This document shows positions 1-54,680 of a stretch of DNA of 54,680 nt, piece by piece. The stretch is from Armatimonadetes bacterium JP3_11. GTDB lineage: Bacteria > Armatimonadota > Fimbriimonadia > Fimbriimonadales > GBS-DC. Every line of letters begins with the position of its first letter. The stretch's first letter is position 1. The notes under the pieces were generated by a model that saw only the letters and a list, made by a program, of their open reading frames with translations, ran no database searches and was not told the DNA's origin. The stretch covers positions 1 through 54,680 of the forward strand of contig NKPV01000003.1 of NCBI GenBank assembly GCA_002254605.1, read 5' to 3'. Made by a program: the position numbers and the translations under genes.

Positions 1-633
1 GTCGGCAACATAACTCACATTTCCACCCGAGTCGATCCGAAATACGCTCGCAACTTTGTAATCGGAGCGCCTCTCGGTTACATAAAGAAGGTCATGGTTC
101 CATGAACCCACATGGTCGATGTGCAAAGCAATTCCCGATTCAACAACATCGTTGAGACCTGTCAGCGTCGCCCAAGTGGGATTCGCAGTGCTTCCATCAC
201 CACTATATCGCGCGACATGGTACCTCCAGGCATTGTTATCCCATTCTCGCCTGAAGGCAAAGATCTCATCTTGTTGGAAGCCGTTCGGAAGATTGCGCTG
301 TACGGCGACCGGGTAGTTGAGCCACCAACCAAAGCGCGTGCGAGGTAGGTTAGAGAACCCAGAAACATTGCTACTGGGAGTGCCCGAGGTATCAGGGTTT
401 GAAAGATCGAGCTGCCACAAGTCTGTGTCCGGAGTGACGACCTGATTAGTACCAAAGCTGTCGCCAACCACCTTGTGACGACCTGGCTGGTAGGCTAAGT
501 GGTAGGGAAGGGCAACTCTACCAACATCAGTCACCGTTACCTGGGCAAAGAGCATCTCAGTTGCTAAGGCACATACGAAGCCTACGATCAATCCAGCCGC
601 TTTTGTGTAAGCATGATGTCTGTGAATCATCAT
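1..633 (-). CDS. Secreted protein of unknown function, N-terminal part only (truncated at the left edge)
   Basis: Reverse-strand frame is open from ATG at 633 to the window edge (MMIHRHHAYTKAAGLIVGFVCALATEMLFAQVTVTDVGRVALPYHLAYQPGRHKVVGD...). Signal-peptide-like N-terminus and a GGAGGTG Shine-Dalgarno upstream. Absent from the ORF track because it runs off the edge. Confidence 0.75.
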   Translation of the reverse strand, partial: MMIHRHHAYTKAAGLIVGFVCALATEMLFAQVTVTDVGRVALPYHLAYQPGRHKVVGDSFGTNQVVTPDTDLWQLDLSNPDTSGTPSSNVSGFSNLPRTRFGWWLNYPVAVQRNLPNGFQQDEIFAFRREWDNNAWRYHVARYSGDGSTANPTWATLTGLNDVVESGIALHIDHVGSWNHDLLYVTERRSDYKVASVFRIDSGGNVSYVAD

Positions 634-1001
634 TAACACCTCCAGATTGATTTTCACTAAATCATGACTCACTTTGGGGTGAATACCGGACAAAAAAATT
701 GGAGATTCAGTATGTGTTTTCGCCGTTCACAATCTAAGCGCGACAGTGGCTTCGCATTGGTGGGTATTACAGCCCGTGTGTATCCGTTGAGATACTGCCC
801 CACAAAATGCCTCGTATCGCCCCCTTATAGGGGTTCGAGAGAAATTCAGACGCTCTCACTTCCCTGCCCTCCTCTCACTCTGGGAGAGGGAAAACGGCTC
901 ACGTGGCTTTTTCAAACCCATCTGACAGATAATTTCGGTTTAGGCAAAAGGCTTGTTTTACCCTATTTAGGTTATAATTAGATTAGAACCGAGGTGCAAG
1001 A

Positions 1002-1793
1002 ATGAGACAGCTGGGCTTTACCCTTATAGAGTTGCTGGTGGTCATCGCGATAATCGCGATATTGGCTGCGATTCTGTTTCCGGTGTTCGCGCAGGCACGT
1101 GAAAAAGCGCGCCAGACGACTTGCCTTTCGAACCTGCGTCAGTTGGGCACAGCATTTGTGATGTACCGTGCCGACTGGGAAGGGCGAAACCCTGGACCTG
1201 GAGATGGTGGACACTGTCCCGGAAGTTGGTCACAACCTGACTGGCCCAGTTGGATGACAGGATTCGTGTCGCGTTTGGATGCTCAGTGGGTACCTTGCTA
1301 CCCCGTGTTGATAAATGCGTTTGACCCCAACTCCGCAGTGAGCGGAATTTGGCTCCTATGGGGTCATGTTACCAAAGGGGTGATTTACCCCTATGTCAAG
1401 AACGCTGACATCTATATCTGCCCTTCCGACCGGCGTGGGCGCGAAAAGAAGTTGAGTTACTCGATGAACGCGGTCGCTTCCTATATTCCAGAGCCCGTGG
1501 TAGAGCGTCCGGCGGAATTTATCCAACTCATCGACGAGGGTGAAACGCTCAACGATGGCTACTTCTATGCGATCGCAGGCAACCAGTTTGTGGACTGCCC
1601 TTCCATTGTCCACTCTAATGGGGCGAACTTTCAGTTTTTCGACGGGCACTCGAAGTGGATCCGAGCGCGCCATACGGCGCAGCAAGCGCGGATTGGTCAA
1701 TGTCTGGATACCGTACCGAAGCACTATTTCTGCCCGAAGGTTCCCTTTCCTGAGTCGAGTATGTACGGCGCCGCCTGTCAGAGCGCGCCCTAA
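1002..1793 (+). CDS. Type II secretion/pilin-like protein with prepilin N-methylation motif (DUF1559 family)
   Basis: [48 protein letters not shown] plus C-terminal [14 protein letters not shown] at about 973 and a GAGGTG SD. Confidence 0.9.
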
Positions 1794-1839
1794 GCAAGTG
1801 GGAACACGAAGCCTTCTGGGCTGATAGCTTACCTACAGT

Positions 1840-1872
1840 CAGGAGGGGCGAGCGTTCCGCCTGCCCCTCCTG
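1840..1872. terminator. Bidirectional hairpin between convergent genes
   Basis: Perfect 10-bp arms CAGGAGGGGC (1840-1849) / GCCCCTCCTG (1863-1872) between the converging pseudopilin and RNase J genes. Confidence 0.6.
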
Positions 1873-1873
1873 T

Positions 1874-3517
1874 TCAGACTTCTGTCACCACGACCACGAT
1901 CATCGGGCGTCGGCTGAGGTGCTTACGGCAGAAACGGCGCAGCACCATTGTCAGCTCTTCGCGAATATTATCCCAATCGCTGATCTCGGCGGGCGCCATC
2001 TTGCCCAGTGTCTCTTGCACTGCTATGCGCGCCAGTTCGGGCTGGATTTCGTTTTGCCATTCAAAACCGCGCAGAATGAATTGGGGGTCATCGACGAGGT
2101 CGCCTGTCTGAGCGCGCACGGTAATCAGGGCGACCATGATGCCTTCCTGGGCGATGTGGCGTCGGTCGCGGATAATCGCTTCTGGCACGCCGCCTTCCAC
2201 GCCTTCTTCGATGAGTAGTCTGCCTGCGGGCACTTTCTCCTCCAAAGTGGCGGCGCCGTTTTCGATACGCAACACACTCCCGTTCTCCAGCAGGAACATC
2301 TGCTCCTCGCGATAGCCCATTTGTCGCGCCAGTTCGAAGTACGCGGCTTGATGACGGGGCTCACCGTGCACCGGCGCAAGGTAGCGCGGCTTGAGCAAGC
2401 TAATCATGAGCTTCAGCTCTTCCTGACTGGCATGCCCCGATACATGCACAGGCGCAATCTCGTCGTGATAGACCTTTGCGCCTAAGCGCACAAGGCGGTT
2501 CACCGTGCGCCAGACCAGGCTCTCGTTGCCGGGAATGGGCGTAGCAGATAAAATGACGGTGTCGCCGGGGGTGATTTTCAGGCGGGGGTACTCGTCCGCG
2601 GCGATTTGGCTAAGCGCGGAGAGCGGCTCGCCCTGACTGCCTGTCGTCAGCACCAGTATCTGCTCTGGGGGATAGTCATCAATCTGCTTTGCGCTAATCA
2701 TCACGCTCGGCTCAATGCACAGATAGCCCTGCTGGTGGGCAATCTCCACATTCTGCTCCATCCGCCTCCCCAGCACCGCGACCTTGCGCCCATAGAGCTG
2801 CGCCATATTAATCGCCTGCTGCAAACGATGGATATTAGAAGCGAAAGTGGTAATCAGGATACGCCCCTGCGCGTTGGCGAACAGCGTGTAGTAGGCGTCG
2901 CTGACAGTGCTTTCGGAGGGTGTCCAGCCGCTCCGCTCCGCGTTGGTGCAGTCGCTAAGCAGTAGCAGTACGCCCTCGTCGCCCAGCCGCGCCAGGTGAT
3001 TGAAATCGGTGCGCACACCGTCGACGGGGGTATGGTCAAACTTGAAATCGCCTGTGAAGACCACGATGCCCTCGGGGGTGCGCAGCGCATAGCCCACGCA
3101 GTCGGGGATGCTATGCGTCACGCGAATCGGTTCCACAGTCAAATCGCCCACCGTGAACGGCGTTGGGGGCTTGATGGGGCGTAGGTCGGCGTTTAGGCGT
3201 CGCTCGCGCAACTTATGCTCAATCAGCGCCAGCGTGAGCGGCGTGCCATAAATCGGCAGGTTGCCCAAGCGCGGTAAAATGTAAGGCAGCGCGCCTACAT
3301 GGTCTTCGTGCCCGTGCGTCAGCAGAATGCCCTGCACCTCGTCGCAAATGCTCCACAGATACTCTGGATCGGGAATCACTAAGTCCACGCCAGGCAAATC
3401 CTCGCCTGGAAACGAGATGCCACAATCGATGATGACTGCTTGATTATCCCAGCGTACTAAGTTGAGGTTTTTACCGATTTCGCCACTGCCGCCAAGCGGG
3501 ATGATTTCGATTGCCAA
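1874..3517 (-). CDS. rnj: Ribonuclease J
   Basis: IEIIPLGGSGEIGKNLN, LTHGHEDHVGALPY, TGDFKFDHTP, HVSGHASQEELKLM motifs. TTG start at 3517 preceded by AAGGAGG; the track ORF extends to 3610. Confidence 0.93.
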   Translation of the reverse strand: MAIEIIPLGGSGEIGKNLNLVRWDNQAVIIDCGISFPGEDLPGVDLVIPDPEYLWSICDEVQGILLTHGHEDHVGALPYILPRLGNLPIYGTPLTLALIEHKLRERRLNADLRPIKPPTPFTVGDLTVEPIRVTHSIPDCVGYALRTPEGIVVFTGDFKFDHTPVDGVRTDFNHLARLGDEGVLLLLSDCTNAERSGWTPSESTVSDAYYTLFANAQGRILITTFASNIHRLQQAINMAQLYGRKVAVLGRRMEQNVEIAHQQGYLCIEPSVMISAKQIDDYPPEQILVLTTGSQGEPLSALSQIAADEYPRLKITPGDTVILSATPIPGNESLVWRTVNRLVRLGAKVYHDEIAPVHVSGHASQEELKLMISLLKPRYLAPVHGEPRHQAAYFELARQMGYREEQMFLLENGSVLRIENGAATLEEKVPAGRLLIEEGVEGGVPEAIIRDRRHIAQEGIMVALITVRAQTGDLVDDPQFILRGFEWQNEIQPELARIAVQETLGKMAPAEISDWDNIREELTMVLRRFCRKHLSRRPMIVVVVTEV

Positions 3518-3692
3518 CGGTGATAGCCTCCTTACCCAAACAAATATAGTATAGCATGCGAGGATACTCCTTCTGTCGTGTTGTCCGCTTCGCCGCGCCC
3601 AACGCTGCAAACGCCCTCAGTGCCGCCCGCTTAGACTCGCCGACAACAGCCGCTTAACTTCGCTTTTACCTTGAATCGTGTATTATCTGGGC

Positions 3693-5255
3693 ATGCGTAT
3701 TCTATCTTGGCGTTTTGGGTTTGCAGGGCTGTTGTTGAGTTTTGCCTTGAGCGCGTTGGCGCAACAGTTCGCGACGGGTGTCGTGTTCCATGACCGCAAT
3801 CGCAACGGTATCCGCGACGCAGGCGAGCCGGGCGTGCCCAATGTGTTAGTCTCCAATCAGCGCGAGGTCGTCAAAACCGACGGGCAAGGACGCTATCGCC
3901 TCCCAGTGGACGATGATACTATCCTCTTCGTGGTCAAGCCGCGCGGATGGAGGACACCGCTTTCGGAGAGAAATGTACCCCGTTTCTACTATATTCATAA
4001 GCCGAGCGGCTCTTTCCCCGTGCGTTTTGGCGGCGTCGCGCCGACGGGGGCGTTGCCCGCTTCGGTAGATTTTCCGCTCTACCCCCAGCGCGAGGCGGAA
4101 CGCCACACGGCGCTGATATTCGGCGACACGCAGCCACGCGATATGACGGAGGTGTTCTACATCGGGCGTGATGTAGTGCGCGAGCTGATCGGAACGAAGC
4201 AGGCAGCGTTCGGAGTCGTGTTGGGCGATGTGCTGTTTGACGACCTGAGCCTGTTCCCCGCTATTACCCAGATGATGGGGCAAATAGGCATCCCGATCTA
4301 CTATGTGCTGGGCAATCATGACCTCAACTTCGACTCGCCCGACGACCAGCACAGCGACGAGACTTGGCATCGCCACTTCGGACCGAACTACTACGCCTTC
4401 CAGTACGGTCGCACGCACTACATCGTGCTGGATGATGTGGTCTGGACTGGCGCCCAGGGCGAGCAGCGGGGGCGCTATGCGGCGGGCTTGGGCGAGCGGC
4501 AGATAGAGTTCCTCCGCAACTACCTTCGCTATGTGAACCGCAACGATTTCATCGTACTGCTGATGCATATCCCGATGTGGGAGTGGCCCGATTCGGAGCG
4601 TCGGCAGGTGTTTGCGATGCTTGCGCCGTTTCCGAACACGCTCTCGTTTTCAGCACATACTCATGTGCAACAGCATCGCTTTTTCGGTGCGGATGCAGGC
4701 TGGAACGGACGCTCGCCCCATCACCACATCAATACAGTTACGGTGTGCGGTAGCTGGTGGACAGGCGCACCTGACCCTGTCGGCATCCCCCACACCACCA
4801 TGCGCGACGGTACGCCGAACGGCTACCTGTGGCTGGATGTGAACCGCAATCGGTATCGCGTGCGGTATCAGGCGGCGCGCCGTCCGCCCAACTACCAGAT
4901 GCACATCTACACGCCGGATTCGGTCGATCACGCCAAGACGGGGGAAACGCCCGTGTTGGTGAACTACTTCTTTGGCTCGGAGTTCTGCACCGTGCAGATG
5001 CGTGTGAACGGCGGGGCTTGGATACGCATGCAGCAGGTGCAGGATACACCCGACCCCGCCTACGCGACACTGAAGCAACAAGAGCGGGAGTTTAAGCTGC
5101 CGGGACGCCCGCTTCCCAGTGTGAGCCCAGCGGTGCATCTCTGGAGGGCGAACCTACCGCCAGGACTCCCGCGTGGGTTCCACCAAATCGAGGTGCAGGT
5201 GCGCAACCTCTTCGGTGATGAGTTCACCGATAGGTGCATTATTCAGGTGCGCTGA
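3693..5255 (+). CDS. Secreted calcineurin-like phosphoesterase with N- and C-terminal accessory domains
   Basis: Signal peptide MRILSWRFGFAGLLLSFALSALAQ; FHDRNRNGIRDAGEPGVPNVLVSN; FGDTQPRD, GDVLFDD, GNHD, SAHTHVQQ metallophosphoesterase motifs. Confidence 0.85.
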   Translation: MRILSWRFGFAGLLLSFALSALAQQFATGVVFHDRNRNGIRDAGEPGVPNVLVSNQREVVKTDGQGRYRLPVDDDTILFVVKPRGWRTPLSERNVPRFYYIHKPSGSFPVRFGGVAPTGALPASVDFPLYPQREAERHTALIFGDTQPRDMTEVFYIGRDVVRELIGTKQAAFGVVLGDVLFDDLSLFPAITQMMGQIGIPIYYVLGNHDLNFDSPDDQHSDETWHRHFGPNYYAFQYGRTHYIVLDDVVWTGAQGEQRGRYAAGLGERQIEFLRNYLRYVNRNDFIVLLMHIPMWEWPDSERRQVFAMLAPFPNTLSFSAHTHVQQHRFFGADAGWNGRSPHHHINTVTVCGSWWTGAPDPVGIPHTTMRDGTPNGYLWLDVNRNRYRVRYQAARRPPNYQMHIYTPDSVDHAKTGETPVLVNYFFGSEFCTVQMRVNGGAWIRMQQVQDTPDPAYATLKQQEREFKLPGRPLPSVSPAVHLWRANLPPGLPRGFHQIEVQVRNLFGDEFTDRCIIQVR

Positions 5256-5273
5256 GGTATCCTGCATAAAGCG

Positions 5274-6194
5274 ATGGGCTTGCAGCGGTATGCATTCAAC
5301 CAAATCCGTATGGGCGTCGATACGCCCATCGTGGTCTACGCCGAGCGCGAGGAGCAGGCGGTGCGCGCATGCCGCGCCGCCTACGCGCGCATCACCACAC
5401 TGGAAGAGCGCATGAGCGACTACCGCGCTGAGAGCGAGTTGAACCTGCTTTGCCAACACGCTGTGGGAAGATGGGTAAAGGTCAGCCCGGAGCTGTTTTA
5501 TGTGCTTTGGCGGGCGCAAACGCTGGCACGGCAGACCGAAGGCGCGTTCGATGTGACGGTCGGTCCGCTGGTGCGGCTCTGGCGAGAGGCGCGGCGCACG
5601 GGGAAACTGCCCGACGCGGCAACCTTGCGCGACGCCAAAGCGCGTTCGGGTTATCGACTTCTGGAACTCAGCCTCCCCCGACGCGCCGTGCGCTTGAAAG
5701 CCGAACGGATGCAGCTCGATTTAGGCGGTATCGCGAAGGGATACGCCTGCGATTGCGCCTTGCGCGAACTGCGCAAACATGGCATCACACGCGCCCTGAT
5801 TCAAATGGGGGGAGACATCGTCGCGGGCGACGCACCTCCCGACTCACCAGGGTGGAAGATCGATTTGCCTAACTCGCGTAATGAGCTGCTTCTCAAAAAC
5901 GGTGCGCTCTCCACTTCGGGGAGCACGGAGCAATATGTAGAAATCAACGGTGTGCGCTACGCGCATATCATCGACCCGCGCACAGGGCTGGGACTTACAA
6001 AACTAATTTTAGCGCGTGTGCGTGCGCGCGATGGGATCACTGCCGACAGCTTAGCCACAGCAGCCGCGGTGCTGGGCGAACCTGACGCCCAGCGGCTGGA
6101 GCGACTTTACAAAGGAGTGCAGATAACGGTGTCGCAGGTTCGCCTCAATCACTCAGGCCAACCGTGGAACGGCTCCCACGGACGGCTCACATAG
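5274..6194 (+). CDS. apbE: FAD:protein FMN transferase (ApbE family)
   Basis: LDLGGIAKGYACDCALREL, QMGGDIVAGD, HIIDPRTGLG, ADSLATAAAVLG motifs. Confidence 0.88.
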   Translation: MGLQRYAFNQIRMGVDTPIVVYAEREEQAVRACRAAYARITTLEERMSDYRAESELNLLCQHAVGRWVKVSPELFYVLWRAQTLARQTEGAFDVTVGPLVRLWREARRTGKLPDAATLRDAKARSGYRLLELSLPRRAVRLKAERMQLDLGGIAKGYACDCALRELRKHGITRALIQMGGDIVAGDAPPDSPGWKIDLPNSRNELLLKNGALSTSGSTEQYVEINGVRYAHIIDPRTGLGLTKLILARVRARDGITADSLATAAAVLGEPDAQRLERLYKGVQITVSQVRLNHSGQPWNGSHGRLT

Positions 6195-6472
6195 TCAGCG
6201 AACGCAAACGCGAGCATAATCAGCAGCCAGAAGAAGCCTGCACCCGCAAAGAGCCACGCCAACTTACCGCTGAAGCGCACATGCATAAAGTTCATAATCA
6301 CAATCGTCGCCTTCCACACGGCAATCGTGAGCGCAATCACGACGCCCAGCCAGTTTGGCACATTCGGAATGTATCCCGCGACGACCGTCGCCACCAAAAG
6401 CGCCATCAACCACCATAGCGTGTGCGTATATAGCGACACAGGATGCACATGCGATTCATCATGACCTGCCAT
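6149..6472 (-). CDS. Cytochrome c oxidase subunit IV family (caa3-type)
   Basis: Small hydrophobic protein with the KATIVIMNFMHVRFSGKLAWLF signature, next to coxC. Confidence 0.85.
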   Translation of the reverse strand: MAGHDESHVHPVSLYTHTLWWLMALLVATVVAGYIPNVPNWLGVVIALTIAVWKATIVIMNFMHVRFSGKLAWLFAGAGFFWLLIMLAFAFADYVSRPWEPFHGWPE

Positions 6473-6478
6473 GTCGTT

Positions 6479-7306
6479 TTACCTCCCGATGAGATACAGC
6501 AGCGGGAACAGGAAAATCCACACGATGTCCACCAGGTGCCAGTAGAGTCCGGTCATTTCTACGGGCATGAAGTCCGCGACGGGTTTATTTTTCGCGTGGT
6601 CTATCAGCGCGCGCCCGATAAGTATGCCGATGATAATCATCCCAATCAGCACATGGAGACCGTGCAAACCCGTCATCACGAAGTAGAAGCCGAAGAACAG
6701 GCGCGTGCGCTGTTCGAACTCTTCGGGCGTGACTTTTTTGAAGGCGGTGAACTGACCGTCGCGCGTCTTGCCTAACTCATAAAACTTTTGTCCATTTTCC
6801 TCCACTTCGCGCAGCTCGCCGATTTTTTGGGCGTGCTCCACGACGGCGTGCGCGCTATAGTCCCCGCCTGGGAAGAGATGATGCTCGAACTTCGCGCTGT
6901 ACTCGAAATACTTATTTACCATAAAGACGCCTGCAAACAGGAAGGTGAGGAATAGATAGAACGCCTGTTTTTTGTGTCGGTTTTGCATCGCGGCACGAAC
7001 GGCGCGTGCCATCGTGTAGCTACTAAACAGCAGCACAAAGGTGTTGAGCGTTCCTATCGGCACGCTGAGTTCATGATGGGCGAGGGTAAACTCCAGCACA
7101 TACTTGAATCGGTAGATGGCGTAGGCGGTAAAGATGGCGCCGAAAAAAAGCACCTCTTGCACGATGAACGCCCACATCCCAATCAAATAGGATGTGTTCT
7201 GCTGTTCAATCGTTTCGAACTGCTCGCCTAAGATGCCATCGCCGTGATGGTGTCCATCGGTCGTCTGTTCCAGCGTCGCCGTTCTCTGCAGTTCTTGCAC
7301 GCTCAC
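6479..7306 (-). CDS. coxC: Cytochrome c oxidase subunit III
   Basis: GMWAFIVQEVLFFGAIFTAYAIYR, FVMTGLHGLHVLIGM, YWHLVDIVWIFLFPLLYLIG. Confidence 0.93.
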   Translation of the reverse strand: MSVQELQRTATLEQTTDGHHHGDGILGEQFETIEQQNTSYLIGMWAFIVQEVLFFGAIFTAYAIYRFKYVLEFTLAHHELSVPIGTLNTFVLLFSSYTMARAVRAAMQNRHKKQAFYLFLTFLFAGVFMVNKYFEYSAKFEHHLFPGGDYSAHAVVEHAQKIGELREVEENGQKFYELGKTRDGQFTAFKKVTPEEFEQRTRLFFGFYFVMTGLHGLHVLIGMIIIGILIGRALIDHAKNKPVADFMPVEMTGLYWHLVDIVWIFLFPLLYLIGR

Positions 7307-7377
7307 AGTCAGTTAGCCTCCTCCACCTTTAGAGAGTGTACCATACTTGGTAGCCGCATCTATGCTGTAAGGGGGGG

Positions 7378-7405
7378 GTGGCTTGGACAGGATTGTCCAA
7401 GCCAC
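7378..7405. other. Intercistronic 12-bp perfect hairpin between coxA and coxC
   Basis: GTGGCTTGGACA-GGAT-TGTCCAAGCCAC, directly after the coxA stop and followed (minus direction) by a C-run. Confidence 0.7.
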
Positions 7406-7415
7406 AAAAGCCCCA

Positions 7416-9089
<1,674 letters not shown>

Positions 9090-9091
9090 AG

Positions 9092-10087
9092 TTAGTTACC
9101 TCCATTGCCAGCAAGCGATTTGATATAGGCAATTAGTTGGACTAATTGCTCTTCGGATACTTGCCCCTGATAGGGGGGCATCAGGTTTTGATAGCCGGCG
9201 TGAATCTTTGCGCCGGGGTTCAAAATCGATTCGCGAATATACGCCTCATCACCCTTGACGGTGCGTCCGTCCGCGAGTTTGATTTCGCTGCCCCAGGTTT
9301 TGGTGATGTCGGGCACTTTGACGGCGGAGTTGGGGTTCAGGTGGCAAGCGTTGCAGCCGAGCGCTTTGAAGGTTTGTTCGCCTTGCTGGGCGAGGGTGAG
9401 CGTCCCGCCGCTTGTCGCGCCGCCGCCCATGCTGGTTGTGGCAGTCGCCAATCCCTGCCCCCCCTTCTCCAGCCACGCCTGAAACTCGTCCTCTGGCAGC
9501 ACGATCACTTTGCCAATCATCTCAGAGTGCTTCGTGCCGCAATACTCCGTACAGAACAGATGGTACTCTCCGGGCTTTGTGGGTGTGAAATACATCGCGT
9601 TGTAGCGCCCCGGCACGGCGTCGCGCTTAATACGAAACGCTGGGATGGAGAAGGCGTGGATGACATCCTGCGAGATGAGGCTCACCTTCACGAGGCGTCC
9701 CGCAGGCAGAGTGAGTACATTATTTTCGCGCACGCCGTTCGGGTGCTGACAGTGCCACATCCACTGTTTGCCGATGACGAACACCTCATAGTAGCCCTCA
9801 CGCGGGGCGTAGATATCGGCGTAGAGTTTGGTTGCCCAGCCGAAAATGACCAGCGCCAATATCAGAGGGATAATCGTCCATGCCAGTTCCACGCGCAGAT
9901 CGCTTTCGGTGGCGTTGGAGCGGTCTACCGCGTTGTTGTCCGCGCGGTAACGAACAGCGAGGTAGATCACCCCTAACAACACGATGACGCCGAACACGAC
10001 TGCCAGCAGCGTGATGGCCCAGTAGAGCAGCGAGATGTCCGCGCCCTCTTTAGAGGCTGTGGGCGGTACTAATGGGAAGTTCCACAT
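9092..10087 (-). CDS. coxB: Cytochrome c oxidase subunit II fused to C-terminal cytochrome c (caa3-type)
   Basis: CuA motif [15 protein letters not shown] and C-terminal CNACH heme site. Confidence 0.95.
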
Positions 10088-10971
10088 CAGTTATTCACCT
10101 CACTTGAATGGTCGGTTGTGTGTTTACGGCGTCGCTCTAACAGGAGCGCGCCGCCAATCAAGGTCGCTAAGCTGAGTACCGTAATGATACCCGCTAACTG
10201 GATCACACGCAGGATCACCAGCCCATAGCGTCCTGTGGATGGGTCGTACTGGAAGCAATACATCACGGCGCTCAGCACGGGGTTGCCGATTTTTCCTTGC
10301 GACGATTCCGCAAGGGCAAACTTCAGGTCACGCGCGGAAAATTCCACTCCCATCAGGTAGCGTGAGAGTTTCCCGTCGGGCGTAGCAACCATAATCCCTG
10401 CGCCATGGGCATACTGCTTAGTTTGTGGGTCGTAGGTGTATTTGAAGCCGACGGCGTCCGCCAAACGCTTGATGTTTTTCTCTTCGCCTACCAGGAAGTG
10501 CCACCCTTGCTCGGCGGTACCGTGTTTGTATTCCTTTGCGTAGTTCGCCTTCTTTTTGGCGGCGAGTTCGGGGGTCTCGGTCGGCGAAATGCTCACCGTC
10601 ACCACCTCAAACTCCTGCCCCGCTTTCCAGTCCAGCGCGTTCATCGCGCGCGTCAACTCATTCAGCACGACGGTACAGAGCATAGGGCACTCGTAGTACG
10701 CCAACACCAAAATCACGGGGCGCTTGCCGAAATAGTCGCCCAGTTTAACGGTTTTCCCTGACTCGTCTTTGAAGGTCAACTCTAACGGGATTTGTGCGCC
10801 CAGCTTCTGTTCGATTCCAATCTGGCTGGTGATACTCTCGTAGCGCTCTTTGGCGGCGGTCTCGCCGATTTCGCCGCTGGGACCCCGATAGAGTTGCGCC
10901 GACGCCCAACTCTGCAGTATGCTCCATACTAAGAGTCCAATCCATAGTCGGTTTCGATAGGTCATAGCCAT
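10087..10971 (-). CDS. SCO1/SenC family copper chaperone
   Basis: DYFGKRPVILVLAYYECPMLCTVVLNELTRAM (CxxxC); gene lies directly upstream of coxB in the same operon. Confidence 0.88.
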   Translation of the reverse strand: MAMTYRNRLWIGLLVWSILQSWASAQLYRGPSGEIGETAAKERYESITSQIGIEQKLGAQIPLELTFKDESGKTVKLGDYFGKRPVILVLAYYECPMLCTVVLNELTRAMNALDWKAGQEFEVVTVSISPTETPELAAKKKANYAKEYKHGTAEQGWHFLVGEEKNIKRLADAVGFKYTYDPQTKQYAHGAGIMVATPDGKLSRYLMGVEFSARDLKFALAESSQGKIGNPVLSAVMYCFQYDPSTGRYGLVILRVIQLAGIITVLSLATLIGGALLLERRRKHTTDHSSEVNN

Positions 10972-10990
10972 ACACGCTCCTTATGTATTA

Positions 10991-11383
10991 TTACAGCCCT
11001 TTTTGCAGGATTAGTTCCTTCGCGCGCTCCACGGGGATACGCACCTTGCCGGTTGTTTCGTCGAGGACTTCGTAGGTAGTCGTTTTACGCTGCTCTTCGG
11101 CGGCGAACTTTTCCCAATCGCGCATGGGGAAACCTTGCACGCGCGGCTCAGGGGGCAGTTGCCGCTGGAGCGCTTCAGGGCGCACCGAGGGCAAGTCTGC
11201 GCGTTGGTTTGGCAGCACCCACTGATACACAATCCACGAGATGATGAGCGTAGCAATCATCATAAACAGGATGAGCGCGAGGAACTGCGTCATTCGTCCA
11301 ACCGACAGATCGCGCTCCTCATACGGCTCCTTCTGGATTAGCTCCAACTCTTTTGGGTCTACGGGTTTCAGCATTTCCGCCAT
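10991..11383 (-). CDS. Small single-TM protein in the ACIII operon, candidate accessory subunit
   Basis: One TM helix (FLALILFMMIATLIISWIVYQWV) plus DWEKFAAEEQRKTTTYEVLDETTGKVRIPVERAKELILQKGL; lies between actF and SCO. Confidence 0.75.
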   Translation of the reverse strand: MAEMLKPVDPKELELIQKEPYEERDLSVGRMTQFLALILFMMIATLIISWIVYQWVLPNQRADLPSVRPEALQRQLPPEPRVQGFPMRDWEKFAAEEQRKTTTYEVLDETTGKVRIPVERAKELILQKGL

Positions 11384-11395
11384 AGTTTCGCCTCC

Positions 11396-12613
11396 TTAGT
11401 GCGCCGCCTCCAGTAGACGCGGCTCGTTCTTGGGTACAAGGGCGCGCTTGAGCAAGTTGCCCAGCATCAAGTAAAACCAAATCCCACCCAAGCCCACGAA
11501 CGCCGCCACATCATAGAGACTGATGCTCAGCGTTTCGGACCACATCGGCTTAATCTGCCAGAAAATTTCCACGACGCGGATCGCCAACACAATGATCACA
11601 CCGACGAGCAGCTGTTTCGGTATCCACTTCGTGCGTGGCGCCATAAACCAGAAGAACGGGATGAAGAACTGGAATATCGGGATGAGGTACGCGATATACT
11701 GCCAGCCGCCCAGATTGCGCCGCAAATAGAACTGCGTGAACTCGTACAGGTTGCCCGAGTAGGTAATCAGCAGTTGTGAGAACGAGACATACGACCAGAA
11801 CACGCAGAGCGTGAACATAAAGTTGCCCCAGTCGCGGCGGTAGCCTTCATAGCCCTCGTGGTAGACGATGGGCTTATAGAGAGGCAGGTCGCGCCACGAG
11901 AGCACCATATACAGCGCGAGCGCGAGCATGTTTAGCCCGAAGCCCGCGATCATAATCACCGCATACATCGTGGAGAACCAGTGGGGCTGCAGCGACTGCC
12001 CCCAGTCGACCATCGCCAGGGTGAAAGTGATCATGAACACCACGATTCCGAACGCGGCGAAGCCCGAGCGTTGGCGCGAGAGGAACTCGGCTTTGACAGG
12101 GTCGCCGACCTCGTCTTCCTGTTTTGAGCCGTCCCAGAGCCGCTTGGCAAAGAATGCCCAAATCGCGATATAGATGACGGCAGCGATGGCGAAGCGCGTT
12201 TCGTTCAGCCACGGGCGCTTCGCCTGCAGCACAGGATCCGCAGCGACGACCTCTTTGTGTGTCCATTCAAAAATGTTGTGCGCTACGAACACATCATACA
12301 GAATCGGCAGCAGCGCCAACGCCATCAGGGGGAATATCAGCATCGCCGCCGATTCAAAAATGCGAATCAGCGGTAGTCCCCAGCGTCCTCGCACAGTGTG
12401 GAGCAGCAGGCTAAGCCCCAGCCCGCCCAGCGTCATGCCCATCCAATAGAAGAACGCGAGGTGGTAGCCTTGGAGAGCGAGCTTGGGGTTCGTCGCCAAG
12501 CCTGTCGCCCACACGGCTAAGCCCAGAATCCCCAGCCCCAGCGCGATGGGGCGTCCCCGCGTGATTCGCTGCCGAACTTCCTGTTCCGAGAGTGCCGTTG
12601 TTGTCGCTGCCAT
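11396..12613 (-). CDS. actF: ACIII quinol:cytochrome c oxidoreductase subunit ActF
   Basis: Multi-TM protein with the order expected for ACIII; FFYWMGMTLGGLGLSLLLHTVRGRWGLPLIRIFE, YVSFSQLLITYSGNLYEFTQFYLRRNLGGWQYIAYLIPIFQFFIPFFWF. Confidence 0.9.
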   Translation of the reverse strand: MAATTTALSEQEVRQRITRGRPIALGLGILGLAVWATGLATNPKLALQGYHLAFFYWMGMTLGGLGLSLLLHTVRGRWGLPLIRIFESAAMLIFPLMALALLPILYDVFVAHNIFEWTHKEVVAADPVLQAKRPWLNETRFAIAAVIYIAIWAFFAKRLWDGSKQEDEVGDPVKAEFLSRQRSGFAAFGIVVFMITFTLAMVDWGQSLQPHWFSTMYAVIMIAGFGLNMLALALYMVLSWRDLPLYKPIVYHEGYEGYRRDWGNFMFTLCVFWSYVSFSQLLITYSGNLYEFTQFYLRRNLGGWQYIAYLIPIFQFFIPFFWFMAPRTKWIPKQLLVGVIIVLAIRVVEIFWQIKPMWSETLSISLYDVAAFVGLGGIWFYLMLGNLLKRALVPKNEPRLLEAAH

Positions 12614-12615
12614 GC

Positions 12616-13293
12616 TTAGTTCTCCTGCGCAAGATTGCGTGGCTGACGCTCGCGTTTTGCCTGCTCCGCTTGCGCCAGCTTCTCGATATCCTCTGGAGCT
12701 AAATCTTTCAGGTTCGCGTTCTGGCTGAGTTGCAGCACGCGCACATAAGCCGCCACTGCCCAGAGTTCTTCATCGGTCATCCGCGAGCCATAGCCGTACA
12801 TAATGCCGAAGCCGTATTTACCCGAGCTGAAGAAGTAGCCTATCGGCTGCGTGAGGAGCTGCTCGCGCACCAGCGACGGTACGGGTCGAGGCCACTGCCC
12901 ACGCAAGGCGATCATGCCTTTGCCGTCGCCTGCGCGCCCGTGACACTGGGCACAGAAGATGTTATACTTCTCCTGTCCCTTGTTCAGAAACTCGCGCGTG
13001 AGCTTGACCTGCGGCGGTAGTTTCGTGAGCAGGTTGCCCTGCGAATCCTTGCCCGTAATGAACGGATCGTTCGGGTCTTGCAGTTTGCCTCGCGCGATGG
13101 TGTTTTCTGGCATCGGGCGCGAACCGTCGCCGTAAATCTTGCCATCGAAGCCCTTCACCGGGTCTGTGAGGGCATAAAATTCGCTATTCGCCTGTGCCTT
13201 AACTTTCTGCTGCACCCACATATCGGTGCGGCAGCCTGTGAGTACCAGCAAGCTCAGCGCCAGCAGTCCACCAAGCGCGTATCGTTTCATCAC
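12616..13293 (-). CDS. actE: ACIII mono-heme cytochrome c lipoprotein ActE
   Basis: Lipobox LTGC; single CAQCH heme motif; position between actD and actF. Confidence 0.88.
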   Translation of the reverse strand: MMKRYALGGLLALSLLVLTGCRTDMWVQQKVKAQANSEFYALTDPVKGFDGKIYGDGSRPMPENTIARGKLQDPNDPFITGKDSQGNLLTKLPPQVKLTREFLNKGQEKYNIFCAQCHGRAGDGKGMIALRGQWPRPVPSLVREQLLTQPIGYFFSSGKYGFGIMYGYGSRMTDEELWAVAAYVRVLQLSQNANLKDLAPEDIEKLAQAEQAKRERQPRNLAQEN

Positions 13294-13838
13294 TCGGGCA
13301 CCTCCGCGATGCTAATCGGGTTCAGCGACTGCAGAAACTCGTACACCTTATCGCGGTTGAAATTCGGGTCCTTGCTCTCGATGCAGACGAAGAAACGGTC
13401 GGTGCTGGCGCGAGCGAACTGGGGCACATTGAACACGGGGTGGTAGTAGGTGAGCATGCGGTTATAGATATGCGTGCCGAAGAACGCGCCGAACGCCGCC
13501 GCCAACACCATGCCCTCAAAAGTAATCGGGATGAAGTAAGGCCAGCTGAGCAGGTCACGCCCCGCCACATTCAGCGGATAGTCGACCAAGCTCGTCCATG
13601 CCTGCAGGCTGAACGCGCCGATGGCGCCGAGAAGCCCCATCGTGAACACCGTCCAGGGCACCTTGGCTTCTTTGACGCCCATCGCGGCGGTCAGCCCGTG
13701 GATGGGGAACGGCGTGTAGCAGTCGAAGTTGCGGTAGCCGGCATCGCGGGTGCGTCGCGCCGCCTCCAGCAGCTGGTCGGGCGTCTCAAACTCCGCCATG
13801 ATGCCGTAGAGCCGGGGAGCGGTCTCTGGGTGTGCCAT
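13290..13838 (-). CDS. actD: ACIII subunit ActD (DUF3341)
   Basis: YGIMAEFETPDQLLEAARRTRDAGYRNFDCYTPFPIHGL. Confidence 0.92.
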   Translation of the reverse strand: MAHPETAPRLYGIMAEFETPDQLLEAARRTRDAGYRNFDCYTPFPIHGLTAAMGVKEAKVPWTVFTMGLLGAIGAFSLQAWTSLVDYPLNVAGRDLLSWPYFIPITFEGMVLAAAFGAFFGTHIYNRMLTYYHPVFNVPQFARASTDRFFVCIESKDPNFNRDKVYEFLQSLNPISIAEVPE

Positions 13839-15274
13839 TACTGACCACCTCCTTGCGGGGCGGGTGCGGTGGGCTTGCTCTTATGGGTGTGTGCGCCGCC
13901 GTGCCCGTTATGCCCGTGATAGAGTTTGTACCAGAGCTCCTTCAACTCCGCCACCGCCAACATCGGGATAAATCGCGCGAACACGAACATCATCATAATG
14001 AAAAAGCCGATTGTGCCCAGATAGAGCCACCAGTCGTTAATCGTGGGAGTGTACATGCCCCACGCCGACGGGGTGAAGTCACGATGCAGGCTCATCACCA
14101 CAATCACGAACCGCTCGAACCACATCCCGATGTTCACGATAATCGAGATGATGAACAGCGCCAGCAAGTTCTGCCGAATCTTAGGCGACCAGAGCAGTTG
14201 GGGCACGATGCCATTGCAGAAAATCAGCGCCCAGTACGCCGCCCAGTACGGACCGAAGAATCGGTTCACCACCAAGAACTGCTCGAACTGGTTGCCACTG
14301 TACCAGCCGAAGAACATCTCGCACAGGTAGCCGTAGAACACTATCCAGCCCGTGGCGAGCATCACCTTTGCCATCCAGTCGATGTGGTTCATGGTGATGT
14401 AGTCTTGCAGTTTAGGATACAGGATGCGGAACGGGATGACGAGGGTGAGCACCATCGCGAACCCCGAGAAGATGGCGCCTGCGACAAAGTAAGGTGGGAA
14501 GATGGTGACATGCCAGCCTGGTACGATAGAAATCGCGAAGTCTAACGACACGATGGAGTGTACCGACAGTACCAGGGGTGTGGACAGCCCTGCCAGCAAC
14601 AGGTACGCCTGCTCCCAGCGCAGCCAGTGGATGGCGGAGTTGCGCCACCCCAGTGCAAAGATACCGTTCAGCACACGGGAAATTTGGCTCTTGGCGCGGT
14701 CGCGCATCTTCGCCAAGTCGGGGATCAGCCCCATGTACCAGAACAGCACGGAAACCGTGAAGTAGGTGGACACCGCCCACACATCCCACTCCAGCGGGCT
14801 GCGGAACTGGGGCCACATCGCCAGCCAGTTGGGGATGGGGAACAGCCAGTACGCCACCCAGGGTCGCCCCGTGTGGAACAGCGGGAAGATGCCTGCGCAC
14901 ATCACGGCGAAAATCGTCATCGCTTCCGCGAACCGGTTGATAGACATGCGCCAGGCTTGTCGCAGCAGGAGCAAAATCGCGGAGATGAGCGTCCCCGCGT
15001 GCCCAATACCGATCCACCAAACGAAGTTGATGATGGCGAATCCCCATGCGACGGGCTGATTGATGCCCCAGATTCCTAAGCCTACAGCTACCAGATACAC
15101 GAGCGCCATCAGCAACGCGAACGCGCCGATCAGCCCCAGCCCGAACATAATCGTCCACGCCATCGGGTGGCGCTCCATCGGGATGCTGGTAATCTGATCC
15201 GTGATGCGCTCGTAGGTCTGCTGCCCCTCAAATAGAGGGAACTCCTTGATTTCTGCCTTAATGGTCTGTTGCAT
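13838..15274 (-). CDS. actC: ACIII NrfD-like membrane subunit ActC
   Basis: NrfD/PsrC-like polytopic protein: WGINQPVAWGFAIINFVWWIGIGHAGTLISAILLLLRQAWR. Confidence 0.93.
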   Translation of the reverse strand: MQQTIKAEIKEFPLFEGQQTYERITDQITSIPMERHPMAWTIMFGLGLIGAFALLMALVYLVAVGLGIWGINQPVAWGFAIINFVWWIGIGHAGTLISAILLLLRQAWRMSINRFAEAMTIFAVMCAGIFPLFHTGRPWVAYWLFPIPNWLAMWPQFRSPLEWDVWAVSTYFTVSVLFWYMGLIPDLAKMRDRAKSQISRVLNGIFALGWRNSAIHWLRWEQAYLLLAGLSTPLVLSVHSIVSLDFAISIVPGWHVTIFPPYFVAGAIFSGFAMVLTLVIPFRILYPKLQDYITMNHIDWMAKVMLATGWIVFYGYLCEMFFGWYSGNQFEQFLVVNRFFGPYWAAYWALIFCNGIVPQLLWSPKIRQNLLALFIISIIVNIGMWFERFVIVVMSLHRDFTPSAWGMYTPTINDWWLYLGTIGFFIMMMFVFARFIPMLAVAELKELWYKLYHGHNGHGGAHTHKSKPTAPAPQGGGQ

Positions 15275-18200
15275 GGCTTGCCTCCGCGCCGCTCAGTTCT
15301 GGATTCGGATTGTCGATTTTGGCGAGGTAAGTGGTTCGTGGTCGGGCGTTCAGCTCGCCCAGAATTGTGAAGTTATGCGGCTGTTGTCGCATCTGATGCA
15401 CGCGGCTCTGGGGATCGTTCAGATCGCCGAACACGATTGCTTGGGTGGGGCACGCTTGCTGACACGCCGTAACCACTTCGCCATCGCGAATGCGTCGGTT
15501 CTCGCGCTTGGCTAAGATGCGCGCCTTGCTAATCCGCTGCACGCAGTAGGTGCACTTCTCCATCACACCGCGCCCGCGCACCGTGACATCGGGGTTTTGC
15601 AGCAGGTGCAGCACAGGCGACTTCATGTAGCTGTAGCGATAGTAGTTGAAGCGTCGCACCTTGTACGGGCAGTTGTTGGAGCAGTAGCGTGTGCCCACGC
15701 AGCGGTTATAAACCATCGCGTTCAGCCCCTCGTGATCGTGTACGGTTGCCGCCACAGGACACACCAGCTCACACGGGGCGTTCTCACACTGCATACAGGG
15801 GATGGGCATCTGGTACACGCGCGGGTTCTCTGCTTTGCCCTTGAAGTAGCGGTCGATGCGCAGCCACAGCATTTCGCGCCCGCGCATCACCTCTTCCTTG
15901 CCCACGACGGGGATGTTGTTCTCCGCTTGGCAAGCCGTGACACACGCGCTACAACCCGTGCAGACGGTGGGGTCAATCACCATCGCCCATGCGTAGCGAT
16001 AGTTGTCGGGGTTCTCGTAGCGGTCATAAGTCCACCGCTCCGGATACATCGTCGGATGTTTCCACTCGTAGCCCTTGCGGTGCGACTTGTTTTTCAGCTC
16101 CGGGTCCTGCTTGAACTCCTCCAGCAGCCCAGTTAGAATGATAGGACGATGTTGCGTGCTGTCTAAATGGATGTCCCCTTTCTGGCGCGTGTCGATAAGG
16201 TGATGCTCTTCGGTGCGCGCTACGGGATACCGCTCGGCTTGCGGGACGACCTCCACGCCGGTACGAATCCAGGGCGAATCCGAGGTGCGTAGCAGGTAGG
16301 CGTTGAACCCGGCGCCAGAACCTTTTTCGCCGGCGCGGGTGCGCCCATAGCCCAGATGGAGCGTGATGCAGTCGTCGGCGTGTCCTGGAATCGGGTACGC
16401 CGCCACGCGCATCGCCTGCCCGTTCACGCTGAGCGTCACAATCGGCGCGTCGCCTTTCACAAACGAGGCGTCCTCAAAGAACGCCCAAGTGCCCTTGCGG
16501 CGCAGTCCAAGCGCCTCAAAGGTCTTGAGGCTCATGTAAGCGAGGTTGTCCCAGCACACGCGCGTGACGGGCTTGGGCAGTTCTTGGAGCCATGCGTTGT
16601 TGGCGAACCGTCCGTCGTACACGGTGGGGTCGGGCGCAAAGCGCAGTTCGTAGGTCTTGACGCTCGCTTGTACGGGGGCAAGTTCGTAGATTGGCGCTTG
16701 CACAATAAGCGGCGTCTGCTTCAGCGCAACCTGCGTGACGGGCTTCGCGGTGCGGGGCAGCACGCCGTCATGCACGCCTTTGCGCCACACGGCGTCGAAC
16801 TGCGCGTCGGGCGCCAGCTTCGCCTGCTTCCAATAGTCCTGTACTAACTTGAAGGTCTCACCCGGCGCGCCGTTGAGTTGCGCCATCACCTCCAACGCGC
16901 TGCGCGTGTTGGGATAGAGCGGGAAAATCAATGGTTGCTGAATGGTGACCGTGCCGTCGAACGCGCGCACATCGCCCCATGTCTCAAATGGGTGGCTTTC
17001 GGGCAAGTGCCACACGCACAGCGCAGCGGTCTCATCCACATACATCCCGTGATGGACGCTGAACGGCACTTTCGGGATGAGGTCTTTGAAGTTCAAGTCG
17101 GCGGGGGCATTGTAGGCGGGGTTCACGCCGCCCAGCATAATCAGCACTTCCACCGCGTTGTTTTTCAGGTCGTCGGCGAGCTGCTTGATGTCTTGCATGT
17201 GCAGCACGGGCTTCTCTTCGGGGGGCGCGGTGAACACGACCGTCTTACCCAAGTTGCCCAGGTGCGCGTTGATGGCGTGGGCGATGGCGTGGACGGCGGG
17301 TGGCTGTGCCTCGCCGACGATTACAAGGCTCTCGCCCCGATGCGCCGCCAAGTCGCCTGCCGCGACTTGCGCCCATTTCTGCTCGGTCTCGGTCAGCTCG
17401 CCCTCAACGGTTGCCTGTACTGGCGCTCCAAGCAGTCGGGCAATCTCGTACAGCAGGCGTGCGATCTTGCTGGAGCGGATAGGCAGATGCTCATCCGCTG
17501 TCATGCCTGTCACCGTGAACATCGGCTCCGCGACATAGAGGCGGTTCATTTCGGTCTGCCCTGCGCGGATGCGTCTGCCGTCGGCGAACTCACGGGCATA
17601 GCGCACGGCGCCTGGCTCGGTATACAGAAAATCGCTGTCCAGCGCGACAATGACCTTCGCGTTGCGCAGGCGATAGATGGGGTTGAGCCACTCGCCGAAC
17701 GCGAGCCGTGCGCCTTCGTACACATTGTCGCGATTCACAGGCTCATATTGGTACCACTTCGCCTGCGGATAGGTCTGCAGGAACTTCTGAATCTGCGCAG
17801 CGAGCGATGGGGAAACCACACGCCCCGTGAGGATTCGGATGCCTGCGCCGCCTTTGGCGGCTTGCTGTCCCAGCGCGTTTTGCACATCGGCTTCAAACGC
17901 TCGCCAAGTTTCGGGGCGTCCAAAACGCAGCACAGTCTGCGAGCGGTCAGGGTCATAGAGGTCTAAGATTTGGGCTTGCGTGATGGCGTCGGTCGCGCCG
18001 AGGCTGGTCGGGTGGTCGGGGTTACCTTCCAGTTTGACGGGGCGCCCTTCGTACACGCGCCCCAGCACGCCAATCGCGTAGCCGTTGGTCAGCACCGCCG
18101 TCGCGTAGTAGTTCGAGACGCCCACCGTGCGGTCGGTCGGCGTCTTGGGACGCGAGATGACAGGACCCTGCGGCTTATAGCCGCACGCCGAGAGCCCCGC

Positions 18201-18386
18201 CAGCGCCATCGACGCGCCCATGAGCTTCAGAAACTGCCGACGGCTCACGAAGTCGCCCAGCGGCGCCGCCTGGCTCGGAAACTCCCGCTTCAGAATCTCC
18301 TCAAACTCAGGCGATTGCTCTAACTCGCTCAGGCTCCGCCAAAACTGTTCGCCTGCGCCTTGAGTCTCCTTGCGTGTCGCTTCCAT
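15258..18386 (-). CDS. actB: ACIII iron-sulfur / molybdopterin-like subunit ActB
   Basis: FWRSLSELEQSPEF N-terminal motif, Tat-like SRRQFLKLMGASMALAGLSAC, and Fe-S motifs CTGCSACVTACQ, CMQCENAPCELVCP, CVGTRYCSNNCP, CTYC...CQQACP. Confidence 0.95.
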   Translation of the reverse strand: MEATRKETQGAGEQFWRSLSELEQSPEFEEILKREFPSQAAPLGDFVSRRQFLKLMGASMALAGLSACGYKPQGPVISRPKTPTDRTVGVSNYYATAVLTNGYAIGVLGRVYEGRPVKLEGNPDHPTSLGATDAITQAQILDLYDPDRSQTVLRFGRPETWRAFEADVQNALGQQAAKGGAGIRILTGRVVSPSLAAQIQKFLQTYPQAKWYQYEPVNRDNVYEGARLAFGEWLNPIYRLRNAKVIVALDSDFLYTEPGAVRYAREFADGRRIRAGQTEMNRLYVAEPMFTVTGMTADEHLPIRSSKIARLLYEIARLLGAPVQATVEGELTETEQKWAQVAAGDLAAHRGESLVIVGEAQPPAVHAIAHAINAHLGNLGKTVVFTAPPEEKPVLHMQDIKQLADDLKNNAVEVLIMLGGVNPAYNAPADLNFKDLIPKVPFSVHHGMYVDETAALCVWHLPESHPFETWGDVRAFDGTVTIQQPLIFPLYPNTRSALEVMAQLNGAPGETFKLVQDYWKQAKLAPDAQFDAVWRKGVHDGVLPRTAKPVTQVALKQTPLIVQAPIYELAPVQASVKTYELRFAPDPTVYDGRFANNAWLQELPKPVTRVCWDNLAYMSLKTFEALGLRRKGTWAFFEDASFVKGDAPIVTLSVNGQAMRVAAYPIPGHADDCITLHLGYGRTRAGEKGSGAGFNAYLLRTSDSPWIRTGVEVVPQAERYPVARTEEHHLIDTRQKGDIHLDSTQHRPIILTGLLEEFKQDPELKNKSHRKGYEWKHPTMYPERWTYDRYENPDNYRYAWAMVIDPTVCTGCSACVTACQAENNIPVVGKEEVMRGREMLWLRIDRYFKGKAENPRVYQMPIPCMQCENAPCELVCPVAATVHDHEGLNAMVYNRCVGTRYCSNNCPYKVRRFNYYRYSYMKSPVLHLLQNPDVTVRGRGVMEKCTYCVQRISKARILAKRENRRIRDGEVVTACQQACPTQAIVFGDLNDPQSRVHQMRQQPHNFTILGELNARPRTTYLAKIDNPNPELSGAEASHATDH

Positions 18387-18395
18387 CGCTCCTCC

Positions 18396-19121
18396 TTACC
18401 GATGGCAAATCGAGCAGTCGCTCAACTGCTCCTTGTGGATGTTGTAATGCTTCACCAGCAACTTGCCCAACTCCAACTGGTTGCGCGGAATGTTGTTCGG
18501 GTCATAGGGGATGCCATACTTATCTAACATCGCCTTCATCTCTTCTTGGGTGCGCGGGGTCTTGTAGTACATGTTAAAAACTTCCTCTTTGGGGCGAATG
18601 TTTTTCTCGGGGTTGCGGTGGCAGTCCAAGCACCACTGCATCGAGAAGTATTGCGATTTATGTGTCAGGTGCATCTTCTCGATGCCGCCGTGGCACGAGG
18701 CGCAACTGATGCCTTTGTTCACATGGGCGCTGTGGTCAAAATAGACGAAGTCGGGCAGATTGTTCACTTTGTTCCACACGAGGGGGGTGTTGTTATTGTA
18801 GCTATCACGCACGGGCTGCAACAAGGGGCTATTCGTCCAGATTTGCGAGTGGCAGGTCATACACACTTCTGTGGAGGGGACGCCTGCGTGCGCCGACTGC
18901 GTCACAGACCAGTGGCAGTACCGACAGTCGATGCCCAGCTCCTCGTAGTGGTGTTTATGGCTGAACGGCACGGGCTGGTCGGGCGGTTCGCCAACTTTCG
19001 TCCACCACGGCGAGCGCGTAATCGCCGAGCCTCCGACCGCCAAGCCGACTATCGCCAGCAAGCCGCCTACCACAGCCACGCGGGCTAATGTATTATGATG
19101 ACGCCGAAATACCTGTGCCAT
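18396..19121 (-). CDS. actA: ACIII pentaheme cytochrome c ActA
   Basis: Five CxxCH motifs (CRYCH, CMTCH, CASCH, CLDCH, CSICH). ATG at 19121 follows GAGGTGA; the track's GTG start (19130) lies inside that SD. Confidence 0.93.
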   Translation of the reverse strand: MAQVFRRHHNTLARVAVVGGLLAIVGLAVGGSAITRSPWWTKVGEPPDQPVPFSHKHHYEELGIDCRYCHWSVTQSAHAGVPSTEVCMTCHSQIWTNSPLLQPVRDSYNNNTPLVWNKVNNLPDFVYFDHSAHVNKGISCASCHGGIEKMHLTHKSQYFSMQWCLDCHRNPEKNIRPKEEVFNMYYKTPRTQEEMKAMLDKYGIPYDPNNIPRNQLELGKLLVKHYNIHKEQLSDCSICHR

Positions 19122-19316
19122 AACGGTCACCTCGTACGATTAGCGTACCCTCCGCTAGGAGAACTGATTCCTCCTGCCGAAGAACGCTTGTGATAAATTG
19201 CACAAACTTAGCCACGCTAAGCATTTTCTTCATAGCGAATCGCTTTCGGGAAGACTTGCGTAGGAGATCAGGCTTCGTCGCTCGTATCCCCTGCGCAAGT
19301 CCTCCAACGACGCTAT

Positions 19317-19346
19317 ATAATACCTAATTATCGGGCGTGTTGTCAA
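19317..19346 (-). promoter_or_regulatory. Sigma-70-type promoter for the ACIII-caa3 operon
   Basis: Reverse strand TTGACA (19346-19341), 18-nt spacer, TATTAT (19322-19317). Confidence 0.75.
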
Positions 19347-19409
19347 GGGATTCAAGAGGGCAGATTGTGAATGATTTCACGGAAATGGGAGCTGATTGGA
19401 AGAGCGCCC

Positions 19410-19730
19410 CTAAGCCCTTCTGAACAACGCCCAGAGCATCGCCACGAATGTAATCGCGCTGAGAATCATCGTAATTCCGCCCGGCATCCATTTGCCGGTA
19501 GTGAAGAATCGGTAGGCGAAGAACACAGCCAGCGCCAACGCCACCCCTGCGCCCAAGCCGAAGCCTGCCGTGGGGTTGCGAAAGCTTAGCCCGAAGCCCA
19601 ACAGCAGCAACGCCGCCGCAATCAGACCGTTGACCAATGAGACCACACTCTGTGCCTGTGTGTAGCCCATGACGCCGCCCGCAGCAATAATAATCGCATA
19701 CAGCAGTAGCACCACTTGGAATGCATTCAT
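19410..19730 (-). CDS. TMEM14-like small membrane protein
   Basis: MNAFQVVLLLYAIIIAAGGVMGYTQAQSVVSLVNGLIAAALLLLGF...GKWMPGGITMILSA; ATGA overlap with the argD stop; SD AGGAGGTG. The track start at 20000 is too long. Confidence 0.7.
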   Translation of the reverse strand: MNAFQVVLLLYAIIIAAGGVMGYTQAQSVVSLVNGLIAAALLLLGFGLSFRNPTAGFGLGAGVALALAVFFAYRFFTTGKWMPGGITMILSAITFVAMLWALFRRA

Positions 19731-20935
19731 ACCGACACCTCCTGAAACACTGCAGCGAGAACTTCGATGGACTCGTCGACATCGCTTTGGGTAATCACCA
19801 GTGGGGGCACGATGCGCAGCACCGTGTCGCTGACGGCGTTGAGGATGAGGCGTCGCGCCAACGCTTTTTGGAACACAGTTCGCGCTACGGGGTGCGTCAG
19901 TTCCACCCCAACCATTAGCCCGCGCCCACGTACTTCGCAAATCGGCGCACCATGTGATTGCAAGGCACGCAGGCGTCCCTGCAGATACGCCCCGACACAA
20001 GCAGCGTTCTCCAGCAGGTTCTCTTGTTCTATGATTTCGATCACGGCGAGCGCGGCGCTACAGGCAAGCGGATTGCCGCCGTAGGTCGTACCGTGTTCAC
20101 CCGCCTGCAGCACTTCGGTCGCGACGCCCCGCATCAAACACGCCCCCACTGGGAACCCACCGCCCAAACCCTTCGCCACCGCGACCACATCGGGCAAGAC
20201 GCCTGCATGCTGATAGGCGAACCACTTCCCTGTGCGCCCGAAGCCCGCTTGCACCTCGTCGACAATCAAGAGGGCATTATACCGATCGCATAAGTGGCGT
20301 GCTTCCTGCAGATACTCGTCGTGGATAGGATGGATACCGCCTTCGCCCTGAATCGGCTCCAGTAGGATAGCAGCGGTGCGTTCGCTGAAGGCGTCGCGCA
20401 GCGCGTGCAGGTCATTACGAGGCAAGGCGCGAAAACCAGGGAGCAGCGGTTTGAAGGGCTCCTGATACTTCGCTTGCATCGTCGCTGAGAGGGCGCCCAT
20501 CGTGCGTCCGTGAAAACTGCCTTCCAGCGTGAGGATTTCATAGTCAGGCGTCTTTTTGACGGCATTGGCGAACTTACGGGCGATTTTGATGCCCAGTTCG
20601 CACGCTTCTGCGCCGCTGTTGCAGAAAAATGCCTTTTCCATGCCAGACAGGGCGCACAAGCGTTGAGCCAGGCGCGCCTGCGGCTCGGTCAGGAAAAAGT
20701 TGCTAGTGTGCATCAATGTGCCCGCCTGCTCGCAGATACGCTGCACTAAGTGGGGATGGCAGTGCCCCACACTACACACGGCGATCCCCGCGAGAAAGTC
20801 TAAATAGGCGTTGCCCTGATCGTCGTAGAGCCGCGCCCCCGCGCCGCGCACGAACACGATGGGCTGCCGCCGATACACGGGCAAGACATAACGCTGGTCT
20901 AACTCCGCTACCGTCTCATACAAAGGCGTCGCCAT
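19727..20935 (-). CDS. argD: Acetylornithine aminotransferase family (class III)
   Basis: YLDFLAGIAVCSVGHCHP, EGSFHGRTMGALSAT, LLIVDEVQAGFGRTGKWFAYQH, AKGLGGGFPVGA. Confidence 0.9.
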   Translation of the reverse strand: MATPLYETVAELDQRYVLPVYRRQPIVFVRGAGARLYDDQGNAYLDFLAGIAVCSVGHCHPHLVQRICEQAGTLMHTSNFFLTEPQARLAQRLCALSGMEKAFFCNSGAEACELGIKIARKFANAVKKTPDYEILTLEGSFHGRTMGALSATMQAKYQEPFKPLLPGFRALPRNDLHALRDAFSERTAAILLEPIQGEGGIHPIHDEYLQEARHLCDRYNALLIVDEVQAGFGRTGKWFAYQHAGVLPDVVAVAKGLGGGFPVGACLMRGVATEVLQAGEHGTTYGGNPLACSAALAVIEIIEQENLLENAACVGAYLQGRLRALQSHGAPICEVRGRGLMVGVELTHPVARTVFQKALARRLILNAVSDTVLRIVPPLVITQSDVDESIEVLAAVFQEVSV

Positions 20936-21019
20936 ACCCTGCGAGTATACCTGATAGGGGAGGTACGGAGCGAGTGCGAACACAGAATGCCCTTAAGAAA
21001 AGGAGACCCGCCAAGTCGC

Positions 21020-23023
21020 CTACGCCTGCCAAGCAGGCAGGCACACGCAGAAGGTGGTTCCTTTCCCAACCTCGCTCTCGACGGTGATAAATCCCCGATT
21101 TTGACGCACGACACCGTAGACCGTTGCTAACCCCAACCCCGTATTGCCCAGTCCCTTCGTGCTGAAAAATGGCTCGAAGATACGGTCGCGTAGCTCTGCG
21201 GGAATACCCTCGCCGGTGTCTTCCACAAGGAGGCAAACATACTCCCCCGGCGCCAGATCCTCGCTCTCCGAAATGTTGCGTAGTTGCTCCTCGTTATAGG
21301 TTTCGCGTCGCGTCCGAATTGTGAGTTGCCCACTGCCTTTGCTGTTCATCGCATCACGCGCGTTGAGAGCGAGGTTCAAGATAATCTGTTCGAACTGGGA
21401 GGGATCTATCATGACAGTGGTATCGGCGTCGGTCAGTTGGAGCTGCACGCGAATATTCTCGCCAAGCGTGCGTCCCAGTAGGGGCAGGAGTTCGCGAACG
21501 ACTTTGTTGATCTCGGTGGGCAGGGGTTGGGTGAGTTGTTTTCTGGCGTATCCCAGCAGTTGGCGCACCAGTTTTGCAGCGCGTTCACTTGCTTCGATGA
21601 TGTGTTTCAGGTCGCTTTGCACGGGATGTTCAGCGGGCAAGCGTGCCTGCGCCAGTTCGGCGAAGCCAATAATTGCTGTGAGCAGATTGTTGAAGTCGTG
21701 CGCAATACCGCCTGCCAGACGCCCGATGCTCTCCATCTTCTCCGCGTGGAACAGGCGTTGCTCCAACGCTTTCCGCTCCGTGATATCGATATCTGCGCAA
21801 ATGAAGCGGGTCGTACCCCCTTGACGAATGGGGAACAGTGAAGACAAAATAACCCGCTCTCTGCCATCGGCGGTGCGAATACGCCACTCACGAAGCGGGG
21901 CGGGTTTGCCCGTGCGGGCAACCTCTTGGAGGTCTTGCAGAAACGCCTCCTGTTCCTCGGGAGTGAAAATCAGGGCGTCCAGGGTTTTCCCTTCCGCTTG
22001 CTCTTTTGTGAATCCATAAAAATCTTCGGAGGCGCGGTTCCAGAACAGGATGCGCCCTTGTTCATCGTATATCTGCATCGCGACCGTCGGAGCATTCTCT
22101 AAAATGTCTCGAACCTGTTGCAGCGCTGATTCCAGCTCCTGACGCGACTCTTCGATTTGGCGGGTATATTTCTGCTGCTGGATAATCGGTCCCGTAATCA
22201 CCATCAAGGTGCTCAAGGTGAGGAAAATAAACAGCCATCCGAAGACGTAATCACGCAAATCGATGGGTTGGGCTGCTTCCCAGTACGGCACCTGTATCGC
22301 CAGCGTGAGTACAGAGACGAGGGCGATGAGGGTGACACCACGGTGTTGATACAAAAACGTTGCGGCGACGAACACAGGCAGCAACATGGACAACGCAGGC
22401 GCGGGCAGTACCGCCACGCGTTGGAGATAAAACGACCCCCACCCCGAAACCCCACATAGGAGCGTTAGCCCAATGAGCGCAACATAGTCGCGCTTGCGCA
22501 TATGCCAGTTGTTCCACCAGACCAACAAAAAGCCCCCAGCGACCAGATGTCCCATCACATCGCCCATCCAGCGATGCAAAACGGAAAGCGCCCAGCTCTG
22601 AGAGGGGGTAATGCCATATTCCACTCGCAAAACGGTGTTCAGGAGGGGCGAAACAATCGCCGTCACCAAGCTAATCCCCGTAAACCAAACGACATCACGC
22701 CAGTGAAGGAAGCGCGGGTCGACGCGCAGCGAGCGCAACAAGGTCGCCGCTGTACCTGCTTGGATTAGCACAGGAATGGCGCTGAGCAGCGCGAGGTCCC
22801 ATCTCCGCCAGACCATGTAAACGACTCCAATGACGCCCAGTCCCGTTCCCAGCAACCCCACTCGATAGCCCCACCAATAGGTCAGCCCCAACGCCACCCC
22901 TGCCGGTAGCCAAATCAAACTGCTACGATCGGGCAAATAGGCAAACTGCAGGCTCACCCATGCCGCAAGAGCATAGGCGGCAGCAGTAACTCCCGTTTTC
23001 CATGCCGTCGCCAAAGTGATCAT
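21020..23023 (-). CDS. Sensor histidine kinase: MASE1-like membrane domain, PAS, HisKA, HATPase
   Basis: IWLPAGVALGLTYWWGYRVG; PAS with LREWRIRTADGRERVILSSLFPI; GGIAHDFNNLLTAIIGFAELA; EPFFSTKGLGNTGLGLATVYGVVRQ. Confidence 0.92.
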   Translation of the reverse strand: MITLATAWKTGVTAAAYALAAWVSLQFAYLPDRSSLIWLPAGVALGLTYWWGYRVGLLGTGLGVIGVVYMVWRRWDLALLSAIPVLIQAGTAATLLRSLRVDPRFLHWRDVVWFTGISLVTAIVSPLLNTVLRVEYGITPSQSWALSVLHRWMGDVMGHLVAGGFLLVWWNNWHMRKRDYVALIGLTLLCGVSGWGSFYLQRVAVLPAPALSMLLPVFVAATFLYQHRGVTLIALVSVLTLAIQVPYWEAAQPIDLRDYVFGWLFIFLTLSTLMVITGPIIQQQKYTRQIEESRQELESALQQVRDILENAPTVAMQIYDEQGRILFWNRASEDFYGFTKEQAEGKTLDALIFTPEEQEAFLQDLQEVARTGKPAPLREWRIRTADGRERVILSSLFPIRQGGTTRFICADIDITERKALEQRLFHAEKMESIGRLAGGIAHDFNNLLTAIIGFAELAQARLPAEHPVQSDLKHIIEASERAAKLVRQLLGYARKQLTQPLPTEINKVVRELLPLLGRTLGENIRVQLQLTDADTTVMIDPSQFEQIILNLALNARDAMNSKGSGQLTIRTRRETYNEEQLRNISESEDLAPGEYVCLLVEDTGEGIPAELRDRIFEPFFSTKGLGNTGLGLATVYGVVRQNRGFITVESEVGKGTTFCVCLPAWQA

Positions 23024-23183
23024 GCTCTCCTAAAAAACCTTTCGGAACATCCCCAGGAAATCTCACGACAGACGCCCTAAACGGCGCCGCGGGCTATCTC
23101 CCGATACCTAAGCATACCCAAAACATCCGCAGGAGTTCTCGGGCGCAGCACGAACTTCTATCGTGTAGGAGGCAGATTGTGCA

Positions 23184-24332
23184 ATGGATATCCTACCTGG
23201 CATCGAGGGTGCAGGAGCGTTGGCGAAGCTGGTGTACCGACGCGCGGGGCGCTCGAAACGCGTTTCCAGCTGGGATCGAACAGGCGGCAATCGGGACTTT
23301 TTGACAATTCCTCAGGGCGCGACAGCGACCTTAGCGGACATTGCTGGCGCAGGCTGTATCCGCCATCTCTGGATCACGGTGGGCTGCCGCGACCGTCTCT
23401 ATTTACGGAAGACCGTCCTCAAAATGTACTGGGACGGCGAGTCGGAACCCAGCGTGCTGGCGCCGTTGGGGGACTTTTTTGGACTGGGACACGGCATCGC
23501 GCGTTCTTACATGTCGCTCCCATTTACGACGGTTACCCACGAAGCCAACGAGGGCGACTACGGCGGCGGCGTCGCGCTCAACTGCTATTTCGCGATGCCG
23601 TTTTCAACAAGGGCGCGTATCGAAGTCGCTAACGAATGCGACACGGAAATCGGCTCGTTCTACTACTATATCGATTACGAAGAGTACGACGCCCCCTTAC
23701 CTGACCAGGTTCTGCGCTTCCACGCGCATTATCGCCAGGAGTATCACACGACCGGCACGCAGGGCAACCTGTTCGAGCAGTGGCGTAACTATTGGGAACT
23801 GTTGGACACCCCCAACCTAAGCGACGCTGAGAACTATCTGATTCTGGACGCGGAAGGCGCAGGGCACTATGTCGGGTGCGTGCTCTCGGTGGACAATATC
23901 GACCCACTGCCGGTTATCCGCAAACTGGGCGGTCAGGAACAGGTCATCGCGGAGTACACTTGGTGGGGCGAGGGCGACGATATGATTTTCATCGACGGCG
24001 AGCCGTGGCCCCCGTCGCTGCACGGTACCGGATCGGAAGACTACTTCTGCCAGGCGTGGGGGATGCATCCCAAAGCGTACCTCTATGCAGGCGCCTCAAT
24101 CCCAGAGAACGACCCGAAACACCCCAATCGCCATCAGTGTACCTCGTATCGGTTCCATGTGGAAGACCCGATCCTGTTCACGAAGTCGATTCGCGTAAGC
24201 ATTGAGCATGGACACGCCAACTTGCAAGAGAACGACTACTCCAGTGTAGCGTACTGGTATCAGACGGAGCCGCATAAGCCATTAGAGCCGTTGCCTCCTG
24301 TCGCAGAGCGTATTCCGAGAAACCTGCGTTGA
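23184..24332 (+). CDS. DUF2961 domain protein (GH172 family)
   Basis: SSWDRTGGNRDFLTIPQGATATLADIAGAGCIRHLWITV, LNCYFAMPFSTRARIEVANE, YIDYEEYD, GEPWPPSLHGTGSEDYFCQAWG. Confidence 0.85.
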   Translation: MDILPGIEGAGALAKLVYRRAGRSKRVSSWDRTGGNRDFLTIPQGATATLADIAGAGCIRHLWITVGCRDRLYLRKTVLKMYWDGESEPSVLAPLGDFFGLGHGIARSYMSLPFTTVTHEANEGDYGGGVALNCYFAMPFSTRARIEVANECDTEIGSFYYYIDYEEYDAPLPDQVLRFHAHYRQEYHTTGTQGNLFEQWRNYWELLDTPNLSDAENYLILDAEGAGHYVGCVLSVDNIDPLPVIRKLGGQEQVIAEYTWWGEGDDMIFIDGEPWPPSLHGTGSEDYFCQAWGMHPKAYLYAGASIPENDPKHPNRHQCTSYRFHVEDPILFTKSIRVSIEHGHANLQENDYSSVAYWYQTEPHKPLEPLPPVAERIPRNLR

Positions 24333-25093
24333 ACTCGTTGTGGATTTTCCCGATAGCGGTTGGTGCGGGCGCGTTCGGCTCGATGTTAGGGCTGGGCGGC
24401 GGGATTATTTTGGTGCCTGCACTCACCCTGCTGTTTGGCGTGCCGATTAAGCAGGCGGTTGCAGCAAGCTTGGTGGCGGTCGCGGCAACCTCGTGCGCGG
24501 GCGTGCAGAGCTACTTGCACGCAGGGTTGGTGGACTGGCGTCTCGGCGTGCGGCTGCTCATCCCCACGCTGCTTGGCGCGATTGCGGGAGGCTTAATGAT
24601 TGGCTTTATTCCTGGAGAAATGGTGCGCTGGCTGTTTATCGTACTAATTCTGTACGTATTGAGCCAGATGCTCTGGGCGATGCGCCACCCTACCCCGCCA
24701 CAAGAGACCCGTCCCGATTGCCGCACCGTGTGGAACCCTCGTCAGCGTGGGATTGCGGTGGGGCTTTCGATATTGGGCGGCGTTATTTCCGCGCTATTGG
24801 GCGTCGGCGGCGGGCTAATTCAAGTACCCCTGATTCATACCATTCTCAAGGCGCCGTTGCGTTGCGCCATCGGCACCAGCACTTTTCTCATCGGCGCGAC
24901 GGCGTCCGCCAGTGCGTTGCTCTATCTTGTGCAGGGCAAACTACAACCCGATACGGTGGTGCCTGCGACGCTGGGGATAGTGATTGGCGCACGGCTGGGC
25001 GTGAAAATCGCCCAGCGAATGCCAACGCTTGCCCTGAGACTGATTTTCGTGGGGGTGATGCTGTATACCGTTGTGCGTCTCGCGCTGAAGTGA
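24329..25093 (+). CDS. TauE/SafE family membrane permease
   Basis: GAFGSMLGLGGGIILVPALTLLFGVPIKQAVAASLVAVAATS and a second repeat GGVISALLGVGGGLIQVPLI. Confidence 0.88.
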   Translation: MNSLWIFPIAVGAGAFGSMLGLGGGIILVPALTLLFGVPIKQAVAASLVAVAATSCAGVQSYLHAGLVDWRLGVRLLIPTLLGAIAGGLMIGFIPGEMVRWLFIVLILYVLSQMLWAMRHPTPPQETRPDCRTVWNPRQRGIAVGLSILGGVISALLGVGGGLIQVPLIHTILKAPLRCAIGTSTFLIGATASASALLYLVQGKLQPDTVVPATLGIVIGARLGVKIAQRMPTLALRLIFVGVMLYTVVRLALK

Positions 25094-25094
25094 T

Positions 25095-25253
25095 CTAACG
25101 AGTACGCGGACGTTTCCAAAGACGCCGCTTTGCCTGATTGCGCTTATGCGCGTCGTCTTGGAATCCATCCCCCGAACGCATCTCCCTGTCAATTTCGAAT
25201 AGAGTTACCACAAGCCAGCCGATCCAATCGATCAAATACCAGAATAAGCCCAT
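25095..25253 (-). CDS. Predicted small single-TM protein (52 aa)
   Basis: MGLFWYLIDWIGWLVVTLFEIDREMRSGDGFQDDAHKRNQAKRRLWKRPRTR with GGGAGGA SD; fills the gap between TauE and GlmL. Confidence 0.5.
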   Translation of the reverse strand: MGLFWYLIDWIGWLVVTLFEIDREMRSGDGFQDDAHKRNQAKRRLWKRPRTR

Positions 25254-25309
25254 TTCCCGTCCTCCCGACCGGGCTAATGATACCCTCGCAAAGCCTATTA
25301 GGCTTGCTC

Positions 25310-27085
25310 TCATGGCTTTGGCAAGCCCAGTGCGCTCATCCACTCGATTAGTTTTTGGCGGCGCGTGGCGTCGTCTTGGGGCAGCTGCAGTGGGCGTCCT
25401 CGCGCGTCCACCACCACGCCTACCACGCCGCCTTCCAGCGTCACTTCGACGGGTTTGCCCTTGCCCGCGCCGACATCGAGGTTGCGTGCGGGGCGCAGGG
25501 TCGCTTGAAGCGTCTCACCCACTCCCAACGGCAACACACGCAGCTCACCATAGCGGAAGGTCTCGCTCTTGCCGTTGTATTCAATGGTGAGGCACGGCTC
25601 ACCCTCTTTGCCTTGCCCCACTGGCGCCACGCAGGAACCCAAGCGGATCAGGCAGTCGCGGTCGAACACTTGCGCTGCCGCTTCGGGATGCACCGTCGAC
25701 AGCACGCCGAGTTGAGGCATCATGAAGATGGAGTCGACCGCCAGCATGGTGACGCCTTCGGGCTGATAGGCGTCCATCATCATCAGGGCGGATTGGGCGC
25801 GTCGGGGTGCGTGGCTCAGCACGCCGCCGCTGCCGATAATCATATCGAGTGTCATCATCTGCACCAGCGTCTTGCCCGTTTCGACCTGCTCTAACGCCTC
25901 GCCGATGGTGCGTTGCTGCTGCACGCCTTTCAAACCGCGCGCCAGCTGCTTGTGGTGGATGAACGCTAAACGCAGCGCTTCGCGTGCGACGGCTTGCTCC
26001 AGCAATAGATCCTCATAGGTCTGCGGAATCGTAGTGGGGCGAATCATCTTGTTGCGCAGGCGGTTGCGCACCTCGTACTCTTCGATGTCAAACGGCAGCC
26101 AGCGGCGGATGTTCTGGATGCCCGCCTCCAGCATCACATTGCAAATTGAGTAGCTCATGCCCAAGTTCGCGCTTACCGTGCGGGTATAGTTGCCATCGAA
26201 CACCGAGAACACATCGGTCGTCGCGCCGCCGATGTCCACGCCTAAGATATTGATTCCCCGTTGCTCGGCGATGGTCACCATGATTTTGCCCACCGCGTTC
26301 GGGGTCGACATAATGTCGGCGGAGGTCCAGGTCATCAGTTTGGAATAGCCCGGCGCTTGCTGCATCACATGTTCCAGGAACAGTTCGTGGATGGCTTCGC
26401 GTGCGGGCCCGAGGTTCTCGCGGTCCAAGTCGGGGCGTAGGTTATCGACGATGCGCAGGTCGAACCGTTCGCCGAGCAAGTGTTGGATTTCCTCGCGGGC
26501 ATCTTTGTTGCCGGCGAAGATGACGGGCAGGTTCATTGTGCCGAAGCGTGGGCGCGGGTCTGCCGCGATGAGCAGCTCGCCCAGCTCCACTAAGTGCGTC
26601 ACGGTACCGCCATCCGTCCCACCCGACAGGAGCACGATGTCCGGGCGCAGTTCGCGCAGGCGTTGTATCTTTTGATAGTCCTTGCGTCCGTCGTCGATGG
26701 CGATAACATCCATAATAATCGCGCCGGCGCCGAGCGCGGCGCGCTGCGCACTTTCAGCGGACATCTGGCGCACGACCCCCATCACCATCATCTGCAGTCC
26801 ACCGCCTGCGCTGGAGGTGGACAGATACAAATCCACGCCACGCTTCTCGTCTTGTTGCGGTGTGAGAATCTTGCCGTCTTGGATGAGTTGTCGCCCGGTA
26901 AGGTCTTCCAGTTCGCGGGTGGCGTTCAGCACGCCGATGGTCACATCGTCGAAGGGGGCTTCGACGGTGGTGGGCGCTTCGCCGCGATTGACGAGTCGGT
27001 ATTCCTCGCCGCGCTTCTCGATCAAAATCGCTTTCGTGGTCGTACTACCGCAGTCGGTCGCTAAAATCGAGCGCACTTCCGCCAT
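25310..27085 (-). CDS. Glutamate mutase L family protein (GlmL/MutL, ASKHA fold)
   Basis: ILATDCGSTTTKAILIEKRGEEYRLVNRGEAPTTVEAPFDDVTIGVLNA; GVDIGGATTDVFSVFDG; GGVVGVVVDARGRPLQLP. Confidence 0.88.
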   Translation of the reverse strand: MAEVRSILATDCGSTTTKAILIEKRGEEYRLVNRGEAPTTVEAPFDDVTIGVLNATRELEDLTGRQLIQDGKILTPQQDEKRGVDLYLSTSSAGGGLQMMVMGVVRQMSAESAQRAALGAGAIIMDVIAIDDGRKDYQKIQRLRELRPDIVLLSGGTDGGTVTHLVELGELLIAADPRPRFGTMNLPVIFAGNKDAREEIQHLLGERFDLRIVDNLRPDLDRENLGPAREAIHELFLEHVMQQAPGYSKLMTWTSADIMSTPNAVGKIMVTIAEQRGINILGVDIGGATTDVFSVFDGNYTRTVSANLGMSYSICNVMLEAGIQNIRRWLPFDIEEYEVRNRLRNKMIRPTTIPQTYEDLLLEQAVAREALRLAFIHHKQLARGLKGVQQQRTIGEALEQVETGKTLVQMMTLDMIIGSGGVLSHAPRRAQSALMMMDAYQPEGVTMLAVDSIFMMPQLGVLSTVHPEAAAQVFDRDCLIRLGSCVAPVGQGKEGEPCLTIEYNGKSETFRYGELRVLPLGVGETLQATLRPARNLDVGAGKGKPVEVTLEGGVVGVVVDARGRPLQLPQDDATRRQKLIEWMSALGLPKP

Positions 27086-27180
27086 AGGCTCTCTCTCCTG
27101 CCCTGCGAGTGGGCGCAGAATAGTATACCTAAACGCCTGATGACCGTCATTCCAAGCAACCGAAGTTGATTCGTGTGTCG

Positions 27181-28386
27181 TTAGGCTGTCAACCGCCCCT
27201 TCCGCAGAAGCATTTCACGCACCGCCTGAAGGAGTTGCTCTGCGCAGTCGCGTTTGCTCATGAGCGGTAGTGGCACGACGCGTCCATCCGCGTAAATGAG
27301 AGTGAGGCGGTTTGTGTCTCCCTCGAAGCCGCTCTCAGGCTCCAGCACATTGTTCACTGCAATCAGGTCTAAATTCTTGCGCATGAGTTTTTCTTGAGCG
27401 TGATGCAAGATGTTATCGGTTTCTGCAGCGAAGCCGACCACCACGCGATTGCCTTTATGCTGCGCCACTGTGCCGAGAATGTCGGGATTGGCGACAAGGC
27501 GAAGCGTCCAGTGTTGTGATTGGCGCTTGCGTTTGGTGGGGAGGGGTCGTTCGGGGCGATAATCAGCGACGGCTGCCGCTGCGATAAACACATCACACGC
27601 CTCAAATGCCGCCTGTACCGCCTCGAACATCTGTTGCGCGGTCTGCACGCGCACCACCTCTGCGCCAACAGGCGGGGTCAGCGCAGTGGGTCCGGTAATC
27701 AGCCGAACTACTGCCCCATGCGCCAGGGCGGCTTCGGCGACGGCGTAGCCCATTTTCCCACTGGAACGATTGCCCACGAAGCGCACGGGGTCTATGGGCT
27801 CGTAGGTAGGACCTGCGGTGACGAGAACCCGCACCCCTTGAAGGTCGTGCGTGCGTTGCAAGCGTTGCTGCACCGCCTGCACGATGACGGGAGTATCCGC
27901 GATTTTGCCCCAGCCTTCGTCGCCGCACGCCATCACCCCATAAGTGGGGTCGATGAATTCCACTCCCCGCGCTCTCAAGGTCTGCACATGCGCTTGGGTT
28001 GCGGGATGAGTCCACATCGCGGGGTTCATCGCAGGCGCAACGAGAATTGGCGCGCGGGTCGCTAAGGCAATCGTGGTGAGCATATCATCCGCCAAGCCGA
28101 GCGCGAGGCGGGCAATCGTGTGCGCGGTGGCAGGGGCAATCAGGATGAGGTCGGAGTCTTGTGCCAAGCGGATGTGGGCAATCTGCCCCGGCTCGGGCTC
28201 GTCGAACACATCGACAACGACGGGGTTCCCCGTGAGCGCAGCCAGAGTGGCAGGGCTAATCAGACGCGTCGCAGAATGAGTCATCACCACGCGCACGGTA
28301 TGCCCCGCACGCATCAACTCCCTCGCGACATCGCACGCCCGATACGCCGCGATACTGCCCGTAACACCCAGGAGAATAGTAGACAC
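27181..28386 (-). CDS. coaBC: Bifunctional phosphopantothenoylcysteine decarboxylase/phosphopantothenate-cysteine ligase
   Basis: LLGVTGSIAAYRACDVARELM, PAMNPAMWTHPATQ, TAGPTYEPIDPVRFVGNRSSGKMGYAVAE, VVGFAAETDN. Confidence 0.95.
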   Translation of the reverse strand: MSTILLGVTGSIAAYRACDVARELMRAGHTVRVVMTHSATRLISPATLAALTGNPVVVDVFDEPEPGQIAHIRLAQDSDLILIAPATAHTIARLALGLADDMLTTIALATRAPILVAPAMNPAMWTHPATQAHVQTLRARGVEFIDPTYGVMACGDEGWGKIADTPVIVQAVQQRLQRTHDLQGVRVLVTAGPTYEPIDPVRFVGNRSSGKMGYAVAEAALAHGAVVRLITGPTALTPPVGAEVVRVQTAQQMFEAVQAAFEACDVFIAAAAVADYRPERPLPTKRKRQSQHWTLRLVANPDILGTVAQHKGNRVVVGFAAETDNILHHAQEKLMRKNLDLIAVNNVLEPESGFEGDTNRLTLIYADGRVVPLPLMSKRDCAEQLLQAVREMLLRKGRLTA

Positions 28387-28495
28387 CGCCGAGATTATAC
28401 CAACTGCACCGCGTGGGCGTTATCCGCGCCGTTGCGCCCCAAACTCTGCTGGAAGGCAGCGCGACGGCGCGGACATCCACCCCGAGCAAGCAAGT

Positions 28496-30400
28496 TCAGA
28501 ACTTGTATCCCAAGTTGGTCGCGAACACGCCCGCACGGTTGCCCGCTGGGTTAGGGCCGCCGCTCAATAACGCAACGCCCTTGCCGTCGGTGTTGATGTA
28601 CTGATAGAGTAAATTGAACTCGATGTTCTCGCCGAGGTCGTAGGCTGCACGGAGCGTGAGGTAGTTCCACTCGGGTTTGCCCCGCTGGTTGTTAAGAGCC
28701 AAGCTGTTAATTTCCCAGCCGACATACTCGTAGGTGAGATGGAACCGCCAGCGCGGGGTGTAGCGATAACTCGCCTCCAGCATCACGCGGCGCAGCCGAT
28801 CGCTTCCTTGATAGCCGCGGTTAAACGGGAGCTTCGCCGCGCCTGTATAAAAGTCCGCCGTCAATCGGAGAGTTAAGGCGTTGTTCACTTGATAGGTGGA
28901 GCTCAGATAAGTGCCTTTTATGTCTGAGGGGTTATAGAGGTAGCCGATGCGCCCCCAGTTGCCCGGCGCGACGAAATACGGTTCGATTTCACGATAGCCG
29001 ATTAGCGCGTCCCAGCGTTCATTGAAACGATAGCTCGTACTGAGGTCGAACGCTTTGTTGCGACCTCCGACCACACGGTTGTCGCCGCGTAGCAGGATGC
29101 TCACAGCATATTCAAACCGCACATCGATCTCGCTGAAACGGGAGCTTAGGTCGAACCCCAGCACATCCACGCGGTTGACATCCGTGCGCACGGTGTTATT
29201 CAGGTGGTCGAAGGTACGATTCCGCCCAACGCCTGCGGCGAAGTAGGTCGCGCCGAGGCGCACGGGGTATTCCGTGATATGGAACTGATAGTCCAGGCGC
29301 AGCCCCGCGAGCTGGTCTGCAGGTGCACTTACCGAGGCGTTGTGGTTCGCAAAGTAGATGGGGAAAAAGCGTGTGGTGTTCGATCGGATACCGTAGCTAC
29401 TGAGTAGGAACACCTGCGCGTTGAGGTTGCCAAACGCTGCGCTCAACAGCGCGCCGTCGGCGCGGTGCGCTCGGTCACGGTAGCGCTCGAAATCGAGATA
29501 GTAATCGGGTTCGATTCGCTGAAAAGTGTACGGTGTCAGTTTCAGGGGCACGCGCCCAACTTGCGCTTGCACGCGCGTTCCAAAAAGGTCTAAGGGGGCG
29601 GTGAGATACGCCTCCCAAAGGGTAACATCTGTCGCCCCTACGGTGTAGGCGTTTTTGTTGAGGCGCAGCGAGTCTGCAAGGCGTGTTCCTTCGCGCGTGT
29701 AGGGCAGATAGTTGCCCACGATGAAGGTCGCCTTCGCGTCCACCTGTTCGTTGATGGGCATATCGATGTTCAGCCCCAGCTCATGCAGCACACCCACACT
29801 TTGCAGGAATTTGCCGGAGGGGTTGATGGCATTTCCGTTGAGGGTGTACGCGCTGCGCCCATCGTAGCTGTGCGTTCCGAACACAGCGAGCGTCATATCG
29901 CCTGTGAGTCGCTGCTTGCGTCGCTCCTCTCGGCGGATACGCGCCTCCAGATCGGCGAGGTCGCGTCGCAAGTCGCGCATGCTAATTGCGAGCTGGCTCA
30001 TTTCGGGTTCAAACTCTTGCGCGAGGCGTTGCAGGTTCTCCACCGCGCTGCGCAGTTGCTGCAGTTCGCGTGCTGCCTGTTGCAACTCTTGAACCTGTCG
30101 TTCTGGCGACGCGGGTTGGGTAGTTGGGTCAGCGGGCGCCTGCTGATTCAGTCGCGCCTCCAGCTGACGAATGCGCTCCTCGACCACGCGGTAGGCGCGG
30201 GCAATCGCCTGCGCAAACTCTGCACGGCTTACCTCGCGGTTCGGCTTGAACTCACCATCGGGAAAACCTTCCAAAATGCGTAGACGCACTAACTCCCGAA
30301 TTGCCTGATATGCCCAGTGTCCGGGCGGTACATCGCGCATCTGTGTCCAAGCGCATGCCGTTAACAGTCCTGTCGTAATCAGAACTATGCCTGTCCGCAT
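28496..30400 (-). CDS. Outer-membrane porin with N-terminal SLH domain
   Basis: Signal peptide; SLH motif RDVPPGHWAYQAIRELVRLRILEGFPDGEFKPNREVSRAEFAQAIAR; coiled coil; beta-barrel-like C-terminus ending GYKF. ATG at 30400 with GGAGGAG. Confidence 0.88.
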   Translation of the reverse strand: MRTGIVLITTGLLTACAWTQMRDVPPGHWAYQAIRELVRLRILEGFPDGEFKPNREVSRAEFAQAIARAYRVVEERIRQLEARLNQQAPADPTTQPASPERQVQELQQAARELQQLRSAVENLQRLAQEFEPEMSQLAISMRDLRRDLADLEARIRREERRKQRLTGDMTLAVFGTHSYDGRSAYTLNGNAINPSGKFLQSVGVLHELGLNIDMPINEQVDAKATFIVGNYLPYTREGTRLADSLRLNKNAYTVGATDVTLWEAYLTAPLDLFGTRVQAQVGRVPLKLTPYTFQRIEPDYYLDFERYRDRAHRADGALLSAAFGNLNAQVFLLSSYGIRSNTTRFFPIYFANHNASVSAPADQLAGLRLDYQFHITEYPVRLGATYFAAGVGRNRTFDHLNNTVRTDVNRVDVLGFDLSSRFSEIDVRFEYAVSILLRGDNRVVGGRNKAFDLSTSYRFNERWDALIGYREIEPYFVAPGNWGRIGYLYNPSDIKGTYLSSTYQVNNALTLRLTADFYTGAAKLPFNRGYQGSDRLRRVMLEASYRYTPRWRFHLTYEYVGWEINSLALNNQRGKPEWNYLTLRAAYDLGENIEFNLLYQYINTDGKGVALLSGGPNPAGNRAGVFATNLGYKF

Positions 30401-30468
30401 CGTCTCCTCCTTGAGTAAGGTCTCGTGTATGATACCCGCTCGCGCAGGGTATACTGGCAATCAGTCTC

Positions 30469-30608
30469 GAGGGTGTTCGAAAATTGCCCTTGCAAGGGGC
30501 AAAACCCCTTTTGGGAAGGGCAGACCCGCGTGTCTGCCCCTACAGATCTGTGTAGGGGCGCACCTGTGTGTGCGCCCTTTTCTACCCCTCGATTTTTCGA
30601 ACACCCTC
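30469..30608. repeat. 140-bp nested palindromic element
   Basis: Perfect 15-bp terminal inverted repeat GAGGGTGTTCGAAAA (30469-30483) / TTTTCGAACACCCTC (30594-30608) enclosing hairpins 30518-30539 and 30556-30577. Confidence 0.8.
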
Positions 30609-30633
30609 ACCAGCCTCTTGCGGCGTGGGTGCT

Positions 30634-31551
30634 ATGAAAATCGTGATTGCTGGCGGCACAGGTTTTATTGGCAAAGCGATGGTGCGGGCATGGGCTCCGG
30701 AACATCATCTGGTGATACTCACGCGCGCTCCTGAACGCGCCCAGCCCCAGTTGCCTGCAGGCGTGCGTGCCCTTGGCTGGGACGGCGAAACATTGGGCGA
30801 CTGGGTACAACAGTTGGAAGGCGCAGGCGCGCTGATTAACTTGGCAGGCGAGTCCATCGCCCAGCGCTGGACGCCCGCGGTGAAACAGCGGCTTTGGGAT
30901 AGTCGGGTGAAGACCACCGCGCTGTTGACGCAGGCGGTTCAGCAGTTGCAATCGCCTCCGCGCGTGATGTTGCAGGCGTCGGCAATTGGCATTTACGACC
31001 AAAATCCCAGAACGACCTGCGACGAGTCGTGCCCACCGGGTTCAGGATTTTTAGCCGAGTTAGGTAAGGCGTGGGAATCCGCCGCGCAGCCTGTGCAAGA
31101 GCGGGGCGTGCGATTGTGCCTAATGCGTTTCGGTGTCGTGTTGGGCGAGGGCGGCGGCGCGTTGGAACGCATGCTGACCCCCTTCAAACTCGGCATGGGC
31201 GGTCCGCTGGGATCAGGTCAACAGTGGCTCTCATGGGTTCACATTGAGGATGTGGTGGGCGCAGCAGCATTCCTGATGGAACGCGACGACCTGTCCGGCG
31301 CGTTCAACTTCACCGCCCCGAACCCCGTCACGATGAATGAATTCGCCAAGACGCTGGGCAAGGTGCTGTTGCGCCCCTCGTTCGTGCGTGCGCCTGCGTT
31401 CGCACTGCGCTTGGTGCTGGGCGAAGGCGCTGATGCGCTACTGCAGGGGTCGCGCGTGTTGCCCAAGCGACTGCTCGAGGCAGGCTACGAATTCCTGTAC
31501 CCCCATCTGGAGGATGCACTGCGCCGTCTGCTTGCATCTAACCACGCCTAA
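30634..31551 (+). CDS. TIGR01777 family NAD-dependent epimerase
   Basis: MKIVIAGGTGFIGKAMVRAW, LINLAGESIAQRWTPAVKQRLWDSRV, QASAIGIYDQ, SWVHIEDVVGAAAFLMER, FNFTAPNPVTM. Confidence 0.92.
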   Translation: MKIVIAGGTGFIGKAMVRAWAPEHHLVILTRAPERAQPQLPAGVRALGWDGETLGDWVQQLEGAGALINLAGESIAQRWTPAVKQRLWDSRVKTTALLTQAVQQLQSPPRVMLQASAIGIYDQNPRTTCDESCPPGSGFLAELGKAWESAAQPVQERGVRLCLMRFGVVLGEGGGALERMLTPFKLGMGGPLGSGQQWLSWVHIEDVVGAAAFLMERDDLSGAFNFTAPNPVTMNEFAKTLGKVLLRPSFVRAPAFALRLVLGEGADALLQGSRVLPKRLLEAGYEFLYPHLEDALRRLLASNHA

Positions 31552-31579
31552 GCAGGTATAATCATCCCGATCAACGAGG

Positions 31580-32413
31580 ATGACACTCGGCAAACAATAC
31601 ACGCTCACCGACGAGCAGGTGGCTTTCTATCAGGAGCAGGGCTATTTGCACCTTCCTGGCGTCCTCACACGCGAGGAAGCAAACTCCTTGCGCGAGGAAG
31701 CCCATGCCCTGATTCATCGGCTTGCCAAGACGCGCGGTGGCGAGAGTGCGGTGCAAGCCCAGTGGGGGAGCGCGAAACTCGTCTCGGAGCTACCCACCAC
31801 GCTCTTGCACTGTCATAATGTGCAGTTCCACAGTGCCGCGTTCACGCGCCTCATCTGCGACCCGCGTCTCACCGACCGCATTGCAGACTTAATCGGACCC
31901 AATATTCAGTTGCACCATACGAAGCTTTTCATTAAGCCCCCCGAACGCGGCGCGCCGTTCCCGATGCACCAAGACTACCCCTACTTCCCCCACGAGAAAC
32001 ACACGATGCTCGCTGCGATTTTCTTCTTCGATGATGCGCCCCCTGAAAAAGGCTGTCTTTTAGTGATGCCTGGCAGCCACAAGCTCGGTCCAATTCCCCA
32101 TGACCCTGAAGGGGGTTGGCACTTGCCGATTGCGCAGTACCCTCTGGAAAGCGCAACGCCGGTTCCTGCTCAGGCAGGCGATGTCGTGGTGTTCAACTAC
32201 CTCACGATTCACGGCTCTGGGGTCAATACGAGTTCGGAAGCACGTACGACGCTGCTGGTGCAGATGCGCGACCCGACTGACCACCCCACCGTCGCCACGC
32301 ACCTCTCGCGCGGGCAAGGCATGATGTTGCGCGGGATAGACCCTGAAGCCGACGCCGACCCTTCCACCGACTCGGCGTCGCGGTTTCTGCGTCGTTTAAA
32401 TAACCCGGCTTGA
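31580..32413 (+). CDS. Phytanoyl-CoA dioxygenase family protein
   Basis: EQGYLHLPGVLTREEANSLREE, FPMHQDYPYFPHEKHTMLAAIFFFDDAPPEKGCLLVMPGSHKLG, TIHGSGVNTSSEART. Confidence 0.88.
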   Translation: MTLGKQYTLTDEQVAFYQEQGYLHLPGVLTREEANSLREEAHALIHRLAKTRGGESAVQAQWGSAKLVSELPTTLLHCHNVQFHSAAFTRLICDPRLTDRIADLIGPNIQLHHTKLFIKPPERGAPFPMHQDYPYFPHEKHTMLAAIFFFDDAPPEKGCLLVMPGSHKLGPIPHDPEGGWHLPIAQYPLESATPVPAQAGDVVVFNYLTIHGSGVNTSSEARTTLLVQMRDPTDHPTVATHLSRGQGMMLRGIDPEADADPSTDSASRFLRRLNNPA

Positions 32414-32547
32414 TAGACACGGGAACCTGCCCCGAACTTTTCAGGTATACTTGCATGCGCGAGGAATCGCCCCTGACGGGGCGAACGGCTCTTGCCGATA
32501 ATCGTCTATACTAAGTTGGGTATCCTAAGCGCTACTACAGGAGGCGT

Positions 32548-34488
32548 ATGTTGAGTAAGAATGCACGCACTTTTTTGACCGTCGTGGGGTTTGTGTTGGT
32601 GCTGCTGCTCCTGATGCAATACCTGCGTCATTTGCAGCCGATGGGCGCACGGGAGTTGACCTACACCGACCTCGTGAATGCGGTGCAGCAGCGCACAATC
32701 GCCGAAGCGACCGTACAAGGGAATCGGCTCGTGGGGACGCTGAAGGACGGTGCCGCGTTCCATGCAGCCCTGCCCCCGGAAGGCTCCGCACGCGACACGC
32801 TCTATAAACAGATGACCGAAGCGGGAATCCGCCTTAAGTTCACTGAAGACAGCCGCGTGCCCGACTACCTGAGCCAGATGCTGGGCACATTTTTGGTGAT
32901 CTTACTAATTGGAGGGCTGTTCTGGTTCCTCCTGATGCGGTCGGCGCAGGCGGGGAACAATCAGGCGTTCTCGTTCGGCAAAGCGCGCGCCCGCCGCTAC
33001 AACGAGAGCATTCCGCGCGTGACCTTCGACGATGTCGCCGGCGTAGAGGAAGCAAAACAGGAACTGGCGGAAATCGTAGACTATCTCAAGAACACGCAGA
33101 AATATCAGAAACTCGGGGCAAAAATCCCCAAGGGTGTCCTGTTGCTGGGACCGCCGGGCTGTGGCAAGACGCTGCTGGCGCGCGCCGTCGCAGGGGAAGC
33201 CGGCGTGCCGTTCTTCCATATCAGCGGCTCCGATTTCGTGGAGATGTTTGTCGGCGTCGGCGCTGCACGCGTGCGCGACCTGTTTGAGACCGCCAAAGCG
33301 AACCGTCCCGCCCTGATTTTCATCGATGAAATCGACGCCGTCGGACGCCAGCGCGGCACCGGGCTTGGCGGCGGACACGATGAACGCGAACAGACCCTCA
33401 ACCAACTCCTTGTCGAAATGGACGGCTTTGACCCCAATCTGGGGATCATCGTTATCGCCGCCACGAACCGCGCCGACATTTTAGACCCTGCGCTGCTGCG
33501 TCCCGGACGCTTCGACCGCCATATTGTCGTCGACCCACCCGATGTGGAGGGGCGCAAAAAGATTCTGGAAGTCCATACCAAAGGTAAGCCGCTTGCGCCC
33601 GATGTCGACCTGGAGGTGCTTGCCAAGCGCACCCCCGGATTCACCGGGGCGGATTTGGCAAACCTCGTGAACGAAGCGGCGCTCATCGCTGCGCGACGCA
33701 ATAAGACACGCATCAGCATGGAAGAGTTCGAGGAAGCCGTCGACCGCGTCATCGCGGGTCCTCAGCGACGCAATCGCGTGGTGGACAAGCGCGAGCGCGA
33801 GGTGGTCGCCTATCACGAGGTGGGACACGCGATTGTGGGCGAGCTTCTGCCAGAAGCTGAACCCGTGCATAAAATCTCGATCCTGCCGCGGGGGATGGCG
33901 CTCGGCTACACCATCCAGATGCCCGAACGCGACCGGTATCTCTATTCACGCCAAGCGCTGCTGGATCGTATTACCACGATGCTCGGTGGGCGCGTGGCGG
34001 AAGAAATTGTCTTCGGTGAGGTGGGCACAGGGGCGCACGATGACCTCAAACGCGCTACGGAAATCGCCCGCGCTATGGTCACCGAATACGGCATGAGCGA
34101 GAAACTCGGACCGCTCACCTTCGGCAGGCGGCACGGCAACCCCTTCCTGGGACGCGACATTATGGAAGACCGCAACTACAGCGAGCAGGTCGCCTACGAG
34201 ATTGACCAAGAGGTGCGCCGCATCATCGAGGAGTGCTATCAACGGGCGAAGGAAATCCTGACACGCCATCGCGACAAGATGGATCGCATTGTGCAGGCGT
34301 TGATGGAACGCGAGAACCTCTCGCGTGAAGAGTTTCTGGCGCTGATGCGAGATGAAGAGGGCGAAGACCCTGTGCGCACACTCGAGCCTGCCCCAACCGA
34401 GCCCCCCACGGTAGCTCCTGAAACCAGCAACGAAGAGAACACGGCGCCCACCAAACGCCTGCGCCCACGCGCCGCGCCCAGCAGCTAA
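32548..34488 (+). CDS. ftsH: ATP-dependent zinc metalloprotease FtsH
   Basis: [51 protein letters not shown], full AAA and M41 domains. Confidence 0.97.
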
Positions 34489-34489
34489 C

Positions 34490-34523
34490 ATGCGCCCCAG
34501 GGGGAGGGACACCTGGGGCGCAT
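34490..34523. terminator. Perfect 12-bp hairpin directly after the ftsH stop
   Basis: ATGCGCCCCAGG (34490-34501) / CCTGGGGCGCAT (34512-34523), 10-nt loop. Confidence 0.6.
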
Positions 34524-34568
34524 CGGAGAGGGAGGGACAAGATGCTATGACCGCACACTATGGGGTGT

Positions 34569-34584
34569 AGCAACTTTCGTGCCA
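34569..34584 (-). promoter_or_regulatory. Sigma-54 (RpoN) consensus promoter element, pointing toward ftsH
   Basis: Reverse strand TGGCACGAAAGTTGCT matches the -24/-12 consensus TGGCACG-N4-TTGCW. Confidence 0.65.
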
Positions 34585-34622
34585 TTCAATCCACTCCATG
34601 CTATAATTGAGTGGAGGTTAAT

Positions 34623-35408
34623 ATGCCGTTAGAGTTTCGTAGCCGTGAGGACGAGGGGTTCTCGATCCGCCGATTCCTGAAAACTTTCGGTGCGGGCGTC
34701 GCTGTGTTTCTGATCTTCATGGCGATAGGCTACTACCTGATTGGTCCGCGCATCACGGTCTCGGAAGAGGGGCAACTTCGGCTACGCTTCGCCGCACACT
34801 CCAGAGGCGATTCCGTAGCACCACCCGATGCTAACGCTGCAAAGCCGATGCCCAAAGTCGAAGTTTACGAAAAGCTCGCACCCGATGTCACGGCAGGGAC
34901 AAGCGCAATCATCGGCTCGCGTGAGGTCGCACCGTTCGATTACGAACAGTATCAACAGAAACGACGCGAGCGAAAACCGAAGCCGCCCGCGACAATCCCA
35001 CCGCAAGCAGATGCGACGCCAACCGCAACGGACGACGACTATTTTGTACCTGATACCCCACCCGACGAGCCAGTTTCTCCACCGATGGAGCCTGCCCCCA
35101 CCCCAACCGAGCCCCCCACGACCGAGCCTACACCACAGCCACCAACGCAGACAGAAACAACAACACCTCAGCAAAACGCGCTCTATCGGGTACAGGTGGG
35201 AGTCTACGAGAACCGCGAAAATGCCAATCTGACAGCCCAAGAGTTGCGCAGCCGCGGCTTTGAAGCGAGCATCGTGCCCTTTCAACGCGACGGCAAAACG
35301 CTCTATCGCGTGCAGGTACTCGTGACACGCGATAGAGCGAAAGCCGACATGCTCAAGTCGCAGTTAGAAAGCAAAGGCTTCCCCGCAACGATTTTAAACG
35401 CGCAATAG
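34623..35408 (+). CDS. SPOR domain membrane protein
   Basis: TM at the N-terminus, Pro/Thr-rich linker, C-terminal SPOR repeat YRVQVGVYENRENANLTAQELRSRGFEASIVPFQRDGKTLYRVQVLV. TATAAT at 34602-34607 and a GGAGG SD. Confidence 0.88.
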   Translation: MPLEFRSREDEGFSIRRFLKTFGAGVAVFLIFMAIGYYLIGPRITVSEEGQLRLRFAAHSRGDSVAPPDANAAKPMPKVEVYEKLAPDVTAGTSAIIGSREVAPFDYEQYQQKRRERKPKPPATIPPQADATPTATDDDYFVPDTPPDEPVSPPMEPAPTPTEPPTTEPTPQPPTQTETTTPQQNALYRVQVGVYENRENANLTAQELRSRGFEASIVPFQRDGKTLYRVQVLVTRDRAKADMLKSQLESKGFPATILNAQ

Positions 35409-35410
35409 CG

Positions 35411-36310
35411 CTATTTCTCTGCGCAATGTTCGCGCGCAAGCGCACGCAGCTTCGCGAGCGCTTGCTTTTCTAATTGACGCGTGCGCTCACGCGAGAGACG
35501 CTTGACATGACCCGGCGGAATTTCGTTCACATCCAGCCCCAAATGACGATAAATCGCCCATCGCTCGCTCGGGGTGAGATGTTTCTCGATAATATCGAAG
35601 ATTTCCGAAACCCACACGCGCTCCACTGCAACGGCTTCGGGGTCGGCTTCTTCGGGACTGGTTAGCAATCCCCCAAGAGGGGTACTCTGATCATCGCGTG
35701 CTTTATACTCGAGAGAATAGTTCGCACGGGCGTAACGCGATAATCTAATTACCTTGCTAACTGGCATCTCCAAATGCGCAGCAATCTCTTCCTCGGTCGG
35801 CTCCCTACCGAGTGTTGCCCGCAGCTCGTTGCGCGTGCGTTCAATCTTACGCAAGGAGTCGACAGCGTGATTAGGTAGGCGAATCATGTTCATATGAGCG
35901 TCCGCAGCACGTCCTACGCTCTGCCGAATCCAGTGAACCGCGTAGGTGCTGAAACGCAGACCCCGACTCAGATCAAAGTTGCGTATCGCTTTGACCAATC
36001 CGATAGCACCTTCCTGCACGAGGTCTTCCAGCGGTAATCCGGGGCGAACATATCGACGCGCGACGCTAATCACGAGGCGCAGGTTCGACTCGATGAGGCG
36101 GTTCTGGGCGTCTTCATCGCCTGCCTGCGCGCGGTGGAGCAGCTCCAACTCCTCCTCAGGCTGTAAAAGCGGGCGGCGCAATAACTCGCCCCAAATCGAG
36201 TCCAGAGCAGTACCACGCAAGCTCTGCTCGGCTTCAGGCTCCAATTCAGGCGCCTCGTTGCCCCAGCACTCCATTTCAGCTGCTTCCATATAATCTGGAA
36301 CGGAATACAT
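35411..36310 (-). CDS. Sigma-70 family RNA polymerase sigma factor (regions 1.2-4, no region 1.1)
   Basis: NLRLVISVARRYVRPGLPLEDLVQEGAIGLVKAIRNFDLSRGLRFSTYAVHWIRQSVGRA; ERTRQLEKQALAKLR. Confidence 0.93.
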   Translation of the reverse strand: MYSVPDYMEAAEMECWGNEAPELEPEAEQSLRGTALDSIWGELLRRPLLQPEEELELLHRAQAGDEDAQNRLIESNLRLVISVARRYVRPGLPLEDLVQEGAIGLVKAIRNFDLSRGLRFSTYAVHWIRQSVGRAADAHMNMIRLPNHAVDSLRKIERTRNELRATLGREPTEEEIAAHLEMPVSKVIRLSRYARANYSLEYKARDDQSTPLGGLLTSPEEADPEAVAVERVWVSEIFDIIEKHLTPSERWAIYRHLGLDVNEIPPGHVKRLSRERTRQLEKQALAKLRALAREHCAEK

Positions 36311-36350
36311 TCTCACGAATACCCCCGCTGCGTGTTGCTATCATCAATAC

Positions 36351-36367
36351 AGCAACTTTCGTGCCAA
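36351..36367 (-). promoter_or_regulatory. Sigma-54 (RpoN) consensus promoter upstream of the sigma-70-family gene
   Basis: Reverse strand TTGGCACGAAAGTTGCT; predicted TSS near 36340, about 30 nt from the ATG at 36310. Confidence 0.75.
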
Positions 36368-36427
36368 ATGATTCGTTGGAGATTCGCGAGGCGGTTTCGG
36401 TGGGGGGAAATGGCTCCAGTGTGGCGC

Positions 36428-36504
36428 TGGTCGGGGCGGGCAGATTCGAACTGCCGACCTCTCCCACCCGAAAGGAGCGCTCTACCATGCTGAGCTACGC
36501 CCCG
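36428..36504 (-). tRNA. tRNA-Pro, anticodon CGG, CCA encoded
   Basis: Reverse strand CGGGGCG TA GCTCAGCATGGTAGAGC G CTCCT TTCGGGT GGGAG AGGTC GGCAGTTCGAATCTGCC CGCCCCG ACCA folds as a cloverleaf. Confidence 0.95.
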
Positions 36505-36515
36505 ACCTGATTTGA

Positions 36516-36545
36516 ATTGTACCCCATCGCGCGCTCAGGCGTCAA
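36516..36545 (-). promoter_or_regulatory. tRNA-Pro promoter
   Basis: Reverse strand TTGACG-N18-TACAAT ending about 11 nt before the tRNA 5' end. Confidence 0.7.
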
Positions 36546-36653
36546 GGGGGGCGGAAGGCGTTCAAAAACTCGCCTTATGGCGCGAGAGCAGCCCCCTCTC
36601 CCACGAGGTTCTGTGCCCACGCAGTCCTTCCTGCAACGGGTATAACTGCCCCG

Positions 36654-37094
36654 ATGGCTTTTTTGCGGTATCAGATGCGTATGATGGCTCAGCTCCTTTT
36701 CTGGGCGGGGGTGAGTCTGGGCGTGGGCGTGCCGATGCTGTTCTCGTCAGGGGAATGGGTTCGCGCCTTTGGGGGCATGACAGTCGCTTGGGCACTCGTG
36801 AATGCTCTTATCGCGATAGCTTCCCTGTTCAGTGTGCGACGCAAGGCACGCCAAAATGCGCGCGTTGAGACGATTGCGGGCTGGATGCGCCATCTGCTGC
36901 GCCTACTCTGGATCAATGCGGGGCTGGATGTCGTGTATGTGTTGGTGGGTGTAGGGCTAATCCGCTGGGAGCCTACGAATCCGATGGTGAACGGTTTCGG
37001 ATGGGCAGTCATTTTGCAGGGTGCGTTCCTGTTGTTGTTTGACACTTGGCACGCCGTGCGCCTTCCACGCACGGTACACCTCCCACAGGAGTAA
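36654..37094 (+). CDS. Conserved-looking membrane protein of unknown function
   Basis: Four hydrophobic segments; TATAAC 7 nt upstream of the ATG. Confidence 0.75.
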   Translation: MAFLRYQMRMMAQLLFWAGVSLGVGVPMLFSSGEWVRAFGGMTVAWALVNALIAIASLFSVRRKARQNARVETIAGWMRHLLRLLWINAGLDVVYVLVGVGLIRWEPTNPMVNGFGWAVILQGAFLLLFDTWHAVRLPRTVHLPQE

Positions 37095-37171
37095 GAGAAG
37101 CGCTTCCCCTTACCCACCGACAGGGATCCCGCCCCGTGTGGCGAAATGCTAATGTGAGGAGGTCAACAACG

Positions 37172-38707
37172 ATGCTGCTACACCAGATTATCGAGCGTGG
37201 GGCAAGCCAACATCCCGATAAGCCTGCGCTCATTTTTCGAGACCAATCGATTTCCTATGCCCAGTTATGGGGCGCAGTGAACGCGTTTGCGCGGGGACTG
37301 CGCGATGAGTTGGGTATCCAGGCGGGCGACCGCGTGGGCATCATGCTGCCGAACCTACCGCAGTTTGTGATTGCCTACCATGCGTTGGGGCGGTTGGGCG
37401 CCATCGCCGTGCCGGTGAATCCCCTGCTCAAAGCGGCTGAAATCGCCTACATCTGGAACGATGCGGGCGTCAAAGCGGCAGTTACCTTCCCAATGACGCT
37501 GGAGACCGTGCTGCAGGCGAAACCCGAAGTGTCCAGCCTGCAGACCGTGTTGCTCGTCGGCGCGGAGGGTGAACTGCCCAAAGGGGTACGCCCGTTCGAG
37601 AGCCTCATGAAGCCGCACGGCGACCCGTTGCCACCCGCGCCCGTCAGCGTGAACGACCCCGTCGTGTTCATCTACACTTCGGGCACCACGGGATTCCCCA
37701 AAGGCGTGATGCTCTCCAGCGACAACATTCTGTTCGATATCGAGGCGTGTCAAGCGTTGCTGGAACTTGATCCCGACGAGCGTTTTTTGACCGTGCTGCC
37801 TCTGTTCCACTCGTTCGGGCAGACGGTATGTATGAATTTCTGCCTGTGGCTGGGTGGCACTACGGTGCTCATGGAACGATTCCTGCCCCAGCAGACTCTG
37901 GAGGCATTGGAGAAACACCGCATTACGCTTTTCCCGGGCGTGCCCGCAATGTACGCGGCGATACTGCATGTGCCCGCCGAGCGTGAGTACGACCTCAGTG
38001 CGCTCAAATATTGCGTCTCGGGCGGCGCGCCGATGCCCGAACCCGTACAACGCGCCTTCGAACAGCGGTTCAACTGCGCCATTCTGGAAGGTGATGGACC
38101 GACCGAGTGTTCCCCGGTAACCAGCGTGAACCCACCGCCCCACAAAGGCGTGCGCAAAATCGGCTCCGTCGGCATCCCTCTGCCCGGAGTCGAAATAAAA
38201 ATCTTCGACGAGAACGACAACGAGCTGCCCGTCGGCGAAATCGGCGAGATCGTGGTGCGCGGGCGCAATGTGATGCTCGGCTACTTCAACAACCCCGAAG
38301 CGACCGCTGAAGCGATGCGCAACGGCTGGTATCACACGGGCGATATGGGCAAGTTCGACGAGGACGGCTACTTGTATATCGTCGATCGCAAGAAAGATAT
38401 GATTATCGTGGGCGGGATTAATGTGTACCCCAGCGAAGTGGAGCGCGTGCTGATGGAGCATCCTGCGGTGGCGATGTGCGCGGTGATTGGCAAGCCCGAC
38501 CCCGAACGCGGCGAGATACCGATTGCCGTCATCGTGCCCAAGCCCGACACCCAGCCCGACGCGCGTGAGATCATCCGCTTCGCCCGTGAACGCCTCGCGA
38601 ACTTCAAAGTGCCCCGCGAGGTGATTTTCCGCAGCGAACTACCCATGTCCAACACGGGCAAGGTGCTGAAGCGTCTCCTTAAGAAGGAGTTGGAGCTGGA
38701 GAGTTGA
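37172..38707 (+). CDS. AMP-dependent acyl-CoA ligase (long-chain fatty acid type)
   Basis: VFIYTSGTTGFPKGVMLSSDN, GYFNNPEATAEAMRNGWYHTGDMGKFDEDGYLYIVDRKKDMIIVGGINVYPSEVE. ATG at 37172 with GAGGAGG SD; the track start at 37046 is too far upstream. Confidence 0.93.
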   Translation: MLLHQIIERGASQHPDKPALIFRDQSISYAQLWGAVNAFARGLRDELGIQAGDRVGIMLPNLPQFVIAYHALGRLGAIAVPVNPLLKAAEIAYIWNDAGVKAAVTFPMTLETVLQAKPEVSSLQTVLLVGAEGELPKGVRPFESLMKPHGDPLPPAPVSVNDPVVFIYTSGTTGFPKGVMLSSDNILFDIEACQALLELDPDERFLTVLPLFHSFGQTVCMNFCLWLGGTTVLMERFLPQQTLEALEKHRITLFPGVPAMYAAILHVPAEREYDLSALKYCVSGGAPMPEPVQRAFEQRFNCAILEGDGPTECSPVTSVNPPPHKGVRKIGSVGIPLPGVEIKIFDENDNELPVGEIGEIVVRGRNVMLGYFNNPEATAEAMRNGWYHTGDMGKFDEDGYLYIVDRKKDMIIVGGINVYPSEVERVLMEHPAVAMCAVIGKPDPERGEIPIAVIVPKPDTQPDAREIIRFARERLANFKVPREVIFRSELPMSNTGKVLKRLLKKELELES

Positions 38708-41070
38708 CAACGGCGATGCGCGTACGAATCGGAACCTTGGCGAGGGTAAGCGTTCTCTTACTCCTCTTCGCCCTCGCCGATGCCCAAACGCCTACGCCTG
38801 CCGAGTCGAAGCCCACGCTCGGCGTCGCAATCGATTACATCCCCGAAACCTTCAGTGAGACGCTTGTGCGCCTCGAGACGCTGGGCATGGAGGAAGTCAT
38901 TGTTCGCCTGGCGGAGCTGCCCACGCCGGAACACTGGGACGCGCTGGTGCAGGCGGCGGAGAACTCTGGACTACGCTGGCAGTTGTGGCTCTCGAACCTT
39001 CCACGCGCCGACGGCTGGCAGGTCGCCCCCGAACGGTATCGCATGGCGGGCAACCCCGATGGTGTGTATACCATCCAAATCCCCGATGCGACGCGCACCT
39101 TGCTGGCGGTCTCCCCACGCGAAACGCCCTTCCTGCGTCTGCAGACAACGCTTGAACTTAGCAATGGACGCGCCATCACAGCGATTGGCGACACTGCGGA
39201 GAGCGTGCTGTTGCTGTATCCTCTGCGCCGAAACGCTTTGCCCGACCTATGGGACGGCTGGGATGCCTATCGCGACACGCTCCTAAGCCTGCTCCAGCGG
39301 CGCACACCCAAAACGCACTTTCGGGGCTGGATTGTTCAAAGCGATTGGGATGTGCTGAGCCTGAGTGCGTTCCCGATTAGTCCGCTTGCCCACGCCGAGT
39401 GGCTCGCGTTCCTCAAGACCCGCTACCCCGACCTGACCGATCTGGAGCGAGCGTGGGATGTGAGCGTGAAGTTGGAGCGGCACGAGCAGGCGGCGCGACT
39501 GATTCCACTCTGGCGTGAGGGGCGCGGACTGCCGATGCTCGTCGCGCTGGATGGATCGGTCAAGCCCCAAGAGCTGAACAGCAACCGCAGCCGCTTCTGG
39601 GACGACTGGCAAGCGTTCCTGCTGGAGCGTTGGCGTGGGGTGCTGAGCGGGCTGCGCCGCGCCTTGCACACGCACACGCCCAACTCTGAGTTTTTGGTGT
39701 TGCAAACCGCGCCGAACCCTGCCGAACTGCCCACGCCCGAAGCGTTCACCGACCCCCAGCTCCCCACAGGATGGCTCCTACCGGCTGACCAACGGGACGC
39801 ATGGCGCACACGCCTCCTGATAGAAACGCAACGACGCGAACGAATCGGTGTGCCCTTGCAAACCGTCCTCTTGGAGTGGGCGGGCGACGACACAGAACGC
39901 GCCAGTCTGTTCCAAACCTTCGCGCGAAATATGGGAATTGAGCGCATCTATTGGCTTGTAGATGCGCAGAGGATCCCCGAGGCGGCGTGGCAAGCGTTGC
40001 GCCAGACCGACACCCTGCCCGATACGCCCGCGTTTCAGCCTTTCCCAATAACCATGTGGGGACTGACTCAAATCCGCCAGTACCGCAGCGGGTGGTGGCT
40101 TCCCAGCGAGCAATCCGACCTGCAACCCTTGCTGTGGGGATTCGAGATTCACGGCTTCCAGCGCGGCGCGGAAATACGCGCCCTCGATGCGCAGGGCAAC
40201 CTGCAAATCACGCGCCAGTTGGAACTGTGTTTGTGGGTGGACGAGGGGGAACGCGAGATTACCCTCCGCCGCTTCGACCGTGCCCCCCTCACCGCGTTCG
40301 ACTTGGACGGCAATCCCGTGCAGTTGGATGTGCGCGGCGACCGCGTGCGACTGCGTATCGGCACGGTTCCCGTGCGCATTCGTGGCTTCCAGAGCGAGCC
40401 TGTGTGCGAGACGAGTGTGGAGCAGTGGGTCGCGCGTGTGGACGCGCTGCTAAAACGCGGCAACCCCACAGGACAAGACGCTGCGGTGCTGAAGTTCAAC
40501 TTCGACAACGCGCTCAGCGTCTATCGGCGCACCCCTATGCAGGGGTTCGGTCTCGTGCGCACCAACTGGTTCGAGTTCGAACGCGCCTATCAGTCCTACC
40601 GTTGGATTGAAGCGGAGAACGCGCGCCTGCATGAGTTCGGCACGATACGGCGCGACAAGGCGATGAGCGGGGGCGCAACACTTTGGCTCCGTACCATGAT
40701 GCCCATTGAGAGCGTGTCGGCGACCTATAACCTCGCCCTGCGCGAAACGCAGACCTATACGATTTGGCTGGCGGTTCGCGGCGCCCCTACAGGCACGGTG
40801 GAGTGGCAAATCGTTCAGCCTGCCGACACGGAAGCGAAACCCATCGCCGAGGGGGTCGCGTTGCTCTCCGCTGAACGCGCCGTGAGCCGCTACGCCGACC
40901 AATGTTTCTGGATTCCGCTGGGGAACGCACCCCTCAAAAGCGGCGACTACCAACTCCGCCTGCGTTGGAAACCCGACGCGCAGCAACCTCCCCACTACGC
41001 CGAGTGGGATGTGATTCTGGTCGCACCCGCAGGCGTCCAGCCCAAAAATGTGTTGCCACCGATTTACTGA
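38704..41070 (+). CDS. Large secreted protein, possibly glycoside-hydrolase-like TIM barrel
   Basis: Signal peptide RVSVLLLLFALADAQ; HAEWLAFLKTRYPDLTDLERAWDV resembles a segment seen in GH42/GH5-like proteins. TTGA overlap with the upstream gene. Confidence 0.7.
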   Translation: MTTAMRVRIGTLARVSVLLLLFALADAQTPTPAESKPTLGVAIDYIPETFSETLVRLETLGMEEVIVRLAELPTPEHWDALVQAAENSGLRWQLWLSNLPRADGWQVAPERYRMAGNPDGVYTIQIPDATRTLLAVSPRETPFLRLQTTLELSNGRAITAIGDTAESVLLLYPLRRNALPDLWDGWDAYRDTLLSLLQRRTPKTHFRGWIVQSDWDVLSLSAFPISPLAHAEWLAFLKTRYPDLTDLERAWDVSVKLERHEQAARLIPLWREGRGLPMLVALDGSVKPQELNSNRSRFWDDWQAFLLERWRGVLSGLRRALHTHTPNSEFLVLQTAPNPAELPTPEAFTDPQLPTGWLLPADQRDAWRTRLLIETQRRERIGVPLQTVLLEWAGDDTERASLFQTFARNMGIERIYWLVDAQRIPEAAWQALRQTDTLPDTPAFQPFPITMWGLTQIRQYRSGWWLPSEQSDLQPLLWGFEIHGFQRGAEIRALDAQGNLQITRQLELCLWVDEGEREITLRRFDRAPLTAFDLDGNPVQLDVRGDRVRLRIGTVPVRIRGFQSEPVCETSVEQWVARVDALLKRGNPTGQDAAVLKFNFDNALSVYRRTPMQGFGLVRTNWFEFERAYQSYRWIEAENARLHEFGTIRRDKAMSGGATLWLRTMMPIESVSATYNLALRETQTYTIWLAVRGAPTGTVEWQIVQPADTEAKPIAEGVALLSAERAVSRYADQCFWIPLGNAPLKSGDYQLRLRWKPDAQQPPHYAEWDVILVAPAGVQPKNVLPPIY

Positions 41071-41121
41071 ATCCGCCGTGCAAGGTACAATCTATGCCGA
41101 GGCTAACTGGAGGCAATATCG

Positions 41122-41754
41122 ATGGCAAACTTGGAGTTCCGACAAGTACAACTGAACTTGAATGCGCCGGTGGGACCGCTGAACGATGTGCGACGCATGC
41201 GGATTATGGACGCCATCGGCGAGGGGTTCAATCCACAACCCGTGCCCATCGCGGGCGCCATCGCGCTGGTGAACCCTATATCGCGTGAGGCGATTTTTAT
41301 CAACGAAAACCAAATCCAATATACCTGTGACGGGATGCCTGCACAGTTTTCACCCTCGCGCGTGGAGACACTGCTCAGCGCAATCCGCGATACCCTGCTG
41401 CTGGAAGACCGATTCCCGATGATTCTTCAGATTATCGCCCACCAAGACGCGAACGGCTCGGCGTTTGAGAAGACGGTGGAAGCCTTCACGCCCATCCCGC
41501 CGCCCACCCTGCGCAGTTACTTCCCCGGCTTACGGGGACTGGGGCTGCGCATCACCTTCGAAGAGACGCCGTACATCTGCGACCTGCGCATCGAGCCGCT
41601 GTTCAGCGACCCTGCCTACTTTTTCATTCAGTTTAACGCTGGCTCGCAACAGACCGCGCAGTCCATCGCCGTGACCGTAGACGACACTGCCAACTGGCTG
41701 AATCGACTGCAAGGCGATATCGGCGATGTTATTCAAGAGATTCTGGGCGCGTAG
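41122..41754 (+). CDS. Protein of unknown function (210 aa)
   Basis: SD TGGAGG, TACAAT at 41086-41091; overlaps the start of the PP2C gene. Confidence 0.75.
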   Translation: MANLEFRQVQLNLNAPVGPLNDVRRMRIMDAIGEGFNPQPVPIAGAIALVNPISREAIFINENQIQYTCDGMPAQFSPSRVETLLSAIRDTLLLEDRFPMILQIIAHQDANGSAFEKTVEAFTPIPPPTLRSYFPGLRGLGLRITFEETPYICDLRIEPLFSDPAYFFIQFNAGSQQTAQSIAVTVDDTANWLNRLQGDIGDVIQEILGA

Positions 41755-42637
41755 GCAGGAAGACGCCCCCGAGCCACGAACCGAGAAACCCATGCAAGAG
41801 ATTACCGCTGAGTTCAGCGCGGAGGAACTGAGCAGCGCCATCCCCGAAGAGCCGTTGCGTGTCATTCCGCGCGTGAAGTTCGTCGCCCGCTCCGAAATCG
41901 GACACGCACGCGAGAACAACGAAGATAAATTCGACTTCTATGAGCCGGATGAAGAGCATCTGCTCGCGGCGCGGGGCAGCGTCTATTTGGTGTGCGACGG
42001 CATGGGCGGGCACAACGCGGGACAAATCGCCAGCGAACTCGCCGCGAAGCAGTTCCTGCACGCCTATTATCACCTTGGAGGCTCCGCACAAGACGCCGCA
42101 CGGCAAGCCGTCTTGCAAGCGCACCACTACATCGCCGAGATGGCAAACAAAATCCCCTCGCGCTACGGCATGGGCACCACTCTCACCGCCTTGATTCTCA
42201 AGCAAGATGAGGGTATTCTCGTGCAAGTGGGCGACAGCCGATGCTATCGCCTGCGTGAGGGCGTGTTCGAGCAACTCTCGCGCGACCAAACCCTCGTAGC
42301 GCAACTTGTCGAGCAAGGGATTCTTACCCCCGAACAGGCGCGGTATCACCCGCAGCGCAATGTGATTCGGCAAGCCGTCGGCGTGCAAGACCCCAGCGAG
42401 CCGTTTGAACCCGATATCGAGACCTTTCCCCTACACGCGGGCGACCTCTACCTGCTCTGCTCCGACGGCTTGAACGACATGGTAGAGGACGCCGAAATTG
42501 AGGCGATTCTTCGCTCCGAGCCGCTGACCCGCGCCGCATGGAAACTGGTCGACCGCGCCCTTGCCAACGGCGGACGCGACAATATCACAGTCCTGCTCGT
42601 GCAAGTGCAATCCCTGCAGCCTGTGGAGCAGGTATAA
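41726..42637 (+). CDS. PP2C-family Ser/Thr protein phosphatase
   Basis: ARSEIGHARENNEDKFDF, VCDGMGGHNAGQIASELA, GDSRCYRLREG, LCSDGLNDMVED, GGRDNITVLLV. Confidence 0.93.
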   Translation: MLFKRFWARRQEDAPEPRTEKPMQEITAEFSAEELSSAIPEEPLRVIPRVKFVARSEIGHARENNEDKFDFYEPDEEHLLAARGSVYLVCDGMGGHNAGQIASELAAKQFLHAYYHLGGSAQDAARQAVLQAHHYIAEMANKIPSRYGMGTTLTALILKQDEGILVQVGDSRCYRLREGVFEQLSRDQTLVAQLVEQGILTPEQARYHPQRNVIRQAVGVQDPSEPFEPDIETFPLHAGDLYLLCSDGLNDMVEDAEIEAILRSEPLTRAAWKLVDRALANGGRDNITVLLVQVQSLQPVEQV

Positions 42638-42648
42638 TCGCCCCACAG

Positions 42649-43830
42649 ATGGAGCGGCGAACAGCGACCTCACCAAGCGATTGGGCAACGCGCATCCTGT
42701 GGCTCATTATGACGCTTGCGCTCATTGCGCTTGCGCTCTATGTGGTCTGGTCGGTGCGCCAAGTAATTAGCCTGATGTTCATCTGCGGCGCGATTGCCTA
42801 CCTGCTGATCCCGCTGGTGGACTGGCTCAGCAGGAAGCGTCCCCGTATTTTCTCGCCGTTGGCATGGCGTGGAGTTGTCAGTCTGCTGGTGACGCTTGGC
42901 TTCTTCGTGCTGGTTGGCGCGGCGACGGTCGCGTTTATCGCTCCGTTTGTGAATGAGGCGCGCGACTTCCTGCGCGACCTGCCCCGCTATCAAGAGCAAC
43001 TCAGCCAAACCGCCGCCGACTGGCAAAGAGCTTATCAAGCCTGGTACGAAGGTCTTCCTCCCCAGGCACAACAGTGGCTGGACCAGCAACGCGAGTCGCT
43101 CTTGCGCTCGCTCAATCGCGCTACAGACGACCTGCAAGCCACCATTCAGGGCGCCCTCCAGCGAACAGGGGTGTTGCTTAATCTGGTGGTCGAGCTGTTT
43201 CTCGTGCCTGTGGTCGTGTTTTACTTGCTGTTTGACTCGCATCGTCTCAAGCGTGAAACTCTACGCTGGACGCCGCCACGCTATGTACGCCTCGCGCTGA
43301 ACCTGATGCATGAGACCAATCGCGTCATGCGCGGCTACATCGTAGCGCAGCTGATCCTTGGCGTAATCGCAGGGATAGCCACCTGGATTGGCTTGCAGCT
43401 GATGGGCGTCAAGTACGCAGCGACGCTTGCCCTATTTGCAGGCATCGCACGCGCAATCCCCGTTATCGGTCCCGTGGTGGCGAGCATACCGATTGTGCTT
43501 ATCGGGCTCATCCAAGAAGGCTTTGGGCTGGGACTGAAACTCACCCTGTTTCTTACTGCTCTGTTCGTGATTGAGCATAAAATGGTTATGCCGAAAATCA
43601 TTGGTGATCGCGTGGACTTGCATCCCGTGCTGGTGATTATTGTGTTGTTGATTAGCGGCAAGTTTTTCGGGCTGATGGGCATGTTTTTCGGCGTGCCGGT
43701 GGCGGTCATCGTTCGGAATGTGACGGCGGCGCAGCAGCGTCGTACCCGGACGCGCCCCAAGGTACATCGGCTCTCAGTCTCGGAACGCGCCGAGCCGCTT
43801 GCCTCACGCACGGGGACAGGAGGTCAATAA
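42649..43830 (+). CDS. AI-2E family transporter
   Basis: Polytopic; PLVDWLSRKRPR, FGVPVAVIVRNVTAA, typical central domain. ATG at 42649 follows TATAAT at 42633-42638; the track start at 42538 lies inside the PP2C gene. Confidence 0.88.
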   Translation: MERRTATSPSDWATRILWLIMTLALIALALYVVWSVRQVISLMFICGAIAYLLIPLVDWLSRKRPRIFSPLAWRGVVSLLVTLGFFVLVGAATVAFIAPFVNEARDFLRDLPRYQEQLSQTAADWQRAYQAWYEGLPPQAQQWLDQQRESLLRSLNRATDDLQATIQGALQRTGVLLNLVVELFLVPVVVFYLLFDSHRLKRETLRWTPPRYVRLALNLMHETNRVMRGYIVAQLILGVIAGIATWIGLQLMGVKYAATLALFAGIARAIPVIGPVVASIPIVLIGLIQEGFGLGLKLTLFLTALFVIEHKMVMPKIIGDRVDLHPVLVIIVLLISGKFFGLMGMFFGVPVAVIVRNVTAAQQRRTRTRPKVHRLSVSERAEPLASRTGTGGQ

Positions 43831-44649
43831 GTGGATATTCTACAAGCAATCTGGCTGGGCGTTCTACAGGGCTTGACGGAGTTCCTACCGATTTCCAGTT
43901 CTGCGCACCTCATCCTGATGCGCTTCTGGTTTGGCTGGGAGATTGGCGACCCGCAAGCGGAGCTGGTGTTCGATGTCGCGCTCCATGTGGGCACACTGAT
44001 AGCGATTGTGGTCTACTTTTGGCGCGACTTGACGCGCCTCGTGGGCGCAGCGTTCAGCAAAAGTCCCGAACATGCCGTTGATAAACGGCTCGCGTGGAGT
44101 ATCGTGGTCGGCTGTATCCCCGCTGCAATTGGTGGTGCGCTTTTTGAAAATCCCGTCGAGGAGTTTTTTCGCTCCCAATACGCCTTAATTGCAGGGCTAT
44201 TGATTGGCGTGGGGCTCCTGATGGCTATTGTCGACCGATTGGGGCGTAAAGAGCGCACTCTGGAGTCGATAGGTATTTCCGAAGCCATCGTGATTGGCGT
44301 GGCGCAAGCGTTCGCACTTATTCCTGGTTTCTCGCGTTCGGGGATTACGATTGTGGCAGGGCTGATGCTGGGCTTGCAACGCGAGGCGGCGGCGCGGTTC
44401 TCGTTTCTGTTGGCGACGCCCATCACCTTGGGCGCAGCGGTATGGTCGTTTCGCAACTTGTTCAAAGGGGGCGTCCCCTCCGAGATGATTGCGCCGATGC
44501 TGGCAGGTGGCGCGGCGGCGATGGTCGTCGGCTGGCTCTGTATCGCGTTCCTCCTTCGATACCTGCGCACGCGCTCGCTGATGCCGTTTGTGGGCTATCG
44601 TGTGGCAATCGGCTTGGCAACGCTGGCTAAGATTTTTTGGGGAGGGTAG
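43831..44649 (+). CDS. uppP: Undecaprenyl-diphosphatase
   Basis: AIWLGVLQGLTEFLPISSSAHLIL; PGFSRSGITIVAGL. Confidence 0.95.
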   Translation: MDILQAIWLGVLQGLTEFLPISSSAHLILMRFWFGWEIGDPQAELVFDVALHVGTLIAIVVYFWRDLTRLVGAAFSKSPEHAVDKRLAWSIVVGCIPAAIGGALFENPVEEFFRSQYALIAGLLIGVGLLMAIVDRLGRKERTLESIGISEAIVIGVAQAFALIPGFSRSGITIVAGLMLGLQREAAARFSFLLATPITLGAAVWSFRNLFKGGVPSEMIAPMLAGGAAAMVVGWLCIAFLLRYLRTRSLMPFVGYRVAIGLATLAKIFWGG

Positions 44650-44658
44650 CATCAGGGC

Positions 44659-45558
44659 ATGCGTGTGTTGGTAACGGGCGCAGCGGGCTTACTGGGCGCG
44701 GAGGTCGTGGAGCGGTTCCGCGCCGCGAATCTGGAGGTGGTGGGAGCGGCTCGTCGCCCGCACGCTGCGCCTGCTGCGTCACTTGCGGAGCCGTTGTCGG
44801 GGGGCGTGGTGGCTCTTGACATCACCCAACCCGACGCCGTCCGAGCGGTCTTCGATACCTTGCGCCCCGAAGTCGTCGTCCACTGCGCCGCTATGACACA
44901 TGTGGACGCCTGCGAACACCACCCTCGAGAAGCCTATCGCGTGAACGCCTTCGGCGCAGAGGTCATCGCCTCCAACTGTCAGCGGATAGGTGCAGTGTGT
45001 GTTTATATCTCCACCGACTATGTATTCGACGGGAGCAAGCGCGCGCCATACCACGAATACGACGCTGAGAACCCCCTCAGTGTGTACGGGCGCTCCAAAT
45101 TCGCGGGTGAGCAGGCGGTGCGGACGCTCTGCCCGCGCCACTACATCGCGCGTGTGGCGTGGCTGTACGGTAAGCAGCGCAAGAGTTTCCCCCAGTTCGT
45201 GCTGGAGCAGGCGCGTGCAGGCAACTCGCCTCCCGTAATCAGCGACCAGATCGGCTCGCCCACCTATGTCGCCGATGTCGCCGACCGATTACTCCAACTC
45301 ATTCAGACCGACTGCTACGGAACCTACCACCTGACGAATACGGAGCCTGTCTCGCGCTATGAGTTTGCTTGTGCTTTGCTTCAGGCGGCAGGGTTCGCCA
45401 TCGAGCCAACTCCTGTGCCGTTTAAGCAGTGGCACACGCCAGCTCCGCGTCCTGCCTACTCTGCGCTCATCTCGTGGCGGCTGGAGTGGGCAGGCGTGGC
45501 GCCGATGCCCTCGTGGAAAGACGCCATGCAACGGTTTCTGGCGAACGTGTCGTCCTGA
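44659..45558 (+). CDS. rfbD: dTDP-4-dehydrorhamnose reductase family protein
   Basis: MRVLVTGAAGLLGAEV, YISTDYVFDG, NPLSVYGRSKFAGEQAV, VISDQIGSPTYVADVADRLLQLI. Confidence 0.88.
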   Translation: MRVLVTGAAGLLGAEVVERFRAANLEVVGAARRPHAAPAASLAEPLSGGVVALDITQPDAVRAVFDTLRPEVVVHCAAMTHVDACEHHPREAYRVNAFGAEVIASNCQRIGAVCVYISTDYVFDGSKRAPYHEYDAENPLSVYGRSKFAGEQAVRTLCPRHYIARVAWLYGKQRKSFPQFVLEQARAGNSPPVISDQIGSPTYVADVADRLLQLIQTDCYGTYHLTNTEPVSRYEFACALLQAAGFAIEPTPVPFKQWHTPAPRPAYSALISWRLEWAGVAPMPSWKDAMQRFLANVSS

Positions 45559-45566
45559 TCAGGCGT

Positions 45567-46724
45567 TCAAGCGCTCGCCCGCGCCAGTTCCACGATTTTC
45601 TGCGCTGCCTCTTGCATCGTTTCCGCGGGGATAAGCGGCGTGCCCTGCAGCAAGGCGCGTCCCTCTTCGGCGTGCGTGCCTGCAAGGCGCACCACTACCG
45701 GAATCTGCACATTCAGCGTCTCGAACGCCTCTAACATACCGCGCGCCACCTCATCGCCGCGCGTGATGCCCCCGAAGATGTTGAACAGGAGCCCTTTCAC
45801 ATTCGGGTCCATCAGCACGAGTTCGACGGCTTGGCGCACGCGGTCGGCTTTGGCGCCGCCGCCGATGTCCAAAAAGTTCGCGGGGCGTCCGCCAGCGCGC
45901 GCCACCTCATCGACGGTACACATCACCAAGCCCGCGCCGTTGCCGATAATGCCGATGTCGCCTCCCAAACGCACATAGGCGATACCACGCCTACTGGCTT
46001 CTGCTTCGATGGGGTCTTCGAGGCTCTCTTCGTGCAGCGCCGCCAGTCGTTTCTGGCGATAGAGCGCGTTTTCGTCGATCGTCATCTTGGCGTCCGCCGC
46101 GATGATGCGTCCGTCTGCCAACACGGCGCAGGGATTAATCTCCGCCAGATTCGCATCCACGGCGATATAGGCGCGATAGAGACCATGCAGGATAGCACTC
46201 AGCGGTCGTATGTGGTCTTGGGGGATCCGTGCAGCATAGAGTATCTCGCGTGCTGCGTAGTCGGTCAGCCCCAGCAGCGGGTCGACCGCGACGGTTGCAA
46301 TCGCGTCGGGGTGTTGTGCCGCAACCTCCTCGATATCCATTCCCCCATACTTGCTGACCATCAGCACATTGCGCTGGGGAGTGCGGTCAACGGTGATCCC
46401 GATGTAATATTCGTGTTGGATTTCGACGGCTTCCTCGACCAGCACCTTCTCGGCGATAAGCCCTTGCGGGTTTTGGGGCGAGATAAGTCGCTTGCCGAGA
46501 ATGCTTTCTGCTGCTTGAGCGGCTTCGTCGGGGTTTTGGGCGAGTTTGATGCCGCCGGCTTTCCCGCGTCCGCCCATCAGCACCTGCGCTTTGACCACAA
46601 CGGGCTTGCCAAGTCGCTCGGCGACGGCTTTCGCCCCAGCAGGCGTGCTGACTACCTCTCCTTGCGGTGTCGGAACGCCGAAATCGCTCAATATCTGCTT
46701 CGCCTGATACTCGTGCAGTTTCAT
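45567..46724 (-). CDS. sucC: ADP-forming succinate-CoA ligase subunit beta
   Basis: MKLHEYQAKQILSDFGVPTPQGEV, KAQVLMGGRGKAGGIKLA, EINPCAVLADGRIIAADAKMTID, LFNIFGGITRGDEVA. Confidence 0.96.
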   Translation of the reverse strand: MKLHEYQAKQILSDFGVPTPQGEVVSTPAGAKAVAERLGKPVVVKAQVLMGGRGKAGGIKLAQNPDEAAQAAESILGKRLISPQNPQGLIAEKVLVEEAVEIQHEYYIGITVDRTPQRNVLMVSKYGGMDIEEVAAQHPDAIATVAVDPLLGLTDYAAREILYAARIPQDHIRPLSAILHGLYRAYIAVDANLAEINPCAVLADGRIIAADAKMTIDENALYRQKRLAALHEESLEDPIEAEASRRGIAYVRLGGDIGIIGNGAGLVMCTVDEVARAGGRPANFLDIGGGAKADRVRQAVELVLMDPNVKGLLFNIFGGITRGDEVARGMLEAFETLNVQIPVVVRLAGTHAEEGRALLQGTPLIPAETMQEAAQKIVELARASA

Positions 46725-46776
46725 AGTGCGGCTCCTATCGGCGTAGGAGTATACCCTGCAGGAAATTCCGTACGCA

Positions 46777-47844
46777 ATGGCGAATTCTTACTCAGTGAAC
46801 GGCACGGGGTATGTAGTGCCTCAGGTGGGTTGTTCCGTATGTGGTGCGGGCTGCGAGCCGATGCAAGAGCGGTGTGCCCGTTGCCTTCATGACCCATTCG
46901 AAAATGTGGGCGTGCGGCTGGGTCCGCTTAGTACGCGCCAGTTCCTGCGCAACTTCGGCTGGAGGCTCCTGATAGGAATCCCGTTTCTGGGGTGGCTGTT
47001 TTGGCGTGAAGGCGACCATCTGACGCATTGGTACGAACTGCCTCGCTGGGCGCAGCTGGGGTTGGGCGTGCTGATTGCTGCGGCGCTGCTGACCTTTCTG
47101 TACCAGCTCTGGCTTACTTGGCAAGCTTCTCAAGCTGCGCTGGTGCTGACGCCCGCGGAAGTATGGCTCTACCAGCGACGCGGTGGACGAGTCTACTTTG
47201 AGCGCATGAGCTGGCTGGAGTGCCTCCCCCCTGTGGCGGCACGTGGCTGGGGTCTGTTGGAAGCGCTCAGCGCGTTGACCCACATCATCTTGCACGCCGG
47301 GCTACAGTGGTTGGCATTTCTGGTTCCCGATCAGGTTTACGAGCTGCGCTTGCGCAGCCGTTTCGATTCGGGGAGGCAGTGGCGGCTCGCACTGGCAGGC
47401 GCCCAATACCACCCCCGTTTCACCCTGACCCAGATAGCGCAGTTCGCCCTGCCTTACTGGCTTCAGAGCGGCATCGTGTGCATCGAGCCAGGCTACGAAC
47501 CCTCCCCAGACCGCAAATTCCTCGCGCTGGATATGTCCACTCGCACGCTTCGCGCCTACGCCTTCAGCGAGGTGCGCTTGGAGGAGAGCGCTATGCGCAT
47601 TCGCCACGAGTCGCACAACCCTGACGGCAGCCTCGTGGAGAACGACCACTCGCTCGACGCCGACGCCGCCCGCGCCCAAGAGAAAGAGCAACTCACTCTC
47701 ACAGAACTGAACCTGCCTGCGTATGCAGTACCCTACGGCGATTATTGGCTCCGCGCTGATTGGAACCTCATCAAGCGCATCGAGCACCGACGCGCCGCCA
47801 GCGAGACCGCAAGTTTGCCAGTTCAAACCCCAAAACCCGCATAA
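46777..47844 (+). CDS. Membrane protein with N-terminal Cys-rich zinc-ribbon-like motif
   Basis: CSVCGAGCEPMQERCARC followed by two TM helices and a soluble C-terminal domain. Confidence 0.7.
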   Translation: MANSYSVNGTGYVVPQVGCSVCGAGCEPMQERCARCLHDPFENVGVRLGPLSTRQFLRNFGWRLLIGIPFLGWLFWREGDHLTHWYELPRWAQLGLGVLIAAALLTFLYQLWLTWQASQAALVLTPAEVWLYQRRGGRVYFERMSWLECLPPVAARGWGLLEALSALTHIILHAGLQWLAFLVPDQVYELRLRSRFDSGRQWRLALAGAQYHPRFTLTQIAQFALPYWLQSGIVCIEPGYEPSPDRKFLALDMSTRTLRAYAFSEVRLEESAMRIRHESHNPDGSLVENDHSLDADAARAQEKEQLTLTELNLPAYAVPYGDYWLRADWNLIKRIEHRRAASETASLPVQTPKPA

Positions 47845-47867
47845 TCTCCAGCAGGAAACAAGCCGTT

Positions 47868-47883
47868 TGGCATATAAAGTGCT
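47868..47883 (+). promoter_or_regulatory. Candidate sigma-54 promoter upstream of the PEP-CTERM gene
   Basis: TGGCATATAAAGTGCT: GG/GC spacing identical to the two consensus sites, with one mismatch in each element. Confidence 0.5.
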
Positions 47884-47924
47884 TGAATTCCCCCCGACTG
47901 CAACACACAGTCAGGAGGAAAACC

Positions 47925-48578
47925 ATGCAAAAACGATGCTTATGGGGGATATCTACGGTTGGGTTATTTGTCGCTCTACTCAACAACGCCTCTGCGAATA
48001 CAACCCTGTTTAATAACGATAAAGTAATCCAGCTCGGTATCGTAACGCTCAAAGTCACGCAAGTATCGCCCGGGATCACTACCCAGATTATCTACGGCAG
48101 CGCGCTCAATGTGCAAGCCGGGGAGTATGTACTGAACCCCACAACCGCCCCGAAGACCTGGGCGTTCTGCGTGGACTTAGACCATGTAATAAATCTGAAC
48201 CAGACCTACACCTACGAGATCTGGCTTGCGTACGGGCGTGCGGGCGCGTTGCTCAACTTGCGCGATTCGTTCCTTACAGGCTCCAACCTGAACAAGAAGG
48301 GCGCCGCGTTCCAAGTCGCACTCTGGGAGATTGCCCATGACCATTCGTTGGGCAACCCTATCAATCTGAACAGCGGCGCCTTCCAATATACGGCGGATGC
48401 GACCGTCCAGAGCTACGCGAACTCGCTGCTCAGCGCAACGGCAGGTCAGGCAGATTACTACTACTTCCTGCGCAGCACGAGCGGGGCGCAGAACCTGGCG
48501 ATGGTTCCTGAACCCGCCTCGATGCTCGCGTTGGCGACGGGGGTCGTAGGTCTCATCGCCCGACGGCGCAAGAATTGA
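47925..48578 (+). CDS. PEP-CTERM sorting-domain exported protein
   Basis: Signal peptide MQKRCLWGISTVGLFVALLNNASA; C-terminal VPEPASMLALATGVVGLIARRRKN; SD AGGAGGA. Confidence 0.92.
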   Translation: MQKRCLWGISTVGLFVALLNNASANTTLFNNDKVIQLGIVTLKVTQVSPGITTQIIYGSALNVQAGEYVLNPTTAPKTWAFCVDLDHVINLNQTYTYEIWLAYGRAGALLNLRDSFLTGSNLNKKGAAFQVALWEIAHDHSLGNPINLNSGAFQYTADATVQSYANSLLSATAGQADYYYFLRSTSGAQNLAMVPEPASMLALATGVVGLIARRRKN

Positions 48579-48591
48579 TGGGGCTTTTCAA

Positions 48592-48650
48592 GGGGCAGAC
48601 CTCTCTGTCTGCCCCTTCCTACTTCTGTAGGGTGCATGCGGGTGCACCCT
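48592..48650. repeat. Tandem double hairpin, related in architecture to 30518-30577
   Basis: GGGGCAGAC-N6-GTCTGCCCC (48592-48615) and AGGGTGCA-N6-TGCACCCT (48629-48650). Confidence 0.75.
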
Positions 48651-48695
48651 GAAACTCCACACGGTGTGCGTTCAACACGCACAACAAGCAACCGT

Positions 48696-49502
48696 TTACC
48701 GAATCTTCGTTGCTATCTTCAGTCCTCGCAGATACTCGCCGATCGCCGTTCGCCAGTGGGGCGAGTCCGCGAACTCGTGCAAGTAGCGCACCAGCTGACT
48801 GCCGACCACCGCGCCGTCGGCAATCTGTGCAATTTGGCGCACATGCTGCGGCTTGGATACGCCGAATCCCACCGCGATGGGCAGGCTCGAATGCTCTCGA
48901 ATCCGCGCCACAAGGTCGGGCAAGTCGGGAGGCAGTTGGTCGCGCGCTCCTGTGACCCCCGTACGCGATACACAGTAGATGAACCCCTGCCCCCGTTCTG
49001 CCACAAGACGAATACGCTCGGTGGTGCTGGTGGGCGTAAGCAGAAAAATCGGCTGCAAAGCGTATCGTCGCGCATAATACAACCATTCGTCGGCTTCGTC
49101 GGGAGGGAGGTCGGTCATCAGGCACGCGGTGAAGCCCGCTTGCAGTGCGTCGCGGGCAAATCGCTCCACCCCATAGCGCTGCACGGGGTTGTAATAAGTG
49201 AAGGCAATCAGGGGGATCGTAAGATCGCCACTCACCTGCGAAACGGCTTCCAGCACGCGCGGCAGTGTTGTTCCGTGTTGTAGCGCGCGATGCATCGCCG
49301 CCTGAATCACGGGACCATCTGCCAGGGGATCGCTGAAAGGGAACCCCACCTCCACTATGTCCACGCCCGAATCCTGCAGCAGATGGAGGACATCAGGCAG
49401 GCGTTCCAGCGAGGGGTCGCCTGCCGTGATGTAGGCAATCAATGCCGCTTCGCCCCGCGCCTTGAGGCGCTCAAAAACAGGTTCCAATCGCTCTGTACGC
49501 AT
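48696..49502 (-). CDS. trpA: Tryptophan synthase alpha subunit
   Basis: LIAYITAGDPSLERLPDVL, VDIVEVGFPFSDPLADGPVIQAA, AVGFGVSKPQHVRQIAQIADGAVVGS. ATG at 49502; the track start is too long. Confidence 0.94.
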   Translation of the reverse strand: MRTERLEPVFERLKARGEAALIAYITAGDPSLERLPDVLHLLQDSGVDIVEVGFPFSDPLADGPVIQAAMHRALQHGTTLPRVLEAVSQVSGDLTIPLIAFTYYNPVQRYGVERFARDALQAGFTACLMTDLPPDEADEWLYYARRYALQPIFLLTPTSTTERIRLVAERGQGFIYCVSRTGVTGARDQLPPDLPDLVARIREHSSLPIAVGFGVSKPQHVRQIAQIADGAVVGSQLVRYLHEFADSPHWRTAIGEYLRGLKIATKIR

Positions 49503-49578
49503 GCGAGGGGGATTGTACCTGTTTTGGCGACTAAGCCGTGCGTTCCCAATCTCCCGCCCCTGCGCACGGAATAACCAT

Positions 49579-51351
49579 CTAAGCGCCACAAAGGTTCACC
49601 CGAACCCACCCGCGCACGGAGTTAATCAAGTAAATCGCTTCCGCTCTTAGGAGTTCCTCCATCGTGAGGATACGCTCCTGAATCGTGCCGCGCTCCAGAA
49701 GGTGCTGGCGATAGACGCCGTTCAGGAGACCACACCCCACAGGCGGCGTGTACAGCCTGCCGTCCAACCGCACCACCACATTCGCGAGGGTCGATTCCGT
49801 AATCTCTCCGCGCGGGTTCCATAAAATCACATCCTCACAGTGGGGGTAAGCGGCGCGCGCCTTTTCGTAGACCGTGCGATGCGTGGTTTTGTGGTAGAGG
49901 AACACCTCGCTGGGGTCAATCGGTTCTGGCGCAAGCGCGACGCGCCAAACGGGGGGCTTCGGCTCCAGGGGAGACATTTGCACGCGCACCTCACCGCGAC
50001 GGTTCAGCAGGAGGCGACACCGCGCTCGGCGCAACGACTCGGTGGAGGCATATCGACCTGAAGCCTCCATGAGCAGGCGACGCACCTTCAACTCATCGAA
50101 GGGGAACCCGAAATAGTCTGCCGAGCGTTGCAGTCGTTGCAAGTGCTTCTCCAGCAAAAAGTAGCCGCGCCCTACTCGCCAGAGCAAAGTCTCTAATAGT
50201 TCGAACTCTGGATGCGTACGCAGCAACAGGTGCGCCTTCGTGAGGCATTCCGCATATTCGGCTTGATTCTCCGAATCCCAGACAATACCACTACCCACCC
50301 CGTACTCGAACTGTTGGGTTGCGCGGTCATAGCACAGGGTGCGGATCGCCACATTGAACTGCGCTTGCCGATTAGGCAGCACCACGCCGACGGCGCCTGT
50401 GTAGATTCCGCGCGGCGTGGTTTCTAACTCGTGGATAATCTGCATCGCGCGGATTTTCGGCGCGCCCGTGATGGACGCCGCAGGAAACAACGCGCGAAAG
50501 ATTTCGGGCAACGACGCATCGGTTTGCGCCTCCACCGTGGAAGTCATCTGCCAAAGCGTCGCGTAGCGTTCCACCTCGAATAATCGAGGTACACGCACCG
50601 TGCCCATGGCGGCGATGCGCCCCAAGTCGTTGCGTACCATGTCCACAATCATCAGGTTCTCGGCGCGGTTCTTTTCACTGCAGCGCAACGCCTGCGCCTG
50701 TTGGAGGTCTTCCTCCAGCGTGACGCCTCGCGGCGCCGTGCCTTTCATCGGGCGGCTCACGATGCGCTTCCCCTCCAACGCGAAGAACAGCTCCGGCGAG
50801 AGCGATAGGATGACATACTCGCCTGCGTCGATGTAGGCGGCGTAGGGCACGGGCTGGGCGCGGTACAGGTGGCAGAAAAGGCTCAGAAGCATTCCGTCGT
50901 CAGTAGGGAGGGTTGTCCGCAATCGGAAACTGTAGTTCACCTGATACACATCGCCAGCTCCGATGAAATCCCGAATGCGTCGGACGGCGTAATCATAATC
51001 CGACTGCGTAAGCGTGGGCTGCCAATCCAGTCGCTCAACCGTCTGCCCTTTGTTTTGAACAAGAGACAAGGGTTCGGGGTAAATGTCGAGTTGCTGATAC
51101 AGCCCGAACCACAAGAGCGGTAGCCCAGTCTGCGCCTTGGGGAACGCCTGATCGAACCCCTGCGCCGCCTCGTACGCCATGAAGCCGACCGCCGACAGCC
51201 CTGCCTGTGCAGCGCGTTCCACTTCGGCAAGCGCAGGCAGCAACTCAGCGTGGGTGTACGCCGCGATAACCGTTTCGGGGCGACCGCCATGAAGCCAATA
51301 CGCACGCCCATCGCCGCCGTAACGCCGTACAAGAACGCCTGGGAAGGACAT
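49579..51351 (-). CDS. pabB: Aminodeoxychorismate synthase component I / aminodeoxychorismate lyase fusion
   Basis: N-terminal PabB (SRPMKGTAPRGVTLEEDLQQ, FPAASITGAPKIRAMQII, YTGAVGVV); C-terminal PabC-like aminotransferase class IV (GEITESTLANVVVRLDGRLYTPPVGCGLLNGVYR). Confidence 0.93.
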   Translation of the reverse strand: MSFPGVLVRRYGGDGRAYWLHGGRPETVIAAYTHAELLPALAEVERAAQAGLSAVGFMAYEAAQGFDQAFPKAQTGLPLLWFGLYQQLDIYPEPLSLVQNKGQTVERLDWQPTLTQSDYDYAVRRIRDFIGAGDVYQVNYSFRLRTTLPTDDGMLLSLFCHLYRAQPVPYAAYIDAGEYVILSLSPELFFALEGKRIVSRPMKGTAPRGVTLEEDLQQAQALRCSEKNRAENLMIVDMVRNDLGRIAAMGTVRVPRLFEVERYATLWQMTSTVEAQTDASLPEIFRALFPAASITGAPKIRAMQIIHELETTPRGIYTGAVGVVLPNRQAQFNVAIRTLCYDRATQQFEYGVGSGIVWDSENQAEYAECLTKAHLLLRTHPEFELLETLLWRVGRGYFLLEKHLQRLQRSADYFGFPFDELKVRRLLMEASGRYASTESLRRARCRLLLNRRGEVRVQMSPLEPKPPVWRVALAPEPIDPSEVFLYHKTTHRTVYEKARAAYPHCEDVILWNPRGEITESTLANVVVRLDGRLYTPPVGCGLLNGVYRQHLLERGTIQERILTMEELLRAEAIYLINSVRGWVRVNLCGA

Positions 51352-51481
51352 GCCTCAATAGGATACCTTCGGAACAGCACCGCTACCCCAAAGCAGCAAA
51401 CCGCCCGCCAACATGTTTGGGCAAATACGAAAAGAACCCGTGTGGCAATCAGGTATAATCATGTGTGGAGGCGTATAACTT

Positions 51482-52177
51482 ATGAGCGTTCAAACCGCAC
51501 CGCAACTCGGCTGGCGAGAGAAGCTCAAGGGAGACAACTACTTCCTGCACAAGCTGCACTCCCTCACGGGAATTTTCCCCGTCGGCTACTATCTCGTACA
51601 GCACCTGTTTCTGAACTCGATGGCGGCGATTGACCCCAAGTACTTCAACGCGGTGGTCTACTTTTTCAACGCCATCCTGCCGAAACCGGTGCTGTGGGCG
51701 ATGGAGCTGTTTTTTATCATTCTGCCCTTGCTGTTTCACTCGCTATATGGCTTCGTGATTACCTATCACGGGAAGGCGAATATCTTTCGCTATCGTTTCC
51801 GTGAGAACCTTGCTTACACGCTGCAGCGCGTCTCGGGCGTGGTGATTTTCTTCTTCCTGCTGTTCCATGTCTATTCTACGACCGTGAGCCACAAGCTGTA
51901 TGGCAAGGATATCTCGTACAGTGGTATGCAGGCGCATTTCTCGGAGCCGTGGGTGGTCGCGCTGTATGTGATTGGGATTACGGCGAGTTCGTACCACCTG
52001 TTCAACGGCGTGTGGAACTTTGCGATTCGCTGGGGCATCACCATTGGGGAGCGTGCCCAGCGCAACCTGTACAAGTTCTGTATGGTCGGCTTCGTTTTAC
52101 TGACTGTGCTGGGGATTACGGCGTTGGCGGGCTTTTTTATGCACGAAGCGCCGCCGAATCCCTTGGCGAACCACTAA
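51482..52177 (+). CDS. sdhC: Succinate dehydrogenase cytochrome b558 subunit
   Basis: KLHSLTGIFPVGYYLVQHLFLNS; LFHVYSTT; SSYHLFNGVWNFAIRWGITIGERAQRN; followed by sdhA. Confidence 0.93.
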   Translation: MSVQTAPQLGWREKLKGDNYFLHKLHSLTGIFPVGYYLVQHLFLNSMAAIDPKYFNAVVYFFNAILPKPVLWAMELFFIILPLLFHSLYGFVITYHGKANIFRYRFRENLAYTLQRVSGVVIFFFLLFHVYSTTVSHKLYGKDISYSGMQAHFSEPWVVALYVIGITASSYHLFNGVWNFAIRWGITIGERAQRNLYKFCMVGFVLLTVLGITALAGFFMHEAPPNPLANH

Positions 52178-52189
52178 GGAGGCAATCGT

Positions 52190-54064
52190 ATGGCAAAGAA
52201 GCAAGTTGCCGTTGTTGGAGGCGGCTTAGGCGGTCTGATGACTGTGATGAAGCTCGCGGAAGCGGGCGTGCATGTGGATCTGTTTTCCCTTGTGCCGGTG
52301 AAGCGTTCGCACTCGGTGTGTGCGCAGGGCGGGATTAACGGCGCTGTGAACACCAAAGGCGAGGGCGACTCGCCGTGGATTCACTTCGACGACACCATCT
52401 ATGGGGGCGACTTCTTGGCGAACCAGCCACCTGTGCTGCGCATGGCGGAGCGCGCCCCCGCGATTATCTATCTACTGGATCGCATGGGCGTGCCGTTCAA
52501 CCGCACTCCCGAGGGCTTGATCGACTTCCGACGATTCGGCGGCACACGCCACCACCGCACGGCGTTCGCTGGCTCCACCACAGGGCAGCAACTCCTCTAT
52601 GCCCTCGACGAGCAGGTGCGCCGCTGGGAAGTGGAAGGGCGTGTGACCAAGTACGAAGGCTGGGAGTTTCTCGGGTTGATTCTGGATGAGAACGGCGTTT
52701 GTCGTGGTCTCGTGGCGCAAGACCTGCGCTCGATGGAGATTCGCGCCTTCCGCGAGGAAGCCGTTGTGATTGCAACGGGCGGACCCGGCATGCTTTTCAA
52801 GAACACCACCAACTCGATTATCTGCACAGGTTCCGCAGCGAGCATCTGCTATCAGCAAGGCGCGTACTACGCCAACGGCGAGTTCATCCAGATTCATCCC
52901 ACCGCAATCCCGGGCGAAGATAAGTGCCGTCTCATTTCGGAAGCGGTGCGCGGCGAGGGCGGGCGCGTGTGGGTTCCCAAAGACCCGCACGACAAACGCC
53001 CTCCCCGCGACATCCCCGAAAGCGACCGCTGGTACTTCCTGGAGGAGAAATATCCTGCCTATGGCAACCTCGTGCCGCGCGACATCGCCACGCGTGAGAT
53101 TTTCGATGTGTGCGTAAACCAACGGCGCGGCATTCAGGGCAAGAACCAAGTCTATCTGGACATCACCCACCTGCCCCGCCACCAAATCGAGAAAAAACTG
53201 CTCGGCATCCTGGAGGTGTACCTGAAGTTCGTGGGTGAGGACCCACGCGAGGTTCCGATGCGCATCTATCCCGCGCAGCACTACTCGATGGGCGGGCTGT
53301 GGGTCGATTACGCCGTGAATGGCGACGGACTGATGGAGCCAGTGCATCCGCGCAACCAAATGACGAACATTCCGGGGCTGTACGCCGTGGGCGAGGTGGA
53401 CTATCAGTATCACGGCGCGAACCGACTGGGCGCAAACTCGCTACTGAGTTGTATCTTCGCGGGCGAGGCGGCAGGTCCCGCGATTGTGGAGTACCTCAAA
53501 AATGTGGAAGGCTCCGCGTTTGACCTGCCCAGCAGCCTCTTCGAGCAAGAGCAGCGCAAGCATCAAGCCCAGTTCGAGGAGATTAGCAAGCGCACTGGGA
53601 GCGAGAACCCCTACCGCCTCGCCGATGAGATGCGCATCCTGATGGACGAGAATGTGACCGTCGTACGCGAGAACGCACGCCTCGCACGTACCATAGAGCA
53701 GCTCAAAGAGCTGCGCGAGCGCGTCAAGCATGTGAACATCGCCGACCACGCGGGGTGGACGAACCAAGTTATCCCCTTCGTGCGCACCCTGCAACACCAA
53801 CTGGAGCTGGCGATTTGTATCACAGCGTGCGCACTCGACCGCAACGAGAGCCGCGGGGCGCACTACAAACCCGAGTTCCCCCAGCGCGACGATGAGAACT
53901 ACCTCAAGACCACCATGGCGCGCTGGACACCCGACGGACCTGAGATTCACTACGAGCCTGTGGATGTGAGCCTTATCAAGCCGCGCCCACGCCGCTACGA
54001 CACGCCGAAAACGGAAACAAAGACCGAGGCGAAAGTCGCAGCAGGCGTGAAGGGCGGGCAGTAG
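52190..54064 (+). CDS. sdhA: Succinate dehydrogenase/fumarate reductase flavoprotein subunit
   Basis: VVGGGLGGLMTVMKLAEAGV, HSVCAQGGINGAVN, QIHPTAIPGEDKCRLISEAVRGEGG, HYSMGGLWVDY, GANRLGANSLLSCIFAGEAAG. Confidence 0.97.
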   Translation: MAKKQVAVVGGGLGGLMTVMKLAEAGVHVDLFSLVPVKRSHSVCAQGGINGAVNTKGEGDSPWIHFDDTIYGGDFLANQPPVLRMAERAPAIIYLLDRMGVPFNRTPEGLIDFRRFGGTRHHRTAFAGSTTGQQLLYALDEQVRRWEVEGRVTKYEGWEFLGLILDENGVCRGLVAQDLRSMEIRAFREEAVVIATGGPGMLFKNTTNSIICTGSAASICYQQGAYYANGEFIQIHPTAIPGEDKCRLISEAVRGEGGRVWVPKDPHDKRPPRDIPESDRWYFLEEKYPAYGNLVPRDIATREIFDVCVNQRRGIQGKNQVYLDITHLPRHQIEKKLLGILEVYLKFVGEDPREVPMRIYPAQHYSMGGLWVDYAVNGDGLMEPVHPRNQMTNIPGLYAVGEVDYQYHGANRLGANSLLSCIFAGEAAGPAIVEYLKNVEGSAFDLPSSLFEQEQRKHQAQFEEISKRTGSENPYRLADEMRILMDENVTVVRENARLARTIEQLKELRERVKHVNIADHAGWTNQVIPFVRTLQHQLELAICITACALDRNESRGAHYKPEFPQRDDENYLKTTMARWTPDGPEIHYEPVDVSLIKPRPRRYDTPKTETKTEAKVAAGVKGGQ

Positions 54065-54079
54065 TTTCAACAGCAGAAT

Positions 54080-54113
54080 CGGTAGGGGCAGCCACTCAGG
54101 TCTGTCCCTACCG
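54080..54113. terminator. Hairpin downstream of sdhA
   Basis: CGGTAGGGGCAG (54080-54091) / CTGTCCCTACCG (54102-54113), 12 pairs including one G-U. Confidence 0.45.
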
Positions 54114-54214
54114 GTGTACCGGCTGGTCTTCAACACTGCCGATGTGTCCCTCGTCCCTACCCCCTGCGCCGAGGTGCCCTTCGAGCCGATAATACCTTTT
54201 CGAGGGCGATTCGT

Positions 54215-54680
54215 ATGCCAGAACGAGTGCTCATCGTGGATGATGAGGAAGATTTGCGCTATATCTATACGCGCCAGTTGCGCAACGACGGCTACTTGCT
54301 GGATACCGCCGCGGACGGGGAGGAGGCAATCCAGAAAATCCAGACGAACGAGTACGCCGTTATCCTAACGGATATGCGCATGCCACGCAAAGATGGGCTG
54401 GCAGTCATCGCCGCCGCACGCGAGCACCTGCCTGAAACCGAAATCATCGTCCTGACGGGGCACGGCTCGCTGGAAAACGCGCTGCAGGCGTTCAAAGCAG
54501 GCAATATCTTCGAGTATCTGCTCAAACCGTTAGACGATATTGGCGTGCTGAACACGGTCGTCGCGCGTGCGCTGGAACGGCGCAACCTGCGCAAGCACAA
54601 TCGGGAACTGTTTGAGCAACTCCAACGCGCCTACGAAGAGCTGCGCCAGAAATCCGAGGCGCTCATTCAACAGGAAAAGA
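54215..54680 (+). CDS. Response regulator receiver protein, C-terminus truncated at the window edge
   Basis: MPERVLIVDDEEDLRYIYTRQLRNDGYLLDTAADGEEAIQKIQTNEYAVILTDMRMPRKDGLAVI...ILTGHGSLENALQAFKAGNIFEYLLKP; open to the edge, so absent from the track. Confidence 0.88.
   Translation, partial: MPERVLIVDDEEDLRYIYTRQLRNDGYLLDTAADGEEAIQKIQTNEYAVILTDMRMPRKDGLAVIAAAREHLPETEIIVLTGHGSLENALQAFKAGNIFEYLLKPLDDIGVLNTVVARALERRNLRKHNRELFEQLQRAYEELRQKSEALIQQEK

Follow-up and report, generated by a model that had tools for sequence, protein, structure and literature searches.

A predicted sigma-54 promoter before an alternative sigma-70-family factor gene in Fimbriimonadales, and the small regulon to which it probably belongs

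Sigma-54 normally works with many activators, each of which chooses its promoters by binding DNA, and NtrC-type activators carry an AAA+ domain with a GAFTGA loop that contacts sigma-54. Departures from this arrangement are known. The single response-regulator activator of Borrelia burgdorferi needs no enhancer upstream (PMC1976401). FlgR of Helicobacter and CtcC of Chlamydia were classed as type Ic by Francke et al. 2011, a type that, including proteins without a signal domain, accounts for about 4% of activators (PMC3162934); FlgR is cited in PMC1976401 as acting without an enhancer. In Proteobacteria, work on PrsK-PrsR has described sigma-54 sites before PEP-CTERM genes, a histidine kinase with an NtrC-type regulator, and a link to exosortase and exopolysaccharide (PMC1569441, PMC9850573).

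Here we analyse a stretch of 54,680 nucleotides (the window) from a Fimbriimonadales bacterium (Armatimonadota). Its genome of 2.6 Mb is in 359 contigs and is 94% complete, and its closest named relatives are Fimbriimonadales metagenome genomes. We consider it very probable that a genuine RpoN promoter in the window places an alternative sigma-70-family factor in a small sigma-54 regulon, run from solution by one activator that has no DNA-binding domain (DBD). Table 1 gives the features discussed below.

Table 1. Features in and around the sigma factor gene, in window coordinates
Feature	Position	Strand	Basis
Candidate sigma-54-driven small RNA: GGUCAUAGCAUCUUGUCCCUCCCUCUCC, then hairpin GCGCCCC..GGGGCGC with loop UCCCUCCCC	34488..34557	-	Conserved core and hairpin
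Perfect inverted repeat of 12 bp; terminator-like hairpin belonging to the candidate small RNA or to ftsH	34490..34523	.	Repeat search
Second predicted sigma-54 promoter, ATGGCACGAAAGTTGCT, ftsH/SPOR intergenic, directed away from the SPOR gene	34569..34585	-	Pattern match, conserved spacing
Sigma-70-type SPOR gene promoter GTGCCA-17-TATAAT, overlapping the second sigma-54 site on the other strand	34579..34607	+	Consensus scan
SPOR-domain protein gene	34611..35408	+	Pfam SPOR, 6.6e-13
Sigma-70-family alternative sigma factor gene, 299 aa, regions 2, 3 and 4	35411..36310	-	Pfam; clade apart from RpoD
Predicted transcription start, ~12 nt downstream of the -12 GC	36340	-	Geometry only
Predicted sigma-54 (-24/-12) promoter of the sigma gene, TTGGCACGAAAGTTGCT	36351..36367	-	Exact consensus, genus conservation, mostly absent in rpoN-less relatives
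tRNA-Pro(CGG) gene upstream of the sigma gene	36428..36504	-	ARAGORN
Sigma-70-like promoter TTGACG-18-TACAAT, would transcribe tRNA-Pro	36516..36545	-	Consensus scan

The sigma factor gene and its predicted promoter

A first-pass annotation of the window had read a full RpoN -24/-12 match on the reverse strand, before a sigma-70-family factor gene starting at the ATG at 36310, and had proposed a cascade from RpoN to this factor. It named rpoN, an NtrC-type activator and the GG/GC dinucleotides in relatives as points for checking. The gene and site assignments hold, and all three points were found in its favour.

The open reading frame spans 35411-36316 from a GTG start or 35411-36310 from the ATG, and the leaders of relatives read ...GCGGGGGT, a short spacer and ATG, consistent with the latter. 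Pfam places the protein in the sigma-70 family through Sigma70_r2 (PF04542, 1.1e-19) and Sigma70_r3 (PF04539, 4.6e-18), with a weak region 4 (23.3 against a cut-off of 24.1). In NCBIfam it lies near RpoD/RpoS-type factors and under every curated cut-off shown, including that of the RpoS model TIGR02394 (197.7 against 378.7); we therefore regard it as an alternative sigma-70-family factor and not as RpoS proper. On a tree, its orthologues group together and exclude RpoD and the other paralogues (support 100/100). Region 4 (35411-35600, reverse strand) is about 4 residues shorter before the recognition helix than in RpoD and the order-level orthologues, which may change -35 recognition by this factor.

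The site, read from 36367 to 36351, has zero mismatches against YTGGCACGN4TTGCW (13/13 specified positions), and its GG at -24 and GC at -12, at the fixed spacing, mark it as a predicted sigma-54 promoter. The exact consensus occurred four times in 200 dinucleotide shuffles of the window, or about 0.02 expected per window, against one observed. The distance from the site to the ATG is 40 nt, and the geometry of such promoters predicts a leader of about 30 nt.

A close sigma orthologue (76-100% identity) is found in nine genomes of the genus, this one included, and the 17-mer stands 37-52 nt upstream of the match start in 9/9, with both dinucleotides and the spacer invariant. When the nine regions were aligned on the site, the mean majority count was 8.88/9 in its 17 columns, compared with 4.5 over the preceding 60 nt and 4.9-5.75 on the downstream side; the sole variable column, position 8, exchanges one purine for another (R). 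In other genera of the family, 15-16 of the 17 positions match in three genomes (G014, G017, G015) and a fourth (G013) has an exact copy, while other families of the order keep GG/GC with a drifting spacer.

Could the gene instead be driven mainly by sigma-70, with a minor or accidental RpoN match? A consensus scan finds TTGGCA-16-GATGAT (9/12) at 36367-36340, overlapping the sigma-54 site, and read-through from the strong promoter before tRNA-Pro is possible, with no strong terminator seen between the tRNA gene and the site. We nevertheless find this explanation improbable. The -10-like hexamer GATGAT occurs only in this genome and G004, whereas the -24/-12 elements and their spacer are invariant in nine species, and alignment of the nine same-genus orthologues revealed no conserved -10 element around the site; a sigma-70 reading of the 17-mer was rejected because the hexamer is not conserved. 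As for read-through, tRNA-Pro occupies this place within the genus only in this genome and G004, and is absent upstream of the other sigma orthologues. The sigma-54 reading is further favoured by the loss of the site along with rpoN, described below.

RpoN, its single activator and their distribution

The genome encodes one complete RpoN with AID, CBD and DBD domains (TIGR02395, 280.8 bits against a cut-off of 277.35) and one strong NtrC-type activator (PF00158, 1.4e-73 in the genome search, where the next match was 5e-8, and 7.4e-73 in a second search). A second RpoN match of 24 bits, with three internal stops, was dismissed as chance or debris. The other PF00158 matches, at 20-33 bits, a level also seen in archaea and in genomes without RpoN, were set aside as generic AAA proteins.

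The activator is 396 residues long and consists of a receiver, an AAA+ domain with GAYTGA, a lid and then a stop; its homologues have GAYTG or GAFTG. It ends 29 aa past GNVREL, and the prfA frame begins about 20 nt later. For 29 homologues the sequence was readable to the end, and in every one the stop likewise comes 29-37 aa after GNVREL. A Fis-type HTH, the C-terminal domain of NtrC-type activators, needs more residues than this, and HTH_8 was not found in the activator. Because the protein ends just after the AAA+ lid, we assign it to the DBD-less subtype (FlgR/CtcC, type Ic). The first-pass annotation had also supposed that any upstream activator site would overlap the tRNA-Pro gene. This idea can be dropped: with a sole activator that has no HTH, no upstream activator site is expected, so that the tRNA gene, present there in just two same-genus genomes, is no obstacle.

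A histidine kinase gene (PAS-HisKA-HATPase) precedes the activator gene on the same strand. The pair falls short of PrsR and PrsK, the regulator scoring 379.1 against the TIGR02915 cut-off of 502.6 and the kinase 108.7 against the TIGR02916 cut-off of 300. A single DBD-less NtrC-type activator is present in nearly all Fimbriimonadales examined; in this genome it adjoins prfA.

An RpoN-dependent promoter could also be served by an activator that relies on a partner DNA-binding protein, as proposed for BosR at Borrelia rpoS (PMC3037356). The order-wide absence of the DNA-binding domain would leave specificity unexplained if signals must stay separate, which speaks for a partner. However, the 60 nt upstream of the site hold no conserved block in the nine orthologues, and we think this arrangement unlikely.

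Among 61 genomes examined, rpoN is present in 51 and a strong activator in 48, always exactly one; genomes without rpoN also lack the activator. We scored 350 nt upstream of each sigma orthologue and called a site where GG and GC were both present and at least 10 of the 13 consensus positions matched. By this measure a site precedes the sigma orthologue in 40/46 genomes with rpoN and in 1/7 without (Fisher p = 2.5e-4), and in 31/37 and 1/7, respectively, when the own genus is excluded (p = 8e-4), although the test overstates independence since the genomes are related. Loss occurred in at least four lineages. In one sister pair (tree support 100/98), G039 has both rpoN and the site and G041 has neither; elsewhere on the tree G026 and G043, with no rpoN and no site, adjoin G019, G032, G052 and G057, which have rpoN, and in 3/4 the site. 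This pattern runs against sigma-70 drive of the gene. Together with rpoN, the activator and the conserved site, it strongly supports the cascade of the first-pass annotation, in which RpoN would control a sigma-70-family factor.

The correspondence has exceptions. Six genomes with rpoN have no clear site in the 350 nt scored (G018, G032, G046, G048, G049, G053), the single site in a genome without rpoN (G038) is a poor match at the threshold, and G042 has rpoN and the site with no activator detected. In G055, which has no rpoN, the best sigma match falls among RpoD on the tree, and the sigma gene itself appears to be gone. G054 and G055 are small (1.5 Mb) relatives without rpoN, activator or exosortase, in which no true sigma orthologue was found (G054 gave no match), as if the sigma-54 circuit had been lost there as a unit. 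Retention of exosortase does not follow rpoN: G026, G038, G043 and G044 keep exosortase without it.

The proposed regulon and candidate small RNAs

A pattern search of the genome with TTGGCACRAAAGTTGCT returned nine sites with 0-1 mismatch and none with 2. A further eight had 3 mismatches, which is the background level (a control gave 16 at up to 3). When up to 2 mismatches are allowed, relatives in the genus have 4-16 sites per genome and the reversed control 0-3. The genes that follow recur across species and make a coherent set of targets: the sigma gene, a REC-PilZ regulator (Pfam), a polysaccharide export operon, PEP-CTERM proteins and a large secreted protein. The polysaccharide export protein opens a same-strand run of a chain-length/tyrosine-kinase-like ATPase, sugar transferase, epimerase, UbiA, GtrA, exosortase and DUF3485, and many PEP-CTERM proteins downstream of sites end in VPEPASLLALGAGLAGLxGLRRR. 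In this genome a sigma-54 site stands before the same-strand polysaccharide export, sugar transferase, exosortase and DUF3485 genes of contig C56, 21000-29700 (L245).

The spacer AAAG is nearly invariant in the genus sites. Since the spacer is free in the general consensus, the motif is longer than the textbook site, as it would be if the 17-mer were in truth a dispersed repeat, or an operator bound by some other regulator, with only a likeness to a sigma-54 promoter. We give this very little credence. The flanks are unrelated between copies, so the 17-mer is not a dispersed repeat; the usual place of a site is 30-80 nt ahead of a start or in front of a short conserved RNA, in a single orientation; GG/GC persist in other families even as the spacer drifts; and the sites at sigma orthologues vanish with rpoN. 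If these are sigma-54 promoters, as we believe, their unusually tight sequence in the genus, spacer included, would fit a promoter that itself has to hold polymerase, but this link is weak because in other families the spacers are freer although the activator is of the same kind.

Three of the nine sites precede short conserved segments ending in hairpins, which we treat as candidate small RNAs of about 70-120 nt; Rfam gave no match for the five loci holding the three. One of these sites is the second in the window, absent from the first-pass annotation. It has the same 15-nt core as the site at the sigma gene and lies about 1.78 kb from it in at least six relatives (G004, G006, G007, G009, G010, G012). 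Below it, a stretch of roughly 70 nt shows almost no variation in most of these relatives, stem changes in the hairpin are compatible with pairing, and a T-run follows the hairpin in several; in G007 the 5' part differs and the hairpin is kept. A pattern search for this RNA in relatives, written with a four-base gap where the own sequence has three, gave three matches, and its negatives carry no weight. The candidate RNA (34585-34488, reverse strand) has two UCCCUCCC segments and is antisense-oriented between ftsH and SPOR. From these features we infer a sigma-54-driven small RNA with C-rich pairing segments. Sigma-54 bound at this site would cover the -35 element of the SPOR promoter, and could thereby lower SPOR transcription.

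The second candidate RNA (L019, L205, L195, L213, L223), also predicted to be sigma-54-driven, has an invariant GGAGAGCAAAGCCUGCCCUCAUAAGGAGGU core and a CCUCAUAAG/CUUAUGAGG hairpin; its terminator varies strongly in sequence between species, with a hairpin kept there. The third (L018, L207, L193, L214, L222), with the same predicted drive, has a conserved GAGAGGAG followed by a strong GC-rich terminator and T-runs. Neither matched Rfam.

Proposed circuit and comparison with known systems

In the mechanism we propose, the NtrB-like histidine kinase would phosphorylate the sole NtrC-type activator in the cell. The activator, a receiver and AAA+ domain with GAYTGA and no DNA-binding domain, would then come from solution to contact the sigma-54 holoenzyme waiting at about nine promoters of nearly identical sequence, giving an all-together switch. 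Firing of these promoters would turn on the polysaccharide-export/exosortase system, its PEP-CTERM cargo, the REC-PilZ regulator and the three candidate small RNAs. It would also make the second sigma factor, and this factor would in turn open a second gene set. It is tempting to extend this to the order, and we put the chances at about even that its sigma-54 control has collapsed to a single DBD-less activator, which would make the RpoN regulon all-or-none, leave specificity to promoter strength alone, and allow the signal to reach beyond surface-polymer secretion into the rest of the cell through the second sigma factor and the three sigma-54-dependent small RNAs.

Nearly a whole bacterial order appears to rely on a DBD-less protein as its only activator. 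If so, Fimbriimonadales would offer a naturally minimal sigma-54 system, with a complete regulon that can be read from the genome and in which specificity without enhancers becomes testable. The three candidate small RNAs and the second sigma factor would also gain a defined trigger. Our searches of the open-access literature found nothing relevant combining Armatimonadota or Fimbriimonas with RpoN or PEP-CTERM, and did not find the combination of an RpoN-to-sigma step, a DBD-less activator and PEP-CTERM targets.

Similar to the Borrelia burgdorferi Rrp2-RpoN-RpoS pathway, an RpoN promoter here would drive an alternative sigma-70-family gene. However, Rrp2 retains a C-terminal domain in which there is a potential HTH motif whereas the Fimbriimonadales activator has none, the sigma factor is under the RpoS cut-off, the surface targets would be directly under RpoN, and the phylum is different. 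FlgR and CtcC share the receiver and AAA+ architecture without an HTH; unlike them, the activator described here would control a regulon of polysaccharide and PEP-CTERM genes that also takes in a sigma factor and candidate small RNAs. In its targets the system resembles PrsK-PrsR, in which sigma-54 sites precede PEP-CTERM genes and a histidine kinase is paired with an NtrC-type regulator. PrsR, in contrast to a regulator without HTH, binds DNA as a Fis-type protein and has an upstream box, and in the proteobacterial work the sigma-54 link was not extended into other phyla. Our results would tie PEP-CTERM/exosortase secretion to sigma-54 outside Proteobacteria, by way of a regulator other than PrsR.
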